A DNA stretch of 64,000 bases, from assembly GCA_029561455.1 (NCBI GenBank), contig JAKQIY010000065.1, positions 211,501 to 275,500 of the forward strand. The letters run 5' to 3'. Positions 1 to 64,000 of the stretch are shown piece after piece; position 1 is the stretch's first letter, and every line of letters starts with the position of its first letter. Made by a program: the position numbers and the translations under genes. Under the pieces are notes generated by a model, which did not search any database, was not told where the DNA came from, and saw nothing but the letters and a program-made list of their open reading frames with translations. This DNA comes from a bacterium. GTDB taxonomy: Bacteria > Zhuqueibacterota > Zhuqueibacteria > Residuimicrobiales > Krinioviventaceae.

Positions 1-1
1 T

Positions 2-337
2 ACAGGCGGGAATTCCATATATTTTAATGAAACCATACAAACAGGGATTGGCGATAATAAGCCTTCGGCGCCGTTAAATTTTAACCTGCTTAATAATTAT
101 CCTAATCCCTTCAATCCATTCACTAGTATTAATTATTCCATTCCCCAAAACGGCTTTGTATCCCTGATCGTTTATGATATAACCGGCCGGGAAATAACCC
201 GGATAGTGAATAATAACATGCCTGCCGGCGCACATAAAGTAGAATTTGACGGCAGCAACCTGGCAAACGGAGTTTATGTTTATCAATTAATCTCAGGAAA
301 AAAGAGTGAAACGAAAAAAATGCTCTTGTTAAAATAA
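2..337 (+). CDS. C-terminal end of a type IX secretion cargo protein (partial)
   Basis: The gene is cut by the window edge; only the last 111 codons are present, open from base 2 to a TAA stop. The visible part is a C-terminal sorting domain: the YPNPFNP motif is followed by a beta-rich stretch with the typical order (SINYSIP, SLIVYDITGRE, GVYVYQLISG, KKMLLLK). In FCB bacteria this domain directs export through the type IX system and is cleaved or anchored at the surface. The function of the cargo itself cannot be told from this fragment. Confidence 0.85.
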   Translation, partial: TGGNSIYFNETIQTGIGDNKPSAPLNFNLLNNYPNPFNPFTSINYSIPQNGFVSLIVYDITGREITRIVNNNMPAGAHKVEFDGSNLANGVYVYQLISGKKSETKKMLLLK

Positions 338-617
338 GGGAAACTCCCCTTTTATTATCCTTCACCGATGTGTTCCCTCCCATCTTTCCGTTTGGATGAG
401 TAATTACCTGTGAAACTCTTTCTCTTTATCAATCGAACAAGCAACCTGCCACGCATTTATATCTAGCCTGTCATATCGAGCGTAGTGAGGAATCTTAAAC
501 CTTATTATAATTTCTATAGACTAGAAAAAGTATAAAATATATCTTGCATATTTCTATCAAATTTAATTACTTTACCCTGAAAGGAATGCCGATTATACTT
601 TTTATAAAGTCTTAATT
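338..617. other. Intergenic, carries one copy of a dispersed repeat
   Basis: No gene seen. At about 468-496 there is a sequence of the form GTCATnTCGAGCrTAGyGA followed by AATCTT, which recurs at about 1268-1295 after the hepT gene. The remainder is AT-rich and probably contains the promoter of the downstream toxin-antitoxin pair, but I cannot place -35/-10 boxes with confidence. Confidence 0.5.
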
Positions 618-911
618 ATGGATGTAAAAAGTCTTTATACTGAAAAACTGGCAAAAATCTGCCGCGAGAATGATGTAGCCATGCTTGGCGTGTTTGGTTC
701 CGTTGCCAGGGGTGAAGCCACACAGCAGAGCGACATTGACTTTTTGGTTAAATTTTCCAAACGCAAAAGTTTACTTGCCATGGTAAGACTGGAACGCCTC
801 TTTTCCGAAACCCTGGGTTGTAAAGTCGATTTATTAACCGAAGCGGCTATCAGTCCCTACCTGCGGGAAAACATCCTCAACGATCTCCAGGTGATATATG
901 ACGCGCGATGA
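618..911 (+). CDS. mntA: MntA-type nucleotidyltransferase antitoxin
   Basis: A 97-residue minimal nucleotidyltransferase. The Pol-beta fold signature GSVARGE (residues 27-33) is followed by SDID (38-41), supplying the metal-binding acids. In the MntA/HepT family this enzyme neutralises the HepT RNase by adding AMP to a tyrosine of the toxin. The stop overlaps the downstream DUF86/HepT gene by 14 bases, so the two are translationally coupled. Identity as the MntA antitoxin rests on domain plus neighbour; a stand-alone nucleotidyltransferase is the alternative. The ribosome-binding site is weak. Confidence 0.85.
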   Translation: MDVKSLYTEKLAKICRENDVAMLGVFGSVARGEATQQSDIDFLVKFSKRKSLLAMVRLERLFSETLGCKVDLLTEAAISPYLRENILNDLQVIYDAR

Positions 912-1239
912 TGCGGTGTATCTCAGGCATATATTAGATGCAATAAAGAGAATTCTTGAGTACCTGCAGAACATCGACGAAACAGAATTTAAACGTAATT
1001 TTTTATTGCAAGATGGCGTTATCCGCCAGTTGGAGATAATTGGCGAAGCAGCCAAACAAATCTCACAACAAACCCGTAACATATATTCCAATATTCCCTG
1101 GAAAGACATGGCCGGTATGCGTGATAAACTTATTCACGATTACTTTGGTCTGGATTTAGACCAGGTATGGCTTACCACGCAAATTGATATCCCCCTCCTG
1201 CAAGAACAAATTCAACAAATAATTGCCTCGCTTGAATAG
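898..1239 (+). CDS. hepT: HepT-like RNase toxin (DUF86)
   Basis: 113 residues, all-helical, typical length for HEPN-type HepT. The RX4HXY motif that forms the RNase active site is intact: R75, H80, Y82 (in RDKLIHDYFG). In characterised pairs the tyrosine is the residue AMPylated by the partner nucleotidyltransferase. The ATG lies inside the end of the antitoxin gene, giving a two-gene operon with the antitoxin first. The intact catalytic motif suggests a functional module rather than a relic. Likely a plasmid- or phage-related toxin-antitoxin pair at the edge of the accessory region. Confidence 0.87.
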   Translation: MTRDDAVYLRHILDAIKRILEYLQNIDETEFKRNFLLQDGVIRQLEIIGEAAKQISQQTRNIYSNIPWKDMAGMRDKLIHDYFGLDLDQVWLTTQIDIPLLQEQIQQIIASLE

Positions 1240-1320
1240 AAATTTACTAACATTACCATAACACACATGTCATTTCGAGCATAGCGAGAAATCTTGCTCC
1301 AGGCGCCCTCCCTTCCAGTA

Positions 1321-1426
1321 AAAAGTGTGGTCCACCTTGAGTAAAATGCCGCTATCATGAGCGACTTCATGTCTTGGATGATTTTATGTTCATAAAAATT
1401 ATAGCGCTGAGGTGGCCTACACTTTT
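1321..1426. repeat. MITE-like 106-bp element with imperfect terminal inverted repeats
   Basis: A 17-base arm at 1321-1337 (AAAAGTGTGGTCCACCT) is matched by a reverse-complement arm at 1410-1426 with 15 of 17 positions agreeing. The interior has no credible gene. Its size and shape suggest a miniature inverted-repeat element or the fused ends of a lost insertion sequence. No clear target-site duplication was seen. Confidence 0.5.
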
Positions 1427-1765
1427 GCACAAATTTGGATTGTACCGAAGAAAATACAAAATAATTCTTGCATTTTTCCGTAAAATTTACTTACTTTATC
1501 GCCATTCGATATGGGATTATATTACACGGGTGAGGCGGGATTTCTTGTATATTATTTGTAACAAAACATTAGTGCTGATTTTGAGGTATTTTAGCTGTTT
1601 AAAAGTGATCATTATATAAGCAAACTGAAATTCTTTGATCGGTAAGAATAAAAAATTGTTGGAAGTATTAAAATTTTATAATAGAAGAATGAATTTGTTT
1701 TCTACAAGAAACAAAAGATTTTATACTATAGAAAACTATATTTGTTGGTTTAGAGGAGGAATGAT
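1427..1765. other. AT-rich leader region before the TIR-like operon
   Basis: No gene supported. The region is visibly richer in A and T than the chromosome to the right of 6000. It ends in a strong ribosome-binding site, GGAGGA at 1755-1760, five bases before the ATG of the TIR-like gene. The promoter must lie here, but no -35/-10 pair stands out clearly. Confidence 0.45.
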
Positions 1766-2158
1766 ATGACAACGAAAAAAAGAGTTTTCATAAGTTTCGA
1801 TATCGAACATGATGAAAAAGCCAAAGTAATGCTTGCTGGACAGGCTAAACTATCAGATAGCCCTTTCGATTTTAAAGATAACTCCATTAAAGAACCTTTG
1901 AGTGGAGATTGGAAGGAAAAAGTACGTAATCGTATGGACAATATTGATGTGGTAATAATTCTCTGTGGAACTCAAACACATACAGCAACTGGGGTGGCTG
2001 CCGAGTTGACAATAGCAAAAGAAAAGAGGAAAGCGTATTTTTTACTAGCTGCATACTCTGATAAAAATTGCACAAAACCCACAACAGCATCTACCTCAGA
2101 TAAAATCTATAAATGGACATGGGATAATCTTAAAAATCTTATTAATGGAAATAGATAG
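1766..2158 (+). CDS. TIR-like domain protein (MTH538/ThsB type)
   Basis: 130 residues forming a single flavodoxin-like TIR domain. Visible family features are KRVFISF at the first strand (5-11), SPFDFKDNSIKEPL (32-45), the W49-K-E-K helix, DVVIILCGTQTHTATG (61-76) and AAELTIAKE (78-86), where E80 sits at the expected catalytic or NAD-binding glutamate position. The ending IYKWTWDNLKNLI is typical of this subfamily. ThsB proteins of Thoeris defence belong to the same superfamily and make an NAD-derived signal after phage sensing; whether this one does is inference. It has a very strong ribosome-binding site (GGAGGA, 5-base spacer) and is first of a three-gene cassette. Confidence 0.8.
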   Translation: MTTKKRVFISFDIEHDEKAKVMLAGQAKLSDSPFDFKDNSIKEPLSGDWKEKVRNRMDNIDVVIILCGTQTHTATGVAAELTIAKEKRKAYFLLAAYSDKNCTKPTTASTSDKIYKWTWDNLKNLINGNR

Positions 2159-2168
2159 GCAGTAATTA

Positions 2169-2984
2169 ATGAAACTATTTATTATTCATAGGTTTAAAGA
2201 TAAAAAACAGGCTAGAATTCTTTTAAAAAAAGTCAGCCGAAAAATGAAAATAAAATTCCAACTTATTTTTCTTGATAGCATAGGATGTAAAACGTGGAAA
2301 GATCAAGCGATTGAAGCAATTTCAAAAGCAGAGGCCGTCATTGTTTACGATCGCAAATCTTGTGAAGAATCAGAAAATGCAAAATGGGAAATAAATAAAG
2401 CCGGGGAAAGTAATTTACAAATTGTGGATATCAATCCAAATGATAATCTGTCTATAGTATGTTCGAAGATAAAGCCACTTTACGATCTCGAAGAAGAGTT
2501 TGGTAAGTGTTTCAAAAGAAAAGATGGGTTGAATACGCTGGAACTATACAAGTTAATGATAAACTCATCTGAAAGTCTGATTCAACGACGGCAGAAAACA
2601 AATGCATTTTTTATATCGGTCATTGGAAGCTTTTTAGCAATTGCTGGTTTAATGGTTAAGTCTGGTGCATTACATTCAGGTACAATCTGGTTACTTTATG
2701 GATTTTCAGTAGTGGGTTTATTGTTATGTATTTCTTGGAGAAACCTCATTGATAATTATGGCAAGTTAAATAAGGCTAAATTTGATGTAATTCTGAGGTT
2801 AGAACAGGAACTTGATGCCCAAATTTTTACTGCTGAGTGGGTTTCTTTAGGGAAAGGTTTGCGTCCACACAAATACAGATCATTCACTTCAACAGAAAAA
2901 AATGTTCCTCTTTACTTCAGTTGGCTTATACTAGTTCTTACTTTTATTGCCATAGTCTGGCAATTATTAAGTAAAAATATATAA
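2169..2984 (+). CDS. TIR-like domain fused to a multi-pass membrane domain
   Basis: 271 residues in two parts. Residues 1-95 look like a second TIR/flavodoxin-like domain: a first strand LFIIHRF, helix, FLDSIGCKTW, then KAEAVIVYDRKS and ENAKWEINKAG with E74 at the position matching E80 of the upstream protein. Residues 125-271 form a membrane domain with hydrophobic segments near 145-165, 172-190 and 249-267. Its motifs QRRQKTN, LNKAKFDVILRLEQEL and FTAEWVSLGKG resemble, as I recall it, the RipA/octameric membrane protein family. It lies 10 bases after the TIR-like gene. The inferred role is a membrane-disrupting effector gated by the TIR-derived signal or by its own TIR-like sensor domain. 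Confidence 0.65.
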   Translation: MKLFIIHRFKDKKQARILLKKVSRKMKIKFQLIFLDSIGCKTWKDQAIEAISKAEAVIVYDRKSCEESENAKWEINKAGESNLQIVDINPNDNLSIVCSKIKPLYDLEEEFGKCFKRKDGLNTLELYKLMINSSESLIQRRQKTNAFFISVIGSFLAIAGLMVKSGALHSGTIWLLYGFSVVGLLLCISWRNLIDNYGKLNKAKFDVILRLEQELDAQIFTAEWVSLGKGLRPHKYRSFTSTEKNVPLYFSWLILVLTFIAIVWQLLSKNI

Positions 2985-3119
2985 TTAATTTTAAGATTGA
3001 GAAAAATAAAAGAGATACCTGAACATTGCTTTCTAAATCTGGAGATAACTAACAAGAAAGAAATGCAACAAATTGCATTAGCAAATACTAACAACTTAAG
3101 CAAAATAGAGGTAGCCAAA

Positions 3120-3368
3120 ATGTCAAAAGGCAGAGATAGAATGGTGTTTAAACGTACAGATGGGAAATGGGAGAATAAGCGGAATAATGCAGATCGAGCA
3201 TCCAGTTTGCATGACACTCAGAAAGAGGCAGAACAAGCAGCCCGTGAAATGCTCAAGAATCAGGGCGGTGGAGAACTGATTACAAAAGGTGTAGATGGGA
3301 AAATACGGAGTAAAGATACTATAGCACCAGGTAATGACCCATATCCTCCGAAAGACAAAGAGAATTAA
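3120..3368 (+). CDS. DUF2188 domain protein
   Basis: 82 residues, essentially one DUF2188 domain: W17, RASSLHDTQKEAEQAARE (26-43), GGELITKGVDGKIRSKDT and the closing NDPYPP. I start it at the ATG at 3120 because a GAGG ribosome-binding site precedes it; an upstream TTG at 2997 would add 41 residues that do not look like the family. The domain's biochemical function is unknown to me. It follows the TIR-like/membrane pair by 135 bases on the same strand and may be an accessory or regulatory part of that cassette, or an independent gene. Confidence 0.75.
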   Translation: MSKGRDRMVFKRTDGKWENKRNNADRASSLHDTQKEAEQAAREMLKNQGGGELITKGVDGKIRSKDTIAPGNDPYPPKDKEN

Positions 3369-3693
3369 AAAGTACAGGACTTGTTTGGCGCTAAATTGTG
3401 ATTTGATAGTTATGCCTAATAAATTTTCTTTTATTATTCCCCTAAAAGGAATCAGGGTTTACCAATTATAGCATAGTAAATTTGGGGTTTAGTGACGTGA
3501 AATAATTTTGAATTATAAACTTCCAAGGAGAGTTACCTAATTAATAATCCGTATAAATTCATATTATTGGGACACTAAAATGATTAATTTTTGAAAAAGA
3601 TTACTAAGACGTTATACTATAATAAATTACTATCCATTTTGGTATCACTTCTTCTTAAGCGGGTTTTAATACATATTATTGAAAGATAAGACA
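3369..3693. other. AT-rich intergenic, no gene seen
   Basis: About 325 bases between the DUF2188 gene and the orphan membrane protein. Frequent stops in all frames and low GC; no RNA gene, repeat or clear terminator hairpin was recognised. It probably holds the promoter of the following gene. Confidence 0.4.
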
Positions 3694-4302
3694 ATGCTAG
3701 AATTATTTGTTAACTTTAGTTTTATAATTTCTATTTTAAGCATTTTGATTAGTATTTTTGTAACCGGGAAAGAAAAAGGCAAAGGTAGTTCAAAAAAATT
3801 AAAAAAATTGATTATTATATCACTTATTCTTGCACTTGTATCAACTTTAATAAATGGTTATGCAAATAAAAAAATATCAAAAAATAATGATAACCAAATT
3901 AATACTTTAAAAAATGATTTGTCAACACTAATAGATTCTGTTGAAATTGTAAACAATAAATATAAATATACACTCTTATTACTTGATTCTTCAAAAAATG
4001 AAATAAAAAAATTAAGATATTTTGCACCTCCAGCATATAACGAAATTGATAATAAATCATTATTCCAAAATGGAAAATTCGTAGGGGTCTTTAATAAATA
4101 TTCTAAAAAAAAACAATCATCTATTATTGTTTTCGATGAAATAAAAAATGCCGATAATTTTGATATTTTGGAACCTTTTTTATTTGATACCTATGTTTTA
4201 AAAATTAAAGATTTTCAAGGAGATTATTTTACAACATCAAACCGAAAACAAGATGGTAGAATTTTGGAAAATGTTTCCTGTGTAATACTTAAAAAACATT
4301 AA
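3694..4302 (+). CDS. Unknown two-helix membrane protein with periplasmic/cytosolic tail
   Basis: I do not recognise this 202-residue protein. It begins with a hydrophobic helix (about 5-21), a Lys/Gly-rich loop, a second hydrophobic helix (about 38-55), then a lysine- and asparagine-rich coiled-coil-like stretch (about 60-105) and a small beta-rich C-terminal region. Codon usage is extremely AT-biased, unlike genes right of 6000, which suggests recent acquisition. The chosen ATG is the first; a TTG five codons earlier is also possible. Its position directly after the TIR-like cassette makes it a candidate extra defence component, but nothing in its sequence shows a function. Confidence 0.6.
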   Translation: MLELFVNFSFIISILSILISIFVTGKEKGKGSSKKLKKLIIISLILALVSTLINGYANKKISKNNDNQINTLKNDLSTLIDSVEIVNNKYKYTLLLLDSSKNEIKKLRYFAPPAYNEIDNKSLFQNGKFVGVFNKYSKKKQSSIIVFDEIKNADNFDILEPFLFDTYVLKIKDFQGDYFTTSNRKQDGRILENVSCVILKKH

Positions 4303-4854
4303 CAACTGGTTAAATTGAAAAAATCGCTAAAAATGAAATTCGGAAATATAAAGCTTTTTAAAACACATAATTTTCTGGTCCCCAATCTCCCAATTGGTTA
4401 CCCCCTTGAAACAAATCTCTGATCTTGATTTTTGCTTCGACCCTTTCCAAAAACCACCAAAAGGAATCGGAGATTCCCAGCCAATGCATTCCGAATCTGG
4501 AGATTCGGAACGAGAATAGAATGTTTCGCCCCTATCAGGGTCATCTCGATACGGTTCGAAAGATGAAGCAACGAACCTACTCGATGACCGGGCTTGTTCT
4601 TTTCCCAAAATCATTGTCAGCCCTGGTCGATGACCGCTCTTTTAATCTGCGCCCATTTGCGCCATCTGTGGATAAAAACCTATGTCTCTGTTTCCCAATC
4701 TTGCAATTATTGAAAAAATAACTCTGCCTAATAACGGGCGAAGCATCCTGCTATAGAAAATAGCGCTATTTATAAATAGGTTGAACGGATGCTTCTCCCC
4801 TAATGTGGAATTTTTCATCTGCGCCCATCTGCGGCATCTGCGGATAAATACCGG
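4303..4854. other. Repeat-rich non-coding region
   Basis: No gene seen. It contains near-duplicate phrases of the type ATCTGCGGCATCTGCGGAT (around 4643-4676 and 4817-4850) and fragments such as CTCGATACGG and CTACTCGATGACCG that recur near 5690-5790. It also carries the first copy of a cruciform element (4736-4799). It looks like a landing zone of small dispersed repeats rather than coding DNA. Confidence 0.55.
4736..4799. repeat. Cruciform repeat element, copy 1
   Basis: The 13-base arm GGGCGAAGCATCC (4736-4748) pairs at 12 of 13 positions with GGATGCTTCTCCC (4787-4799). Inside lies the perfect palindrome AAATAGCGCTATTT. A second copy is at 5503-5567, on the other side of the BrnTA genes. 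Confidence 0.7.
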
Positions 4855-5133
4855 CTATTCCTCATCCTGTTTTTTCACATACGCGCTTAGAATATCATTG
4901 ATCTTTGTATGCCAGCCTTTACCGCTGGATTTAAAATAGTCAACTACATCCGGATCGAGGCGAATGGAGACCGGTACTTTTACAGGTTCTTTTTGCTGTC
5001 CCCGTACTCGTTTTGGTATATCGGGATGGTTCTCATTAACCGGCTGCATTTTCGCCAGCATCTCATCGGCTAGCGGCGGTGAATCGACCGCATCCCAATC
5101 GGCTTTATTTATTTTTGCAGAATGCTTTTTCAT
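4855..5133 (-). CDS. brnA: BrnA-type antitoxin
   Basis: 92 residues. The C-terminal half has the BrnA ribbon-helix-helix pattern: VPVSIRLDPDVVDYFKSSGKGWHTKINDILSAYV (about 53-86). I start at MKKHSAKIN because this matches BrnA length, although an upstream in-frame extension exists. BrnA binds and neutralises the BrnT RNase and represses the shared promoter. The start lies inside the 3' end of the toxin gene (29-base overlap), giving the usual toxin-first brnT-brnA order. Confidence 0.87.
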   Translation of the reverse strand: MKKHSAKINKADWDAVDSPPLADEMLAKMQPVNENHPDIPKRVRGQQKEPVKVPVSIRLDPDVVDYFKSSGKGWHTKINDILSAYVKKQDEE

Positions 5134-5386
5134 AATAGAGTCTTTCGCGTTTATTTGCTTTTCGTAAACTGATAATACGAATAATTTGTGAACGAATAGT
5201 ATACACAAGCACAAATAGTTCTCTTTCAATGAAACCCAAAGCTACCCAGCGTTCCTCGCCATATTCAAAACGGTCATCACGAGCCTCAATCGCCGTATCC
5301 CATTGAAAATCAACAACGCTGCAAAAATCAACTCTATGCCGCTCAAGATTGGCGAGACGCTTATTTTCATCCCATTCGTATTGCAT
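5105..5386 (-). CDS. brnT: BrnT-type RNase toxin
   Basis: 93 residues matching the BrnT family: YEWDENKRLANLERHRVDF at the N terminus, then DDRFEYGEERWVALGFIERELFVLVYT and IRIISLRKANKRERLYYE. BrnT is a small RelE-fold RNase that blocks translation; its conserved basic and histidine residues (H18, R in SLRKA) are present. ATG chosen at 5386; a TTG one codon earlier also reads in frame. It is the first gene of a two-gene operon with the antitoxin. Intact and probably functional. Confidence 0.87.
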   Translation of the reverse strand: MQYEWDENKRLANLERHRVDFCSVVDFQWDTAIEARDDRFEYGEERWVALGFIERELFVLVYTIRSQIIRIISLRKANKRERLYYEKAFCKNK

Positions 5387-5928
5387 CAAATATAATTTAC
5401 AGAGTAATTATTTAACAATCAAGTTAATTGTATATACTATTAGCCTTGTTTCTCTATTTCCCACTCTCGCGATGGCGAAACAAGATAACTCTATCTATGA
5501 ACGGGAGAAGCATCCTGTTATAGAAATTATTGCTATTTCTAAAAATATTGGAACGGATGCTTCTCCCCTACGAAAAAAATCCAAATCATCCAGTCCCCGA
5601 GTAGGTTCTTCCGCTATGCGGGATTTATCTTTGCGAACCATTTCGCGGGGACGGATATGTAACACCCGCATTTTTTTACTTTGACAGGCGTCTCGATACG
5701 GGCTGGGTGTGCGCCAAGTTTGGTTTGTTGGTTTGTTTTCTGTATTTGTTCTTTTTCAGTAATCCATTTACAGCCCTACTCGACGACCGTTACAATTGCA
5801 ATTCCCCTACTGCTCGATACGGGCTGGGTGTGCGCCAAGTTTGGTTTGTTGGTTTGCTTTCTGTATTTGTTCTTTTTCAGTAATCCATTTACAGCCCTAC
5901 TCGACAACCGTTATAATTGCAATTCCCC
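5387..5928. other. Non-coding region with repeats
   Basis: No credible gene. It holds the second cruciform element (5503-5567) and a 121-bp tandem duplication (5692-5934) that runs into the end of the sigma-54 activator gene. Frames that stay open here are made of the duplicated DNA and lack family resemblance. Confidence 0.55.
5503..5567. repeat. Cruciform repeat element, copy 2
   Basis: Perfect 13-base inverted arms GGGAGAAGCATCC (5503-5515) and GGATGCTTCTCCC (5555-5567), with a nested pair TAGAAAT (5521-5527) and ATTTCTA (5535-5541). Homologous to 4736-4799; the two copies flank the BrnTA genes in the same orientation. Confidence 0.72.
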
Positions 5929-5934
5929 CTATTG
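5692..5934. repeat. 121-bp tandem direct duplication
   Basis: The segment starting CTCGATACGGGCTGGGTGTG at 5692 is repeated starting at 5813 with only a few substitutions and one extra C, so the period is about 121 bases. The second copy runs up to the last codons of the minus-strand sigma-54 activator, whose stop codon is at its edge. Confidence 0.85.
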
Positions 5935-7449
5935 CTCAATCCCATATCTCTGCATCTTTTCGCGCAACGTCTTGCGGGCTATCCCCAGCAGCCGCGAGGC
6001 CGCGCTTTTATTGTTGTTCACCTGTTGCATCACCGCCAAAATATGCTGCTTTTCCAGCGCCTCAAGGGATTGCCCCCCGCTGTTATTCGGACTGTGTACC
6101 ATCCCTCCCGCGGCCGGCGGCATCATATCCGGCATTATCAGCGGCCCCTGGCTCATAATCACCGAACGCTCGACAATATTCTTCAACTCACGGACATTGC
6201 CGGGGAAATGATAGTTCAACAACCAGCGCCGGGTTTTGTCATTAAATCCTATGATGGACTTGCCGTAACGCTCATTAAAATACTGCAAAAAATAATCGGC
6301 CAGGTAAACAATATCATCGCCGCGCTCCCGCAATGGCGGCATTTCCAGTTCCACCACATTCACCCGGTAATACAGATCTTCGCGGAACAAGCCCTCCTTT
6401 ATACAACGCCGCAGGTTTTGATTGGTCGCCGCCACCAGCCGCACATCGGCGTAAATGGTCTGATTGCTACCCACGCGTTGAAACTGCCCGTCCTGCAGAA
6501 CCCGCAGCAGTTTAGCCTGGGTGGACAAATTCATATCGCCAATCTCATCCAGAAACAAAGTGGACTCGTGGGCATATTCGAACTTGCCCTTTTTCTGCGC
6601 CACCGCGCCGGTAAAGGCGCCCCGTTCGTGACCGAACAATTCGCTTTCCACCAGGTTTTCCGGCATGGCGGCGCAGTTCATGGTTACCAGCGGTTTCACC
6701 GCGCGACCGCTTTTCTGATGGATCGCCCGTGCAATCAGTTCCTTGCCCGTGCCGCTCTCCCCGCTGATCAGTACCGGCACATCCTGCGCGGCCACACGCT
6801 CGATCATGTCGCGAATTTTTTCTATTCCCGGCGAGGTTCCCATAATTGCCAGGTGGTCATCCTGCGCTTTGATGCGTATCCGGGGTTGATAGTCGTTCCG
6901 CTTGACGCTTGAATCCTTCGTCGCAGTAGTAAAAATTTCATTTTTTAAACAGATATTGTGACACGCCAGGGTAACCGAGTTGATAAAGACATTGAGGATA
7001 TTAATTATACCGGCGCTATAATCCATACCACTTTGCTGTTTGCCGAGACTGAGAATACCGATCACCTTTTTGTTCACAAAAAACGGAATGCGGATTTCGC
7101 AACGCTCACCCTGATCGGGGTCGAACAGCGCTAAAAATTTTGCACAAGTCCCTTCCGGAAAGGCCAGCACTTCACCGCCGCTGGCAACCGATGCGGCTAC
7201 ATTTTCACAATCCTGAATGACCGGCGTGGTGGTGCGTAGAAAAAATTGACCATAATATTTATCGATCAATAACCGGTAATCCGCAGTTCTGAATAACAGG
7301 AATGAAATATACACCGGCTTGAGATTTTGGGCAAGACAAGCGATGACCATGCCGGCCAGTTCGGCAAAATCATTCACATGCAACAGGTTTTCGGAAAACC
7401 CGGTAATGCCGGAAATAAAATCCCCGCCCTGTTGTTTACTTTTGTCCAT
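5929..7449 (-). CDS. Sigma-54-dependent transcriptional activator (GAF-AAA+-Fis)
   Basis: 506 residues with three parts. Residues about 20-165 are a GAF-like sensory region. Residues 195-430 are the AAA+ core, with Walker A GESGTGKE (230-237), the sigma-54-contacting GAFTGA loop (277-282), Walker B FLDEIG (299-304) and the arginine-finger region FREDLYYR (355-362). Residues 465-505 are a Fis-type helix-turn-helix. It should remodel RNA polymerase-sigma-54 at distant promoters in response to a ligand sensed by the GAF domain. It lies 9 bases downstream of the potassium-channel gene on the same strand, so the two are likely co-transcribed. There is no receiver domain, so it is not a classic NtrC-type response regulator. 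Target genes are unknown. Confidence 0.93.
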   Translation of the reverse strand: MDKSKQQGGDFISGITGFSENLLHVNDFAELAGMVIACLAQNLKPVYISFLLFRTADYRLLIDKYYGQFFLRTTTPVIQDCENVAASVASGGEVLAFPEGTCAKFLALFDPDQGERCEIRIPFFVNKKVIGILSLGKQQSGMDYSAGIINILNVFINSVTLACHNICLKNEIFTTATKDSSVKRNDYQPRIRIKAQDDHLAIMGTSPGIEKIRDMIERVAAQDVPVLISGESGTGKELIARAIHQKSGRAVKPLVTMNCAAMPENLVESELFGHERGAFTGAVAQKKGKFEYAHESTLFLDEIGDMNLSTQAKLLRVLQDGQFQRVGSNQTIYADVRLVAATNQNLRRCIKEGLFREDLYYRVNVVELEMPPLRERGDDIVYLADYFLQYFNERYGKSIIGFNDKTRRWLLNYHFPGNVRELKNIVERSVIMSQGPLIMPDMMPPAAGGMVHSPNNSGGQSLEALEKQHILAVMQQVNNNKSAASRLLGIARKTLREKMQRYGIEQ

Positions 7450-7458
7450 ATCCTTTTC

Positions 7459-8280
7459 TTATAATTTACCACCACAAAATTTGCAATAACCTGCGTCACT
7501 GTCATGACCTTCGGCGCTGCAAACCGGACACGCCTGAGTGGAAATCTTGATGCGTAAATGGGTCATTTCGGCGGAAACAATACCCGTGGGCACGGCAATG
7601 ATCGAATAACCCATAATCATGATCAACGCAGCTAACGCCTCACCGAGCGTTGTTTTAGGCGCAATATCACCATAGCCGACCGTTGTTATCGTAACAATGG
7701 CCCAATAAATACTTTTAGGGATACTGGTAAATCCATTTTTACCGCCTTCGATAATATACATACAAGAGCCCATAATCACTACCGCCGTTAACACCACAAA
7801 CAGGAACAGGGTGATCTTGCGCCGGCTGGCCCGTAACGCACGCGTAAGTTGACCCGCTTCGCCGATGTATTGGGTAAACTTTAAAACCCGAAAAATCCGC
7901 AGCACGCGCAGCAACCTTATTACCAGCAAGTACTGGCTGCCCGGAATGACCAAACTTAAATAGGTCGGGGTAATTGCCAGCACATCGACAATGCCATAAA
8001 AACTGGTCATATAGTAATACGGTTTTTTTACCGAATAGATTCGTAACAGGTATTCAATACTGAACAATATGGTAAAAAACCACTCTAATACATAAAAAAT
8101 CCGGCCACACTGTGCATTTATTGCGGCAACACTGTCCAGCATAACAACCAGAACGCTTCCCAGAATACAAAAGATCAAACCGATATCAAACATTTTTCCT
8201 GCTGGCGTATCGGCTTCAAAAATGATCTCATGCAACCGGTTACGCAACCGGGATGAATGAATTCCTGATTCTCTTTCCAT
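7459..8280 (-). CDS. Voltage-gated-type potassium channel with C-terminal zinc ribbon
   Basis: 273 residues with six transmembrane segments. The S4-like segment has regularly spaced arginines (IRLLRVLRIFRVLKF, 121-135). The pore carries the K+ selectivity filter TVGYGD (200-205) between the pore helix and S6. The tail ends in a four-cysteine zinc ribbon (C251, C254, C266, C269). The core is that of the Kv/ion-transport superfamily; the zinc ribbon is an added cytosolic element whose role (assembly, redox or metal gating) is inference. It is the first gene of a likely two-gene operon with the sigma-54 activator. Confidence 0.93.
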   Translation of the reverse strand: MERESGIHSSRLRNRLHEIIFEADTPAGKMFDIGLIFCILGSVLVVMLDSVAAINAQCGRIFYVLEWFFTILFSIEYLLRIYSVKKPYYYMTSFYGIVDVLAITPTYLSLVIPGSQYLLVIRLLRVLRIFRVLKFTQYIGEAGQLTRALRASRRKITLFLFVVLTAVVIMGSCMYIIEGGKNGFTSIPKSIYWAIVTITTVGYGDIAPKTTLGEALAALIMIMGYSIIAVPTGIVSAEMTHLRIKISTQACPVCSAEGHDSDAGYCKFCGGKL

Positions 8281-8514
8281 ATATTAAACACCTTTATAAT
8301 AATTTTATTGCATTATCATTGCCGGGATAGACAACCAGGCGTAGCAACCGGCATTATAGATTTATCTTATTGTACAAATTTCTAAAAACAAGCACAAGAG
8401 ATTTTCGGGAAAATATTTTACCAGGTAATATTCATTTTTGAATTTCTACTTATCTAGTGATATTTATTTTTATATTCCTTATATTATTTGTATAGTATGC
8501 ACAATTAAGGAAAC

Positions 8515-9768
8515 ATGATGACAATTGACATACGTACATTGATTTTTGTATTGGGTATTACCCATCTCCTCCAATTCATTGTGTTTCTATATCAATATAT
8601 TATCTACAAACCGTACCGCGGTATCAAATGGTGGCTATTGTGGAGTGTCGCCGAGATTGTCGGATTTGCATTTTTGTTATTAAGAGAAATCCCCGCCATT
8701 GAAAAAAGTGCGATCATCATACAAAACGCTTCTATAGTCCTGGGAGTGATTTTTATTTATATCGGTATTATGCACTTTTTTGAAAAAAAAGAAAATCTCC
8801 GGCTGGTTCTTTCCATATATGCGATCTTTATATTTTTCCTTTTCTATTTCCTTTTTATTGACAATAATATTAATATACGCAGTTTTGCGATAGCGGTAAC
8901 CCTGGCAACAATGTCTTTTATTACCATCCATGCGCTGTTGGTTTACCGGCCAAAATCGGTTGCAACAACCGCAAATTTTATTGCACTGGTTTTCCTTGTT
9001 CACGGCGGTTTCTTTACTTTTCGTGCCATTGCCATACTGCTCTTCAAAACCAACGAATCGGTATATAACTCTACTACTATGCACATTGCCATGTATACCG
9101 ATGCGCTGGTATGCGGGCTGCTATGGACGCTTGCCTTTATTATTATGATCAACCAGCACCTGATTGCCGACCTGAAGGAAGCCCGGGATGAAATGCAACT
9201 GGTTTTCAACACCAGTCCCGATGCCGCCATCATTAGCCGCCTGAATGACGGGTTGATCGTTTTCGCCAACGAGGGATTCAGTTCACTAACAGGTTATGCA
9301 CCAAACGAATTTATGGGGAAAACAACTCTTGATTTGGATATATGGGCCGATCCTAAAGACCGCAACACAGTTACCAAAGAATTGGTAGAAAAAGGCCACG
9401 TTGATAACTTTGCAACCATGTTCAGGAAAAAAGATACCAGTCAGGTTAACGGCTTAATGTCCGCCAAGATCATCAACTTGCAAAACGGGCCGCATATCAT
9501 CAGCGTTACCCGCGATATATCGGAGTTGAAAAACAAAGAGCAAGACCTGATTTCAACCGTCGCAAGTCTGCAAAAAGCTCTTGAAGAAATAAAAACCCTG
9601 CGCGGCATTATTCCAATCTGCTCGTATTGTAAAAAGATCAGGGATGATCAGGGTTACTGGAGCCAGGTCGAGTCCTATGTATCCAAACATTCCGAAGCGC
9701 AATTCAGTCATGGTCTTTGTCCCGATTGTATCAAAAAGCTATACCCGGAATTTTATAAGGAAAAATAA
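8515..9768 (+). CDS. Membrane PAS-domain sensor with C-terminal four-cysteine module
   Basis: 417 residues. The first ~215 hold about seven hydrophobic segments, resembling a 7TM sensory module. A PAS domain follows (about 222-335, NTSPDAAII, ANEGFSSLTGY), then a short coil. The last 53 residues contain CSYCKK (C369, C372) and CPDC (C402, C405) around GYWSQVESYVSKHSEAQFSHG. That tail is familiar from many hybrid kinases and cyclases as a terminal module. Here no kinase, GGDEF or phosphatase domain is present, so the output must come from a partner or from the Cys4 module. The start has an AAGGA ribosome-binding site. Divergent from the channel gene. Confidence 0.8.
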   Translation: MMTIDIRTLIFVLGITHLLQFIVFLYQYIIYKPYRGIKWWLLWSVAEIVGFAFLLLREIPAIEKSAIIIQNASIVLGVIFIYIGIMHFFEKKENLRLVLSIYAIFIFFLFYFLFIDNNINIRSFAIAVTLATMSFITIHALLVYRPKSVATTANFIALVFLVHGGFFTFRAIAILLFKTNESVYNSTTMHIAMYTDALVCGLLWTLAFIIMINQHLIADLKEARDEMQLVFNTSPDAAIISRLNDGLIVFANEGFSSLTGYAPNEFMGKTTLDLDIWADPKDRNTVTKELVEKGHVDNFATMFRKKDTSQVNGLMSAKIINLQNGPHIISVTRDISELKNKEQDLISTVASLQKALEEIKTLRGIIPICSYCKKIRDDQGYWSQVESYVSKHSEAQFSHGLCPDCIKKLYPEFYKEK

Positions 9769-10122
9769 GTTTTAGCTGTCAGTTGTCAGTGTTCCGGGCG
9801 CTATAATCAGTTTTTTTATTTATTAAAATCTCAACTTCTTTACAATTTTTTCTTGCTTTTTTAAATTATTATTAGCTAATTTACATAATTGGTAGAAAAT
9901 TAGTCTTAAAATCTATAACTTTATATTCATCCAAAGGAGTAAAAACCGGCAGCCAATTGAAAAACCGACTATAAGCAGTCATTTCAGGAAGATCAGGCAC
10001 GTTAATAATTTACCTTTGATGTAAAGTATTCAAGGCATTGCAAGGTATAAAAATCACAAACAAAATTTTACAAATTTTAATAGTGAAACCAGAACCTGAA
10101 AAAACCGAAAGGAAAATGAACT
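9769..10122. other. Intergenic with a dispersed-repeat fragment
   Basis: No gene seen. At about 9773-9791 is an AGCTGTCAGTTGTCAGTG fragment of a dispersed repeat family that recurs at 12437-12500, 13315-13428 and 38812-38850. The rest is AT-rich leader DNA for the following secreted-protein gene. Confidence 0.45.
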
Positions 10123-11145
10123 ATGAGAATGGTTACAATTTTTTCACTGCTTTTTTTGTTTTCTGCATGTCTTTTTGCACAAACCAGCGAAACCGAGCCG
10201 AATGATAATGTCAATGATTCAGGGGTTATCACAATCACAGCCAACGGCACCTACACCGGCGCTGTAGTATATGATCCTTTTAATATAGATTATTGGAAAT
10301 TTGCCGCCGGCACCTCCGCCCTCGATTTTAATTTTACAGATAACACATATATTTTAATGTTTCTGCTCTACAGCTATACAGATGCGGCATATACTATATA
10401 TGAAGAAACCATAGATTCTTGGTTTGGTGGCGCTAATCCGTCACTGCTGGAATTAGATCCGGCAAAATATTATGCCTTACGTATCGACATATTTGACGAG
10501 TTGGGAACGTTTAATTATTCTTTTGATGTCGAAGGAGAAAGTTCCCTGCCGGTAGAGTTATTAACCTTCCAGGCGCAAGTAAAAGCAGACGGCATTCTGC
10601 TTGAATGGAGCACCGAAAGCGAAACCAATAACCTCGGCTTTATTCTCGACCGTTCAACCGACGCCGACAACTGGACGACCCTGGCTTCGTACCAAACCGA
10701 TAACGCGCTGATAAGTCATGGTAACTCTGTAAGTCGCACCCAATACACATTTACGGATAAAACCATCCAATCCGGTAAGGATTACTATTACCGCCTCGCC
10801 GATGTGGACGCCGCGGGAACCATTACCCAACACGCCCCGTTATTCATTTCGGCTGCGCATGTGCCCGTTGCCACGACGATGGAAAAAGCCTATCCCAACC
10901 CGTTTAATCCGCAAACGCACATTGCCTACCAAATTGACAATGAAACGGATGTAACTATATCCGTATTCGATATGCTGGGCCGGCAGGTCAAATCCCTGTA
11001 TACTGGACATCAAGCTGAGGGCGCGTATAACGTTTACTGGAACGGAACGGATGAAAGCGGCCGCCAGGCGGCAAGCGGGTCTTATATCATCAAGATGCAG
11101 ACGGATCATATCACGCAAAGCCAAAAAGTCATGCTTATGAAATAA
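10123..11145 (+). CDS. Secreted protein with type IX sorting domain
   Basis: 340 residues. An N-terminal signal peptide (about 1-20, LLFLFSACLFAQ) is followed by a beta-rich region resembling PPC-type pre-peptidase domains (about 22-140), then a fibronectin-like domain (about 145-245, LPVELLTFQAQ, GILLEWSTESE). The type IX C-terminal sorting domain comes last, with YPNPFNP at 257-263 and the terminal KVMLMK. No catalytic domain is visible; binding or adhesion is the likely class of function. Monocistronic by spacing. Confidence 0.85.
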   Translation: MRMVTIFSLLFLFSACLFAQTSETEPNDNVNDSGVITITANGTYTGAVVYDPFNIDYWKFAAGTSALDFNFTDNTYILMFLLYSYTDAAYTIYEETIDSWFGGANPSLLELDPAKYYALRIDIFDELGTFNYSFDVEGESSLPVELLTFQAQVKADGILLEWSTESETNNLGFILDRSTDADNWTTLASYQTDNALISHGNSVSRTQYTFTDKTIQSGKDYYYRLADVDAAGTITQHAPLFISAAHVPVATTMEKAYPNPFNPQTHIAYQIDNETDVTISVFDMLGRQVKSLYTGHQAEGAYNVYWNGTDESGRQAASGSYIIKMQTDHITQSQKVMLMK

Positions 11146-11160
11146 ACCGCCTTGGGTTAT

Positions 11161-11259
11161 GGGATTGCAGGGATGAAATTTAACATTCCGCAGTTTTTTC
11201 ACGCTTGAATAATCCGAAATACATATACGGATTATCCTTGCAATCCCTTGACCGGGATT
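11161..11259. terminator. Overlapping hairpins after the secreted-protein gene
   Basis: AATCCC (11242-11247) pairs with GGGATT (11254-11259) and is followed by a short T-rich run, a terminator-like arrangement. Upstream, TAATCCG (11210-11216) pairs with CGGATTA (11228-11234). GGGATTGCAGGGA (11161-11173) can pair with TCCTTGCAATCCC (11235-11247) as an alternative, so two folds compete. Confidence 0.4.
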
Positions 11260-11427
11260 ATTCCTTTTGTTGCACTAGTTAATCATCAACATCCCCATTA
11301 TCCTTGCTTATAAACCCTTTTTTTAAAAATTTATTTTTCTATAAAAATGCAAACCTTTTAATTTTTTATTTGTCCTAGTTTATATAAAATGATCTAGCAC
11401 TGTAATAAAAAACAGAAAGAAAAACCA

Positions 11428-12378
11428 TTGAAAACCTTTATTTCATTTATTGGAATATCATTAATGCTCATCATATTGAACCAATGTAATAATCCTCAAG
11501 CCGGGAAAAAATCGGTAGACTATATCATTCCCAAGGAAAACGGACGAATTATTCTGGCTTACAAGGCATTTGAAGATTTTTTGAATACGGACCGGAGCTG
11601 GGAAAACTATCAACACCTGCTGCTGGAAAAATACCCGGAAATTCAATACCTACACAACCGCCAGTTGGAATGGGGCGCAATCGATTCTCTTAAATTTCCG
11701 CAAGAACTAAAAAATTATGATAAAATCGCAAACGCACACTATTTCACACAATATGATGAAAAATCGTTGATTGACCTGTACGATTCGGTCATTAAAAATG
11801 CTCACCAGGTATTGCCGCCGGTCAATTCCAAACCGGTGGATTTGTGTTTATTTTTCCCCTATGGCAGTTGCTTTGTTGAGCCTGGCCGGGAGAAATACAC
11901 AATCTACATTTCTTTATACATCAATCCCGCTGATGTCAAAAAGATCATGATCCACGAATATGCGCACTGTCTGCATATCCAGCGGCGCCCCGCAGAACCG
12001 TTAACCTTGCGACGGGAAGTCGTTTCCGAAGGCATGGCGGTTTACATAACGACCCTGGTCGATACCGGTTTGACAATCAAAAACGCCATCCCCTTTATGC
12101 CGGCAGGCTCGGTAGAATGGTGCCTGGCTAATGAACAAACCATCAAAGACTCTATTTTGGTCGAACTGGAACACAGCGATGAGAGCATATTTCGCCGCTA
12201 CATTTCCGATGGCGACTATGCCGCACCCCCGCCTGGCTTTGTGCAAAAAACCGCCTATTTTGCCGGCTACCGCATCATAGCCGCCTGCATTGCCAAAGGG
12301 ATGAGCCTTGAGGAAGTATGTGCCCTGGATTCACAAACGGTTATAGAAAAAAGCGGTTATTTCACTAAAAACCTATAA
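11428..12378 (+). CDS. Lipoprotein zinc metalloprotease (DUF2268-like)
   Basis: 316 residues from a TTG start. The signal sequence ends in a lipobox (LNQC, lipidated C20). The zinc motif HEYAH lies at 176-180 and a downstream EGMAVYIT (201-208) supplies the likely third ligand glutamate; this order matches gluzincin-like DUF2268 predicted proteases. It should sit on a membrane facing the periplasm or surface. Substrate unknown. It stands alone, with a distinct upstream AT-rich leader. The TTG start is chosen because it places the signal peptide correctly. Confidence 0.78.
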   Translation: MKTFISFIGISLMLIILNQCNNPQAGKKSVDYIIPKENGRIILAYKAFEDFLNTDRSWENYQHLLLEKYPEIQYLHNRQLEWGAIDSLKFPQELKNYDKIANAHYFTQYDEKSLIDLYDSVIKNAHQVLPPVNSKPVDLCLFFPYGSCFVEPGREKYTIYISLYINPADVKKIMIHEYAHCLHIQRRPAEPLTLRREVVSEGMAVYITTLVDTGLTIKNAIPFMPAGSVEWCLANEQTIKDSILVELEHSDESIFRRYISDGDYAAPPPGFVQKTAYFAGYRIIAACIAKGMSLEEVCALDSQTVIEKSGYFTKNL

Positions 12379-12436
12379 TTTCCAAACAAAACTTTCCACA
12401 TCCACTCATTGAAAAACTACTACAAAGGCTGCTTGT

Positions 12437-12500
12437 ATCTGACGACTGACAACTGATAGCTTTCCATCTCACGTCTGATAGCTGAAAACTGAAAGCCTTT
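12437..12500. repeat. Dispersed CTGATAGCTGA-type repeat
   Basis: A run of short related words (CTGACGACTGACAACTGATAG, TCACGTCTGATAGCTGAAAA) between two genes. The same vocabulary recurs at 9773-9791, 13315-13428 and 38812-38850, always intergenic. Confidence 0.55.
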
Positions 12501-12605
12501 TTAAAAATATTTTCCTCTTGAATGTATCCCCATACTTTAGTATAATATAACTATACAAATTTTATAATAGAATTTGTATAGAATTTGCTATTCAGGAGAT
12601 GAGAC

Positions 12606-12818
12606 ATGAAAACACATGACATAGAAGCCAAAATTAAAAAATTACCGGACTACTTGATTCCCGAAATAAACGATTATATCGATTTTTTATTATCGAAACA
12701 TGGTAATAAAGAAATTATTAAAAGTAAATTCAAATTTGATTGGGAAGGCGGATTATCAAAATTAAAAGATAAATTTACATCGGTAGAATTACAAAAAAAG
12801 TCGTTGGAGTGGCGATAA
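12606..12818 (+). CDS. DUF2281 antitoxin
   Basis: 70 residues resembling DUF2281/VapB-like antitoxins: a short N-terminal helix ending in LPDYLIPEINDYIDFLLSK, then a tail that would wrap a PIN-domain toxin (KFDWEGGLSKLKDKFTSVELQKKSLEWR). Preceded by GGAGATGAGAC upstream of the ATG. It overlaps the start of the PIN toxin gene by one base (TAATG), the usual coupling. AT-rich compared with the surrounding core genes. The toxin partner is frameshifted, so this may be an orphaned antitoxin. Confidence 0.78.
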   Translation: MKTHDIEAKIKKLPDYLIPEINDYIDFLLSKHGNKEIIKSKFKFDWEGGLSKLKDKFTSVELQKKSLEWR

Positions 12819-13194
12819 TGAATCTAGTCAATACTAATATTTTTCTGGAAATTCTTTTAAACCAGGAGAAAAGTGAAATCTGTAAATCTTTTCTTACAAA
12901 AATATCGGCGCCATTAATGTTTCCGATTTCACTCTTCACTCTATTGGAGTAATTCTTTTAAGGCAAAATGAAGAGAAAATATTCTTAAAATTTATTATAG
13001 ATACCTTACCAAAGATTAACCTTCTTACCCTCCCTAAAGATAAATATAATGAAATCACTAATATAAAAAAGGAATATAATCTGGATTTTGATGATTCATA
13101 TCAATATTGTATTATCAAACATTATGATTTAGAACTAATTACTATGGATCAAGATTTTAAGAATGTTCCAGGTATCAAAATCCGGTTTTTATGA
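12818..13194 (+). pseudogene. PIN-domain (VapC-like) toxin, frameshifted
   Basis: The reading frame from the ATG at 12818 begins MNLVNTNIFLEILLNQEKS, a VapC-like start with the first PIN aspartate replaced by asparagine (LVNTN; normally LVDTN or LIDTN). It hits a stop at 12950. The rest of the family pattern continues in another frame from about 12913: INVSDFTLHSIGVILLRQ, then LDFDDSYQY and LELITMDQDFKNV, ending at 13194. A single frameshift near 12908-12913 explains this. The catalytic acids DFDD and TMDQDF survive in the second part. Either a true pseudogene or a sequencing indel. Confidence 0.8.
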
Positions 13195-13512
13195 TTGTAT
13201 TGTTTTTATATACATCATTTAATTTTTCTATATGTCCCGGGATTATGAAATCCAGGGCGAGCAACACGATTTCTCCTCCCTCCGCTCATCGCAAAGACAA
13301 TGTTGGCGCCGCTTGAATCTGATGGCTGACGGCTGATAACTTTCCTTCTCACATTTATCGTCTCACGTTTCACTTTTCACAGCTCATTGCTCACTTCTTA
13401 TAACTGATAGCTGACGACTGACAGCTTTTTTTGAATTTTTACTGGAAAATAACGTATATTGTTCGTAATTTAAGCAGTAGTAACTGGACTATTTATTTAC
13501 ACAGGAGTTTTT
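13195..13512. other. Intergenic with a dispersed repeat cluster
   Basis: No gene. About 13315-13428 is made of repeated words (CTGATGGCTGACGGCTGATAA, TCTCACATTTATCGTCTCAC, CTGATAGCTGACGACTGACAG) of the same family as 12437-12500. A good AGGAG ribosome-binding site precedes the GTG start at 13513. Confidence 0.5.
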
Positions 13513-14535
13513 GTGAACTATACATTGAGTGATAAATATTTTGCGCGGGGACGTGACTTTTTCGGCATTAAATACCCCATTATCAGCGGGGCGATGACCT
13601 GGGTGAGCGACCCGGCATTAGTGGCGGCGGTTTCCAATAACGGCGGACTTGGCTGCCTGGCCGGGGGGAATACTCCGGTAGCCATCCTGGAAAAGCAGAT
13701 CGAGGAAACCCGGGCATTAACCGACAAGCCGTTCGCCCTGAACCTGATCACGATTGCGCCGTTGTACAAGGAACACCTGGAACTGATGAAAAAGGTCAAG
13801 CTGCCGTTTGTGATCTTTGCCGGCGGCATACCCGGTAAAGACGACATCCAGACTGTCAAAGATACCGGGGCTACCGTGCTGTGTTTTGCCTCCACCGATT
13901 CCATTGCCGAACGGATGATCCGCTATGGCGCGCAAGCGCTTATTTTGGAGGGCATGGAAGCCGGCGGGCATGTTGGTCATGTTACATTAACTATATTACT
14001 ACAACAGGTATTATTCAGGGTTAAGGAAGTGCCGGTTTTCGTGGCCGGCGGCATTGCCACCGGTAAAATGTGCGCGCATTTGCTGTTGATGGGCGCGGCC
14101 GGGGTGCAACTGGGTACCCGGTTCGCCGTGGCTGCCGAAAGTAACGCGCATCCCAAATTTAAGGAAAAATTCATCCGCGCCAATGCCCGCGACGCCGTTT
14201 CCACCCCGCAGTTCGACAGTCGTTTGCCGGTAGTGGCCGTACGGGCTCTGCGCAACCAGGGCCATGACGAGTTCGCCCGTCTGCAACTGGAACTCATTAA
14301 AAAGCTGGATGAAGGCCAAATGCACCGCCAGGAAGCACAAATGAAAGTGGAAGAGTTCTGGATGGGCGCCCTGCGCCGCGCCGTAGTGGACGGCGATGTT
14401 TTACGCGGTTCCTTAATGGCGGGCCAGTCCGTTGGCCTGGTAGACAAAATCCAGCCGGTTAAAACAATTATCGAAGAACTGGTTGCAGAGATCGAGCAGG
14501 AATTACAAACCATCAAAGCGGAATTGAACCGGTAA
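13513..14535 (+). CDS. Nitronate monooxygenase / FabK-like flavoenzyme
   Basis: 340 residues of the FMN-dependent TIM-barrel family shared by nitronate monooxygenases and FabK enoyl-ACP reductases. Visible features are SGAMTWVSDPALVAAVSNNGGLGCLAGG (FMN-binding N terminus), the EAGGHVGHV motif (about 151-159) and the phosphate-binding FVAGGIATGK and GAAGVQLGTRFAVAAES. The GTG start has a clear AGGAG ribosome-binding site. Family members oxidise nitronates or reduce enoyl-ACP; which reaction applies here cannot be decided from sequence. Monocistronic, followed by tmRNA. Confidence 0.85.
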   Translation: MNYTLSDKYFARGRDFFGIKYPIISGAMTWVSDPALVAAVSNNGGLGCLAGGNTPVAILEKQIEETRALTDKPFALNLITIAPLYKEHLELMKKVKLPFVIFAGGIPGKDDIQTVKDTGATVLCFASTDSIAERMIRYGAQALILEGMEAGGHVGHVTLTILLQQVLFRVKEVPVFVAGGIATGKMCAHLLLMGAAGVQLGTRFAVAAESNAHPKFKEKFIRANARDAVSTPQFDSRLPVVAVRALRNQGHDEFARLQLELIKKLDEGQMHRQEAQMKVEEFWMGALRRAVVDGDVLRGSLMAGQSVGLVDKIQPVKTIIEELVAEIEQELQTIKAELNR

Positions 14536-14645
14536 GCGCCATAGTTCCACGGAACATTTTGTCAGTATTTGTCGTTATAATTACAGAAGCAAAACTTGTT
14601 TTTTTGGCAATTATTATGTATATTGATTAGTTTCATTACCATTTT

Positions 14646-15003
14646 GGGGACGAGATTGGATTCGACGGATTTCGTGGTGGTAGTGGCTGCATGTCGAGGT
14701 CCCTGGGCCCTCGTTAATAACCGGGAAAAAAATGTAATTGCAGATAATTACAATTATGCTTTAGCAGCCTAATACGCTGCTAACGTCCTTCCAAAGTTGG
14801 GCCTGCAGGGTTTTGGAAAGGGCGTCGCTCACTGCGGGATAGCCGGTTGTGATGTTTCGGCGCACACGGTGAAAATTTACGAAGCGGGGTTATTCTGGCT
14901 TTGTCCTTAGCAGCAGGAATGACCGGGATCAAGCTTTGGACTACACATGTAGAGGCTGCTATGGCCGGATTTTCGGACGTGGGTTCAACTCCCACCGTCT
15001 CCA
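14646..15003 (+). ncRNA. ssrA: Transfer-messenger RNA (tmRNA)
   Basis: The 5' end GGGGACG followed by GATTGGATTCGACGG and the 3' end GTGGGTTCAACTCCCACCGTCTCCA form the tRNA-like acceptor and T arm (GGGGACG with CGTCTCC). The tag frame at 14731-14772 reads NVIADNYNYALAA then TAA, ending in the standard ALAA degron. tmRNA rescues stalled ribosomes and marks the product for proteolysis. The CCA tail is not encoded after the discriminator A. A terminator follows at once. Confidence 0.96.
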
Positions 15004-15008
15004 CTTCA

Positions 15009-15036
15009 AGCCCTGGTGAAAACCGGGGCTTTATTA
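15009..15036 (+). terminator. Intrinsic terminator of tmRNA
   Basis: AGCCCTGGT (15009-15017), loop GAAA, ACCGGGGCT (15022-15030), nine pairs including one T-G wobble, then a T-rich run. Confidence 0.85.
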
Positions 15037-15167
15037 TTACCGGGGCTTGAAAAAGACTTAACCTTGGAAAAGTGGTTTAATATTATTTGAATTTTGTGGC
15101 CGGTTTATACTATATGGACGTTGGCCGACAGACACAAGTTATACCTTTCTGTATAAAAGGATTGCTA

Positions 15168-15225
15168 GTCTGTTTGAAAATTGGTAAATTTATCATCCTT
15201 AACCGACATGCTTTTTCAAACAGAC
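15168..15225. promoter_or_regulatory. 13-bp perfect inverted repeat in the rfbC leader
   Basis: GTCTGTTTGAAAA (15168-15180) is exactly complementary in reverse to TTTTCAAACAGAC (15213-15225). The right arm ends just before the rfbC ribosome-binding site (AGCAGGAG). It could be a leader hairpin that influences translation or a repressor site; no family match was recognised. Confidence 0.5.
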
Positions 15226-15244
15226 CAGCAGGAGTGTAATTTTC

Positions 15245-15793
15245 ATGGAATTTGTGCGGACAGCTATAAACGATGTTATTCTTATAAAGCCTCAAGTATT
15301 TGCCGACCAACGTGGTTATTTTATGGAAACCTATCACGAAAAGGAATACCGGCAAAATGGTATCGAAGCGTGTTTTGTGCAGGATAATATGAGCAGTTCC
15401 GTACAGGGAACGCTGCGCGGTTTGCATTACCAGCTTGCGCCATACGCCCAGGGCAAACTGGTGCGGGTTACCCGGGGCCGGGTGTTTGATGTTGCGGTTG
15501 ATTTACGCCGGCAATCCGTAACTTTTGGGCAATATGTTGGCGTGGAACTATCGGAAGAAAACAAATGTTCACTGTGGGTGCCGCCGGGCTTTGCACATGG
15601 TTTTTATGTGCTTTCCGACAGCGCCGAATTTACCTACAAATGCACAGAATTTTATAATCCCGCCGCCGAACGCGGGATTAGTTGGAACGATCCTGAAATA
15701 AATATTCACTGGCCGATTGATAATAACAATATAATTTTGTCGGAGAAAGATAAAAAATTTCCCCAATTCTCCGGGGCGGAAATTAATTATTGA
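15245..15793 (+). CDS. rfbC: dTDP-4-dehydrorhamnose 3,5-epimerase
   Basis: 182 residues, standard RmlC length, cupin fold. The catalytic base H61 lies in LRGLHYQ, the core includes GKLVRVTRGRVFDVAVDLR (70-88), WVPPGFAHGFYVLS (111-124) and Y131 in TYKCTEFY as the general acid. It converts dTDP-4-keto-6-deoxyglucose to the rhamnose precursor for surface polysaccharide. No rmlA, rmlB or rmlD is adjacent, so the rest of the pathway must be elsewhere. A 13-bp inverted repeat precedes it. Confidence 0.94.
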   Translation: MEFVRTAINDVILIKPQVFADQRGYFMETYHEKEYRQNGIEACFVQDNMSSSVQGTLRGLHYQLAPYAQGKLVRVTRGRVFDVAVDLRRQSVTFGQYVGVELSEENKCSLWVPPGFAHGFYVLSDSAEFTYKCTEFYNPAAERGISWNDPEINIHWPIDNNNIILSEKDKKFPQFSGAEINY

Positions 15794-15926
15794 TCACCGG
15801 CGTTATATAGCTTCGGTAATATATAAAGATTGAATCCGGTTTTACAATCTCTAACGGAAAAACCTCGTAGCTAATGTAATAAAATTTTATTATATTATTT
15901 ATTGATACAAATAACCTGGTAAAAAT

Positions 15927-16229
15927 GTGCAAAAAAACCAACAAATAAAAAGCTGTATTCTATTGCTGTGCGGCATTTTGTTTACACTACTGTCCGGCGG
16001 CGCCGCTTTTTTGCATAACCATGATGCAGACTTTACCGAACACCAGGATTGCCCCGCCCACCAGATTGAAGCAATAACTGTTTTATTAACATTTGCATTT
16101 TTTATTCTGTTTGCTTTTCTTTTCACCGCTAACAAAAAAATTTACTTTACCCCGCTCTGCTTGCCGGTCTCCGCTTTTATAAAAACGGTTTTCCTCTATC
16201 GCGCCCCGCCCTCCCCTTCAGGTTGGTAA
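15927..16229 (+). CDS. Small histidine-rich membrane protein
   Basis: 100 residues from a GTG. It has an N-terminal hydrophobic helix (about 9-28), a periplasmic loop rich in metal-binding residues (HNHDADFTEHQDCPAHQ, 30-46) and a second helix (about 50-68), then a basic tail. Proteins of this shape often precede outer-membrane metal receptors. I do not recognise a named family. It starts a run of three same-strand genes (lipoprotein, TonB receptor) that share histidine-rich character, suggesting a role in sensing or handling a transition metal. Confidence 0.6.
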   Translation: MQKNQQIKSCILLLCGILFTLLSGGAAFLHNHDADFTEHQDCPAHQIEAITVLLTFAFFILFAFLFTANKKIYFTPLCLPVSAFIKTVFLYRAPPSPSGW

Positions 16230-16341
16230 TACTCACATCCACTATTACTAGCAATAATTATTTACAAACCACATTTTACCTGGCAGGGAAACAGGTTTAT
16301 AATTTCCTGCAGGCAGTGATTATTATGTCTGCTGATTTTTA

Positions 16342-16392
16342 TTCCTGTTTAAACATTATCAAGCCCGGTTTAAATCGGTTTGTAAACAGGAA
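16342..16392. promoter_or_regulatory. Inverted repeat upstream of the His-rich lipoprotein
   Basis: TTCCTGTTTA (16342-16351) and TAAACAGGAA (16383-16392) are perfect inverted arms 31 bases apart, ending about 35 bases before the lipoprotein start. Candidate operator or leader hairpin for the metal-uptake-like genes. Confidence 0.4.
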
Positions 16393-16427
16393 GATTGTTA
16401 TCCGCACAAAAACTGAAGGAGAATACT

Positions 16428-16919
16428 ATGTTTAAAAGATCTTGTTCACTTGTTAATAAATTTATCATAACTCTCGGACTGATCCTGGTTGCCGGGTGTT
16501 CGCAAGACAGTAATCCGTTAAAAGCAAAAGAGACCGATCACGATCATGCCGAAGCGGCCGGTTTTCAAATTTTAAACGGTAGTGACCTGGTGGTGAAATA
16601 TGAACAGGGCGTCGTTACCGGCGCACTTACATTGCAGGCCAACCAAACCAGTCCGGTTTATAACATCCTGTTCATCGCTGAAGACGGCGATCTGTTCACC
16701 CCGGCAGGCGACGCCCATACCTTTGCCTGGGAAATTGCCAACACTACCATTGCCGCAATGATCTATGCCGCTGCGGATGGAAAATGGCAGTTCAAGCTGC
16801 AAGGAGTTAGCACCGGAGTCACAACAATCACTTTCAAAATCAATCATAATGATCATGCAGATTTTGTCGGTTTGCCGGTAACGATCAATGTCGCTAATAC
16901 TGTCCCCGGCAACTATTAA
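16428..16919 (+). CDS. Histidine-rich lipoprotein
   Basis: 163 residues from an ATG with a GGAG ribosome-binding site; an earlier in-frame start is less likely. The signal peptide ends in the lipobox LVAGC, giving lipidated C24. The mature protein starts with ETDHDHAEA and later has HNDHADF, both metal-ligand-like clusters, around a beta-sandwich-like body. It precedes the TonB-dependent receptor by 15 bases and is probably co-transcribed. Inference: a periplasmic or surface metal-binding partner of the receptor. No enzymatic motif. Confidence 0.68.
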   Translation: MFKRSCSLVNKFIITLGLILVAGCSQDSNPLKAKETDHDHAEAAGFQILNGSDLVVKYEQGVVTGALTLQANQTSPVYNILFIAEDGDLFTPAGDAHTFAWEIANTTIAAMIYAAADGKWQFKLQGVSTGVTTITFKINHNDHADFVGLPVTINVANTVPGNY

Positions 16920-16934
16920 CAGAAGAATGAATGT

Positions 16935-19190
16935 ATGATCAAGAGTATTCTGAAAAGAATGGCTATCCCGCTCACAGGGATAGCCATCATCTTGTACTTA
17001 ATTCCGGCGGTTACTCATGCCGCGACATCCGTCCCGGCAGGCAATATTGCCACGGCCACATTACAGGGCCAGGTCAGCGATGCGGAGAGCGCCGAAACAA
17101 TTGGTTTTGTCAACATCCTGGTTGAAGAAGCCAACCGGTCGATTACCTGTGATGAAAACGGCGCTTTTTGTCTGTCCGGTCTATCCGCCGGAGAGTTTAC
17201 TGTGAAAACATTTCGCATTGGCTATCAATCGGTGGTAAAGCGGGTAATATTACAAGCGAACAACACGACCCGGATTGTTTTAACATTACCAAAAGCCCCA
17301 TTGTTATCGCCGGATATTATTGTAGAAGCGGACCGGGCCGGTTCGACCTCATCGATAATTAAACCGGCGCTGCTTATTTCCGACCGCAAGTTATATCAAA
17401 ACCTGGGCAAGACCATTGCCGAAACCATCGATTATGAACCGGGCATCTCGCAGCGCACCATGGGCCCGGCACCGGCCAGGCCGGTGCTGCGAGGGCTTGA
17501 CGGCGACCGGCTGCCGGTTTTGGAAGACGGACAAATTATCGGCGATCTGTCCGCCACTTCGGCAGATCATGCGGTTGTCATCGAGCCGGTTACTGCGGAA
17601 CGCATTGAAATAATCCGCGGGCCGCAGGCGCTTGTCTATGGTTCCAATACGCTTGGTGGTGTGGTCAACGTGGCGCGTCACAGTATTCCCAATTCACGGG
17701 CGGAGCATAGATCGGGCTCGTTTACACTACAAAATGAAACAGTCAATCGCGGCCTGGTAGCCGGCGGTGATTTTATTGTTCCCCTGGGTGTATTTACAGG
17801 CCGGGTCGATGCCAGCATCCGCCGGGCGTATGATATTAACACGCCGGCCGGCGCTCTGCCGAATACAGGAATTGCAACAATCAATGGCTCCGCCGGTATC
17901 GGGCTGGTGAAAAGCTGGGGGAATGCCGGGGTAGCCGCCGGGGCTTTCGATTCCGCCTATGGCATACCGCCGGATCCAAATGGTGGTCATCCACGCGGTG
18001 TGGACATCGTTATGGAACGGCAACACCTGGAATCCAGGCTGGAAGTATCGACCGATAACCGGTTCATCCAACGCCTTGAATTACGGCAAAGCTATACCAG
18101 TTATTACCACGAAGAACTCGAAGCCAATGGTAATTTAGGTATGAATTTTGGCGTGGTTACACAAACCGGCGCTGTCCGGCTGTACCTGCAAAACCGGGGT
18201 GTGTTTAAGAACGGTCTTATCGGCATGAACGGGCAATACCGGGATTTTGCTTCCGGAGGATTGTCATTTACACCGGCTGCACGCGAGTTACTCTATGCCA
18301 TTTATTATTACCGGGAAGCCGAATGGAGAAACGTGCAATTTAGCGGGGCATTGCGCTATGACCGGAAAATCATCACCCCGGAAGAAGAAAAATACTCCCG
18401 CAACACCGGTTTTATCCGTAAACGCAGTTTTGATGGCTATGCGGCGTCCGCATCCATTCATTACCTGCCGATGCGTTCTATAATTATTAGTGCCACTGTG
18501 CTCAGAACCTTTCGCGCGCCCGGCGTGGAAGAATTATTTTCCGAAGGCCCGCACCTGGCCGCATATTCGTACGACATTGGCAACGCCGATTTACAGGCGG
18601 AAACCGGAGTTGGTATGGAGGTATCTACAGAGTACAGTAAAGACAGGAACAAACTGCGCATAACCCTGTTCCGTAACCATATCGATAATTACCTGCTGCC
18701 GGTAAATACCGGCGAAAAAAGCTGGCGGCGGGCGGATTTGTATGTGTATAAATATCTGGGCGTAACGGCCCTGATGCAGGGAATTGAAGCATCAGCGGAT
18801 ATACATATATATCACAATTTCTATACATCATGGTCGCTGGGTTATGTGTATGGTGATTTCATCTATCTGAAAAAACCTCTTCCCCGTATACCGCCATTGG
18901 AAGGAAAACTGGGGCTGCATTATACACTGACAAATTTTATACTTGGTTGTACGGTGAATATCGCCGATGAACAAAACCGCCTGGGGGAGTTTGAAAAGAG
19001 AACGGCTGGCTATGCAATACCATCCCTATATCTGCAATATTATTTCTCCACAGGTTCCCTGTTAAATACTGTGACTATAACATGCAGTAATTTTACCAAT
19101 ACCGAATATCGCCAGCACCTGAACCGGGTAAAAGAAGTTATGCCGGAACCGGGACGGAATTTTAAAATATTGTACAAAGTTTTTCTGTAA
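16935..19190 (+). CDS. TonB-dependent outer-membrane receptor
   Basis: 751 residues. Signal peptide (1-29), carboxypeptidase-regulatory-like domain (about 42-118), TonB box/plug region (about 125-245, containing PVLRGLDGDRLPVLEDG and VERIEIIRGPQALVYGSNTLGGVVN-like motifs) and a C-terminal beta barrel ending in an aromatic-rich strand (NFKILYKVFL). It imports a ligand across the outer membrane with TonB energy. The preceding histidine-rich lipoprotein and small membrane protein suggest a metal or metal complex (such as zinc, copper or nickel) as cargo; this is inference. Followed by a hairpin. Confidence 0.9.
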   Translation: MIKSILKRMAIPLTGIAIILYLIPAVTHAATSVPAGNIATATLQGQVSDAESAETIGFVNILVEEANRSITCDENGAFCLSGLSAGEFTVKTFRIGYQSVVKRVILQANNTTRIVLTLPKAPLLSPDIIVEADRAGSTSSIIKPALLISDRKLYQNLGKTIAETIDYEPGISQRTMGPAPARPVLRGLDGDRLPVLEDGQIIGDLSATSADHAVVIEPVTAERIEIIRGPQALVYGSNTLGGVVNVARHSIPNSRAEHRSGSFTLQNETVNRGLVAGGDFIVPLGVFTGRVDASIRRAYDINTPAGALPNTGIATINGSAGIGLVKSWGNAGVAAGAFDSAYGIPPDPNGGHPRGVDIVMERQHLESRLEVSTDNRFIQRLELRQSYTSYYHEELEANGNLGMNFGVVTQTGAVRLYLQNRGVFKNGLIGMNGQYRDFASGGLSFTPAARELLYAIYYYREAEWRNVQFSGALRYDRKIITPEEEKYSRNTGFIRKRSFDGYAASASIHYLPMRSIIISATVLRTFRAPGVEELFSEGPHLAAYSYDIGNADLQAETGVGMEVSTEYSKDRNKLRITLFRNHIDNYLLPVNTGEKSWRRADLYVYKYLGVTALMQGIEASADIHIYHNFYTSWSLGYVYGDFIYLKKPLPRIPPLEGKLGLHYTLTNFILGCTVNIADEQNRLGEFEKRTAGYAIPSLYLQYYFSTGSLLNTVTITCSNFTNTEYRQHLNRVKEVMPEPGRNFKILYKVFL

Positions 19191-19196
19191 ATAAAA

Positions 19197-19233
19197 AAGG
19201 TACGATTGTTAATGCTAAATACAATCGTACCTT
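19197..19233 (-). terminator. Bidirectional-type terminator hairpin
   Basis: AAGGTACGATTGT (19197-19209) and ACAATCGTACCTT (19221-19233) form 13 perfect pairs. On the minus strand the stem is followed by a T run, so it best terminates the 19783-19296 transcript, and may also stop readthrough from the receptor gene. Confidence 0.8.
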
Positions 19234-19295
19234 AAATATTTAATCTAGTTACAATAATTCAGTTAAAAGACGAGTAAGAGATGGATAAGCAAATC

Positions 19296-19562
19296 TTAAA
19301 TATTATTAACCTGCTCGGCCGGAATACCCATATCAATTAACATGATGGGAATTTCTTCATCCACCCGGTAAATAATTTTGCCGTCTTCGGTAATCAGCCC
19401 TTCCTGAAGCGGTTTGTCCACAGCTTTGCCGTCTGTATATTTAACTTCTTTACGAACAACGGCGGCATTGACTTTTTCAATTTGCGCGGCTGTAAGCTCT
19501 TTAACGCCTACACGGGTCTTGGGACAACAGAGTATTTCTAGTAATTGTTTGTTAACCGGCAT
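19296..19562 (-). CDS. Trm112-like small protein, cysteine-poor
   Basis: 88 residues similar to the Trm112/YcaR-type family: LLEILCCPKTR at the N terminus and EGLITEDGKIIYRVDEEIPIMLID at the C terminus. Classical members bind zinc with CPxC plus further cysteines; here CCPKTR lacks the second cysteine and the C-terminal pair is absent, so a full zinc site is unlikely. The ATG at 19562 has an AGAGG ribosome-binding site. It is downstream of a 66-residue unknown protein in a two-gene unit ended by a hairpin. Role unknown; Trm112 proteins often activate methyltransferases. Confidence 0.72.
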   Translation of the reverse strand: MPVNKQLLEILCCPKTRVGVKELTAAQIEKVNAAVVRKEVKYTDGKAVDKPLQEGLITEDGKIIYRVDEEIPIMLIDMGIPAEQVNNI

Positions 19563-19582
19563 GTTTAACACCTCTGTTTAAA

Positions 19583-19783
19583 TCAGACGGTTGTAACCAT
19601 TTTTTTAATATTGGTTTCCAAAATCTCATCCTCTTTGGCCGGATCTTTAATGCCGACAAATTTTTCGGCAAATTTCCAGGTGCCTTTTTCGGATTTATAG
19701 GAACAGACTAATTTAATAAATTTTTCCTGCGCTACGTGACCTTTACTTAATTTTTGTTCAAAGGTCATTTGCTTCTTTGCCAT
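19583..19783 (-). CDS. Small conserved-looking protein of unknown function
   Basis: 66 residues, lysine-rich: MAKKQMTFEQKLSKGHVAQEKF, then LVCSYKSEKGTWKFAEKFV. I do not recognise the family. A good ribosome-binding site (GGAG) precedes the ATG. It sits 20 bases upstream of the Trm112-like gene on the same strand, so they likely form one transcript. Compact size and lack of signal peptide indicate a cytosolic protein. Confidence 0.65.
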   Translation of the reverse strand: MAKKQMTFEQKLSKGHVAQEKFIKLVCSYKSEKGTWKFAEKFVGIKDPAKEDEILETNIKKMVTTV

Positions 19784-19948
19784 GCTGCTCTCCTTTATAA
19801 AAACAAAAATATATTCAAATTATACAAGTATTGAATATACTAAATATTATTTATAAATTCAAGTCTTTCATGAAAAAACTATGGAAAAAATTAATAATTT
19901 TTTTATATTAGTATTCGCAAAAGAGTTACTACAATAGCCGGGAATAAA

Positions 19949-22351
19949 ATGATTATAAAAAATCTTACTCTTGAAAATTACCGACGGTTTGTTAACCTGG
20001 AACTGGAATTTCCTGAAAACCTGATCGGCATCATCGGCAGGAATGGCGCAGGCAAGTCGACCATCGTTGAGGCTATTGGCTGGGCGCTGTACGGCAATCG
20101 CCTGGGACGTACCGACAAGCTGGATATCCGCACCCAGAGCGCTGATGATAAAGAGTCCTGCTGCGTGGTTATGGATTTTACTTTTAGCGAACATGAATAC
20201 CGCATATCCCGAAAATTAAAGGGGAAAAATGCCGTCAGCGAGGCTGCCGTATATCGCGATGGCAACGCAGAACCGGAAGCGGTTCAGGATCGGGGCGTTA
20301 ATGAATATATCGAAAATTTGCTGCAACTGGATTATGATTCCTTTACCACTTCGGTTTACGCCCGCCAGAAAGACCTGGCCCGGCTTTCCACTCTCCGGCC
20401 GGAAGAACGCCGGCAAAGCATAAACCGGCTGATCGGTTTGGATAAAATTGACGACGCCAGAGGACAGGTGCGCCAGGATCGTAATGACAAACAAAAATTC
20501 CTGGCCGGTAAAGAATCCACGCTCAAGGATATTGCCGTACTGCAATCCCGGCTCGGAGAACTGGAAAACAGCAAACGGGACAAGGATGCCGGCATTACCG
20601 GACTGGAAGGTACAGTTCGGGAAAACACCAGACAACTGGAACAGGCAAAAACCGAGAAAAACCGTCAAACACACCTTAAAGATGAATACATCGCCCTGGA
20701 AAAGCCGTTGGGAAAACTGCAATCCCGGCTGGAAGAAAATGACAAGCAGTTGGAGCGCAGCAAAACCGACCGCAGAGATATAACCGCAGCCGAACAAAAG
20801 CTGGGTGAATTACTCACCGAGCTAGCCGGTTTTGCAGAAATTATGAAAAACAAAGATCTTTTAGATCAGGCGGCGCTGCGCTTTAATTCCCTTCATCACA
20901 AACGGCAGGAACTGGAACGTTTGTCCGACAATATCAGCCGCGAAACAAAACGAGGCGAAGAGTATGCGGACAGCGCCATACACTATGCAAAGCTGGAACA
21001 ACAGTTAGACGAATTGAATAAACACGAACTGAGTTTAGAGCAGCAGATTGCATCCTGTCGCTCCGGCTTGTCCGCAGTACAGGGAATAATCAAATCCAAA
21101 ACCGATGAAGGGAAAAAAGAAAGCGCCCGGCTTGAACAGGTTAAAAAACTGGGGCCCGATAGCGCCTGCCCGCTGTGTACTCAGCAATTGGGAACTCATT
21201 ATGAATCGGTTATCCATGATTTGGATGAACTGATTGCAAAACTGCGGCGCGAATACAAAGAATGCGCCGAAGAGGAAAACAAACAGCAGGAAACATTATC
21301 AGCGCTGGAAACAGAGTTACGTAAACTCAGGCATGACAAGGAAAAACTGGCGCGTGAATCGAGCCGCGCCCAGGAAGCGGTACAAACCGGTAAGCGTATT
21401 CAGGAAGCCCTGGAAAATTTTACCCGGCAAAAACAATTACTGGAACGGGAGATCGGTGAACTGGGGGTCGTCGAATACAATAAAGAAGAACATAATAAAA
21501 TTAAAACTGAATTTGAACGATTACTACCTCTAAAAGAAAAAGCTGCCGGCTTGGACGAACGGGTTAGCCGCAAGGATAAAGTTGAGCAGCAGATCGCCGC
21601 AGTTGAAAAGCTTCTGGCTGAAACACACCAGGAAATTGGCGAATTAAAGACCAAACAGCAAAACCTAGGTTACCATGAAAACGAATTCCAGGCGGCCGGA
21701 CAACTAGTCGATAAGAAAACCGCAGAACTGGATAAAGCCAGGGAAAAACTGGGCGCTGCGCGGGAAGAACTGGCCGCCCTGCGCAAGGAAATTGAAGGAT
21801 TGACTGCCGAAATTACCCTGCAAAAGCAGCTCAGGGAAGATATAACTGCGATCAAAGAAGAAATCATCTATTTGCAAGCGCTTGAGGAGCATTTTGGCAA
21901 ATTCAGACTGGAACTGGCTGGACGGGTACGGCCACTCATAGCCGGGCGCGCTTCGGAATTGCTGGCGTTGACTACATCGGGACGTTATTCGCTTTTGGAA
22001 CTGGATCGCGACTATAATATCCTGATCTATGACGGCAACAATCCCTTTCCAATTCAGCGATTTTCCGGGGGCGAGCAGGATCTGGCCAACCTGTGTTTGC
22101 GTATAGCCATCAGTCAAATCGTCGCGGAACGCAGCGGCGGTGCGCAAATCAATTTCATCGTTTTGGATGAAATTTTCGGTTCACAGGATTACGAACGCCG
22201 CGACCTGATCCTGAACGCTTTAACCAGGTTAGCCACACAATTCCGGCAAATTTTTATTATTACCCACATAGAAGCGCTTAAAGACATGCTGCCGGTCATA
22301 ATTGAAGTAGCCTTGGAAACTGAACAAAAAAGTACCGCGCGCCTGATGTAA
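19949..22351 (+). CDS. Rad50/SbcC-like ATPase
   Basis: 800 residues of SMC-like architecture. Walker A GRNGAGKS is at 30-37, long heptad coiled coils flank a zinc hook CPLC (C407-C410), and the C-terminal half has the signature FSGGEQDLANLCLR (about 704-717) and Walker B FIVLDEIFG (about 735-743). Rad50/SbcC works with the Mre11/SbcD nuclease in DNA end processing. No nuclease gene is adjacent, unlike the common sbcDC operon. Length is nearer archaeal Rad50 than E. coli SbcC. Convergent with the flippase gene 3 bases downstream. Confidence 0.9.
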   Translation: MIIKNLTLENYRRFVNLELEFPENLIGIIGRNGAGKSTIVEAIGWALYGNRLGRTDKLDIRTQSADDKESCCVVMDFTFSEHEYRISRKLKGKNAVSEAAVYRDGNAEPEAVQDRGVNEYIENLLQLDYDSFTTSVYARQKDLARLSTLRPEERRQSINRLIGLDKIDDARGQVRQDRNDKQKFLAGKESTLKDIAVLQSRLGELENSKRDKDAGITGLEGTVRENTRQLEQAKTEKNRQTHLKDEYIALEKPLGKLQSRLEENDKQLERSKTDRRDITAAEQKLGELLTELAGFAEIMKNKDLLDQAALRFNSLHHKRQELERLSDNISRETKRGEEYADSAIHYAKLEQQLDELNKHELSLEQQIASCRSGLSAVQGIIKSKTDEGKKESARLEQVKKLGPDSACPLCTQQLGTHYESVIHDLDELIAKLRREYKECAEEENKQQETLSALETELRKLRHDKEKLARESSRAQEAVQTGKRIQEALENFTRQKQLLEREIGELGVVEYNKEEHNKIKTEFERLLPLKEKAAGLDERVSRKDKVEQQIAAVEKLLAETHQEIGELKTKQQNLGYHENEFQAAGQLVDKKTAELDKAREKLGAAREELAALRKEIEGLTAEITLQKQLREDITAIKEEIIYLQALEEHFGKFRLELAGRVRPLIAGRASELLALTTSGRYSLLELDRDYNILIYDGNNPFPIQRFSGGEQDLANLCLRIAISQIVAERSGGAQINFIVLDEIFGSQDYERRDLILNALTRLATQFRQIFIITHIEALKDMLPVIIEVALETEQKSTARLM

Positions 22352-22354
22352 GCA

Positions 22355-23362
22355 TTATTGCAGAGGCGGCTTTTTGTTCAAACTTTTTAGCGATAGCCCT
22401 TCCCGTGAAGCACAAATCAACCCGACAATGACCATTGTAAAAGTATTAAGTCCATGCGCCAGGAAAGCAAAACTGAGCGCTGCATCAATCGGGACATTAA
22501 AAAATTCCGCCAGGCCGATCTGGCACAAATAATGATAAGTTCCCACATAACCCGGCGATGACGGCACTGCTACACTGATCGTGGTCAGCACCAGCAGGAC
22601 CAGCGAAGCATACCAGGGCAAAGCATACAAGCGGATAAAATCGAACGCATAAAAAGCGAGATTAAATATTAAAGCATAACAACACCACATAACGACCGTG
22701 AAAATAAATACCAGGATATAATGCCGCCAATTTTGTAATGGCTTTACGCCTTCCAGGAATGAATTGCCAATTTTAATCACCAACTGGCTGGTTTTGACCG
22801 GCAGAAAATGGGTTACCTTATCCAGCAATTGCACACTGCGGGAGTGATAGATTTTCATAAGCGCCAGGATAGCAGTAAATATCAAGATCAAAATAAAAGT
22901 AATATAGCCGCTTTTTTGTACCCAGCCCGGAAAAGGAAAAATAACGATAGTTAAAGCCATAACCAGTAAAAAGCTGTAAACATCAATAATACGCTCCACG
23001 ACAATAGTGGCAAACACCGCGCCTGAAGATAACGGGCTTTTTCTGCCGATAACAAAAGCGCGTAACAGTTCCCCCAAATGAGCGGGGATGAAGATATTGG
23101 CCATATAACCGATCATCAGCGCCGAGAACAAGTCCCTGTTTTTCACATTGCCGAGCGGCGCTAAAAGGTATTTCCAGCGCCACACCCGTAATAGCAGGCT
23201 GAGCAGCATGATGGCAAAAATCGGGAGCAAATAAATATAATTGGCAGTAGCAAAAGCCTGCCACATGCGGGAAAAATCTACCTTGCGAAAAGCCAGGTAT
23301 AGAAACACTATACTGATGATTATGCCAATGACCAGTTTCCAATCCAGCTTTTTATTACTCAT
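22355..23362 (-). CDS. Lysylphosphatidylglycerol synthase-type membrane protein (UPF0104)
   Basis: 335 residues, about eight transmembrane segments. The family core NIFIPAHLGELLRAFVIGRK followed by SSGAVFATIVVERIID is intact, as is the later VAVPSSPGYVGTYHYLCQIGLAEF. The family covers the membrane (flippase) half of MprF and stand-alone relatives near glycan or lipid genes. No aminoacyl-transferase domain is present, so lipid transport or glycolipid assembly is more likely than lysyl transfer. GAGGG ribosome-binding site before the ATG. Probably its own promoter in the gap with the divergent isomerase gene. Confidence 0.85.
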   Translation of the reverse strand: MSNKKLDWKLVIGIIISIVFLYLAFRKVDFSRMWQAFATANYIYLLPIFAIMLLSLLLRVWRWKYLLAPLGNVKNRDLFSALMIGYMANIFIPAHLGELLRAFVIGRKSPLSSGAVFATIVVERIIDVYSFLLVMALTIVIFPFPGWVQKSGYITFILILIFTAILALMKIYHSRSVQLLDKVTHFLPVKTSQLVIKIGNSFLEGVKPLQNWRHYILVFIFTVVMWCCYALIFNLAFYAFDFIRLYALPWYASLVLLVLTTISVAVPSSPGYVGTYHYLCQIGLAEFFNVPIDAALSFAFLAHGLNTFTMVIVGLICASREGLSLKSLNKKPPLQ

Positions 23363-23520
23363 AAATCACCCTCTATTACAGTACTGTACAAAGATATGAA
23401 AAAAATGATGCCTTGCGTAACAACGTTTAAAACTTGACAACTCGCACAGGATTAATTATATTAAGGTTGAAAGTGCATTAATTTAAATAAAAATTAACAC
23501 ATAACAAACAGGAATAATCA

Positions 23521-24354
23521 ATGCGAAATAACCCTCTTGGTCTGTTTATCATTCCCGACGACGGGCTGGATATGCGTTTACAGGTAGCCAAATCATTACA
23601 AATACCAACCGCTCACATACTTACGCCGCCGACGAACCAGCGCACCATAGATAATGCCACTCTTTTGGCAGAAAAATTCAATCGTGCCGGGGTTAAAATA
23701 ACCGTGATGTTTTGCGGTTTTCCGGGTGAAAGCTACGCCTCTATCGACGAGGTTGAAAAGACCGTGGGCCTGGCGCCGGAATCGACCTGTACTGCCAGGT
23801 TGGAGGAATGCAAACAAATTGCCCGGTTTGCCAAACAAATGGGAGTTGATACCATAGGCATTCATTTGGGTTTTATCCCCCAGGATTACTGTTGCCAAAC
23901 CTTTCAAAGATTACTGCAGGTTACCCGTGAATTATGTGATTTTTGCGACAGTAACGAGCAGCGGCTGCACCTGGAGACCGGGCAGGAAAAAGCCGAGGTG
24001 CTGCTTGATTTTATACAACAGGTCAATCGTGTAAACCTGGCGGTGAACTTTGATCCTGCCAATATGATCCTCTATGGCGCCGGCGAACCAATTTCCGCAT
24101 TGCGGCTGCTGGGTCATCGCGTTAAAAGCGTTCATTGCAAGGATGCCAAATGGGCAGCGAATCCGGGTAAAGAATGGGGAACCGAAGTGCTGCAGGGGCA
24201 AGGCGATGTGAACTGGGAGGCTTTTTTTGCCACCCTGAGCGATCTCGGTTTTACAGCGCCGTTGACGATTGAACGCGAAATTACCGGACCTGAACAACTG
24301 CAAGATATAAAAAAAGCCGTTTCATTTTTAAACAAGACACGGCAAGCCTTTTAG
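23521..24354 (+). CDS. Sugar phosphate isomerase/epimerase (xylose-isomerase-like TIM barrel)
   Basis: 277 residues of the AP-endonuclease-2/xylose isomerase-like fold. Candidate metal ligands lie in LHLETGQE, NFDPANMILYG, HCKDAKWA and the closing TIEREI, in the order usual for this family. GGAAT upstream of the ATG is a fair ribosome-binding site. The substrate is not evident; family members isomerise or epimerise sugars, inosose or hydroxypyruvate. It is followed after 204 bases by the kinase cluster and seems separate from it. Confidence 0.82.
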   Translation: MRNNPLGLFIIPDDGLDMRLQVAKSLQIPTAHILTPPTNQRTIDNATLLAEKFNRAGVKITVMFCGFPGESYASIDEVEKTVGLAPESTCTARLEECKQIARFAKQMGVDTIGIHLGFIPQDYCCQTFQRLLQVTRELCDFCDSNEQRLHLETGQEKAEVLLDFIQQVNRVNLAVNFDPANMILYGAGEPISALRLLGHRVKSVHCKDAKWAANPGKEWGTEVLQGQGDVNWEAFFATLSDLGFTAPLTIEREITGPEQLQDIKKAVSFLNKTRQAF

Positions 24355-24558
24355 ATGCTGGTTTTTTAAGAAAATCTTGCTTTCTACATTTTTTAATAAT
24401 ATATTACTAGTAATTGTTTTTTTTGAAATAGCGGCAAGTCCTTATCCAGGTCCGGTATCAGGACGTGATTGAATAGACGACAGTACTGTCGGCAGCGCTA
24501 TCATAAAGGCTGGCGAACTAGTATAACGAGCATTTATCTATCATAAAGCGGACTCATC

Positions 24559-25239
24559 ATGGTAAAAATCCAAAAACATAACGCTGCGGGTTGTTTGATC
24601 GCTGTGGAAGGGCTGGATGGTTCCGGCAAATCTACGCAAATATACCTTTTAAAACGCTGGCTGGAAATAGAGCACTATAAAGTATTTTTTACGGAATGGA
24701 ATTCATCATTAATGGTAAAAAATGCGACCAAAAAAGGTAAAACCCGGCAGCTTTTAACCCCAACCACTTTTTCCCTCATTCATAGCACCGATTTTGCCGA
24801 CCGTTATGAACGGCAGATTTGGCCCTTGCTGCGAGCAGGTTATATTGTTTTAGCGGATCGCTATTTTTTTACCGCGTTTGCGCGTGATGTTGTCAGGGGT
24901 TGTGATCCCGAATGGGTGAAAACGATTTACAGTTTTGCGGTCCAGCCGGATATTACTTTTTATTTTCAAATTGATCCCAAAATTGCCGCCGGCCGTATCC
25001 TGGAAGGCAGACCGAGTTTGAAATACTTTGAAGCCGGGATGGATTTGAACTTGTCCAGTGATCCATATGAAAGTTTTCGCTTGTTTCAGGGACAGATTTA
25101 TGAAGCGTATCACAATATGATAGATGAATTTAATTTTACCGTGATTGATGCCACCCAGACCGTTAACAAACAACAGCAACTGGTGCGGCAAATTTTACGG
25201 GAAAAAATCGACTTGCCTGCTTATAAAGAGAAAATGTGA
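24559..25239 (+). CDS. Thymidylate-kinase-like P-loop kinase, copy 1
   Basis: 226 residues. Walker A is GLDGSGKST with K24; the DR motif is LADRYFFT. The TMK-like region HSTDFADRYERQIWPLLRAGYIVLADRY is followed by ARDVVRGCDPEWVKTIY and ITFYFQIDP. Closest to dTMP kinases by motif, but the substrate pocket differs from housekeeping Tmk, and a true Tmk is expected elsewhere. It is first of two tandem paralogues that precede a small protein and a Ppx/GppA phosphatase, suggesting nucleotide or polyphosphate metabolism. That link is inference. Confidence 0.82.
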   Translation: MVKIQKHNAAGCLIAVEGLDGSGKSTQIYLLKRWLEIEHYKVFFTEWNSSLMVKNATKKGKTRQLLTPTTFSLIHSTDFADRYERQIWPLLRAGYIVLADRYFFTAFARDVVRGCDPEWVKTIYSFAVQPDITFYFQIDPKIAAGRILEGRPSLKYFEAGMDLNLSSDPYESFRLFQGQIYEAYHNMIDEFNFTVIDATQTVNKQQQLVRQILREKIDLPAYKEKM

Positions 25240-25249
25240 GGAACCCGGC

Positions 25250-25933
25250 ATGAGATTTTACGGAAAAGGCTTGCCAAAATGCCAGGTCAATGAACTGACC
25301 GGTAAACTGATCGTTATTGAAGGAACTGATGGCTCCGGGCGTTCTACCCAGGTGCGCTTATTAACGGAATGGCTGGAAGGGCGCGGTTTTGCCACAGTGA
25401 ATGTCGGTTTAAAAAGATCAACCCTGGTTAGCATGGAACTGGAACAAGCCATGCAGGGGAATACCCTCAGTCCAATTACCCTGAGCTTGTTTTATGCCAC
25501 TGATTTTGCCGATCAGTTGGAGAATAATATAATCCCAGCTCTCAAAGCCGGATTTATCGTACTGGCCGACCGATATATCTATACCCTGATGGCCAGAGAC
25601 CTGGTGCGCGGCGGCAACCCGGAGTGGCTAAAAAAAATCTATAGCGCTATATCATTGGTCCCGGATGCTGTTTTTTACCTGGATGTATCACCCCGGTATC
25701 TGATCGACCGGAATTTCCGTAAAAAATCTACCCTGGATTATTGGGAATCCGGTATGGATATCCGCCTGTCACGTGATATTTTTGATAGCTTTATCAGGTT
25801 CCAAAGAAAACTCAAAGCCGAGTTCTCCCGGCTGCAAAAAGAATACAATTTTGCCGTTATTAACGGTAACAGGGCTCCAAAAGCCATTGCTCTGGATCTG
25901 CAAAAAAGGATTGAACCAATTTTAGGAAGCTGA
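25250..25933 (+). CDS. Thymidylate-kinase-like protein, copy 2, Walker A Lys to Arg
   Basis: 227 residues, paralogue of the preceding gene (shared FYATDFADQLENNIIPALKAG, LADRYIYT, ARDLVRGGNPEWLKKIYS). Walker A reads GTDGSGRST: R31 takes the place of the catalytic lysine that K24 provides in copy 1. This change normally lowers or alters phosphoryl transfer. The ATG at 25250 follows a GAGG ribosome-binding site and lies 10 bases after copy 1. It may be a partner or regulator of copy 1 in a heteromer, or a kinase that tolerates arginine. Confidence 0.82.
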   Translation: MRFYGKGLPKCQVNELTGKLIVIEGTDGSGRSTQVRLLTEWLEGRGFATVNVGLKRSTLVSMELEQAMQGNTLSPITLSLFYATDFADQLENNIIPALKAGFIVLADRYIYTLMARDLVRGGNPEWLKKIYSAISLVPDAVFYLDVSPRYLIDRNFRKKSTLDYWESGMDIRLSRDIFDSFIRFQRKLKAEFSRLQKEYNFAVINGNRAPKAIALDLQKRIEPILGS

Positions 25934-25939
25934 TGACTG

Positions 25940-26272
25940 ATGGAAAGTAAAAACCCGGAATCCACAAAAGAAAACAAAAACAAGGCATACCGTAAAGAAT
26001 TGCTAGATGAAATTGGCGCATTACGCAGCCAGTTCCGGGAAATTCTCAATCGCTACCAGGCAAATGTGGAAGCGGAAATGGTGTGGTGTATTAACAGTCT
26101 TTCCAGTACGGATCCGGAAGAACTGCCCAAAGCCGCCAAAGATAAACATGAATTGACCCAGATGCTGAATGAACTGCACAGTATCAAGATCAAACCGCAA
26201 AAGGGGCGGTTGAAGGATATCCGGAAAATTGACAAGTTGATTACTGCGCTCTCTGAAAAACTATCAGAGTAA
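25940..26272 (+). CDS. Small helical protein of unknown function in the kinase/Ppx cluster
   Basis: 110 residues, highly charged and predicted helical (RKELLDEIGALRSQFREILNRYQ and KGRLKDIRKIDKLITALSEKL). I do not recognise a domain; it lacks signal peptide and membrane segments. It lies 6 bases after the second kinase and 78 bases before the Ppx/GppA gene on the same strand, so it is likely co-transcribed. Possibly a coiled-coil scaffold for the kinases; no evidence beyond context. Confidence 0.65.
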   Translation: MESKNPESTKENKNKAYRKELLDEIGALRSQFREILNRYQANVEAEMVWCINSLSSTDPEELPKAAKDKHELTQMLNELHSIKIKPQKGRLKDIRKIDKLITALSEKLSE

Positions 26273-26350
26273 AAAGTTGTAAACCGGAAAATTCCGGCTC
26301 ATCCTGCGGGATAGTCCTTTTTGCATTTAACTAATATTATTCAGATCATT

Positions 26351-27250
26351 ATGCCGCTAAAAGCCGCCATAGATATTGGTACGAATTCTACCCGTCTGCT
26401 TATTGCCAGCCAGGAGCGGACTCGAATCACTCCGGTTACTTTTGTTGATAGTGTAACCCGGCTTGGTGAAAATTTTGACGGTAAGGGCAATCTCACTGCG
26501 CCGGCCATGCAGCGGGTGATCGATGCGCTGCTAAAATATAAAAACATGATCGTCCAAGCCGGAGTAGCGGAAACAATCGTATTTGCCACCAGCGCTACCC
26601 GTGAAGCGGCCAACGGCGCTGCATTTATTGCCGAAATAGCCCGGCAAACCGGATTCAATTGCCGGGTAATTTCCGGTTTGGAAGAAGCCCGGCTTTCATT
26701 CAAAGGAGTTATCAGCGATATACCAGTCGCAAAAGATTGTGTGGTTTGCGATGTCGGCGGGGGCAGCACGGAATTTGTCTATACCAATTCTTCAACCGAG
26801 CCACATGTTACTAGCTTAAAGATCGGCAGCCGCCGCGCCATAACCCGCTTTATCCGTAATGATCCAATGACTGAAGACGAGATGAGACAAATCGTCACCG
26901 ATATAAAAGATGAATTGCATCAGCATTTACCCGGCCTTACACCCCAAGCATGTATTTCAGTGGGCGGCACCGCTACCACCCTGGCCATGATCGACAACAA
27001 GATTTCCTGTGATAACCAGGAAAAAGCCCACAATAAAATATTAAAATTGAAAAATTTGGAAATTATTATCCGGGAATTATTTGTTAAAACTATTCAGGAA
27101 CGAAAACAAATAATCGGTTTACATCCGGACAGAGCGGATGTCATTATCACCGGCGCGATAATTGTCAGGTCAATTCTGGAACATTTCAAACTGGATGAAT
27201 GCAGGGTCAGCCTGAGAGATTTACTATTTGGAGTGATGTTACCCGACTAG
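26351..27250 (+). CDS. Ppx/GppA-family phosphatase
   Basis: 299 residues containing only the N-terminal actin-like phosphatase module. Motifs are DIGTNSTRLLIA (8-19), VVCDVGGGSTEFVY and ISVGGTATTLAMID. The family hydrolyses polyphosphate (Ppx) or pppGpp (GppA). I start at ATG 26351 because the phosphate-1 motif then falls at the usual place. The stop overlaps the downstream HD-domain gene by one base (TAGTG). E. coli Ppx/GppA carries phosphatase and HD domains in one chain, so here they are split into two coupled genes. Confidence 0.9.
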   Translation: MPLKAAIDIGTNSTRLLIASQERTRITPVTFVDSVTRLGENFDGKGNLTAPAMQRVIDALLKYKNMIVQAGVAETIVFATSATREAANGAAFIAEIARQTGFNCRVISGLEEARLSFKGVISDIPVAKDCVVCDVGGGSTEFVYTNSSTEPHVTSLKIGSRRAITRFIRNDPMTEDEMRQIVTDIKDELHQHLPGLTPQACISVGGTATTLAMIDNKISCDNQEKAHNKILKLKNLEIIIRELFVKTIQERKQIIGLHPDRADVIITGAIIVRSILEHFKLDECRVSLRDLLFGVMLPD

Positions 27251-27891
27251 TGAAAGAGAATAACAATATATCCCGGCAGCGCTTTGAGGCAGCTATGCAG
27301 TTAATGGGACAACTGGAACGGGAGCCGGCGCATGTCATACAGGTGAGTAAACTGGCTTTACAACTTTTTGACCAGTTGCAGCCGCTGCACAGGTTGCAGG
27401 CAGATGACCGGGATATGCTGGAAGCAGCGGCGCTGTTGCACGATATCGGTTATGTATATGGCAACAAAGGTCATAACAAAAAATCTTTACAAATGATTGT
27501 CGAAAGCGATCTGGAAGGTTGGGATGATCAACAATTGCTCATGATAGGCAATATCGCCCGTTATCATAACAATGCCGTGCCCAAACAAAAACACACTTTT
27601 TTTACGGTCCTGCCGGAACCGTGCCAGGACAAGGTGAAGAAACTGGCCGCACTTTTACGCCTTGCCGACGGTCTTGACCGTTCGCATTCGGACGCTATCA
27701 GTAGTATCACTTGCCGGATTGGCGTAAAAAGTGTCAAAATTGACCTCGAAACCCGCGGTAAAATTGTTCATGAATTACATGGTTTCAAAAAAAAGCGCGA
27801 CTTGTTTTCCCTGGTTTTTGAAAGGAAAATCAAGATTGGCCGTATCGTTGATCGCTGGCATATACAATCCAGGCATTTTGCAGTTGAATAA
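27250..27891 (+). CDS. HD-domain protein, Ppx C-terminal-like
   Basis: 213 residues from a GTG that overlaps the phosphatase stop. The HD signature LLHDIGYVYGNKGHNKKS is intact, with IARYHNNAVP and LLRLADGLDRSHS following, matching the C-terminal HD-like domain of long Ppx/GppA enzymes. Metal-binding H and D are retained, so it may be catalytic. It probably acts with the upstream phosphatase as a two-subunit exopolyphosphatase or (p)ppGpp phosphatase. An upstream in-frame start exists but would overlap the phosphatase gene by about 50 bases. Confidence 0.85.
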   Translation: MKENNNISRQRFEAAMQLMGQLEREPAHVIQVSKLALQLFDQLQPLHRLQADDRDMLEAAALLHDIGYVYGNKGHNKKSLQMIVESDLEGWDDQQLLMIGNIARYHNNAVPKQKHTFFTVLPEPCQDKVKKLAALLRLADGLDRSHSDAISSITCRIGVKSVKIDLETRGKIVHELHGFKKKRDLFSLVFERKIKIGRIVDRWHIQSRHFAVE

Positions 27892-28068
27892 GTGTTAAGC
27901 AAATCAATGTTTTCCTTGTAAATATCTGTACCCTGGTAATACATTCAGCAAGACTTTAGTTTTTACAGAACAGCGATAATAAAGACTATTTACCGGGTGG
28001 TTGATAAATAGCAACATATAAACAGTGATATTATACTCAAAGGAGTAAGAGGCGCCTTTTTTCCGGTT

Positions 28069-28971
28069 ATGGAATACACAGCTATCAAAAACCCTGATCC
28101 CCTGCATATCTGGCTGCATGCCAGCCGCCCCAAAACCCTGCCGGCGGCAATAGCGCCGGTCATTATAGGCACTGCCCTGGCTTTTGCCGATGGACAATTT
28201 CATCCATTAGCGGCAATTATGGCAGCCCTGGGGGCTTTATTTATCCAGATTGGCACCAATTTCGCCAATGATTATTTTGATTATTATAAAGGCGCCGATG
28301 ATAAAGACCGGCTGGGCCCGGTGCGGGTAACCCAGGCCGGACTGGTAAAACCCGCGGCTATGAAGCAAGCGTTTATAACCGCCTACCTGGTGGCGGCTTT
28401 ATTTGGCGCTTACCTGGTATACCGCGGCGGCTGGCCGATTATGCTCATTGGCGCCCTATCGATTCTTTTTGGAATTGCTTATACCGGCGGGCCATACCCC
28501 CTGGGTTACTATGGCTGGGGCGATGTTTTTGTATTTATATTTTTTGGCCCGGTTGCAGTTGGCGGCGCCTATTATGTTCAGGCCCTGGAAATCAATTACT
28601 ATGTGCTGCTGGCCGGTATTGCTCCGGGCTTGTTTTCTACGGCCATACTCACTGTCAATAATTTACGTGATATTCATACCGACCGTAAAGCAGGTAAGAA
28701 AACCCTGGCAGTAAGGTGGGGAGAAAATTTTGCCCGCCTGGAATACCTGTTTTGCCTGTTCACTGCCCCTCTGACGGTCATTCCACTTGTACTGTTAACC
28801 CGCGCACATTATATGGCGTTGCTCGTTTTTTTAATCTGGTTTGCGGCAATTTACCCGCTTCGCGTTATTTTTATGGAAAAACCGGGAGTAATATATAATT
28901 ACGTGTTGGCAGCAACCGGCCGGTTGCTGCTGATTTACAGTATACTGTTTACTATAGGGTGGCTATTATGA
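28069..28971 (+). CDS. menA: 1,4-dihydroxy-2-naphthoate polyprenyltransferase
   Basis: 300 residues, about eight membrane helices, UbiA superfamily. The first prenyl-diphosphate motif is NFANDYFDYYKGADD (64-78), the second NNLRDIHTDRKAGKKT. The N-terminal ASRPKTLPAAIAPVIIGTA is typical of MenA. It attaches the prenyl side chain to DHNA in the membrane. It overlaps menC by four bases (ATGA) and is the first gene of a menA-menC-menE operon. The ribosome-binding site is not strong next to this ATG. Confidence 0.94.
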   Translation: MEYTAIKNPDPLHIWLHASRPKTLPAAIAPVIIGTALAFADGQFHPLAAIMAALGALFIQIGTNFANDYFDYYKGADDKDRLGPVRVTQAGLVKPAAMKQAFITAYLVAALFGAYLVYRGGWPIMLIGALSILFGIAYTGGPYPLGYYGWGDVFVFIFFGPVAVGGAYYVQALEINYYVLLAGIAPGLFSTAILTVNNLRDIHTDRKAGKKTLAVRWGENFARLEYLFCLFTAPLTVIPLVLLTRAHYMALLVFLIWFAAIYPLRVIFMEKPGVIYNYVLAATGRLLLIYSILFTIGWLL

Positions 28972-30059
28972 TCTTATCAAAAATTAATTATTATCAGTAT
29001 ACCATCCCTTATAAAACCCCGCTTTATATTAATAAAATCAAATCAAAGCGCCGGGAGGGAATAATCATTGAAATTTGCGATACACAAAAAAATTCCGGGG
29101 TGGGAGAAATTGCCCCGTTACCCGGCTTGCACCTTGAAACTATTGAAGCAATAACCGGACGTTTGCATGTTATCGATAATCATATCGATCGTAATACCTT
29201 GCCGGAACAACTCGATGCTTTACAATCGACAATGGAAGAACTGTTTGAAAAAATGCATTTATATCCTTCAGTAGAATTTGCTGTCAGCATGGCGTTGCTG
29301 GACTTGTCCGCAAAACGACTGCGTATTCCACTTTATAAATTATTCAAAAAAACCTGCAACGCCCAGGTGCCGGTAAACGGTTTATTAAAGGGATCACCGG
29401 GAGAAGTTCTGGCGCAAGCCAGGGAACTGATTGCCGCAGGGTATACTACCTTGAAACTCAAAGTCGGGTTATGGCCGGTTGACTATGATATTGAACTGGT
29501 AAAGCAGCTTACGCAAATTACCGGCGATAACATTAAATTACGGCTGGACGCCAACCGCAAATGGACAATGCCCATAGCCCTGAAATTTGCACAAAATATT
29601 GCCGATTGCCGGCTGGAATATATTGAAGAACCGGTTAACGAGCCTGGTGAATTCAAATCCTTCCATGAACAAACCGGTTTACCAGTGGCTATAGATGAGT
29701 CGTTACCATTTTTTACTGCCGGTAACAAAAACCTGCCGGATTGGATTGCTGCACTAATTTTAAAACCCTCGCTGCTCGGCAGCATTTTCAAAACAATCCA
29801 TTACATCGGGCTGGCTAAAAAACAGAATATCAAACCGGTTATCACCAGCGTCTATGAGACCAGCCTCTCCCTTAAAATGCTGGCGCAAATAGCCGCAGCC
29901 TTTTTACCGGCCGGTACCGCCGTCGGACTCGACACCATCAAATTACTTGCCGGAGATACTTTGCAAGAGCCTTTCAGCGCCGGAGATGGTTTTACCGATG
30001 TTACAGTGGCTAGCATGCAAAACTTTGCTTTAAAAGAATTGTATTGCCTAAAAATGTAA
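28968..30059 (+). CDS. menC: o-Succinylbenzoate synthase
   Basis: 363 residues of the enolase superfamily. Catalytic features are KLKVG (second lysine of KxK), the metal ligands in LRLDANRKW, YIEEPVNEP and AIDESLP, and the opposite lysine in ILKPSLLG. This arrangement plus position between menA and menE identifies MenC, which dehydrates SHCHC to o-succinylbenzoate. The ATG overlaps the menA stop. Dipeptide epimerases share the fold, but the neighbours settle the call. Confidence 0.93.
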   Translation: MILSKINYYQYTIPYKTPLYINKIKSKRREGIIIEICDTQKNSGVGEIAPLPGLHLETIEAITGRLHVIDNHIDRNTLPEQLDALQSTMEELFEKMHLYPSVEFAVSMALLDLSAKRLRIPLYKLFKKTCNAQVPVNGLLKGSPGEVLAQARELIAAGYTTLKLKVGLWPVDYDIELVKQLTQITGDNIKLRLDANRKWTMPIALKFAQNIADCRLEYIEEPVNEPGEFKSFHEQTGLPVAIDESLPFFTAGNKNLPDWIAALILKPSLLGSIFKTIHYIGLAKKQNIKPVITSVYETSLSLKMLAQIAAAFLPAGTAVGLDTIKLLAGDTLQEPFSAGDGFTDVTVASMQNFALKELYCLKM

Positions 30060-30068
30060 AGGTTTTGT

Positions 30069-31517
30069 ATGCCGGATAACCATAAAGAGATTTTGTTCCA
30101 TGTCTTTACCCGCTATGCGGAACAACCGGCGCTTGTTTCAACGCGGGTAACGCTCACCTGGAAAGAATTGTACCGGCAGGTTATTGCTGCCGGTAAACGA
30201 TTGGATACACTTGGTTTCAAAGAAAATGACCGGGTTGCCATATTGTGCGATAACCATATAGAATATATAATTTTATGCCTGGCATTATGGCGCCAGGGGG
30301 CTGTTGTTGTACCATTAAGTGTACGCTGGCCGCGCGGCTTGATTTCGGGCTCCCTGCGCGTGCTTGCCTGCAAAAAGCTGCTTTCCGATCCCAACCGTTT
30401 TTTCTTTGATGCCATAATTAAATACTGGCCAATTACAGATGTTATACCGGGTCTCTCACCGCTTGCTCAACCGGAACCTGGTGAAATAAATATCAAGCCG
30501 GAACAGGATTGTACAATTATGTTTACCTCCGGCAGTTGTGGCACCCCCAAAGCGGTGTTACATAGTTGGGCAAATCATTATTATAATGCACTCGGCTCGA
30601 ATCAAAATATTGCTTTTGGACCAGGCGACCGCTGGCTGTTGTCGCTGCCTTTGTACCATGTCGGCGGAATGGCTATCATATTCCGCGCTTTAGCCGGCGG
30701 CGGCTGTATTGCAGTGCCCGATAAAAAGTTGTCAATGGAAGATAATATCAAACAATTGCAGGTCACTCATGTCTCCCTGGTCGCCACCCAGTTGTACCGG
30801 TTATTGCAGAATGACCAGGTAGCCGGACAATTAAGCGGATTAAAAGCTATGCTGCTGGGCGGCAGCGCCATACCCGATACCCTTGTGAAAGCCGCATACA
30901 CCCGGCAACTGCCGATTTACACCAGTTACGGTTCCACAGAAATGGCTTCACAAATTACCACCACCAGGCCCGGCGACTCGCTGGAACGCTTATCGACCAG
31001 CGGAACCCTGCTGCCCTACCGGGAACTCGTGGTTAACGACCACGGAGAAATACTGGTCAAAGGGCGATCTCTGTGCAAAGGCTATGTTAAAAAACGACTG
31101 CGTGAATGTATTGACGCGGATGGCTGGTACCATAGCGGCGATTTGGGGGTTATTGACGAGCATGGCTATTTGCATGTAACCGGCCGAAAGGATAACATGT
31201 TCATCTCCGGCGGAGAAAATATTTATCCGGAAGAAATTGAAGCGGCATTATTGCAGCAAGATAATATCATCCAGGCGCTGGTGGTACCGGCACCGGATAA
31301 AGAGTTCGGTTCCCGTCCGGCGGCATTTGTGCAATATCGCGGCGCTCCTCCGGATTTCGATATAATGAGAAAAACCCTGGCTGAATACCTGCCCAAATTT
31401 AAAATACCAGTTCATATTTTTGACTGGCCGGACGGCATTACCAGCTGTAATGAAAAACCGGACCGCAAAACTTTTAAAAAATTGCTGCCCGGTTGCTTAA
31501 ATAGTCAAACCCTGTAA
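30069..31517 (+). CDS. menE: o-Succinylbenzoate-CoA ligase
   Basis: 482 residues of the acyl-adenylate family. The P-loop reads TSGSCGTPKAVLHS, the A5-like motif YTSYGSTEMAS is present, and the C-terminal ADGWYHSGDLGVIDEHGYLHVTGRKDNMFISGGENIYPEEIE hinge is complete. It activates o-succinylbenzoate and forms its CoA thioester. It follows menC by 9 bases. menF, menD, menH and menB are not in this window, so the pathway is completed elsewhere. It converges with a hot-dog thioesterase gene 18 bases downstream. Confidence 0.93.
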   Translation: MPDNHKEILFHVFTRYAEQPALVSTRVTLTWKELYRQVIAAGKRLDTLGFKENDRVAILCDNHIEYIILCLALWRQGAVVVPLSVRWPRGLISGSLRVLACKKLLSDPNRFFFDAIIKYWPITDVIPGLSPLAQPEPGEINIKPEQDCTIMFTSGSCGTPKAVLHSWANHYYNALGSNQNIAFGPGDRWLLSLPLYHVGGMAIIFRALAGGGCIAVPDKKLSMEDNIKQLQVTHVSLVATQLYRLLQNDQVAGQLSGLKAMLLGGSAIPDTLVKAAYTRQLPIYTSYGSTEMASQITTTRPGDSLERLSTSGTLLPYRELVVNDHGEILVKGRSLCKGYVKKRLRECIDADGWYHSGDLGVIDEHGYLHVTGRKDNMFISGGENIYPEEIEAALLQQDNIIQALVVPAPDKEFGSRPAAFVQYRGAPPDFDIMRKTLAEYLPKFKIPVHIFDWPDGITSCNEKPDRKTFKKLLPGCLNSQTL

Positions 31518-31535
31518 TAGTTAAAATAGAACCTG

Positions 31536-31952
31536 CTAATGCACCGCCTCGCTTTCCAGCTTTAAAATGGCCCGGAGCAGTTGTTCGGGCAAAGGTATTT
31601 TCTGACCACTTTTCTTATCGACAGATACACTTACTGTTTTTACAACCGCAGCTTCTTCCTGATTCGAGTTGATGAATCGGAATAATAACGTGAATGAAGA
31701 TTTGCCGATTTTCTCCACATTCACGCGGATTTCCAGCTCTTCACCCACGGTGATCATTTTTCGGTAATCGGCTTCCGAGTGAACGAACGGGAACAGAAAA
31801 TCTGATTTGGTTATAATGGTGCGCACATCCAGACCGGCGTGCCGGAGCATTTCTTCATAAGCGTCATGAGCCAGGTTATAGATGCGGGAGTAAAAAAGGA
31901 TACCGGCCGCATCGGTATGGTAGAGCCTGACGCGAGTTTTAAAAGTAAACAT
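31536..31952 (-). CDS. Hot-dog acyl-CoA thioesterase, possible DHNA-CoA hydrolase
   Basis: 138 residues from the ATG at 31952; an upstream in-frame extension overlaps the neighbouring lipoprotein gene and is not credible. The 4HBT motif YHTDAAGILFYSRIYNLAHDAYEEML (11-36) contains the catalytic aspartate. DHNA-CoA thioesterases needed between MenB and MenA belong to this family, and the men cluster lies immediately beside it, convergent. A general YbgC-like thioesterase is the alternative. It is 10 bases downstream of the DUF6786 gene, on the same strand. Confidence 0.8.
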   Translation of the reverse strand: MFTFKTRVRLYHTDAAGILFYSRIYNLAHDAYEEMLRHAGLDVRTIITKSDFLFPFVHSEADYRKMITVGEELEIRVNVEKIGKSSFTLLFRFINSNQEEAAVVKTVSVSVDKKSGQKIPLPEQLLRAILKLESEAVH

Positions 31953-31962
31953 AGGCGGCCTG

Positions 31963-33180
31963 TTATTTAAAGGCATTCTTGATGTCGGCAATTGTGGCGC
32001 CCAGCACGTGCTGTGCAATAACATCGAGTTCCGCCTCATTGCCCTGAATATGGATGGTCGTATGAACATGAGTTTTACTCTCGCCGGGTTTGAGCATCGC
32101 CGCAGCGGATGAAGATTCCAGTTCATAGAACGGCCCCATTGGTTTGGCGCCGGGGGCAGATGGCCCGTCATTATAGCTGTTCACAACATCTCCGGCAAAA
32201 GGTTGCTCCTGAATTTGCCACAGGGAATTAACGTAATCCTGCTCCTGCTCGTTAAAACTGAATGTTACCAGGGTCAATACCTGGTTATCGGCATCGTAAC
32301 TGCCGGCGTAAGGCAGGCAGCGGCGCGGGGGAATTCCAATTTTACTGCGGTATTTGCCGTCGGCGCTGAAATAGATCAGGCTATCGGCTATTTTTAATCT
32401 TTCCGCCGGTACCTGGCCAAAATAAACATCGTTAACAATCGGGCCGAGTTCTTCTACCGGGCCTTTTTTAAAAGGTAAAACAATGGTTGCTGAAGGCGAG
32501 GGATTGAACATGCCCAGAATCCAAATGGATAAAAGTCCGGTCTCTTTTTTCCATTCATTGACACCGATATTGGTGATAGTATTTTCGCTTTGATGAGCCA
32601 CGATCTTGAGGTTAGTGGGCATGTTAACGCCAAACAAATCACCCGCGGTTTGCGGAGTGAGCAGCCGTACCCGGCGGCTGACCAGCAGATCGAATTCCGC
32701 GCCGGAATAGTTCACCAGGTGTATGTTTTTGCCAAAGCTGATATAGGATTCGGTCCTTTCAATAATATCGAACGGCTCTTCATTAAAAGCCGGCGGGGTA
32801 AACCAGTGTTCGAGGTCAAAGGGATCGCCTTGTTTAAAATATATTGAGAACTGGCCGCCTTCCGGGCCCAGCCAGATGCGTTCTTCACCGCCATAAGGAT
32901 TAAAATGCGGATTGTTTTGCCCGGCTTTAAAAAAGTCATAATTGATCCAGCCATAACTGTCGCCGGTAGAACCGGTAGCGGTACTGGTCATGACACGTCC
33001 CTGCAGGGCGGGACAAACAATGATCTGCGCCTGGCTGCTGGAATCTTTGAGGATTTCGATGGGAGTATATTTTTGCAAAAAGTCGATATCGTTTTGAAAT
33101 GTCATTTTTACTGCCTCCTGTTTTGGCGCGCTGCAATAGACAAGTGTACATAATACTGCCACAATAATTGCACGTTTCAT
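31963..33180 (-). CDS. DUF6786-like lipoprotein
   Basis: 405 residues. Signal peptide with lipobox LVYC (lipidated C16). The body, with IIVCPALQGRVMTSTA, FNPYGGEERIWLGPEGGQFSIYF and RRCLPYAGSYDADNQVLTLVTFSF, matches my recollection of the DUF6786 family, whose fold is related to galactose-mutarotase-like beta sandwiches. No catalytic assignment is possible. Likely a periplasmic or surface sugar-binding or modifying protein. First gene of a two-gene unit with the thioesterase. Confidence 0.72.
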   Translation of the reverse strand: MKRAIIVAVLCTLVYCSAPKQEAVKMTFQNDIDFLQKYTPIEILKDSSSQAQIIVCPALQGRVMTSTATGSTGDSYGWINYDFFKAGQNNPHFNPYGGEERIWLGPEGGQFSIYFKQGDPFDLEHWFTPPAFNEEPFDIIERTESYISFGKNIHLVNYSGAEFDLLVSRRVRLLTPQTAGDLFGVNMPTNLKIVAHQSENTITNIGVNEWKKETGLLSIWILGMFNPSPSATIVLPFKKGPVEELGPIVNDVYFGQVPAERLKIADSLIYFSADGKYRSKIGIPPRRCLPYAGSYDADNQVLTLVTFSFNEQEQDYVNSLWQIQEQPFAGDVVNSYNDGPSAPGAKPMGPFYELESSSAAAMLKPGESKTHVHTTIHIQGNEAELDVIAQHVLGATIADIKNAFK

Positions 33181-33298
33181 AGTTACTCCTCTAATTTTCT
33201 GTTATTAATAAGGGCGAAAGATAAATAAAGATGAGATACTGCTATATTATACTAAAGTGCGTGATTACATTCAAGAATAAAATAGTATGATCGCATTG

Positions 33299-33739
33299 TC
33301 AGCGCTCCCCATCCCCCTCGTTGCTTCCATAAACATATTTCCAATCAATGTTTGGAGCTTTATCTATCTCTTTTTGTAAACGTTTGAAAACAGAATTGGT
33401 TTTGGTGATTTTATTAACCGGCGCCCAGACAGCTTCAGGCAGTATCTGCCTAATTTTATCAGCGCCAGGTCCGTTCATGGAATGAATGATTATAGTGGCA
33501 TCATGATTATCCGAAACGGCTATTGCCCGGGCAATATCTTCACCCGTGCCAGGGCCATCGATATCAAAATCCAGGGCAATAATATCAAAATGAAAGGCCT
33601 GGAGCAGGCGTTTCGCCCGTTCCACAGTATTTACCAATACCCAGGCATGTTCTTTGAATAAATTTTTTAAAATCTCCTGCCGTTCTTTATCATTTTCAAC
33701 AATAAGAACCGGGAGGAATATTCTGCCGGTATTATCCAT
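33299..33739 (-). CDS. Receiver-like protein (cyclic-phosphate-processing receiver type)
   Basis: 146 residues with a CheY-like fold: VLIVENDKERQEILKNLF, ALDFDIDGPGTGEDIA with acidic residues at the phospho-acceptor strand, and TIIIHSMNGPGADKI in place of the usual threonine/serine strand. The HSMNxxGA pattern is that of the receiver variant called cyclic-phosphate processing, whose role is poorly known. No output domain. It is isolated, with no kinase nearby. Could act as a single-domain regulator. Confidence 0.65.
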   Translation of the reverse strand: MDNTGRIFLPVLIVENDKERQEILKNLFKEHAWVLVNTVERAKRLLQAFHFDIIALDFDIDGPGTGEDIARAIAVSDNHDATIIIHSMNGPGADKIRQILPEAVWAPVNKITKTNSVFKRLQKEIDKAPNIDWKYVYGSNEGDGER

Positions 33740-34007
33740 AGATTATTTTAGTTTTTTTAGACCTCGAATATCTTATAACACCTTTATAATACAAAAATTA
33801 TGGATCATAATCCAGGGTAATTATCTCTTCCTGTTCAAAATCCCGTTTTACCGCTACGCGGATAATGACGAACCGCGAGGCGTTTGATCTCTCGTTTCCG
33901 TAAGCAGATAATTTACGAGTAAGAGCTGCCTTCTCACATCTCACGCCAATGTATACCCGTCACTCTTGAAATTTTACAATAAAATACAATTAAAATTAAA
34001 AAAATCC
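33740..34007. other. Intergenic between divergent genes
   Basis: No gene seen. Contains a short run of repeat-like words (GCTGCCTTCTCACATCTCACG at about 33926-33947) akin to the 13340 repeat vocabulary. The right edge adjoins the blaI promoter. Confidence 0.4.
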
Positions 34008-34036
34008 TTGACAATCTCTTAGTCAATTAGTATATT
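34008..34036 (+). promoter_or_regulatory. Sigma-70-type promoter of the first blaI gene
   Basis: TTGACA at 34008-34013 and TATATT at 34031-34036, separated by exactly 17 bases, a near-consensus housekeeping promoter. The start point is expected near 34043, inside the adjacent operator. Confidence 0.75.
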
Positions 34037-34052
34037 TACTATAGTTATAGTA
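34037..34052. promoter_or_regulatory. BlaI-type palindromic operator
   Basis: TACTATAGTTATAGTA is a 16-base dyad with TACTA/TAGTA half-sites, of the type bound by BlaI/MecI winged-helix repressors. It lies directly after the -10 box and over the expected start point, so binding would block transcription of blaI and the M56 gene (autorepression). Confidence 0.72.
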
Positions 34053-34078
34053 GATAAATGATAACCATAGGAGATACA

Positions 34079-34468
34079 ATGTCCATAAACGATAAACTGA
34101 CCCCTGTGGAATGGGAAATTATGGAAACCGTGTGGCAACTCGGCGGTTCGCCCTCGGTGCGCGATGTACTGGCAAAAGCCTACCCCGACAGCGAAAAAGC
34201 CTATACCACCGTACAGACCATTATGAACACCCTGGTTAAAAAAGGGCTGCTTATTTCACAAAAAATCGGACTGGTAAACTTTTACACTCCGGTAAAATCA
34301 CGCAATGACATGGTGCAATCGGAATTGAAAAACATGCTGTCGCGGGTATTTAACGGCTCGGCGCCGGCCATGGCTAATTACCTGCTCGATTCCCAGGACC
34401 TCAGTCTGGAAGAAATTCAAAAAATCAAAGACTTGCTTACCAAAAAAGCGCAAAAATTGCAGGATTAA
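34079..34468 (+). CDS. BlaI/MecI-family repressor, copy 1
   Basis: 129 residues. Winged-helix DNA-binding domain (LTPVEWEIMETVWQLGGSPSVRDVLAKAY, then TVQTIMNTLVKKGLL) and a C-terminal dimerisation tail with the usual cleavage/regulation region. Start at MSINDKL, preceded by GGAG. It should repress its own operon via the palindrome at 34037-34052 and be inactivated through the M56 protein encoded 16 bases downstream. The trigger need not be a beta-lactam, as no beta-lactamase is here. Nearly identical to the copy at 36173 (8 differences). Confidence 0.92.
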   Translation: MSINDKLTPVEWEIMETVWQLGGSPSVRDVLAKAYPDSEKAYTTVQTIMNTLVKKGLLISQKIGLVNFYTPVKSRNDMVQSELKNMLSRVFNGSAPAMANYLLDSQDLSLEEIQKIKDLLTKKAQKLQD

Positions 34469-34484
34469 CATTAAAGGATAAAAT

Positions 34485-36074
34485 ATGATCGCCTTTATAA
34501 ATTCGGTAGGGGAAATATGGCTTGACTATTTCGGCCTGGCGGTTTTACAGAACACATTGTTTCTGGGCTGCATTTTCCTGGCGTTTTATATCCTTAAAAA
34601 AGCTGATGCCCGCATAAAATACGCCCTGGGCGTTGTTGGTTTGATCAAACTGCTGCTGCCGCCATTCCTGCCCGCGTCGTTTCCTGTTGTAAACTATATC
34701 CCATCCGACGGCGCAATCACCATTAGCGACATGCAACCGGAACAAATACTAGTTACCAATGCCGGGCCATTCATTACCACAGCCGGAATTTTATTTTCCC
34801 TGTGGTTCATCACTAGCCTGATGTATCTTTTCATTGTTATCGTTTCCACCCTGGTCATACAAATACGTCTCAATTCCGCCCACAATCTGAGCGCCGCAAA
34901 TTATAAAAAAGTGCAGCTCTACCAGTCCGATAAAATTCCCGTCCCCATGAGTGTGGGACTCTTTCCGAATAAAATCTATCTGCCCTCCTACTGGCGTGAA
35001 CTGCCGCCGGAAGGGCAAAATGTGCTGTTGCAGCACGAACTGGCGCACATTGAGCGCCGCGACGGCCTGGTGTATCTACTGCAAACCATTGTCCAGGCGC
35101 TGTACTTTTTTCACCCCTTTGTGTGGCTGCTGAACGAAAGGATCAACGAATACCGGGAAATGGCCTGCGACGACCAGGCTATCCGGGATGCACAACTGAC
35201 GCCTGATAACTATTCCCGCTACCTCGTGCAGGTGGCGGAAAAGATCGTCGCACCGCAGTGGAGTTATGCTTCGGTTTCGGCGCTTGTAAAACAAAAAAAT
35301 AAACTACTAAACCGTGTAACATATCAACTGCAGGAGGCTGATATGAAACAACTCGCAAAACACAAAATAACAGTGGTCTTTGTCACGCTGTTCGCCCTTA
35401 TGCTGCCGCTGTCGTGGTACAGTATGGCGGAAAAAGCGGTAGTCCAGGACAAAAATCCGGTTGCCACAGCAACCGATCCGCAAGAGTTTGGTGAAATTTA
35501 TGGTGAAATCAGCGATGCCAAATCCGGTAATTACATTATGAGCGCGAGAGTCAGTCTGCCGGGTACAGAAATGGTCGTGGCAACGCATGATAAAGGTCAG
35601 TTTTTTATCGGTAACGTAACACCGGGTGTTTATCCTCTGGAAGTATCACGCGATGGATTCAAAAATAAAAAAATAGAAAATGTTGAGGTTTCAGCATTGC
35701 GAACGTCCAGAGTGGATATCAAACTGGAGCCGGTTCTAGTCAGTAATAAAACGCGCCTCCCTGAAGATTTTGTGCCTTATGATGTTGCTCCCGAACCGGT
35801 GGGGGGATTTAAAAAGATACAAAAAAACCTGGTTTACCCGCAATCGGCTTTAAAAGCCGGCATACAAGGTCGTGTAGTCGTCAATATTAATATTGATGAA
35901 AAGGGCCAGGTTGTAGATACAAAAATTTTAAAAAGTCTGAGTGAAGAGTGCGACCAGGCGGCCATTAATGCCATCAAAGCCGTCAAGTGGGAACCGGCTC
36001 TTCAAAAGGAAAAACCGGTAAAAGTTTGGATTGGTATACCGGTTGTTTTCAAAATAAAAAACAAGCCACTATAG
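34485..36074 (+). CDS. M56 (BlaR1-like) peptidase fused to CarboxypepD-reg and TonB C-terminal domains, copy 1
   Basis: 529 residues. Four N-terminal membrane segments surround the M56 metalloprotease core with HELAH (184-188) and the helix INEYREMACDDQA (220-232). A further membrane segment (about 292-312) leads to a carboxypeptidase-regulatory-like domain (about 338-415) and a TonB C-terminal domain (about 440-525, YPQSALKAGIQGRVVVNINIDEKGQVVDTKI). M56 proteins cleave BlaI-type repressors on signal. The sensor is replaced by a TonB domain, suggesting coupling to outer-membrane receptors. An internal AGGAGG-ATG at 35332-35345 may start a separate TonB-like product. Confidence 0.87.
   Translation: MIAFINSVGEIWLDYFGLAVLQNTLFLGCIFLAFYILKKADARIKYALGVVGLIKLLLPPFLPASFPVVNYIPSDGAITISDMQPEQILVTNAGPFITTAGILFSLWFITSLMYLFIVIVSTLVIQIRLNSAHNLSAANYKKVQLYQSDKIPVPMSVGLFPNKIYLPSYWRELPPEGQNVLLQHELAHIERRDGLVYLLQTIVQALYFFHPFVWLLNERINEYREMACDDQAIRDAQLTPDNYSRYLVQVAEKIVAPQWSYASVSALVKQKNKLLNRVTYQLQEADMKQLAKHKITVVFVTLFALMLPLSWYSMAEKAVVQDKNPVATATDPQEFGEIYGEISDAKSGNYIMSARVSLPGTEMVVATHDKGQFFIGNVTPGVYPLEVSRDGFKNKKIENVEVSALRTSRVDIKLEPVLVSNKTRLPEDFVPYDVAPEPVGGFKKIQKNLVYPQSALKAGIQGRVVVNINIDEKGQVVDTKILKSLSEECDQAAINAIKAVKWEPALQKEKPVKVWIGIPVVFKIKNKPL
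35332..35345 (+). promoter_or_regulatory. Internal ribosome-binding site and ATG in the M56-TonB gene
   Basis: AGGAGG (35332-35337), a 5-base spacer and an in-frame ATG (35343). The polypeptide that would start here (residue 287 of the full chain) opens MKQLAKHKITVVF, a short basic segment then one membrane helix, then the regulatory-like and TonB domains. The same site is conserved at 37407-37420 in copy 2. Confidence 0.6.
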
Positions 36075-36114
36075 TCCCTAATCCATCCTAAAACTCCGGT
36101 CAGGGAGTAAGAAG

Positions 36115-36142
36115 ATTACTGTTAATTTCATGTACCAGTAAT
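36115..36142. promoter_or_regulatory. Inverted repeat between the two duplicated units
   Basis: ATTACTG (36115-36121) and CAGTAAT (36136-36142) are perfect arms 14 bases apart, 31 bases before the second blaI. It is not the TACTATAG-type operator of copy 1, and no good promoter precedes it, so copy 2 may depend on readthrough or on a different signal. Confidence 0.4.
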
Positions 36143-36172
36143 TAAAAATTTATGAAAACCTTTGGAGCAATA

Positions 36173-36562
36173 ATGTCTATTACCGATAAACTGACCCCCG
36201 CCGAATGGGAAATTATGGAAACCGTGTGGCAACTCGGCGGTTCGCCCTCGGTGCGCGATGTACTGGCAAAAGCCTACCCCGACAGCGAAAAAGCCTATAC
36301 CACCGTACAAACCATTATGAACACCCTGGTTAAAAAAGGGCTGCTTATTTCACAAAAAACCGGACTGGTTAACTTTTACACTCCGGTAAAATCACGCAAT
36401 GACATGGTGCAATCGGAATTGAAAAATATGCTGTCGCGGGTATTTAACGGCTCGGCGCCGGCCATGGCCAATTACCTCATCGACTCCCAGGACCTGAGTC
36501 TGGAAGAAATCCAGAAAATCAAAGACCTGCTCAACAAAAAAGCGCAACAATTAGAAGGATAA
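36173..36562 (+). CDS. BlaI/MecI-family repressor, copy 2
   Basis: 129 residues, start at MSITDKL with GGAG upstream. Differs from copy 1 at only about eight positions, mainly at the ends (for example V10 to A, I63 to T and the last residues), with nearly identical DNA through the middle. DNA-binding helices are unchanged, so it should recognise the same operators. It is 3 bases upstream of the second M56 gene. The pair arose by tandem duplication of the whole unit. Confidence 0.92.
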   Translation: MSITDKLTPAEWEIMETVWQLGGSPSVRDVLAKAYPDSEKAYTTVQTIMNTLVKKGLLISQKTGLVNFYTPVKSRNDMVQSELKNMLSRVFNGSAPAMANYLIDSQDLSLEEIQKIKDLLNKKAQQLEG

Positions 36563-36565
36563 AAT

Positions 36566-38137
36566 ATGATACCTTTTATAAATAACATCGGGGCGCTTTG
36601 GTTCGAATATTTCGGACTGGCGGTTCTGCAAAACACGCTGTTCCTCGGTTTCGTTTTCCTGGCTTTTTATCTATTAAAGAACGCCGATGCCCGCATCAAG
36701 TTCTCGCTAGGTGTGGTGGGACTGGTCAAGCTGTTGCTGCCGCCATTCCTGCCTGCTTCATTTTTCCCCGCTTCTAACCCGACCGGCGCTTTCATAATTG
36801 GCGACCTGCAATCCGGACAGGCGGTAATCACCACTTCCGCGCCCATGCTATCGACTACCGGCATTCTATTCAGCCTATGGATAATTACCATATTCATCTA
36901 TATCGCTATTGCCATGATTTCCACACTTGTTATGCTAAAGCGGCTCGGCTCCGCTCATCATCTACCTGCGGCAAGTTTTCACAATATTAAACTGTACCAA
37001 TCCGCCAACATAGTCGTCCCCATGAGTTTGGGACTGTTTCCGAATAAGATCTACTTGCCCTCCTACTGGCACGAACTGCCGCCGGAAGGACAAAATGTGC
37101 TGTTGCAGCACGAACTGGCGCACATTCAGCGCCGCGACGGACTGGTGTATCTACTGCAAACCATTGTTCAGGCGCTGTACTTTTTTCACCCCTTTGTGTG
37201 GATGCTGAACGAAAGGATCAACGAATACCGGGAAATGGCCTGCGACGACCAGGCTGTCCGGGATGCGCAACTGACACCCGATAACTATTCCCGCTACCTC
37301 GTGCAGGTGGCGGAAAAAATCGTCGAACCACAGTGGAGTTATGCTTCGGTTTCGGCGCTTGTAAAACAAAAAAATAAACTACTGAACCGTGTAACATATC
37401 AACTGCAGGAGGCTGATATGAAACAACTCGCAAAACACAAAATAACAGTGGTCTTTATCACGCTGTTCACCCTCATGCTGCCGCTGTCGTGGTACAGCAT
37501 GGCGGAAAAAGCGGCGGACCAGGACAAAAAACCGGTCACAGCCGTAGATCAACAAAATACCGGCAAAATCTTTGGCGTAATCAGCGACGCCAAATCCGGC
37601 AAATTTCTCGTCGGCGCCAAAATCACGCTGGCGGGTACAGAAATAATTCTGGCATCAGACAGCAAAGGCCAATTTTTTATCAGTACCGTTCCGCCGGGTG
37701 TTTATACCCTGGAAGTAGCGTGTGAGGGTTTTATTGGTAAAAAAGTGGAAAATGTCCGTGTGGCTGTAATGCAAACATCACAGGTGGATATCAAGCTGGA
37801 ACCTGGTACTGACAATGACAAGAACGCGCCGCCGCCCCCGCCATTGCCATTTGATGTTGCCCCCAAGCCGGTAAAAGGCTTTGAAGAACTGATGAAAAAT
37901 GTTGGGTATCCGGAATCTGCTCTTAAAGCCGGCATAGAAGGCAAAGTGCTTGTCAACGTATTATTTGATGAAAAAGGCAATATTGTAGAGACAAAAATTG
38001 AAAAGGGCCTGAATGAAGATTGCAACCAGGCAGCCATCAATGCCATTAAAGCCGTCAAGTGGGATCCGGCCATCAAAGACGGCAAGCCGATAAAAGTATG
38101 GCTTCACATACCCATTATTTTCAAACTGCAAAATTAA
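36566..38137 (+). CDS. M56 (BlaR1-like) peptidase fused to CarboxypepD-reg and TonB C-terminal domains, copy 2
   Basis: 523 residues with the same architecture as copy 1: N-terminal helices, HELAH, EYREMACDDQA, internal membrane helix, regulatory-like domain and TonB C-terminal domain (YPESALKAGIEGKVLVNVLFDEKGNIVETKI). The M56 core and following helix are almost identical to copy 1 in DNA, while residues about 65-155 and the C-terminal third have diverged; a PPPPPLP linker is added before the TonB domain. The mosaic suggests gene conversion or selection for different sensors on a shared protease. The internal AGGAGG-ATG is kept at 37407-37420. Confidence 0.87.
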   Translation: MIPFINNIGALWFEYFGLAVLQNTLFLGFVFLAFYLLKNADARIKFSLGVVGLVKLLLPPFLPASFFPASNPTGAFIIGDLQSGQAVITTSAPMLSTTGILFSLWIITIFIYIAIAMISTLVMLKRLGSAHHLPAASFHNIKLYQSANIVVPMSLGLFPNKIYLPSYWHELPPEGQNVLLQHELAHIQRRDGLVYLLQTIVQALYFFHPFVWMLNERINEYREMACDDQAVRDAQLTPDNYSRYLVQVAEKIVEPQWSYASVSALVKQKNKLLNRVTYQLQEADMKQLAKHKITVVFITLFTLMLPLSWYSMAEKAADQDKKPVTAVDQQNTGKIFGVISDAKSGKFLVGAKITLAGTEIILASDSKGQFFISTVPPGVYTLEVACEGFIGKKVENVRVAVMQTSQVDIKLEPGTDNDKNAPPPPPLPFDVAPKPVKGFEELMKNVGYPESALKAGIEGKVLVNVLFDEKGNIVETKIEKGLNEDCNQAAINAIKAVKWDPAIKDGKPIKVWLHIPIIFKLQN

Positions 38138-38148
38138 CATTATCCTTG

Positions 38149-38178
38149 TGTAGAGACAAGGCAGGCCTTGTCTCTACA
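38149..38178. terminator. Perfect 14-bp hairpin after the second M56 gene
   Basis: TGTAGAGACAAGGC (38149-38162), two bases, then its reverse complement at 38165-38178. No strong T run follows, so it may be a palindromic repeat that doubles as a transcript end. Confidence 0.55.
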
Positions 38179-38194
38179 TCAATTACAGAATGCT

Positions 38195-38810
38195 GGATGG
38201 GGGTCTTTTATAATCATTATAAAATCTAAAATATTAGCCGCTCTTGATAGAATCCACGATACCTATATAACAAATACCCTATCGTGCTTTTTGAATGATG
38301 GGGTATCTGCAATGCCGTGAATTCATATACTTTGATCCGGTGCGACGAATCCTAATCCGCCAAATTACCGAAAAAACCCCATCCTACCGGCTTGAATGAT
38401 GGGGTATCAACAATATCGTGAATTTCATATACCTTGATCCGGCGTAGCGAATCTTAATCCGCCAAATTACCGAAAAGACCCCATCCTACCCTTTGTCACC
38501 CCACTTGTAGGATAGGGTCTTTTATAATCATTGAAAATCTAAAATATTGACCGTTATTGAAAAAATCCATGATTCAAACAATACAGATACCCCATCGCAC
38601 TGCTTGATGCTTGAATGATGGGGTATCTGCAATGCCTTGAATTCATATACTTTGATCCGGTGCGACGAATCCTAATCCGCCAAAATACCGAAAAGACCCC
38701 ATCCTACCGTCTAAATTGATGGGGTATCTGTATTGTCTTGAATTTCTTGTATTGTAATTCAATGCGTCAAAATTATATCATGCAAATTACCGAAAAAACC
38801 CCATCCTACC
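38195..38810. repeat. Cluster of six ~90-bp repeat units in both orientations
   Basis: Units at about 38297-38389, 38398-38490, 38617-38709 and 38718-38810 begin GATGGGGTATC and end ACCCCATCCTACC. Units at 38195-38283 and 38508-38596 are inverted (starting GGATnGGGTC with TTTTATAATCATT, ending ATACCCCATCG or similar). Unit ends are mutually complementary (GATGGGGT/ACCCCATC), so each can fold into a long hairpin. Interiors share words such as TTGATCCGGTGCGACGAATC. No coding frame is supported. Confidence 0.8.
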
Positions 38811-38848
38811 GGCTGATAGCTGAGAACTGACAACTTGCTTTTCACGTC

Positions 38849-39061
38849 TCACCTATTCCTCACCCACCAGATGAATATCAAATAAATAAACCACAGGATC
38901 ACAAACATCTTCATGCCCCACCACAGGTTTTTGCCACCCTGGCGAAACACTTTTTTCACTTCTTCCGAATCGAATATTTTCCCCGAAGCGACCAAACCCA
39001 ATAATTTATCCCCAAACATAACCAGAAATAATATTAAAGCTATCCAGAAAAAATATCGCAT
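38849..39061 (-). CDS. Small two-helix membrane protein
   Basis: 70 residues, two hydrophobic helices (about 4-24 and 48-66) joined by a charged loop (SEEVKKVFRQGGKN). No known family recognised. It follows the MFS transporter gene by 16 bases on the same strand and is probably co-translated from the same message; it could be a small accessory subunit. Confidence 0.65.
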   Translation of the reverse strand: MRYFFWIALILFLVMFGDKLLGLVASGKIFDSEEVKKVFRQGGKNLWWGMKMFVILWFIYLIFIWWVRNR

Positions 39062-39077
39062 ATAGGAATCCGATTAT

Positions 39078-40208
39078 TTACTTTTTCAACTTTATATAAA
39101 AATACTGAAAAACAATTAATATCAACACCAGAACCAGGGCAATAAGGTAAGAAAACATAAAACCTTCAGAGTTTCCCGGCGTTAGGCGAATGAGCTGCGG
39201 GCCCAGTAAAAACCCGGTGCCGACCGCCACTTCATTAATGGCAATATTGCGCACTGAGTGTACCGGGTGGGTGAGACAATGGAACACGGCTGAAAAACTT
39301 AATGTGCAGGCAATAATACCTAATAATATTGCACCGCTGTAAATCATCAGAGTGTTGGTTGCAAAAAACAACATTAAAAGTCCCGCCACGGCAATCAAGC
39401 TCAGAAACGGTGCGATGCGGTAATTAAACAGCCAGTTGTTCCGCCTGATATATAATAAAACCCAACTGGCCTGGGTGATATTCATTAAAAACACCACCAA
39501 GCCTTTAACATAAGGGCGCAACTCCATTAAACCGGACTGTTTGGGAAATATAGTCAAAAACAGGGAGGTGATAATAATATTTACAAAGGCCCCGGCCCAG
39601 CCACTTACCGCCAAATCGGGTTTGGTGCCAAAGGTGGTATCCACATATTCTTTTACCGGCGCTACACTCTTTGGTTTGAAACGGGTCGCCATAACAACAA
39701 CCGTCAAACAAGCCGCAGCGGCAAAAAAGTACGAAGCGCTCCATGATCCCAGTTCACGAATCCACCCGCAAATAAACGGCCCGATGGCAAAGCCGATTGT
39801 CAATGAAGAAATATACGAGATGACGGATTCAGCCAGCGGTTTGGCAACCGCTTGCTGCACTTCTTTCATATAAGCCTGAAATGAATTAAAAAATAACGAG
39901 GTGCCGGCGGGTATAATTGTATAAATTATCACAACGATCAGGGTATTTTGCACAAAACCCAATACCACCGCCAGCAAAGCAACAAGACTTGCGCCGATCA
40001 TGATCATGCGTTTGGCCAGGTGCGGTTTGACGATTTTACCCATAAACAGCGAAAATAAAATATAACCCACGCCATAATTGGTGATCATTATGGAAATAAG
40101 GGATAAACTGGCGTTCTGTTCGGTGGCGCGCATCGGCCCGACAAACATAAAAATCCCCACCACCATATTAATGAGCAGCGGGTATATATAGATTAACAAG
40201 TGATTCAT
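39078..40208 (-). CDS. MFS transporter
   Basis: 376 residues with about twelve hydrophobic segments. The loop between helices 2 and 3 has the MFS-like FMGKIVKPHLAKRMIMIG pattern, and the second half has a matching repeat. Substrate is unknown. Slightly short for MFS but complete. First of a two-gene unit with a small membrane protein. The start MNHLLIYIYPLLI has a weak GGAAAAG site upstream. Confidence 0.8.
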   Translation of the reverse strand: MNHLLIYIYPLLINMVVGIFMFVGPMRATEQNASLSLISIMITNYGVGYILFSLFMGKIVKPHLAKRMIMIGASLVALLAVVLGFVQNTLIVVIIYTIIPAGTSLFFNSFQAYMKEVQQAVAKPLAESVISYISSLTIGFAIGPFICGWIRELGSWSASYFFAAAACLTVVVMATRFKPKSVAPVKEYVDTTFGTKPDLAVSGWAGAFVNIIITSLFLTIFPKQSGLMELRPYVKGLVVFLMNITQASWVLLYIRRNNWLFNYRIAPFLSLIAVAGLLMLFFATNTLMIYSGAILLGIIACTLSFSAVFHCLTHPVHSVRNIAINEVAVGTGFLLGPQLIRLTPGNSEGFMFSYLIALVLVLILIVFQYFYIKLKK

Positions 40209-40379
40209 CTTTTCCTGGTATTTTTAAGCAATTAATTTATACATTTTTCCAGAGAAATCAAACTAGAGAATAAATTTACCAGAACAATTTTCCATTAAAT
40301 GCGTTTTAATGACAAAGCAACACCGATGATTAATTACCGATAAATCACCATAATATATCATTAAACAAAGGAAGGCGTT

Positions 40380-40877
40380 ATGAAAAAAGTATTGTTCCTG
40401 TCGATTTTATTATGCGCGGCTATAGCATTTGCCGGGCCGAATTACAGCGGTGAATGGACTTTGAATAAGGAAAAAAGCGGCATCGATGAGAACGGCCCCG
40501 GTTTCAGAATGTTCTCCGGCAATCTCGTGGTGGTTCACAATAATGTCCTGACAGTTACCCGCACTGGGCTTAATCGTGATGGTCAGGAAACCAAAACCGA
40601 AGAAAAATACACTCTTGACGGCAAAGAATGCTTCAACAAAACCGAATTCCGTGAAAAAACCTCCACTGTTACTTTTTCTGCGGACGGTAAAACCATGACC
40701 ATCAAATCCGTCACTAAAATGAACCGCGACGGCAATGAATTTTCTATGGAAGGCACGGAAAAATGGTCGCTGCAAGCCGACGGGAAAATATTATTCATCG
40801 ACTCGACCACCAATTCCCCCCGCGGTGAACGAACCATGCAATTGTATTATGATCTCAAACCCAAGGCTGCCAAGTAG
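40380..40877 (+). CDS. Secreted protein of unknown function
   Basis: 165 residues. A clear signal peptide (1-19, LCAAIAFA) is followed by a beta-rich domain beginning NYSGEWTLNKEKSGI, resembling small lipocalin-like periplasmic proteins of unknown role, with repeated strand patterns (TVTRTGLNRDG, TMTIKSVTKMNRDG). The ATG follows AAGGAAGG. Ends base-to-base with the convergent polyprenyl synthase gene. Confidence 0.75.
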   Translation: MKKVLFLSILLCAAIAFAGPNYSGEWTLNKEKSGIDENGPGFRMFSGNLVVVHNNVLTVTRTGLNRDGQETKTEEKYTLDGKECFNKTEFREKTSTVTFSADGKTMTIKSVTKMNRDGNEFSMEGTEKWSLQADGKILFIDSTTNSPRGERTMQLYYDLKPKAAK

Positions 40878-41861
40878 TTAACTGTTTCTCCCGGCAACCA
40901 GATCAATCAATTCCCCAAGCTGTAGTCTGGCGCTGTTATCCGGTAAAGGTAACAGCGCTTTTTTTGCATCCTGCAAACAAGTATCAACTTCCAACCGGGC
41001 GGCATCCAGAGTTTTAGTTTGTTTAAACAAGTCAATGACCGCCCTGACATCGTCAGTCGTTACCTTGCCCTTGTGCAATATAGCTTGTAATTGTTTTTTT
41101 TGCCGGTCATCGCTGTGTTGTAACGCATGAACGACCAGAAATGTCTTTTTATTGGCTTCCAGGTCGCTGCCAATATCTTTGCCTAACACATTTTCTTCGG
41201 CAATCACATCCAGTAAATCATCCTGGATCTGAAAAGCCCGGCCCAGTTTTTTACCGTAAATACGCATAGCCGCCATTTGCTCCGCCGTGCCACCGCCGAG
41301 AACAGACCCTACATGGCAGGCAACCGAAAACAATTCCGCGGTCTTTTTATCGATCATATCAAAATATTCAGCCAGCGTTACATCTTTACGCGATTCAAAC
41401 TCTTTATCCAGGGTTTGCCCTTCGCATACCTGCAATATACCGCGGGAGAAATCATCCAGTACCTGCGCTAACCGGTTATGGCTGCGGCGATGCAGCATCG
41501 AATAAGCCAGCACCAGCAAGGCATCCCCGGAAAGGATTGCCACATTGCGATCCCATTTTTTATGAACAGTTTCCTTGCCGCGCCGCAAGTCGTCATTATC
41601 CATAATGTCATCATGCACCAGGGTAAAATTATGCACCAATTCCAGGGCAACGGCGGCGTCGAGGGCGTCTTCCGGCCTGCCGCCTGTCGCTTCACACACC
41701 AGTAATAACAATACCGGGCGCAATCTCTTCCCGCCGGAGGCAATGGCATAACGGATCGGTTCATACAAGGTTACTGGATTTTCAGAAGGTACGGCCTGAA
41801 ACATTCGTTCAACGACCATATCCTTCAAACTTTTCATTTTAGCATCAAAACTCGGTGTCAA
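40878..41861 (-). CDS. Polyprenyl (short- to medium-chain) diphosphate synthase
   Basis: 327 residues of the trans-prenyltransferase family. The first aspartate-rich motif is DDIMDND (84-90) and the second QIQDDLLDV (about 215-223); the RLRP and GGKR motifs at 43-49 are present. F79, five residues before the first motif, is a bulky residue that in related enzymes limits product length to about C15-C20. That is inference by analogy. TTG start with a GGAG ribosome-binding site; an internal ATG at residue 9 is possible. Confidence 0.9.
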   Translation of the reverse strand: MTPSFDAKMKSLKDMVVERMFQAVPSENPVTLYEPIRYAIASGGKRLRPVLLLLVCEATGGRPEDALDAAVALELVHNFTLVHDDIMDNDDLRRGKETVHKKWDRNVAILSGDALLVLAYSMLHRRSHNRLAQVLDDFSRGILQVCEGQTLDKEFESRKDVTLAEYFDMIDKKTAELFSVACHVGSVLGGGTAEQMAAMRIYGKKLGRAFQIQDDLLDVIAEENVLGKDIGSDLEANKKTFLVVHALQHSDDRQKKQLQAILHKGKVTTDDVRAVIDLFKQTKTLDAARLEVDTCLQDAKKALLPLPDNSARLQLGELIDLVAGRNS

Positions 41862-41929
41862 GGCTCACTCCCAAATACTCAAATTTAATCAGGCAAATTA
41901 CAATTTAAGGAAATGAGAAGCAAGAAAAA

Positions 41930-41962
41930 AAAAGCTCCCGAAATGATTTTTCGGGAGCTTTT
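41930..41962 (-). terminator. Intrinsic terminator of the pentapeptide-repeat transcript
   Basis: AAAAGCTCCCGAAA (41930-41943) pairs over 14 bases with TTTCGGGAGCTTTT (41949-41962). A long T run follows on the minus strand, matching the end of the gene at 41986. Confidence 0.88.
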
Positions 41963-41985
41963 AAAAATAAATTATGTTCATCGGC

Positions 41986-42558
41986 CTAGCCGCCAATAAC
42001 ATCCTTCATATTAGCGCCGGATAGATTAGCGCCCATAGTAATTGCATTAGTCAGGGTAGCACCGGTTAAATTAGCATTGACCAGGGAAGCGCCGGAAAGA
42101 TCACTGCGCACCAGGTGCGATTGTTCTAAATTACACCGGTCAAGTTTGGCGTTACGCAGGCTGGCGCGTTTCAACCTGGCTCTGGATAAATTGGCGCCCG
42201 TCAGATCGGCGTTGTCCAGATTTGAACCCAACAAAGCGGCATGGGTTAAATTAGCGCCTTTTAGACTGCTGCCTTCGAGGTTACTGTCCTGCAGATTGGT
42301 GTCTTCCAGGTTTGCGCCATCAAGGTTGGCATTATGTAAATTGCTGCCGAACAGAAAGGTTTCGCGCAGATTCGCGCCGGAAAGATCGGCGCCTTCCAGA
42401 TTGGAGTTTTGTAAATGCGCGGCAGAAAGATTGGCTCCGCTAAAATTGACGTTTTTCATAGTGCCATAAGATAAATCCGCACCCGACAAATTGGCTCCTG
42501 CAAGGGATTCACCTGTCTCAAGCTTTTTTAATATTTCATCTCTGCTATATTGGGACAT
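41986..42558 (-). CDS. Pentapeptide-repeat protein
   Basis: 190 residues, mostly tandem A(D/N)LxX repeats from about residue 20 to the end (ANLSGADLSYG, ANLEDTNLQDSNLEG and so on), which fold into a right-handed quadrilateral beta helix. A short N-terminal segment (MSQYSRDEILKKLETGE) matches a common cap. The ATG at 42558 has a GGAG ribosome-binding site. Function is not predictable: such helices range from gyrase protectors to scaffolds. Lies 81 bases after the STAS gene and may share its transcript. Confidence 0.9.
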   Translation of the reverse strand: MSQYSRDEILKKLETGESLAGANLSGADLSYGTMKNVNFSGANLSAAHLQNSNLEGADLSGANLRETFLFGSNLHNANLDGANLEDTNLQDSNLEGSSLKGANLTHAALLGSNLDNADLTGANLSRARLKRASLRNAKLDRCNLEQSHLVRSDLSGASLVNANLTGATLTNAITMGANLSGANMKDVIGG

Positions 42559-42639
42559 AACAATCTCCTTGAGATTTTTACAGTATTGCATTATAGACAA
42601 TTTCAAACACTTTTACAATATATTTTTTATAAAAATTCA

Positions 42640-42981
42640 TTAATTTGCATAACTTGAAACAGCTTCCTGTACCGATGTAAAATCCTGAAAAACTGTATCC
42701 AGTTTGGTTATTTGCATAGGCCGCCTGATGCGATCCGACAAATTCGCCAGTTTTAAATCGCCGCCGGCGCTGCGCAGGCTGGTCAGAGCGCTGATCAGCA
42801 TTCCCAGCCCGGAACTGTTCATCCAGGCTACACCCTTCATATCGGCAACAACTTCAATATGCTCATCTTTAATTGCTTCATCAATAATATTACGTAAATG
42901 ATCCGAATCCTGCCCGGCCATTAATTCACCGGTTATGCTGATTACCAGCACCTTTCCTTCCAATCGCGATGCTATTTGCAT
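42640..42981 (-). CDS. STAS-domain anti-sigma-factor-antagonist-like protein
   Basis: 113 residues, single STAS domain. The phosphorylation loop reads MNSSGLGML (54-62), with asparagine where most antagonists have aspartate before the serine pair; S56 is the likely phosphosite. Normally such proteins release a sigma factor by binding an anti-sigma kinase. No kinase or phosphatase partner is adjacent. It lies 34 bases downstream of the efflux permease operon. Confidence 0.87.
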   Translation of the reverse strand: MQIASRLEGKVLVISITGELMAGQDSDHLRNIIDEAIKDEHIEVVADMKGVAWMNSSGLGMLISALTSLRSAGGDLKLANLSDRIRRPMQITKLDTVFQDFTSVQEAVSSYAN

Positions 42982-43015
42982 ATTTCCTCCAATCTGTTAA
43001 GGAACAATTTATCTA

Positions 43016-44236
43016 TTATTCATAGCGCATGGCTGTAATCGGGTCCATCAAAGCAGCTTTACGCGCCGGGTATACGCCAAACACTATTCCCACAAAAGAA
43101 CAAAAAACCAAACCAATGATCACAGTCCAAACCGGAATACCGGCCGGTATGGGGGTAAGAGCCTTGACAAGGAAACCGATACCCAAACCAACTGCAATGC
43201 CAATCAACCCGCCTATTTCACTTAATATAATAGCTTCAATCATAAACTGCCACAAAATATCTTTACGCTTGGCGCCCAGCGATTTACGGATACCGATTTC
43301 TTTGGTACGCTCCGTCACCGAAACCAGCATAATGTTCATAATACCAACTCCGGCAACCAACAGGGATATAGAAGCGATGGCAATGGCAACAATCTTAACG
43401 CTGGCGGTTAATTTGTCAAAAAATTCCATAAACTGGTCATTAGAGTAAATTTCAAAATCATTCTCTTTATCGGGGGGCACTTTACGAACGGTACGTAACA
43501 CGCCGATTGTTTGATCAATAGTAGCCTGGTATAATTCGGGACTCTTCGCTTTGATGGTAATATTTACTGACCTCCAGCGGCCATACATCTTTTCAAATCG
43601 GCTTATCGGAATAGCCGCCAGGTTATCCTGGCTTCCACCTAAAAAACTACCCTTGGATTCAAAAATACCAATCACTTCATATTTTTCCCCTTCAATTTTA
43701 ATATCTTTACCGAGCGGCGACTCGTAGGGGAAAAGCCGGTTAATTAAATCCACGCCGATGATACAAACACTCCTGGCCTGTTCAACATCTTGATTGGTAA
43801 TAAAACGGCCTTCACTTACAACATGACTGTTGTTGGGCAAAAATTCCGGGGTGGCGCCGGCAACCTGAACTATCGGTAATGTTTTTTTATCTTTATAGCG
43901 GATTTCTTTGCCAAACTCCCACACTTCAGCGCCGACATTTTCGGCTGTTGACACCCGTTTGCGAACCTCATCCGCTTCTTCGCGGGTCAAATTCTTGCGA
44001 TTGCGATATTTGTTATAATCGCCGCCGCCAATTGCCGGAAATTTCTGAACCTGGAAGGTATTAGAACCCAGTACGCTTGCCTGGTTAACTACACTGTTGC
44101 GCATTCCGGTTATTAACGATTGCATCGCAATTATCGTCATAACGCCGATGATTATACCCAGCAGGGTCAATACCGAACGCATCTTGTTGGCCATTATGGC
44201 CGTTAACGACATGTTGATACTTTCTTTAAATTGCAT
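43016..44236 (-). CDS. MacB-type ABC transporter permease, second
   Basis: 406 residues: N-terminal membrane helix (about 18-40), a large periplasmic MacB-PCD domain, then three C-terminal FtsX-type helices with the signature SVTERTKEIGIRKSLGAKRKDI. MacB-like permeases couple cytoplasmic ATP hydrolysis to the periplasmic adaptor and TolC. It is 14 bases after the first permease and homologous to it, so the pump is probably a heterodimer. Ends the efflux operon. Confidence 0.9.
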   Translation of the reverse strand: MQFKESINMSLTAIMANKMRSVLTLLGIIIGVMTIIAMQSLITGMRNSVVNQASVLGSNTFQVQKFPAIGGGDYNKYRNRKNLTREEADEVRKRVSTAENVGAEVWEFGKEIRYKDKKTLPIVQVAGATPEFLPNNSHVVSEGRFITNQDVEQARSVCIIGVDLINRLFPYESPLGKDIKIEGEKYEVIGIFESKGSFLGGSQDNLAAIPISRFEKMYGRWRSVNITIKAKSPELYQATIDQTIGVLRTVRKVPPDKENDFEIYSNDQFMEFFDKLTASVKIVAIAIASISLLVAGVGIMNIMLVSVTERTKEIGIRKSLGAKRKDILWQFMIEAIILSEIGGLIGIAVGLGIGFLVKALTPIPAGIPVWTVIIGLVFCSFVGIVFGVYPARKAALMDPITAMRYE

Positions 44237-44250
44237 AGTATATCTTTATT

Positions 44251-45489
44251 TTATTCATACCTTAATGCTTCAATAGGATTTAATTTGGCAGCCTTGCTGG
44301 CCGGATAAATACCGAAAAATAAACCAATCATCACTACAAAACCAACTCCCAGAAACGCTACCCATAACGTAATTGATGCCGGCAAGGGAGTCGTTGCCGA
44401 CACCAGTTTGGCAATGCCGATAGCAAATAATATCCCTAAAAACACTCCTATTGAACATATCATCATGGCTTCTATTAAAAACTGCACCATAATATCAAAT
44501 CGCCTGGCGCCTAATGCTTTGCGGATGCCTATTTCCCGGGTCCTTTCGGTCACCGAAACCAGCAATATGTTCATAATACCTATACCGCCAACCAGCAACG
44601 ATATTGAACCGACGCCGATAGCGACGGCCCATAAGGTACTGGTCAAATTCTTATAGGTATCCATCAACAAACTTTGTTTATTGATGTTGAAATCATTCTC
44701 ATCGTTTGGCTTTAAGCCCCGCAAACGACGCATGATGCCTGTCAACTCAATTTCCGCATCTTCAACAACATCCGGCGATATTGCTTTTACTTCGATACCA
44801 CACGACCGCCATTGTACCCCATAAGTTGACTGGAATATTGTTATTGGAATATAAACATTGAGATCCTGGCTATCGCCAAAAAAAGAACCCTTTTTCTCGA
44901 CAACGCCGATCACTTTGTACTTTTTTTCACCTACAGTAATACGTTCGCCAACTCCTGTAGAGTTGGGGAACAACGCCTCTTTAACGTCCCAGCCAATCAC
45001 GCATACAGTTCGACGGTGCTTGATATCCGTATCCGAAAGGAATCTACCGACTTCCGGCAGCGCATTGGAAGTGATCAGGTAATCGGCATTGGTTCCCACC
45101 ACCAGCACTCGTTCGCTGCTGCGGTCTTTATATTTCAAAGTCCGCCTGGTGTAAAGGGTCGGCGCCACCGCTTTGCTCAGGGTTGCCATGTTTTTTATTT
45201 TCGCTGCAAATTCCACCGGGATATTACGACGGTTTCGATACGTAAAAAACTCGGCGTCACTGGTAATGATCCATGGGTATTTATCAATAAACAAGGTGTC
45301 GGTACCTATAGCGGAGATTTGCTTTTCAAAAGACTTGTTCAGACCCTGAATCAGCGCCACAATTGTAATTACGGTGGTAACGCCAATCACAATTCCCAGG
45401 GTAGTTAATATGGAACGCATCTTGTAAGAACGCAGGGCATCAAAAGCGATTTTAATGCCCTCGCTGATATAAATGAATAATCTTTTCAT
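44251..45489 (-). CDS. MacB-type ABC transporter permease, first
   Basis: 412 residues of the same family as its neighbour: N-terminal helix (about 22-46), periplasmic domain, and FtsX segment with SVTERTREIGIRKALGARRFDIM. It lies 15 bases after the ATP-binding subunit gene and shares the operon with adaptor and TolC. Unlike E. coli MacB, ATPase and permease are separate proteins. Confidence 0.9.
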   Translation of the reverse strand: MKRLFIYISEGIKIAFDALRSYKMRSILTTLGIVIGVTTVITIVALIQGLNKSFEKQISAIGTDTLFIDKYPWIITSDAEFFTYRNRRNIPVEFAAKIKNMATLSKAVAPTLYTRRTLKYKDRSSERVLVVGTNADYLITSNALPEVGRFLSDTDIKHRRTVCVIGWDVKEALFPNSTGVGERITVGEKKYKVIGVVEKKGSFFGDSQDLNVYIPITIFQSTYGVQWRSCGIEVKAISPDVVEDAEIELTGIMRRLRGLKPNDENDFNINKQSLLMDTYKNLTSTLWAVAIGVGSISLLVGGIGIMNILLVSVTERTREIGIRKALGARRFDIMVQFLIEAMMICSIGVFLGILFAIGIAKLVSATTPLPASITLWVAFLGVGFVVMIGLFFGIYPASKAAKLNPIEALRYE

Positions 45490-45504
45490 GATTTTTTCAT
45501 CTTT

Positions 45505-46188
45505 TTAGTTTACTGCTTCATCTCTTTCAATTAACCCGTCACGCAGACGGATGATACGGTCGGAATGTTCGGCAATATATTCTTCATGGGTTACCAGCAC
45601 AATGGTGTTGCCGGCGTCGTGCAGGTTTTCAAAAATTTCCATAATTTCTTCACCGGTGCGGCTATCCAGGTTCCCGGTCGGTTCATCGGCTAATATAATC
45701 GAAGGATTGTTCACCAGTGCGCGGGCAATAGCTACACGCTGGCGTTGTCCACCCGATAATTCGTTGGGTTTATGATCCATTCTATCGGCAAGACCAACGC
45801 GCTCCAAAGCATCCATTGCCATCTTGCGGCGCTGACTGGCGCTGGTGCCGTTATAAATCAATGGCAATTCCACATTATGCAGAGCATTGGCGCGTGGCAA
45901 AAGATTAAAGGTTTGAAATACGAAACCGATCTCCCGGTTCCGAATCTCCGCCAGTTCATCATCCGACATTTCGCTGACATTGTGACCATTCAGCATATAT
46001 ATGCCATCGGACGGGGTATCAAGGCAACCCAGTATATTCATCAACGTAGATTTACCGGAACCAGACGGGCCCATAATGGCCACATATTCATTTTTCGCTA
46101 AACCCAGGTTGACGGTCTTTAATGCCGGAACCTTTACCGTGCCGCCGATTTCATATATCTTTTTAATATCTTTTAATTCGATCAACAT
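45505..46188 (-). CDS. ABC transporter ATP-binding protein (MacB/LolD type)
   Basis: 227 residues, standard length. Walker A GPSGSGKS (40-47), signature LSGGQ (144-148), Walker B IILADEP (164-170) and the H-loop in VTHEEY are all intact. The family powers MacB-like export and lipoprotein release. It follows the adaptor gene by 15 bases and precedes two permeases, forming the energy subunit of a tripartite exporter. Confidence 0.93.
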
Positions 46189-46203
46189 CTATCTAGCCCT
46201 TTC

Positions 46204-47463
46204 TTATTCTTTCTTCTTTTCCTCGGCAAAGCTCTCATCTTCTTTCGCCTTTACTTTGCTTTCATCCTTGAGCAGGGAAGATATTGCTTTATAACTTCCT
46301 GATACAACTTCCTGACCCTCTTCAAGACCGGATAATATTTCAATGTATGTATCATCACTTATCCCGGTTTTTACCGGCGTCAACCTGGCAATTCCATCCT
46401 TGATCACAAAAACAGCTTCTTTTAGTTCCGCTTTTTCTTTCTTTTGGACATTACCCTTGTCCTTTTTTTCGGAAGAATCCGCTTTTGCCTCTGCTTTTGC
46501 GCTATCGGCTTTTGCCGAGTCGGACGGAATTTCTTTCATCGTTACACACTGAATGGGAATATAAATGGCGCCATAGTGGGTTTCGGTGCTTATATCAACA
46601 GACGCGGTCATGCCTGGCCGCAGTTTATCGACCTGATTGACGACGGCTACTTTAACTTCAAAATTGGTTACCTGCTCCTGGGTGCCGCGACCACGGGTGG
46701 TAGCGGTATGGGCTATTTCGGAGACTGTGCCGTCAAAGCTGGTATCCGGGATGGCGTCGACTTCTATTTTTGTGCTGTCGTTCAGCGTTACCAAAACCAC
46801 ATCATTTTCATCCACCTCAACCAGGGCTTCCATTTTGCTCAGGTCGGAAACGGTGATAACCGGGTCGGAGTTAAACTCGGAACCCACGGCAATTTCACCT
46901 TCTTCTTTGAATAATTTGGTTACTACGCCGTTTATTGGCGCAAGCAGCCGGGTTTTATCGAGATCATCTTGCGCCTGACGCATATAGGCGCTGCGGATTT
47001 TTACATCGCTCTGCGCCAGCAGCATGCTTGCTTCAGCAGCGTCGAGTTCGGCTTTGGAAGTTAATTTCTGGTCAAACAGGTCTTTTACCCTGCTGTAATC
47101 CGCTTCCGCTTTTTTTAAAGAGGCTTGCGCTGATAATACCTGCGATTCCGCCTGTTCCAACTGGGCGATATAGCGCTGCCGGTCCAACTCTACCAGTAAT
47201 TGTCCCTTTTTAACAATATCGCCTTCTTCAACATGAATGCGAATGATTTCGGCTGATATGCGCGCGGCGATCTGTACATCGGTTTCAGGCTGCAAATAAC
47301 CGGAACCGGACACTGTTTTGGTTATTTCACCTTTTTTCACCTTTATTGTGACAACATCAACTGAGGTGCCCCGGTTCTTTTTAATATTCACAAAAATCAT
47401 GACGGCTATCAACAGCGCCAGGGCAATAATTCCGAACACTTTAAATTTTTTTGATTTAAACAT
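46204..47463 (-). CDS. Periplasmic adaptor (MacA/HlyD family)
   Basis: 419 residues. One N-terminal membrane anchor (about 9-24), lipoyl half-motifs, a long coiled hairpin (about 100-165) and beta-barrel domains follow the MacA order. Between the barrel and the last domain is a lysine/alanine/glutamate-rich insert (DSAKADSAKAEAKAD and onward, about 318-355), low in complexity and unusual for the family. It joins the permeases to TolC. Start at ATG 47463 (GGAG site); an upstream TTG is in frame but embedded in that site. Confidence 0.9.
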   Translation of the reverse strand: MFKSKKFKVFGIIALALLIAVMIFVNIKKNRGTSVDVVTIKVKKGEITKTVSGSGYLQPETDVQIAARISAEIIRIHVEEGDIVKKGQLLVELDRQRYIAQLEQAESQVLSAQASLKKAEADYSRVKDLFDQKLTSKAELDAAEASMLLAQSDVKIRSAYMRQAQDDLDKTRLLAPINGVVTKLFKEEGEIAVGSEFNSDPVITVSDLSKMEALVEVDENDVVLVTLNDSTKIEVDAIPDTSFDGTVSEIAHTATTRGRGTQEQVTNFEVKVAVVNQVDKLRPGMTASVDISTETHYGAIYIPIQCVTMKEIPSDSAKADSAKAEAKADSSEKKDKGNVQKKEKAELKEAVFVIKDGIARLTPVKTGISDDTYIEILSGLEEGQEVVSGSYKAISSLLKDESKVKAKEDESFAEEKKKE

Positions 47464-47486
47464 TCGTTTCTCCAAAATTAAATTTT

Positions 47487-47924
47487 TTAATCTTCACTCA
47501 ACCAAAATGCATAACTGCGGACAAAGGCGCCGTCGATATAAACCTCGGCAAGCCATTTGCCGGTCTGGGAAGAGCTTGTGGTATCGATATAATAAAAAGT
47601 AATCCATTTACCATTCCTGGAATCAAAATTACTTGTGGTTTCGGTTACTATGTCATCATCCGGATCGACCCAGATAATTTTAACCTGATGTTCACCGGTT
47701 ACCTGCTCCCAGCTTAACCAAATGTAAACAGGATCATCCTGAAAGAAATCGTTATCGATAGCAACAGGTTTACCATCGTCAACCGCAGCACAAATAAATC
47801 CTTCAACAATCAGTGGATCACTATTGCCGGGCTGCAAACCACCCCCGCCCTCACCTTCGGTATCATCACAGGCAAGGCATGCTAAAAACATCAGGATGAT
47901 TGGCAGCCAGATAATTTTTTTCAT
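47487..47924 (-). CDS. Small lipoprotein in the efflux operon
   Basis: 145 residues. Signal peptide with lipobox LACLAC; the mature protein begins DDTEGEGGGG and then has a beta-sandwich-like domain (VYIWLSWEQVTGEHQVKIIWVDPDDD, GKWLAEVYIDGAFV). I do not recognise the family. It lies between TolC and adaptor genes in the same transcript, so it may be an outer-membrane accessory of the exporter. Confidence 0.72.
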   Translation of the reverse strand: MKKIIWLPIILMFLACLACDDTEGEGGGGLQPGNSDPLIVEGFICAAVDDGKPVAIDNDFFQDDPVYIWLSWEQVTGEHQVKIIWVDPDDDIVTETTSNFDSRNGKWITFYYIDTTSSSQTGKWLAEVYIDGAFVRSYAFWLSED

Positions 47925-47933
47925 GGTTCACGC

Positions 47934-49319
47934 TTACTTTTCAGTTTCAATGATACCCAAAGCTGCTTCGAGTTGGGCTTTGGCAATTTTGGCATTAAAT
48001 TCAGCCTGGATCAGGTTACTGCGCGCCTGGGTCAATTCATATTGCGCCTGCGACACTTCCAACTCGGTGCCGGAACCGACGCGCCGTTTTTCCTGCTGTA
48101 ACCGTAAATTTTCCTGGTAGGCGTCAATATTCTGTTTATTAATTTCGATAATATCTTTATAGGCTTCCAGTTGTAAATAATACTGCTTTACACCCGACAA
48201 TAACAACCGCTTGGTTTCGGCATAATTTTCAATGGCAATATTATAATTGATAGTATTACGCTGAACCGCGGCTTTATCGGCGAAACCATTGAAAATATTC
48301 AAATCCAGACCAACGCCAATGGTAGCGCTGAAATCCTTATCCAACTCGCTGGAATAGACCCGGCCGGCATCATCATTATTTCTGTTATAATTGATGCTAC
48401 CGCCAATGCTTGGTAAAAAAGCGGCTTTGGCATAATTGATATTATGCTGGTTGGCTTTAACTTCCAATTCCATCGCCTTCAGGCTTTCGTTGTTTTGCAG
48501 CGCTATTTCAACCGCCTTGGCAAAATCATAATCCGGAAATGAAGCATCCAGTTTATCCCCGACGATTTCTAATGGCGAATCGGGATATAAACCCAAAGCA
48601 TTATTCAAATTGGCCTTGTATATTTCAATATTATTGGCCTGATTGATCAACTGTGTTTTATTGGAACCCAGGGTTACTTTGGCCTGGTACACTTCTGCCT
48701 GCGAGGCAAGGCCAATATCCATCATGGTCTGTACCCGATTAACCTGCTCTTCCGCTACTTTAACCGCTTCATCATAAACTTCCAGTAACCGGTATTGCAT
48801 GAGTAAATTATAAAAAGCTTCTTTAACATTGGCAATAACCAGGTTACGGGTATTGACCAGGGTATGAGCGGCAGAATTTTTGGCGGCTGTAGATTGCTTG
48901 TAGCTGTAAATGCTGCGTCCAAAATCAAAAATGTTTTGATACAGGGAAATACCGGCAGAATGAGAATTCCTCTCCGTTTTATCCTGTAAAATTTCTTTTT
49001 CCTCATAAATCATTCGCCCGGTCAGGGGATCGACCTCGCCGGTGGGCACATCGGCTTTAACCACACGGGCGCCCTGGATATATTTCCCGGCATTGAATGA
49101 AGTATTAATACTTGGTAAAAAAGAGGCCCTGACTGTAGTTACATTCGTTCCTGCCGATTTAACCTGGTATTCGGCGATGCGCAGGGAGGAATTGTTTTGC
49201 AGGGCAATATCGATACATTCCTGCAATGTTAATGCTTTCGGGGTTTGCGAGAATACATACCCAGCCCCGATTATTAACATGAAAAATATTATACCCGTCT
49301 TCCAAATTATCTTGTTCAT
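47934..49319 (-). CDS. TolC-family outer-membrane channel (MacAB-type operon)
   Basis: 461 residues from the ATG at 49319 (GGAG site). Signal peptide (1-24), then two OEP repeats typical of TolC with long helices (TLQECIDIALQNNSSLRIAEYQV, and LLSGVKQYYLQLEAYKD). It forms the outer-membrane duct of the exporter encoded downstream. A second, distinct TolC gene lies at 57440. Confidence 0.9.
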   Translation of the reverse strand: MNKIIWKTGIIFFMLIIGAGYVFSQTPKALTLQECIDIALQNNSSLRIAEYQVKSAGTNVTTVRASFLPSINTSFNAGKYIQGARVVKADVPTGEVDPLTGRMIYEEKEILQDKTERNSHSAGISLYQNIFDFGRSIYSYKQSTAAKNSAAHTLVNTRNLVIANVKEAFYNLLMQYRLLEVYDEAVKVAEEQVNRVQTMMDIGLASQAEVYQAKVTLGSNKTQLINQANNIEIYKANLNNALGLYPDSPLEIVGDKLDASFPDYDFAKAVEIALQNNESLKAMELEVKANQHNINYAKAAFLPSIGGSINYNRNNDDAGRVYSSELDKDFSATIGVGLDLNIFNGFADKAAVQRNTINYNIAIENYAETKRLLLSGVKQYYLQLEAYKDIIEINKQNIDAYQENLRLQQEKRRVGSGTELEVSQAQYELTQARSNLIQAEFNAKIAKAQLEAALGIIETEK

Positions 49320-49373
49320 GAGAACTCCATTCATATCATTAATTGAATCGTACTAGTTTTACCTGGCGGTTTC

Positions 49374-50102
49374 TCACTGACCCAGCAAACCCGCAAGCCC
49401 AGCAGAAGCCAGGAACCATATTACATAAATAATGGCAACCAACGGCCAGACCTTTTTGGTCGGCAATTTGGCGCACACGGCAATGCCGATACATAAAGCA
49501 ATGATCGCCCAGATGTTAAATAATTCAAATTGCGCCAACACCTTGTATAAAAAAGTATCTTTGGCGGAATCCGGCATAAAAGTAGCCAGACTGAAATGAA
49601 TATTCATGGTTTTTTGGGAGATCATAAGCGGCGCTTTTATTAACATTCCCACTGTGGGAATAAAGGCGCGGTAAACAACTACTCCTAATAACTGCTCGAA
49701 TTTGGCCTTACCACCCAGCACGACATTACCAAAAAACAGCCATATCGCTGCGGTTAAAACAAACATGATAATGGAAGAAATAACAACTGTTGGATACAGG
49801 CTGATTTTCATGATCTGTTCACTTTTCGCCATTGCTTCATCAATCTGTTCCTGCTCCATACCGCGCTTTTCCATTTGTTCTACGGCTTTTTGCCGCTGTT
49901 CAACAGATATAATGGGCGACAACAAGTAGGTTGTTCCCAGACTGATGATAATCAGAATTATTCCCGGTACCAGCCATTTGGGTTTTGCTGCAATTGCATT
50001 AAATGTTGCGGCAGGTGAAACAAATACACCAATTATCCTGCTTAGCAGGCTCATATCTTTTGCTTCCGCTGTAGAATTGCCATTTGCATTAATTTCCGAC
50101 AT
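49374..50102 (-). CDS. YIP1-family membrane protein
   Basis: 242 residues, about five membrane helices after a cytosolic N terminus (MSEINANGNSTAEAKDMSLLSRIIGVFVSPAATFNAIAAKPKWLVP), the usual Yip1-domain start. A charged loop (EQRQKAVEQMEKRGMEQEQIDEAMAKSEQ) lies between helices 1 and 2. GGAGG before the ATG. It is the first gene of the exporter operon, although why a YIP1 protein leads it is unknown. Confidence 0.8.
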   Translation of the reverse strand: MSEINANGNSTAEAKDMSLLSRIIGVFVSPAATFNAIAAKPKWLVPGIILIIISLGTTYLLSPIISVEQRQKAVEQMEKRGMEQEQIDEAMAKSEQIMKISLYPTVVISSIIMFVLTAAIWLFFGNVVLGGKAKFEQLLGVVVYRAFIPTVGMLIKAPLMISQKTMNIHFSLATFMPDSAKDTFLYKVLAQFELFNIWAIIALCIGIAVCAKLPTKKVWPLVAIIYVIWFLASAGLAGLLGQ

Positions 50103-50410
50103 TTTACTCCTCCAAAAATTTGTTTTAACTTGGCTAAAATCAAAAACGTATCTTTCCTGTAAAAGTTTCAGAAAATCAAAAAAAGCGTGCCACCCTCGCT
50201 AAAAAAAGTAATTCTACTCCATTCATAGACGTTTGGTTATGAATAGGATCCAAAAAACATCCGGTGTTTTCTGCGTAAAACTCACTTACCGGCGGCCCTG
50301 GTTTACCACAAAAAGAATTTGAAAAACGCGCAAGGTTTAAGCATAAAGCTAGGGATAGATTAAAGGGGACTCGTCATGTCTACGGCTGCCGTCACCTTGA
50401 AACACAAAGC
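50103..50410. other. Intergenic upstream of the exporter operon
   Basis: No gene or RNA seen. It presumably contains the promoter of the YIP1-TolC-adaptor-ABC operon; I could not place it confidently. Confidence 0.4.
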
Positions 50411-50438
50411 GGGGCAGATAGTGTCAGCTATCTGCCCC
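50411..50438 (-). terminator. Terminator hairpin after pepD
   Basis: GGGGCAGATAG (50411-50421), 6-base loop, CTATCTGCCCC (50428-50438): 11 perfect pairs, just past the pepD stop on the minus strand. Confidence 0.8.
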
Positions 50439-50444
50439 ATAAAT

Positions 50445-51893
50445 TTATGCCAGGGTTTCCAGTATTTTTATTGTATGTTGATAAAATACATTTACTGATG
50501 GTACATTGACGCGTTCATCCGGCGAATGGGGATATTTGATCGTCGGTCCAAGAGAGATCATGTCCATACCGGAAAATTTTTCTCCAATCAAACCGCATTC
50601 CAGACCAGCGTGGATCGCTTCATAACGCGCTTCTTTACCGGTGACCTGTTTAAATGTATCGAGGGATACTTTAAGGATTGCAGATTCCAGGTTAGGCATC
50701 CAGCCGGGGTAACCGGGTGGCTGGTCAAGAGCAGCGCCGGCAAGCTGGGCTATAGCAGCAATTTTATCCAGTGTAGCTTTTAATGCAGCGCCATTAGAGC
50801 TGCGGCTGCTGCAATGGATTTTTATCTGTTCTTTCTCGCAGCGGATTGAAGCAACGTTGTTGGATGTTTCTACCAGGTTTTTAATATCCCGGCTCATAGC
50901 CAGCGGGCCATGCGGTAAAGCAAAGAGCAGGGATAGCAGAGTTTTTTGAGTATCCGGCGCTAAAACCTCTTCAACACCGGGGATTTCATTAACTGTCAGA
51001 CCAATTGCCTGTTCAACCGGTTTGAATTCAATGCGAATATCTTCCATCGTTTTGGTAAACCATTTTTTTAACGCCGCCAGTTTTTTACTATCGATCATTA
51101 TTTTTACCTTGGCTTCACGCGGAATGGCATTATGCTTGTCGCCGCCTTCAAAGCACACTATTCCCAGAGGAATTTCTTTGTTTGCCTGGTAGATCAAACG
51201 GTTAATAATTTTAAGAGCATTGCCGCGGCCTTCATGAATATTGACGCCGGAATGGCCGCCAAGCAATCCGCTTAAATGTACTTCAACCTGCTGATTGCCA
51301 CTCGCTTTTATGCGTTTGATTGGGAGCTTGATATGCGAATCGGAGCCACCGGCGCAGCCGATAGAAAACAGACCAAGATCTTCACTATCCAGGTTCAACA
51401 TAATTCTGCCCTTTAACCAGGTCGGGCTTATCGACATGGCGCCCACCAGACCCCGCTCTTCATCTATAGTAAATAAAGCCTCGATCGGACCATGAACCAG
51501 TTTATTATCCTCAAGAATTGCCAAAGCCGTAGCAATGCCGATACCATTATCAGCGCCTAATGTAGTACCATCGGCTTTTAACCATTCGCCATCCATTTTT
51601 AACTGGATTGGGTCTTTATCGAAATCGAATTTTTTGTCCGAATTTTTTTCACATACCATATCCAAATGGGATTGCAAAACAACAGTCTTGGCCTTTTCAT
51701 GCCCCGGCGAGGCCGGCTTGCGGATCAAAACATTCCCGGTTTTATCTTTTTCAAATTGCAGCCCAAACTGCTTGGCTACAGATATTACATAATCCGCTAT
51801 TGCTTCTTCTTTGCCTGATGAACGCGGTATTTGCCGAATTTTATCAAAGTATTTCCAGAGTAATGCGGGTTCCAAACCTGTGAGCACTGACAT
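50445..51893 (-). CDS. pepD: Cytosol nonspecific dipeptidase (aminoacyl-histidine dipeptidase)
   Basis: 482 residues, M20 family with PepD length. Metal ligands: H76 and D78 in SHLDMVCEKN, D115 in GADNGIG, catalytic E145 with E146 in DEERGLVGA, D169 in LNLDSED, and a late histidine region near KYPHSPDERV. It splits Xaa-His and other dipeptides in the cytosol. An AGGAGG ribosome-binding site precedes the ATG. Monocistronic, with its own terminator. Confidence 0.94.
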   Translation of the reverse strand: MSVLTGLEPALLWKYFDKIRQIPRSSGKEEAIADYVISVAKQFGLQFEKDKTGNVLIRKPASPGHEKAKTVVLQSHLDMVCEKNSDKKFDFDKDPIQLKMDGEWLKADGTTLGADNGIGIATALAILEDNKLVHGPIEALFTIDEERGLVGAMSISPTWLKGRIMLNLDSEDLGLFSIGCAGGSDSHIKLPIKRIKASGNQQVEVHLSGLLGGHSGVNIHEGRGNALKIINRLIYQANKEIPLGIVCFEGGDKHNAIPREAKVKIMIDSKKLAALKKWFTKTMEDIRIEFKPVEQAIGLTVNEIPGVEEVLAPDTQKTLLSLLFALPHGPLAMSRDIKNLVETSNNVASIRCEKEQIKIHCSSRSSNGAALKATLDKIAAIAQLAGAALDQPPGYPGWMPNLESAILKVSLDTFKQVTGKEARYEAIHAGLECGLIGEKFSGMDMISLGPTIKYPHSPDERVNVPSVNVFYQHTIKILETLA

Positions 51894-52252
51894 ATGAACC
51901 TCCTGAAATGATTGTATATAATTCCCTTACCTGTGAATATACAACAAGTTAAATGAAAATTCAAGTAAACTCTTTTCGGAAGGCAGGATAACTGTACAAG
52001 AAGGCCATATGAAAAACTCCCCTAAGCACATGAATATTAATCAATTAACCCAAACAAGCATAAACCATGCATCAATAAAAAATAAATCTGCATTCATTAA
52101 AATCTTGTAAAAACCATGTTTATTGTATAATACCCAATCCATTACTAAAAGTAACAGGCTCAACAAATGCAGCTTTCTTCCTGGTTTTAACCACTGCGTT
52201 TGGTGAGCCTGTAAAAATAGTAGTTATTTGTTCAGGTTATCAGTTGAAAAAT
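51894..52252. other. Intergenic containing a long imperfect hairpin
   Basis: No gene. A hairpin at 52154-52212 (ACAGGCTC with GAGCCTGT, continued by CAAATGCAG with CTGCGTTTG including a G-T wobble) lies downstream of the DUF4097 gene and is the likely end of its transcript. Confidence 0.55.
52154..52212 (-). terminator. Long hairpin, probable terminator of the DUF4097 gene
   Basis: Arms of about 19 bases with one mismatch and a wobble (see ACAGGCTCA and TGAGCCTGT at the ends). A T-rich stretch is not strong, so a structured RNA function cannot be excluded. Confidence 0.5.
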
Positions 52253-53044
52253 TTATTTTTCATAAATTGAAATGCTGCCGTTAACGGTGCCAAGCGAAAT
52301 CTTGTTACCGCCGCCGTTGATTTTGCCGTCAACATTTTTATTACTCCACATTCCTTCCAATTGAAGTGGGAAATCGGTATGTATTGAACCATTCACTGTG
52401 GACATGGAAAGATCGGCTGCGGTGGACTTGGGCATGGTCATACTGATGCTGCCGTTCACCGTATGTAAGCGCATATCATTTGATAAATTGCTTTCATCAA
52501 TTTCAACCTCAATGCCGCCATTCGTGGTGCCGGCATCAACAGCGCTATGCATTTCTTTGGCGGATATTTTGCCATTGACCGTTTGCAATTTTGCCAAACC
52601 AGCAAGATTAACAGTTTCAATCGTGCCATTTACTGAATTCAGATCAACCTGAACATTCCGGGGAACTTGGACAGTAAAATCGACCTGAACTGACGGATTG
52701 TGGGACCCGAACAGCATTTTAAAGAAATCTTCGCCGCGCGCTTTGGGATGCTCAGGTTGAATATAAAGCTCATCACCGCTTTTTTCAACTTTGATCTCTA
52801 CCTGTTCGATAAACTCTTCAGCCCGGGACGAACTTGATGCTTTTACTTCAATAACGGCATAAATGTGAACCTCATCATTGTCCCATGATTCCACAAAAAT
52901 TTTACCGTTGACATTTTTAACATTCACAGTCCCTTCTGCGGCAAGATCGACTGTTTGTTCGAACTCTTTGGTTACGGTACGTGAAAAAGCCGTCCCGGCG
53001 AAAATTAATAAACCCACAACAATCGTTGTTTGTAACTTGTTCAT
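52253..53044 (-). CDS. DUF4097-type secreted beta-helix protein
   Basis: 263 residues. Signal peptide (1-21), then a run of about seven TVNGxI or TTNGxI turns (VKNVNGKIFVES, LNSVNGTIETV, LQTVNGKISAK, LHTVNGSISMT, MSTVNGSIHTD, LGTVNGSISIY) that define a short beta helix. Members of this family are periplasmic or surface proteins of unknown function, often near stress or envelope genes. Monocistronic; separated by a terminator from the RND operon. Confidence 0.85.
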   Translation of the reverse strand: MNKLQTTIVVGLLIFAGTAFSRTVTKEFEQTVDLAAEGTVNVKNVNGKIFVESWDNDEVHIYAVIEVKASSSSRAEEFIEQVEIKVEKSGDELYIQPEHPKARGEDFFKMLFGSHNPSVQVDFTVQVPRNVQVDLNSVNGTIETVNLAGLAKLQTVNGKISAKEMHSAVDAGTTNGGIEVEIDESNLSNDMRLHTVNGSISMTMPKSTAADLSMSTVNGSIHTDFPLQLEGMWSNKNVDGKINGGGNKISLGTVNGSISIYEK

Positions 53045-53099
53045 TATGCACCTCCTGTTATGCTTTTTTTACGTTTTAATCGGGAACAAGTTACAAAAC

Positions 53100-53138
53100 A
53101 ATAAAGCCGGTTAATTAAAAACATTAACCGGCTTTATT
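53100..53138 (-). terminator. Terminator of the RND efflux operon
   Basis: A nearly perfect 16-bp stem, AATAAAGCCGGTTAAT (53100-53115) with its complement at 53123-53138, 18 bases past the RND stop codon on the minus strand. Confidence 0.88.
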
Positions 53139-53156
53139 AATAACCAGAGATTAGAA

Positions 53157-56100
53157 TTACGCCTTGTTCAGAGCTAACTTATTTTTAGCTGCCCTGGCCG
53201 CCTTTTTGGCTGCGCGTTTTTCTCTTCTTCGTAAAGCATACAATTCAAAAACGATATAAATAACCGGCACTTCAACCAACGTCAGAACAGTAGCGACTAT
53301 TAATCCACCCATAACCGCGCGGGCTAAAGGAGCCCAGGCTTCGCCGCTTTCGCCAAGCCCCAGCGACATCGGCAACATGGCCAGAATTGTGGTCATAGCG
53401 GTCATTAATACCGGGCGCATTCTAATTTTCCCGGCCTGCATAGTCGCTTCAAACAGTTCCATGCCACGAGCCCGTAACTGGTTAACATAATCTACAAGTA
53501 CAATACCGTTATTTACTACCACACCTACCAAAATAATAATACCAATCAGGGCCATAACGCTCAGGTCGGTATTGGTAATCAACAGCGCAGCTGCCACACC
53601 AATGAATGACATGGGAATGGTGAATAAAATGATGAACGGATCGACAAAGGACTCAAACTGCGAGGCCATAACCATATAAACAAGCACGATCGCCACCATC
53701 ATAGCAATTGCAAGATACATAAATGATGTTTGCATATCTTCTGCCGCGCCGCCGATTTCAGTACGAAAATCATTGGGAATTGAAACCTGTTTCACAGCAT
53801 TTTGTACGTCGCGTGTTACACCGCGTAAATCGCGTCCGGACACATCAATATTCAAACTGATGATACGTTCCTGGTCTTCGCGGCTGATTTCCTGCGGCGC
53901 CCTGGTATAATCGACATTGGCAATGGAGCGCAACGGCACTTGCCGACCGGTCGGCGTCATAACTAAAATGCCTTCAACATCCTCTTTTTTGGTACGGTGT
54001 TCTTTGTCAAATTGCACCCGGATATCGTACTCGTTGCCCTGGTCGCGAAAGCGCGTGGCTACGGAGCCCAGAATACTGGTGCTGACAACGCTACCGACCT
54101 GCGCAGTGCTCAGACCGAGGTCGGCGATCCGTTGTCGATCCAGGTTAATATGCAATTCCGGGGTTGGATTATCCATAGATTTTTCCGTTTCAACTACACC
54201 CTTGATAGTTTTCACTTTTTCATCAATGGTATTGATCAACGCATCGGCAACCTGCAAATCGTGTCCAATTACTTTGATCACAATATCGCCGGCGTTGCCA
54301 AACATCGTTGCTTCGCCTCGATCCGCAAACGAGACGTCTGCGTCCGGTATGTTCTGCAGTTTGGCGCGCAAATCATCTTTAATCTCATCCGCACCCCGTT
54401 TTCGTTTAGTCATACTCGGTAAACGGAGAGTTACATGGCCTTGCGCAGACGCTTTGGATGAGAATAATGCCATGATCCCCTCTCCCTGGCCAAAATTGGA
54501 AAAATTAAGTTCAGCTTCAGGAACACTTTCCATTAAAATGGTATTGATTTGACTCATGGTTCGTTCCATTTCATCCAGGCTTGTTCCCGGTGTGCGGTCG
54601 ACAGTGATGCCGATATAGCCATCATCGCCTTGAGGCATAAACTCACCGCCGCGCACAGCAATAAAAACAACAGATAATATGAAAGCAACCAAAGTAGTAT
54701 AAAGCACTGTTTTACGGTGATGCAAAGCCCATTTCAGTTGCTTTGCATAAAAAACGTGTAAATCTTCTACCCATTTGCCAATTTTATTACTCAGCGTTCC
54801 AACCCAGCTATCGTGCTGAAGCGGGGCTACCGAGGTAATAAAACGCGACGACATCAACGGGATCAAGGTCAATGCCACCAACAGGGAAACCGATAATGAA
54901 AAACAAATAGTAATTACCATTTCCCGGAATAACTGCCCGGCAATTCCCGGTACAAACAAAATCGGTACAAATACTGCCAGTGTGGTCAAGGTGGAGGCGG
55001 TAATAGCCATGGCGACTTCGGAAGTCCCATGGTTGGCAGCATCTACAGGTGTTGCTCCATCCTCTCGGTATCTGAATATCGTTTCCAACACAACTATCGA
55101 GTTATCTACCAACATACCCACAGCCAGGGCCAGACCGGCCATGGAAACAATATTTAACGTTAATCCGGCTTGATCCATAACGGCAAATGTAAGCACAATT
55201 GAAACCGGAATGGTAATGGCAACAATGAGCGAACTGCGTATGTTGCGCAGAAAAAACAACAGAACCAAAAAGGTCAACAAAATAGCCTGCCAGGCGGAAT
55301 TGCTAAGATTGGACATTGATCGTTTGATAAAGTCGGACTGATCCCAAAACACTTCCAGCTTTACGCCTTTGGGCAATTCGGTCTCAATTCTTGAAATTTG
55401 TTTGAGCACATTCCGGCACGTGGATACGGTATTGGCATCCGACTGCTTTTGTACCATCAGCATAACTGCGGGTTTACCGTTTTCCCAAATCCGTTGCCGC
55501 TGCTCCTTAAAGCCATCTTCCACTCGCGCCACATCCTTGATGCGAATGATACTGCCGTTAATGGCGGCAACGCTGGTGTTTTCAACTTGCTCCAGGCTTT
55601 CATATTCACCGGCGGTTTGGATGGTGAACTCTTGCTGCGCGTTTTCAATAAAACCGGAGGGAATTTGCAGATTATTGGCCTGCAACGCTGCTGTTACCTG
55701 TTGAATGGATATATTATGCGCCCGCAGCCGGGCGGGATCGACCAATACCCGGATTTCACGGCTCATACCACCGGAAGTAAATGCAGAAGCAACTCCGGCA
55801 ATACGCTCCATGCGCGGTTCAATATCATGTTCCGATATATAACGGAGTTCCGCCTGACCATGCAATTCAGAAGTAACCGCAAAATAAATGATCGGTTGTG
55901 TTGATGGGTCGAATGAAAAAACCATCGGCTCGGTCACATCTTCGGGCAGAACATCGCGAATAAATTCCATATTATTACGCACATCAATTTCGGCCTGGTT
56001 CATGTCGGTGCCCCAGTCGAATTCCAACATAACCAGGGATAATCCCTGTGAAGTGGTGGAGGTTATCGATTCCACGTTTTCTACAGAAGCCACTGTTTCC

Positions 56101-56303
56101 TCAATTGGCCGTGTTACGACTGTTTCGATGTCGAATGGACCTACACCCGTATATTGGGAAATGATGGCTATGATCGGAAATTCCATTTTTGGATAAAGAT
56201 CAAGCTTGAGGCGCATCAGCGAAAACAGGCCGAATCCCACTGCAATGAGATAAAGCATTGCAAAGGTAACACCTCGCCTGACCGATACTTCGGTTATTTT
56301 CAT
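53157..56303 (-). CDS. RND efflux pump (HAE1-type)
   Basis: 1048 residues with the RND plan: 12 membrane helices and two large periplasmic loops. In TM4 the acidic pair of AcrB is VDNS here (one D kept, the second replaced by N), common in HAE1 pumps of this group. TM10/11 motifs (VGVVVNNGIVLVDYVNQLRARGM) are intact. It overlaps the adaptor gene by four bases (ATGA). Exports hydrophobic compounds by proton motive force together with the adjacent adaptor and TolC. Confidence 0.94.
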   Translation of the reverse strand: MKITEVSVRRGVTFAMLYLIAVGFGLFSLMRLKLDLYPKMEFPIIAIISQYTGVGPFDIETVVTRPIEETVASVENVESITSTTSQGLSLVMLEFDWGTDMNQAEIDVRNNMEFIRDVLPEDVTEPMVFSFDPSTQPIIYFAVTSELHGQAELRYISEHDIEPRMERIAGVASAFTSGGMSREIRVLVDPARLRAHNISIQQVTAALQANNLQIPSGFIENAQQEFTIQTAGEYESLEQVENTSVAAINGSIIRIKDVARVEDGFKEQRQRIWENGKPAVMLMVQKQSDANTVSTCRNVLKQISRIETELPKGVKLEVFWDQSDFIKRSMSNLSNSAWQAILLTFLVLLFFLRNIRSSLIVAITIPVSIVLTFAVMDQAGLTLNIVSMAGLALAVGMLVDNSIVVLETIFRYREDGATPVDAANHGTSEVAMAITASTLTTLAVFVPILFVPGIAGQLFREMVITICFSLSVSLLVALTLIPLMSSRFITSVAPLQHDSWVGTLSNKIGKWVEDLHVFYAKQLKWALHHRKTVLYTTLVAFILSVVFIAVRGGEFMPQGDDGYIGITVDRTPGTSLDEMERTMSQINTILMESVPEAELNFSNFGQGEGIMALFSSKASAQGHVTLRLPSMTKRKRGADEIKDDLRAKLQNIPDADVSFADRGEATMFGNAGDIVIKVIGHDLQVADALINTIDEKVKTIKGVVETEKSMDNPTPELHINLDRQRIADLGLSTAQVGSVVSTSILGSVATRFRDQGNEYDIRVQFDKEHRTKKEDVEGILVMTPTGRQVPLRSIANVDYTRAPQEISREDQERIISLNIDVSGRDLRGVTRDVQNAVKQVSIPNDFRTEIGGAAEDMQTSFMYLAIAMMVAIVLVYMVMASQFESFVDPFIILFTIPMSFIGVAAALLITNTDLSVMALIGIIILVGVVVNNGIVLVDYVNQLRARGMELFEATMQAGKIRMRPVLMTAMTTILAMLPMSLGLGESGEAWAPLARAVMGGLIVATVLTLVEVPVIYIVFELYALRRREKRAAKKAARAAKNKLALNKA

Positions 56304-57415
56304 AAGCTACCACCTTCCGTCACTATATTAATAACACTCTGATCACGCAAATTGTTAACACCTTCTACAACTATTTTTTCACCAACATTGATTCCGGAAT
56401 CAACGGCAACATTAACATGGTTAACATAAGTTATGCCTAGTTTCCGTTGCTCAACGGTGCTGTCTTTAACGACAAATACATAATAATTTTTAACCACTTC
56501 GTCTTTACCGGCAATCCGCTGCAGAGTGGTGTTTTCTACCGTGGCGTATCTTGGTACTACGATTACATTTGCCAGTGAACCGGTAATAACATTGACCCTG
56601 GCAAACATGCCGGGTTTTAACTTTTTACCGGGATTATTGATGATGACCTCGACTTCCGCCATGCGGGTCAAAGGATCGAGTACCGGGCTGATCTTGACAA
56701 CCTTGCCCTCAAACACATCATTCGGGTAACTTTTTACTGTTATCTCAGCTTTTTGGCCAATAGCCAGTTTGCCCAGGTCTTCTTCGGTAGCATCGAATTT
56801 AATTTTCACTCTTTCCATTTGTACCACAGTAACCAGGGGCATAGCCATACTGGCCATATCGCCGGCTTCAAAATACTTTTTACCGATAATGCCGCTGATC
56901 GGCGCTTCGACCACAGTATCTTTATAATTGGTCTTGGCCGTATTGACGGCAGCATCGGCTTGCAGTAACTGCGCCTTGGCGGCTTCATACTGAGTTTTAA
57001 CGGCGTCATATTGCTGCTTGCTCATGGCATTTTCCTGGTACAGACGTTCAGCGCGGTCAAACTCGGCCTTTAAATTGGCTTCCTGCGCTTGTGCGGCCGT
57101 TAATCCCGCCTGAGCTTGTTCCAGGCCGTTCTTTATGGTCGGGGCATTGATCTGGGCAATGGGGTCGCCTTTGGCAACATAATTACCTTCCTCGACAAAG
57201 AATTTTTCAATGCGATCAGGCACTTTGGAAAAGACTTTGACTTCAACTTCGGCGTTTATATCACCGTTATAAGTAACAGATTTTACAATTTCACCCAAAT
57301 TTACCGTCTCAACCTTAACCGGTATTTTGGCTTCTTTTTTGGTTTCAGTACTGCTGCAATGCAGGGAAAAAACAGCGGTAATGACAATTAAAACTAACGC
57401 AAAATACTTTTTCAT
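56300..57415 (-). CDS. RND periplasmic adaptor lipoprotein
   Basis: 371 residues from the ATG at 57415 (GGAG site). The signal peptide ends in LHC, a lipobox, so the adaptor is membrane-anchored by lipid. Hairpin (about 90-150), lipoyl and barrel domains follow the usual order. It bridges the RND pump to TolC. The stop overlaps the pump start. Confidence 0.9.
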   Translation of the reverse strand: MKKYFALVLIVITAVFSLHCSSTETKKEAKIPVKVETVNLGEIVKSVTYNGDINAEVEVKVFSKVPDRIEKFFVEEGNYVAKGDPIAQINAPTIKNGLEQAQAGLTAAQAQEANLKAEFDRAERLYQENAMSKQQYDAVKTQYEAAKAQLLQADAAVNTAKTNYKDTVVEAPISGIIGKKYFEAGDMASMAMPLVTVVQMERVKIKFDATEEDLGKLAIGQKAEITVKSYPNDVFEGKVVKISPVLDPLTRMAEVEVIINNPGKKLKPGMFARVNVITGSLANVIVVPRYATVENTTLQRIAGKDEVVKNYYVFVVKDSTVEQRKLGITYVNHVNVAVDSGINVGEKIVVEGVNNLRDQSVINIVTEGGSL

Positions 57416-57439
57416 TAAATGATCTCCCATCTATTTTTA

Positions 57440-58837
57440 TTATAATACGTTTTCAAGCATACCGGCAACCTTGCGTAACTGGTACCGGGCCATTTGATAC
57501 TCATAAATCGAGGTTACATAATTCAACCGCGCCTGTCGCAGGGCAAGTTGCGAATTGAGAACATCCAACTGGGTATTGGTGCCCTCCTGGTACATCATAT
57601 TTGCCAGGCGCAGCGCTTCTGTAGCCAGCCCAACCGATTGATCAGCAGCCTGGAATTTTTCACTGGCTTCTTTGAATTTATTATACGAAACTTCAACTTC
57701 GGCCATAATCCCATCGGTTACCTGCTTTTCAGTATCCAGCATGATCTTGTGATCTAAACGGGCTTTTTGATATTGCTTGCTGTTTTTAAATCCGGTAAAT
57801 AAAGGGATCTGCAAACTCACAGCCGAGGTAAAGCCTTTGCTGAAATTATTCTGGGCCAGTTTAAAATCATTGCGCATATCCAGGTACGAATAATCGGTTT
57901 GGAAAAACACCTTGGGCATAAAACTGCTGCGCGCGATATTGACGCCTTTTTTAGCGATATATTCCTGATCCTGCAAAACCAGCAGTTCAGGGCGTAGCCG
58001 CATGGCCATTTCCTGTACTTCCTGCAGCGTCATTTTACCAAAATCGTCATCGGCATACAAAAAGACGCCTTCGACTTTGATCTGCTCATCGCGGGGCAAG
58101 CCCAACACCGTGCGTAGTCCCGTCAGCGCCGATTTGTTATTATTACGAGCCGAGATCACCTGCGGTTTCAGGTTAGCGACTTCCACTTCGGCGCGCATTT
58201 TATCAAAACCTGAGGCGGAACCGACATTGTACTTTTTGGTCACAACATCCAGGTTGGCTTCAGTTTGCGCCAGGGCTTCCTCCTGCACATGCACAATTTC
58301 GCCGGTCACCAGGCAGGCATAAAAAGCATTGGCCGCCTGGTAAATAAGGTTCTGTTTTTTGGATTTCAGATTTTGCTCGGCGCTGCGCTCTACGGCATAG
58401 GCGATTTGAATACCGGATAATCCGGCGCCGCCCAAAAATATCGGCTGGGTAAGGGTTGCGCCATAAGAAAAGGTATTTTCCATGCCAAAGGAAATCTGTA
58501 CATAATCCGGCATATTGGCAAAATCCGGAAAAATCTCACCGACTGACGGCGGCAACATCATTTTCAAAAAGTTGGGCATTGTATTAGTTTGAATTTCCCA
58601 GGCATGCTGCAAGGCAGCCGAGCCATTCACCTGCGGTAAAATAGTGGAATAAGCCTCCCAAACACCGGCTTTAGCTTTGGATAGTTCTTTTTCCGCCATT
58701 TTCAGTTCCGGGTTGTTTTTTAGCGCCAATTCTACACTTCCGTCCAGGGTTAACACTCTTTCCTGGGCATGCACATTCAGAAACAATAGAGCAGTAAACA
58801 GTCCGGTCAAAAGCAGTTTTTTAAGATGTAATGTCAT
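57440..58837 (-). CDS. TolC-family outer-membrane channel (RND operon)
   Basis: 465 residues with signal peptide (1-24, LNVHAQ) and two OEP repeats (SVELALKNNPELKMAEKELSKAK, ITDGIMAEVEVSYNKFKEASEKFQAADQ-like helix). It completes the tripartite pump encoded by the operon. Follows the regulator gene by 35 bases. Confidence 0.92.
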   Translation of the reverse strand: MTLHLKKLLLTGLFTALLFLNVHAQERVLTLDGSVELALKNNPELKMAEKELSKAKAGVWEAYSTILPQVNGSAALQHAWEIQTNTMPNFLKMMLPPSVGEIFPDFANMPDYVQISFGMENTFSYGATLTQPIFLGGAGLSGIQIAYAVERSAEQNLKSKKQNLIYQAANAFYACLVTGEIVHVQEEALAQTEANLDVVTKKYNVGSASGFDKMRAEVEVANLKPQVISARNNNKSALTGLRTVLGLPRDEQIKVEGVFLYADDDFGKMTLQEVQEMAMRLRPELLVLQDQEYIAKKGVNIARSSFMPKVFFQTDYSYLDMRNDFKLAQNNFSKGFTSAVSLQIPLFTGFKNSKQYQKARLDHKIMLDTEKQVTDGIMAEVEVSYNKFKEASEKFQAADQSVGLATEALRLANMMYQEGTNTQLDVLNSQLALRQARLNYVTSIYEYQMARYQLRKVAGMLENVL

Positions 58838-58872
58838 TTTTTTCTCCCGCTATAACAATTTTTTGTAACACA

Positions 58873-59487
58873 CTAGTTAGCTTTATTTTTAATACCATAT
58901 AACAATATCCCGGCAAGATTTTCTGCCAGTTCTTCCGACAAAATCCGTTCTTTTTTGGCAAACTGCTGCATAATAAAGTGCATAAAAATTCCCATAAAAA
59001 CATGGGCGGCTATCTCTGGTTGTAAAGACTTGTCAAATTCACCCGATTCGATCCCTTCACGAAACAAGCCAACAATAGTTTGCTCTTTTCTGCCGGCCAT
59101 AACTTTAAAATTCTTCAGGAAATCCGTCTTTTCTGCCGAGCATGCCAAATTGGAAAAAAATTTGGTAAACTCGGGAAAAAGCACACAGGCATGAAAAAAT
59201 TTTTTCATAATCAACGTCAGCTTTTCACCGGCAGTAATCGGCATTACAATCACTTCATCCAGAGCCGAAAACAGGTGCGATACACCGGTTTCCGCCAGTT
59301 CCCGGTAAATGCCTTCTTTGCTGCCAAAGTAATAATAGATCATCGGTTTGGAAAGCCCGGACTGCTCGGCTATTTCCCGCATCGAAACGGCATTGTAACC
59401 TCGTTCTGCAAATAACCGGGCGGCCGCAGTAAATATCTTTTTTTTTGTATTATATTCAACGCTATTTATATCAATTGGTTGTTGCAC
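58873..59487 (-). CDS. TetR-family repressor of the RND operon
   Basis: 204 residues from a GTG with an AGAGGA site. The N-terminal helix-turn-helix is typical (TKKKIFTAAARLFAERGYNAVSMREIAEQSGLSKPMIYYYFGSKEGIYREL, 15-65); the C-terminal ligand-binding half is family-variable. It is the first gene of the TolC-adaptor-RND transcript and a TTACCG-AA-CGGTAA palindrome lies 25-38 bases before its start, so autorepression and induction by the exported compound are likely. Confidence 0.92.
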   Translation of the reverse strand: MQQPIDINSVEYNTKKKIFTAAARLFAERGYNAVSMREIAEQSGLSKPMIYYYFGSKEGIYRELAETGVSHLFSALDEVIVMPITAGEKLTLIMKKFFHACVLFPEFTKFFSNLACSAEKTDFLKNFKVMAGRKEQTIVGLFREGIESGEFDKSLQPEIAAHVFMGIFMHFIMQQFAKKERILSEELAENLAGILLYGIKNKAN

Positions 59488-59848
59488 TTGTTCCTCTTCT
59501 CATATTTTTATTTACCGAACGGTAAGTATATGAGACGTGTATTTTTGTAAAAAGTTTCAAAGAAAAAATTTTTTTCTAGTTTTTCAAAACTGGGCGCTTG
59601 AACTTTTTTCTGATCTGCTTTAGAACTGAACCCGGTTATTACCGAAACTAAATAGAACAGAAATCAATATTTAAGTTCGTATTAAAATATTTCGAAAGAG
59701 GATTCTCACAACTCTGCAAGATTCCCTGGTTTACTTCCCGGAATGGTCAATTCTTTAAACCGATAACAATTCCACATCGGGAGTTGAAATTTTTATTGTA
59801 ATGCTTTCAATTCAGTTTGATTTCGGAGATCGTCCTTAATACTCTAGT
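59488..59848. other. Intergenic between two TetR genes
   Basis: No gene. It carries the 14-bp operator at 59512-59525 and presumably the promoter of the downstream operon. The rest has no recognised repeat or RNA. Confidence 0.5.
59512..59525. promoter_or_regulatory. TetR-type operator
   Basis: TTACCGAACGGTAA: six-base arms TTACCG and CGGTAA separated by AA. Palindromes of this form are common TetR-family sites; the spacing to the repressor start supports autoregulation of the efflux operon. Confidence 0.72.
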
Positions 59849-60445
59849 TTAATCATTACGCGCCAATATCCCATAAAAATAGAACTTGATTATTTCATCG
59901 GCGACTCCACCGGTTGAATCATACATTTTGAGCAAATTTTTATCTTTACCGGCTTCGAATAAAATATTAAGCATATAATTGATGAACTCTGGCTTTATAT
60001 CCGGCCTGATATCACCGTCTTTCTGACCCTGTATAAAAATATCAATGAATTCCTTCATGAAATATTCATGCTGGGTATCCAGCAATTGCTTAACTTCGGG
60101 CAACGGATTTTGCACCAGTTCGTGCCACAAGTCCAGGCACATGAATTCGGTTTGTTTACGTTTCATATCTATTAATAGTCGTACTTTATCAGGGAATTCA
60201 ATATCGGCTGTGACAATTTTATTAAAATCTGTTATCCCTTCCTCAAAAAGGGCTTTTAATAATTTTACGATCAGATCGGTTTTATTCTGAAAAAATTTGT
60301 AAAAAGTCATTTTACTAACATTAGCCGTTTCGCAAATTTCCTCAATCGCAACCCGGCGAAGGCCATACTTGTAAAATAATTGTTGAGCGGCATTCATTAT
60401 CTGCTGATATTTTACATTTGCTGTTATTTCATTTTTTTCATTCAC
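59849..60445 (-). CDS. TetR-family repressor (second)
   Basis: 198 residues from a GTG. N-terminal helix-turn-helix: YQQIMNAAQQLFYKYGLRRVAIEEICETANVSKMTFYKFFQNKTDL (about 13-58). Stands alone, not next to an obvious target on its strand; the operator-like inverted repeat at 60497-60521 before its start suggests autoregulation. Targets unknown. Confidence 0.9.
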   Translation of the reverse strand: MNEKNEITANVKYQQIMNAAQQLFYKYGLRRVAIEEICETANVSKMTFYKFFQNKTDLIVKLLKALFEEGITDFNKIVTADIEFPDKVRLLIDMKRKQTEFMCLDLWHELVQNPLPEVKQLLDTQHEYFMKEFIDIFIQGQKDGDIRPDIKPEFINYMLNILFEAGKDKNLLKMYDSTGGVADEIIKFYFYGILARND

Positions 60446-60496
60446 TTACGATACTCTTAAATACTTACGTTTTTTTATTTTTTTACAATTTCAGTA

Positions 60497-60521
60497 TATT
60501 AATACAGAAAACGTATTAATA
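60497..60521. promoter_or_regulatory. Operator and promoter of the second TetR gene
   Basis: TATTAATAC (60497-60505) and GTATTAATA (60513-60521) are perfect 9-base arms with a 7-base spacer. On the minus strand a TTGCAT box, 17-base spacer and TGTATT box overlap it, so binding would block RNA polymerase. Confidence 0.62.
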
Positions 60522-60579
60522 AAATGCAAGTGATTTTTAATACTCGATTGTAAAGTAAACCCCTTTTACCTATTAAAAT

Positions 60580-61242
60580 TTATTTCTCCTGGATTACTTG
60601 AACAAATATCCTTTTTAACGCCCCGGTGGTTTTCCATGTAGCTATGCCAAAGGGCCGGGATGGCAGCACCTCGGCGCGCAGGGATAGCTTTTGTTCACCT
60701 TTTACAAAATTGACCACTTGCTGACTATCGATCCATGCCTGAATGCTATCGGTTGTTACCCGCAGACGGATATGATACCAGCGATCCTGCGTAAAACGCT
60801 TCATCATACCGGTGGCATTCTCCGAGGCATCGCGGCCGTCGATGCAGCTCAAACCTACAACCGTGCCGCCCCAGCCGCTGATAATAAGGCTGCAATATTC
60901 TTCTCCAACCGGAAAGGTCATGCCGCAAAAGAAATCATTCCCCTCGATGCGTTTGGCATCCAGGGTCACTTCATAGTCACTCCTGGGGAAACTATCTACC
61001 CACCGTATGCCCGAACAGGTCACGCCTTTTTCAATAATTATAGTACTGTCCTGCACTGTTACTTGTCCGCCGCCGGTAAAATCCGATACTTGCCAGCCGT
61101 CAAGCGAGACCCCGTTAAAAAGTGACTGCTTTACAAGTACATCCGTTTCGTTGTCTGGAATATCATCGGCCGCCGTTATTCCGAAAAATCCCCCGCAAAT
61201 TATAATAATAAAAATAATTGACCAGAATCCAGTTTTCTTCAT
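60580..61242 (-). CDS. Secreted DUF1080-like (LamG-fold) protein
   Basis: 220 residues. Signal peptide (1-25), then a jelly-roll domain beginning SLFNGVSLDGWQVSDFTGGGQVTVQDSTIII and later YEVTLDAKRIEGNDFFCGMTFPVGEEYCSLIISGWGG, which matches the DUF1080/3-keto-disaccharide hydrolase pattern. Likely binds or cleaves a glycan in the periplasm. No neighbour in its operon; a terminator of the AmtB-PII unit precedes it. Confidence 0.78.
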   Translation of the reverse strand: MKKTGFWSIIFIIIICGGFFGITAADDIPDNETDVLVKQSLFNGVSLDGWQVSDFTGGGQVTVQDSTIIIEKGVTCSGIRWVDSFPRSDYEVTLDAKRIEGNDFFCGMTFPVGEEYCSLIISGWGGTVVGLSCIDGRDASENATGMMKRFTQDRWYHIRLRVTTDSIQAWIDSQQVVNFVKGEQKLSLRAEVLPSRPFGIATWKTTGALKRIFVQVIQEK

Positions 61243-61258
61243 ATTATCTCACCAAAAG

Positions 61259-61288
61259 CAGGATGAAGCTGAAACCAGCTTCATCCTG
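61259..61288 (-). terminator. Terminator of the amtB-PII operon
   Basis: CAGGATGAAGCTG (61259-61271), AAAC, CAGCTTCATCCTG (61276-61288): 13 perfect pairs, just after the PII stop on the minus strand. Confidence 0.87.
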
Positions 61289-61295
61289 TAATAGA

Positions 61296-61640
61296 TTATA
61301 TTGCCTGGCCGCCGCGTTCTTCGGTACGAATGCGGATGCATTCCTCCAGCGGGGTGATGAATATTTTCCCATCACCAACCTTGCCGCCGCCCGGTGACTT
61401 GGCAGATTTGATAATGGTATTTACGGTAATATCCACAAAAGCATCGTTCACGGCAATATCGAGCCTGATCTTGGGTACCAGGTTGGGTATAACCTTTTTG
61501 CCGCGATATATATCTTCATCAACCTGGCGGCCATGCCCGGAAACCCGGCTGACCGTGATGCGCGTAATTTCGGCTTCTATTAACGCCTCACGCACCTGGT
61601 CCAGTTGATCTTCCTGTATTATGGCGGTTATCAGTTTCAT
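61296..61640 (-). CDS. PII nitrogen regulatory protein
   Basis: 114 residues, standard PII fold: MKLITAIIQEDQLDQVREAL, T-loop region GHGRQVDEDIYRGKKVIPNLVPK, B-loop GGGKVGDGKIFITPLEE and C-terminal RIRT. The YRG tyrosine is present (Y45) but the position equivalent to the uridylylated Y51 of E. coli GlnB is valine, so classical uridylylation is unlikely. It lies 11 bases downstream of amtB and should bind AmtB and gate ammonium entry by ATP/ADP and 2-oxoglutarate. Confidence 0.94.
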   Translation of the reverse strand: MKLITAIIQEDQLDQVREALIEAEITRITVSRVSGHGRQVDEDIYRGKKVIPNLVPKIRLDIAVNDAFVDITVNTIIKSAKSPGGGKVGDGKIFITPLEECIRIRTEERGGQAI

Positions 61641-61651
61641 AATTTTATCCT

Positions 61652-62986
61652 CTAACTTGGGTTAAGCATTCCATAACCATGTTCGCCATGGTAACTGCTG
61701 TCCATTCCGGCCATTTCTTCTTTAGCAGTGGACCGGAAACCGACAACTTTATCAAGCACAAAAACCAGAATGAATGTAACAATAGCATCATAAGCAATAG
61801 CCAAACTGACTGCAACAGCCTGAACGCCTAACTGATGCCAGACGCCCCAACTGCCGCCGCTTATTGCTACAGCGTCTTCCATCCAGCTTTTGCGGATAAA
61901 AAATGATAACATGATCGCACCAACAATACCGCCAACGCCATGCACGCCAAAGGCATCGAGACTGTCATCATAACCGAGCTTGTTTTTAACAACAATCGCC
62001 TGGTAGCAGACAAAGGAAGCAATGGCGCCCAATGCCATAGCGCCGGCCGGCTGCACAACTCCCGCCGCCGGGGTTACCGCAACAAGACCTGCCAGAATAC
62101 CGCTGGCAAATCCTAATGCTGTGGCTTTACCCTGGTGAATACCTTCAATAATCATCCACATTAATGCGCCTGCTGCCGCGGCTACCTGGGTTGCGGTCAG
62201 CGCCTGGGCGGTACTTAATCCGCTGGAAATACTGCTGCCGGCATTGAACCCAAACCAACCGACCCACAGCAAACCGGCGCCGATCATAGTGATAACCAGG
62301 TTGCTGGGCGGCATAGCAGTAGAGGGATAACCACGCCGCGCGCCAAGGTAAATTGCGGCAACCAGTCCGCTTACACCTGCAGAAATATGAACGACTGTGC
62401 CGCCGGCAAAATCGATAGCGCCTTTGGCGCCCATATTGAACAAAAAGCCATCCGACGCCCACACCCAATGACACAGGGGATTGTAAACCAGCAGCCCCCA
62501 TAACGCAATAAAAATACAATAGGTTTTAAAACGTACCCGCTCGGCAAACGCCCCGGCGATCAAAGCGGGTGTAATAATGGCAAACTTGCCCTGGAACATG
62601 GAAAAAACATATTCCGGGATGCCGGCTTCCATAATAGAATTGTCGATACCGGCAAGAAACAGGTACTGCATATTCCAGCCGATCCAACCGCCCAGCACAT
62701 TGGGGCCAAAACACATGCTGTACCCGCAAATGATCCACAGAACACTCATAATTCCCATGGCCGCAAACGAATGCATCATCGTGCCGAGCACGTTTTTGGT
62801 ACGTACCAGTCCACCGTAAAACATAGCCAGCCCGGGTATCATCAGCAAAACCAGGGCAGTGGAGGTCAGCATCCAGGCGGTAGCGCCGGTGTCTACTCCA
62901 TCGCCCTGCAGGGCAAATGCGGAATTGGCAAAGACAATGACCAGTAAACAAATTGTAAATAAAATGACTTTTTTGTTTTGTTTCAT
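61652..62986 (-). CDS. amtB: Ammonium transporter
   Basis: 444 residues with a signal peptide (1-26) and eleven membrane helices. The pore histidines are recognisable: H200 in DFAGGTVVHISAG and a second in DAFGVHGVGGIVG, and the SSISSGLSTAQALT helix follows the family. AGGAAGG precedes the ATG. It co-transcribes with the PII gene, the usual amtB-glnK order. Confidence 0.95.
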   Translation of the reverse strand: MKQNKKVILFTICLLVIVFANSAFALQGDGVDTGATAWMLTSTALVLLMIPGLAMFYGGLVRTKNVLGTMMHSFAAMGIMSVLWIICGYSMCFGPNVLGGWIGWNMQYLFLAGIDNSIMEAGIPEYVFSMFQGKFAIITPALIAGAFAERVRFKTYCIFIALWGLLVYNPLCHWVWASDGFLFNMGAKGAIDFAGGTVVHISAGVSGLVAAIYLGARRGYPSTAMPPSNLVITMIGAGLLWVGWFGFNAGSSISSGLSTAQALTATQVAAAAGALMWMIIEGIHQGKATALGFASGILAGLVAVTPAAGVVQPAGAMALGAIASFVCYQAIVVKNKLGYDDSLDAFGVHGVGGIVGAIMLSFFIRKSWMEDAVAISGGSWGVWHQLGVQAVAVSLAIAYDAIVTFILVFVLDKVVGFRSTAKEEMAGMDSSYHGEHGYGMLNPS

Positions 62987-63240
62987 AGCGCCTTCCTTAT
63001 TAAATTCAGGTTAGTGTGATTTAGTGTTTCCCGTCGGTTATAAAATACATAAAATGTAGATATTTTCAAATTGTAAAATTGTGTACCGGATAGATAAAAC
63101 ATATTACAGCCAGGTTCATATTTTAACAAGAAACTTAATAATCAGGACATCTCAGGAAACAAACCCTTCATCATTACGTATAGCTTTATGAATTCACACC
63201 AACTATTTACATCAAAAAATCATAAACCAGGGAGTATAAA

Positions 63241-64000
63241 ATGAAGAAACTTTTACCGCTTTTTTTATTGCTTCTTTTATTAACAAATACCCTGATGGCC
63301 GGTGAAACCGATTCGCTGTCTACCGGTTCTTCCCCTGCCCTCAACCTCAGGATTAATGAATGTGGTCTGAGTATTGGCAATTCCAGCCGCCATACCGGGC
63401 TGCGTATTAACCTCATCGACAAAAATCTGCAGGAAATTAACGGCATCAACATTACTCTGTGGAAAGCCGCTAAAAATCCCACCGGCACGATCAACGGCCT
63501 GGCTATTGGTTTAGCGGGCCCGGAAGCGCATGAAATCAATGGAATTGCCATTGGCGGCGTAGGCGCAGGCGCGGATTATATTAACGGTTTTTCATTTGGA
63601 TTGCTTGGAACCGGCGCGGGTAATGATATTACAGGTATTGCCATTGGTGGTCTGGGCGCCGGAGCCGGTGATAATTTTTCCGGTTTTGGCATGGGCTTGC
63701 TCGGCCTGGGCGCCGGGAAAAACTTTAAAGGTATAGGCCTGGCCGGTTTGGGTATTGGTGCCGGTGAGAACTTTACCGGTTTTGGCCTGGGTCTACTTGG
63801 TATTGGTGCCGGGGAAAACGCCACAGGCATCATGCTTGGTGGATTGGGCGCCGGCGCTGGTGAAAATATGAGCGGTATAGTAATCGGCGGTCTGGGCGCA
63901 GGTGCCGGTGAAAACCTGACCGGATTGGTGTTTGGCCTGTTTGGCGCGGGCGCCGGTGAAGACCTGACCGGTATTGCCATTGCCGGGTTAGGCGCCGGCT
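63241..64000 (+). CDS. Secreted glycine-rich 16-residue-repeat protein (partial, 3' end beyond window)
   Basis: Open from the ATG at 63241 (GGAG upstream) to the window end, at least 253 residues. Signal peptide (1-20) and a short cap (to about 100) are followed by tandem units of about 16 residues with the consensus GIxxGGLGAGAGENxT, alternating with GFxxGLLGxGAGExx variants. At least nine units are visible, matching 48-base DNA repeats. The pattern resembles surface-exposed LA_2272-like repeat proteins, which probably form a glycine-lined beta solenoid. Function unknown. Confidence 0.82.
   Translation, partial: MKKLLPLFLLLLLLTNTLMAGETDSLSTGSSPALNLRINECGLSIGNSSRHTGLRINLIDKNLQEINGINITLWKAAKNPTGTINGLAIGLAGPEAHEINGIAIGGVGAGADYINGFSFGLLGTGAGNDITGIAIGGLGAGAGDNFSGFGMGLLGLGAGKNFKGIGLAGLGIGAGENFTGFGLGLLGIGAGENATGIMLGGLGAGAGENMSGIVIGGLGAGAGENLTGLVFGLFGAGAGEDLTGIAIAGLGAG

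Follow-up and report, generated by a model that had tools for sequence, protein, structure and literature searches.

Can one gene of the M56 peptidase family yield two proteins, a full-length membrane sensor-protease and a free copy of its outer domain? Two neighbouring genes in the 64-kb window (the whole stretch of DNA analysed, 64,000 nucleotides) raise this question, since each carries a Shine-Dalgarno (SD) sequence and an in-frame ATG in the middle of its reading frame. The encoded proteins have a Peptidase_M56 domain with an HEXXH motif (Pfam E = 6e-29), and His184, Glu185 and His188 of its zinc motif HELAH are invariant in the homologue alignment. A gene for a BlaI-type repressor (Penicillinase_R in Pfam) adjoins each M56 copy on the upstream side. 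The repressor a frame opens at 34058, where the SD is only -0.4, compared with -7.3 at the ATG at 34079; likewise, the frame of repressor b opens at 36152 and the ATG at 36173 carries the SD. The coordinates are collected in Table 1.

Table 1. Features of the two repressor-M56 gene pairs, in positions of the window.
Feature	Position	Strand	Basis
Sigma-70-like promoter, TTGACA-17-TATATT (11/12), upstream of the operon	34008..34036	+	Consensus scan only; matches of this type, as a class, not clearly above shuffle expectation
BlaI/MecI-type repressor a	34079..34468	+	Pfam Penicillinase_R, E = 5e-28
M56-CarboxypepD_reg-TonB_C protein a, full length, 529 aa	34485..36074	+	Pfam domains, HELAH motif
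Near-identical tract, copy a versus copy b, spanning the internal start	34957..35436	+	Block identities
Internal SD AGGAGG, copy a	35332..35337	+	Motif, SD strength, conserved in homologues
Predicted second product a, 243 aa: short basic tail, TM4, CarboxypepD_reg, TonB_C	35343..36074	+	In-frame ATG and conserved SD, comparative tests
TM4 helix, copy a (residues ~291-322): part of the M56 fold, putative signal anchor of the short product	35355..35450	+	Profile alignment to S. aureus BlaR1
CarboxypepD_reg domain, copy a	35496..35729	+	Pfam E = 6e-13
TonB_C domain, copy a	35826..36056	+	Pfam E = 8.5e-21
BlaI/MecI-type repressor b	36173..36562	+	Pfam E = 6e-29
M56-CarboxypepD_reg-TonB_C protein b, full length, 523 aa	36566..38137	+	Pfam domains
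Internal SD AGGAGG, copy b	37407..37412	+	Motif and SD strength
Predicted second product b, 239 aa	37418..38137	+	As for copy a
CarboxypepD_reg domain, copy b	37568..37801	+	Pfam E = 2e-15
TonB_C domain, copy b	37901..38128	+	Pfam E = 6e-17

The first-pass annotation had read AGGAGG, a 5-nt spacer and an in-frame ATG in both copies, and this reading is exact: the spacer is CTGAT in each case, and the ATGs at 35343-35345 and 37418-37420 are codon 287 of the 529-codon frame and codon 285 of the 523-codon frame, respectively. The pattern AGGAGGN5ATG occurs three times in the window, as against 0.30 expected from shuffles. Among the 243 internal in-frame methionines of the window's long reading frames, these two sites have the strongest SD (-10.3 kcal/mol, the next being -8.2), and the regular starts of both M56 genes are weaker (-5.4 and -5.5); the SD statistics for ordinary genes were likewise computed from the 64-kb window. 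A consensus scan revealed nothing promoter-like close upstream of either internal ATG that could give a short transcript, and an Rfam search matched no element. The agreement of the two copies had also been counted in favour of the site. This argument does not hold, because the site lies inside a tract of about 97% overall identity (88-100% by block, with flanks mostly at 60-75%) that looks like gene conversion, and a perfect 72-bp match between the copies covers the site itself.

Much better evidence comes from 155 M56 homologues of three bacterial groups, the named relatives being metagenome assemblies. An ATG is present in the zone of the site in 101 of these, and 83 combine it with an SD of dG <= -6. 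Such an SD precedes 82% of the zone ATGs and only 6% of 1631 control internal methionines (p 3e-48), and it is retained among representatives sharing <60% and even <45% identity. An SD placed 5-9 nt ahead of an in-frame start codon is conserved in orthologues, with a spacing of mostly 5-8 nt. The site is not universal even in the sampled groups, where 21 of 83 TonB-type and 9 of 22 M23-type homologues fail the strict test; some of these have GTG or weaker AAAGGA SDs, and others truly lack the site (for example L031, L070 and L071). Universality across M56 can be dismissed: of 58 homologues that come from plasmids or from phyla outside these groups, only 5 have it. Three split genes that might have served as natural experiments (L131, L177, L128) are uninformative, because their stops in mid-peptidase domain or scrambled frames look like decay or assembly error.

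A conserved Lys-Glu before the methionine could have been kept for protein reasons, its codons resembling an SD by accident. The peptide is indeed partly ancestral, S. aureus BlaR1 having IKEANL at this place, and Lys-Glu is common here. However, a Staphylococcus BlaR1 that shares IKEANL writes it with AAA GAA, whereas in the focal groups Lys is AAG in 36 of 36 cases (29% background, p 8e-20) and Glu is GAG in 33 of 36 (35% background, p 2e-12). The SD is also kept whichever of the three codon phases it falls in, the peptides at the site including KE, KGE, QEA and RGD, and synonymous recoding gives p values of 4.5e-14 and 1.3e-9 for the representatives under 60% and 45% identity. The nucleotides themselves are thus under selection, and chance under a peptide constraint is scarcely credible, the least probable of the explanations considered.

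An SD within a gene might instead slow the ribosome, giving the cytoplasmic protease domain time to fold ahead of TM4 insertion, with no second protein made. A link between SD-like coding sequences and pausing is discussed in PMC5100845, and the site directly precedes a transmembrane helix. Pausing, however, needs no ATG. Of 109 non-redundant genes, 55 have the SD hexamer; it is followed by an in-frame ATG in 50, by no ATG in 5 and by an out-of-frame ATG in none, with the combination of hexamer and in-frame ATG found at only 4 of 1991 control positions. The prevailing spacing of 5-8 nt likewise argues against pausing, and M56 proteins with other C-termini share the same folding problem yet lack the SD. 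We therefore regard pausing as quite improbable.

The surroundings of the ATG are start-like as well. Predicted mRNA structure is weaker at the internal start (-7.8 versus -13.0), codons 2-6 are A-rich, the second codon is Lys in 31 of 82 internal starts as against 8%, and the SD strength in the homologues equals that of N-terminal starts. Homologues without the site differ at the same position in both structure and A content. Richness in A and Lys and weak structure would in part be expected ahead of any transmembrane helix. Orthologues whose codons were free to vary keep the motif, which bears the marks of a real start in its synonymous sites, spacing, reading frame and start context, and the comparative tests strongly support the proposed internal initiation within the M56 gene. 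We infer that initiation at this ATG takes place in cells.

The nearest characterized relatives place the site within the M56 fold. The protein matches S. aureus BlaR1 by profile (E = 7e-11), and BlaR1 and MecR1 (S. aureus structures 8EXP-8EXT) share with it the M56 HEXXH motif, the adjacent BlaI repressor and an outer C-terminal domain after TM4. In BlaR1 and MecR1 the outer domain is penicillin-binding, whereas here the C-terminus consists of CarboxypepD_reg and TonB_C (Pfam). The protein is therefore an M56 family member and not a BlaR1-type beta-lactam receptor. The conserved SD-ATG before TM4 is a further difference, as none of the canonical Bacillota BlaR1 proteins examined has one. The AlphaFold model of the full-length protein has a low-confidence helix at 291-322; because pLDDT is <50 over most of residues 255-333, a poorly modelled region that includes the site, a helix break near 287 was not used as evidence.

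The self-cleavage site of S. aureus BlaR1 lies between Ser283 and Phe284 (PMC9834060). Met287 aligns with about Leu303 of BlaR1, 20 residues downstream of that point, so similar cleavage here would release nearly the same C-terminal fragment and leave an internal start redundant or minor. Self-cleavage leaves the selection on synonymous sites unexplained, although it may still coexist with internal initiation; as a replacement for it, it is highly improbable.

The site is associated with the type of outer domain. It precedes TM4 in M56 proteins with TonB_C, M23 peptidase or ExbD/TolR C-termini, being present in 80 of 110 proteins with such C-termini and in 2 of 41 with others (p 7e-15), an association confounded by phylogeny, with only about 12 well-supported independent contrasts and a sign test that is not significant. 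The genome of the window has the site in its two M56-TonB copies and an M23 paralogue, and lacks it in three paralogues with other domains. On a FastTree tree of 160 M56 domains the trait requires 19 changes, among which gains and losses are inseparable. Since M56-M23 and M56-ExbD/TolR proteins have the same site, a TonB-specific reading fails as a general explanation.

Taken together, these results indicate that the site is a selected internal start and that one gene very probably gives both a full-length sensor and a TM4-anchored outer domain. Translation of the blaI-M56 mRNA would begin at the M56 start to yield a full-length sensor-protease with TM1-3, the cytoplasmic HEXXH domain, TM4 and periplasmic CarboxypepD_reg and TonB_C. 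The ATG at 35343 (37418) would independently give a type II membrane protein of 243 (239) residues comprising TM4 and the periplasmic domains; a hydrophobic stretch beginning ~6 residues past the Met (mean peak hydropathy 2.0) would form its single N-terminal anchor. Comparison with relatives suggests a modular design in which the outer domains are those typical of single-pass envelope proteins. The tethered copy may then act as sensor and the free copy as working effector or partner subunit, a division of labour that is our conjecture. Extended across phyla, an envelope domain (TonB, M23 endopeptidase or ExbD/TolR) would be made twice, as a protease-tethered sensor and a free effector, the regulator sensing its target through its own copy; we offer this tentatively, at somewhat less than even confidence.

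A rival that differs in function only, and that we rate as a little less probable still, accepts the start and has the short form join full-length hetero-oligomers, tuning or inhibiting signalling as a subunit or decoy. BlaR1 is a domain-swapped dimer (PMC9834060), and full-length Shigella Spa33 forms a functional 1:2 complex with internally started Spa33-C, both forms being required for function (PMC4832279). The link to TonB_C, M23 and ExbD domains, with near absence elsewhere, fits an effector better. Spa33 and Salmonella SsaQ are also the closest parallels to the gene arrangement, in that one gene, by means of an internal ribosome-binding site and start, yields the C-terminal domain by itself besides the full-length fusion. 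They differ in being secretion-system ring proteins of an unrelated family with unchanged membrane topology, and the Spa33 start is GTG.

Internal in-frame starts have usually been found singly, in model bacteria, by ribosome profiling. Those mapped by Ribo-RET in E. coli and Salmonella (for example in mrcB, clpB, arcB and infB; PMC11005335) similarly give N-terminally truncated products, some of them membrane proteins, but they are experimental and from model enterobacteria, whereas the evidence for the M56 site is comparative and from little-studied phyla. We found no open-licence paper linking BlaR1 with an internal start or reporting one in M56-TonB fusions. Here comparative genomics alone exposes an internal start that has been conserved in several groups of bacteria and that accompanies certain domain architectures. 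If the start is real, annotations of the M56 subset with the site overlook a second protein. It also offers a testable idea for BlaR1-like proteins without penicillin-binding domains, namely that envelope machinery (TonB, peptidoglycan hydrolase, ExbD/TolR) is coupled to a protease-repressor switch.

How far the short product of the present genes resembles TonB is a separate matter. The first-pass annotation had seen in it an exact likeness to the N terminus of an independent TonB and proposed a free energy transducer; both readings are supported only in part. The C-terminal domain is indeed very TonB-like: across 99 residues it shares 67% identity with a stand-alone TonB that the genome encodes next to ExbD, and it also matches PDB TonB entries (E = 1e-8). 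The N-terminus is not TonB-specific, because the helix after the internal Met aligns with BlaR1 TM4 and thus belongs to the ordinary M56 fold, and the energy-transducer role is weakened by the presence of the site in M23 and ExbD/TolR proteins. In E. coli TonB, an SxxxH-type motif in the transmembrane helix serves coupling to ExbB/ExbD. TM4 (ITVVFVTLFALMLPLSWYS) has no SxxxH motif and no His, which is weak evidence, because the transmembrane helix of the genome's own stand-alone TonB also lacks His. No ExbB/ExbD genes adjoin the M56-TonB locus, the ExbD genes being on another contig, and that the short form works as a TonB is conjecture. The stand-alone TonB (L003/L004), encoded beside ExbD in an ExbD-ExbD-TonB-TonB cluster, shares its C-terminal domain with the M56 fusions but has its own N-terminus and transmembrane helix, and a Pro-rich spacer in place of CarboxypepD_reg.

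The region carries two BlaI-M56 gene pairs in tandem, and either M56 gene encodes Peptidase_M56, CarboxypepD_reg and TonB_C domains. As the first-pass annotation had read them, both genes contain an AGGAGG, a 5-base spacer and an in-frame ATG ahead of a membrane helix. By alignment this is the fourth transmembrane helix (TM4) of the M56 fold. The Shine-Dalgarno (SD) sequences before these ATGs (-10.3 kcal/mol) are the strongest pair among 243 internal Met codons in the window's long ORFs, the next being -8.2, and exceed those of the M56 genes' own start codons (-5.4 and -5.5). The closest named relative, L050 from a candidate division KSB1 genome, shares 56% identity and belongs to the same genus by grouping.

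Features of the tandem BlaI-M56 region (window coordinates)
Feature	Position	Codon	Description
Tandem BlaI-M56 pairs	34.0-38.1 kb		n=2
Dyad TAGTATATTTACTA	34018-34060		possible BlaI operator
Repressor core, pair a	34109-34374		~97% identical to counterpart in pair b (from 36152)
M56 ORF, copy a	34485-36074		529 codons
Protease/TM4 stretch, copy a	34957-35436		~97% identical to copy b (blocks of 88-100%)
Internal start, copy a	ATG at 35343	287	AGGAGG + CTGAT + ATG, in frame
M56 ORF, copy b	36566-38137		523 codons
Internal start, copy b	ATG at 37418	285	AGGAGG + CTGAT + ATG, in frame
Direct-repeat cluster	38201-38810		67-nt unit x4; 141-nt unit x2

The copies share mostly 60-75% DNA identity outside the near-identical stretches, and a 72-bp perfect match spans the internal start site. 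The pairs are mosaics, a pattern that suggests repeated gene conversion. Such a process, or a similar one, explains the agreement at the internal start; the appeal to two matching copies therefore carries little weight by itself. Because the copies are not independent, the comparison was extended to 213 M56 proteins that continue as far as TM4. Of these, 155 belong to focal groups (the window's phylum and the groups of one Neomarinimicrobiota-labelled and one Latescibacterota-labelled genome), and the remaining 58 come from other bacteria or from plasmids.

Of the 155 focal homologues, 101 have an in-frame ATG no more than a few codons from the aligned position, and in 83 of these (82%) it follows an SD of dG<=-6; the proportion among 1631 other internal Mets is 6% (Mann-Whitney p 3e-48). 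After redundancy removal at 60% and 45% identity the SD frequency was 78% and 75%, and the site was the gene's best SD-preceded internal Met in 58/74 (8.2 expected) and 37/51 (5.7 expected), respectively. Outside the focal groups only 5/58 carried ATG and SD together, and the internal start was absent from the Bacillota BlaR1 proteins examined. In the M56 homologues L032 and L033 the SD-like sequence is still present at the site but the ATG is not, possibly through recent loss of the internal start. In the Latescibacterota-group TonB-type loci L147, L152-L155 and L169, the ATG alternates with GTG after AAGGA(G/T), an alternation expected if both codons can initiate; in this set Val is also most often encoded by GTG.

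When the seven codons upstream of the Met were recoded synonymously by each gene's own codon usage, the SD weakened (combined p 2e-16; 4.5e-14 and 1.3e-9 after thinning at 60% and 45%). In Lys-Glu pairs preceding the Met, Lys is AAG in 36/36 (29% in the same genes) and Glu is GAG in 33/36 (35%). The SD core is found in each of the three codon phases (49, 20 and 8), giving peptides KE.., KGE.., QEA.. and RGD... At the corresponding position a Staphylococcus warneri BlaR1 also reads IKEANL, but its codons there are AAA GAA and a TTG, without AAGGAG. These sequence comparisons establish that the SD-ATG unit is under selection at the nucleotide and not the peptide level. Its retention is more notable because AGGAGG is depleted within coding sequences in 175/187 genomes (PMC5100845).

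Such a motif might instead pause ribosomes. However, of 109 non-redundant focal genes, 55 have an SD hexamer near the site. In 50 of them an in-frame ATG comes 2-11 nt later, the other 5 have no ATG in that interval, and none has one out of frame; of 1991 control positions in these genes, 4 combine a hexamer with an in-frame ATG. The commonest spacing is 5 nt, and at a median of -8.7 the internal SDs are as strong as those before candidate N-terminal starts in these ORFs (-8.6). Local mRNA structure is weaker than at control Mets (-7.8 vs -13.0 kcal/mol), the A content of codons 2-6 is higher (0.45 vs 0.26) and Lys is the second residue in 31/82 (8% in controls). The first two differences persist when the comparison is with the equivalent position in homologues lacking the Met, although a basic stretch before a transmembrane helix explains part of this. 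The site thus fits initiation rather than pausing, and ribosomes very probably start at the internal ATG, yielding a predicted second protein anchored by TM4.

By profile alignment (E 7e-11), Met287 lies opposite approximately Leu303 of S. aureus BlaR1, directly before TM4 and 20 residues past the self-cleavage bond, Ser283-Phe284 (PMC9834060). The predicted short form (243 aa in copy a, 239 aa in copy b) would be a type II membrane protein with TM4 and all periplasmic domains. In BlaR1 one helix gives Arg294 to the partner's active site, whereas the short form would lack both that helix and the protease, and therefore should not be catalytic. The first-pass annotation had proposed a free TonB energy transducer. 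In favour, the TonB_C domain matches an ExbD-linked TonB of the same genome at 67% identity across 99 residues; against it, TM4 here lacks an SxxxH motif and no ExbB/ExbD genes adjoin this locus. Energy transduction is thus a possible role.

In the focal groups the ATG-SD site in its strict form (SD of dG<=-6) occurred in 62/83 TonB_C, 13/22 M23 and 5/5 ExbD/TolR proteins, and in 2/41 with other C-termini (Fisher p 7e-15, weakened by phylogenetic non-independence); independent contrasts on a rough tree gave ~3.4 for and 0.3 against the association, too few for significance. The M23 and ExbD/TolR fusions rule out a site specific to TonB fusions. M56 proteins carrying a single or a double M23 peptidase domain are frequent in these groups (L006, L098, L105, L127, L102 and others), and ExbD/TolR fusions also occur (L081, L087, L161, L162 and L168). 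In the source genome the internal start is present in both TonB copies and in L006, the paralogue with an M23 domain; the three paralogues whose C-termini are GyrI-like or unassigned lack it. Proteins of the TonB and ExbD/TolR types, and many with M23 domains, normally cross the membrane once and carry an outer domain, so the short forms' predicted topology is sensible.

It is plausible, if still tentative, that the full-length protein would sense through its tethered outer domain and then cleave BlaI, with the free short copy carrying out the envelope task. A near alternative, possible but somewhat doubtful and drawn by analogy with the Spa33-FL/Spa33-C complex (PMC4832279), is that the short form serves as a partner subunit rather than a free effector. 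Internal in-frame starts are a known phenomenon (PMC11005335, PMC4832279); we found no report of one in open-licence papers on M56/BlaR1 proteins, where the occurrence appears new.

Upstream of the first repressor gene, the dyad overlaps the -10 region of a promoter-like site. Downstream of copy b lies an intergenic cluster of imperfect direct repeats carrying GGGGTATC / ACCCCATCC motifs.
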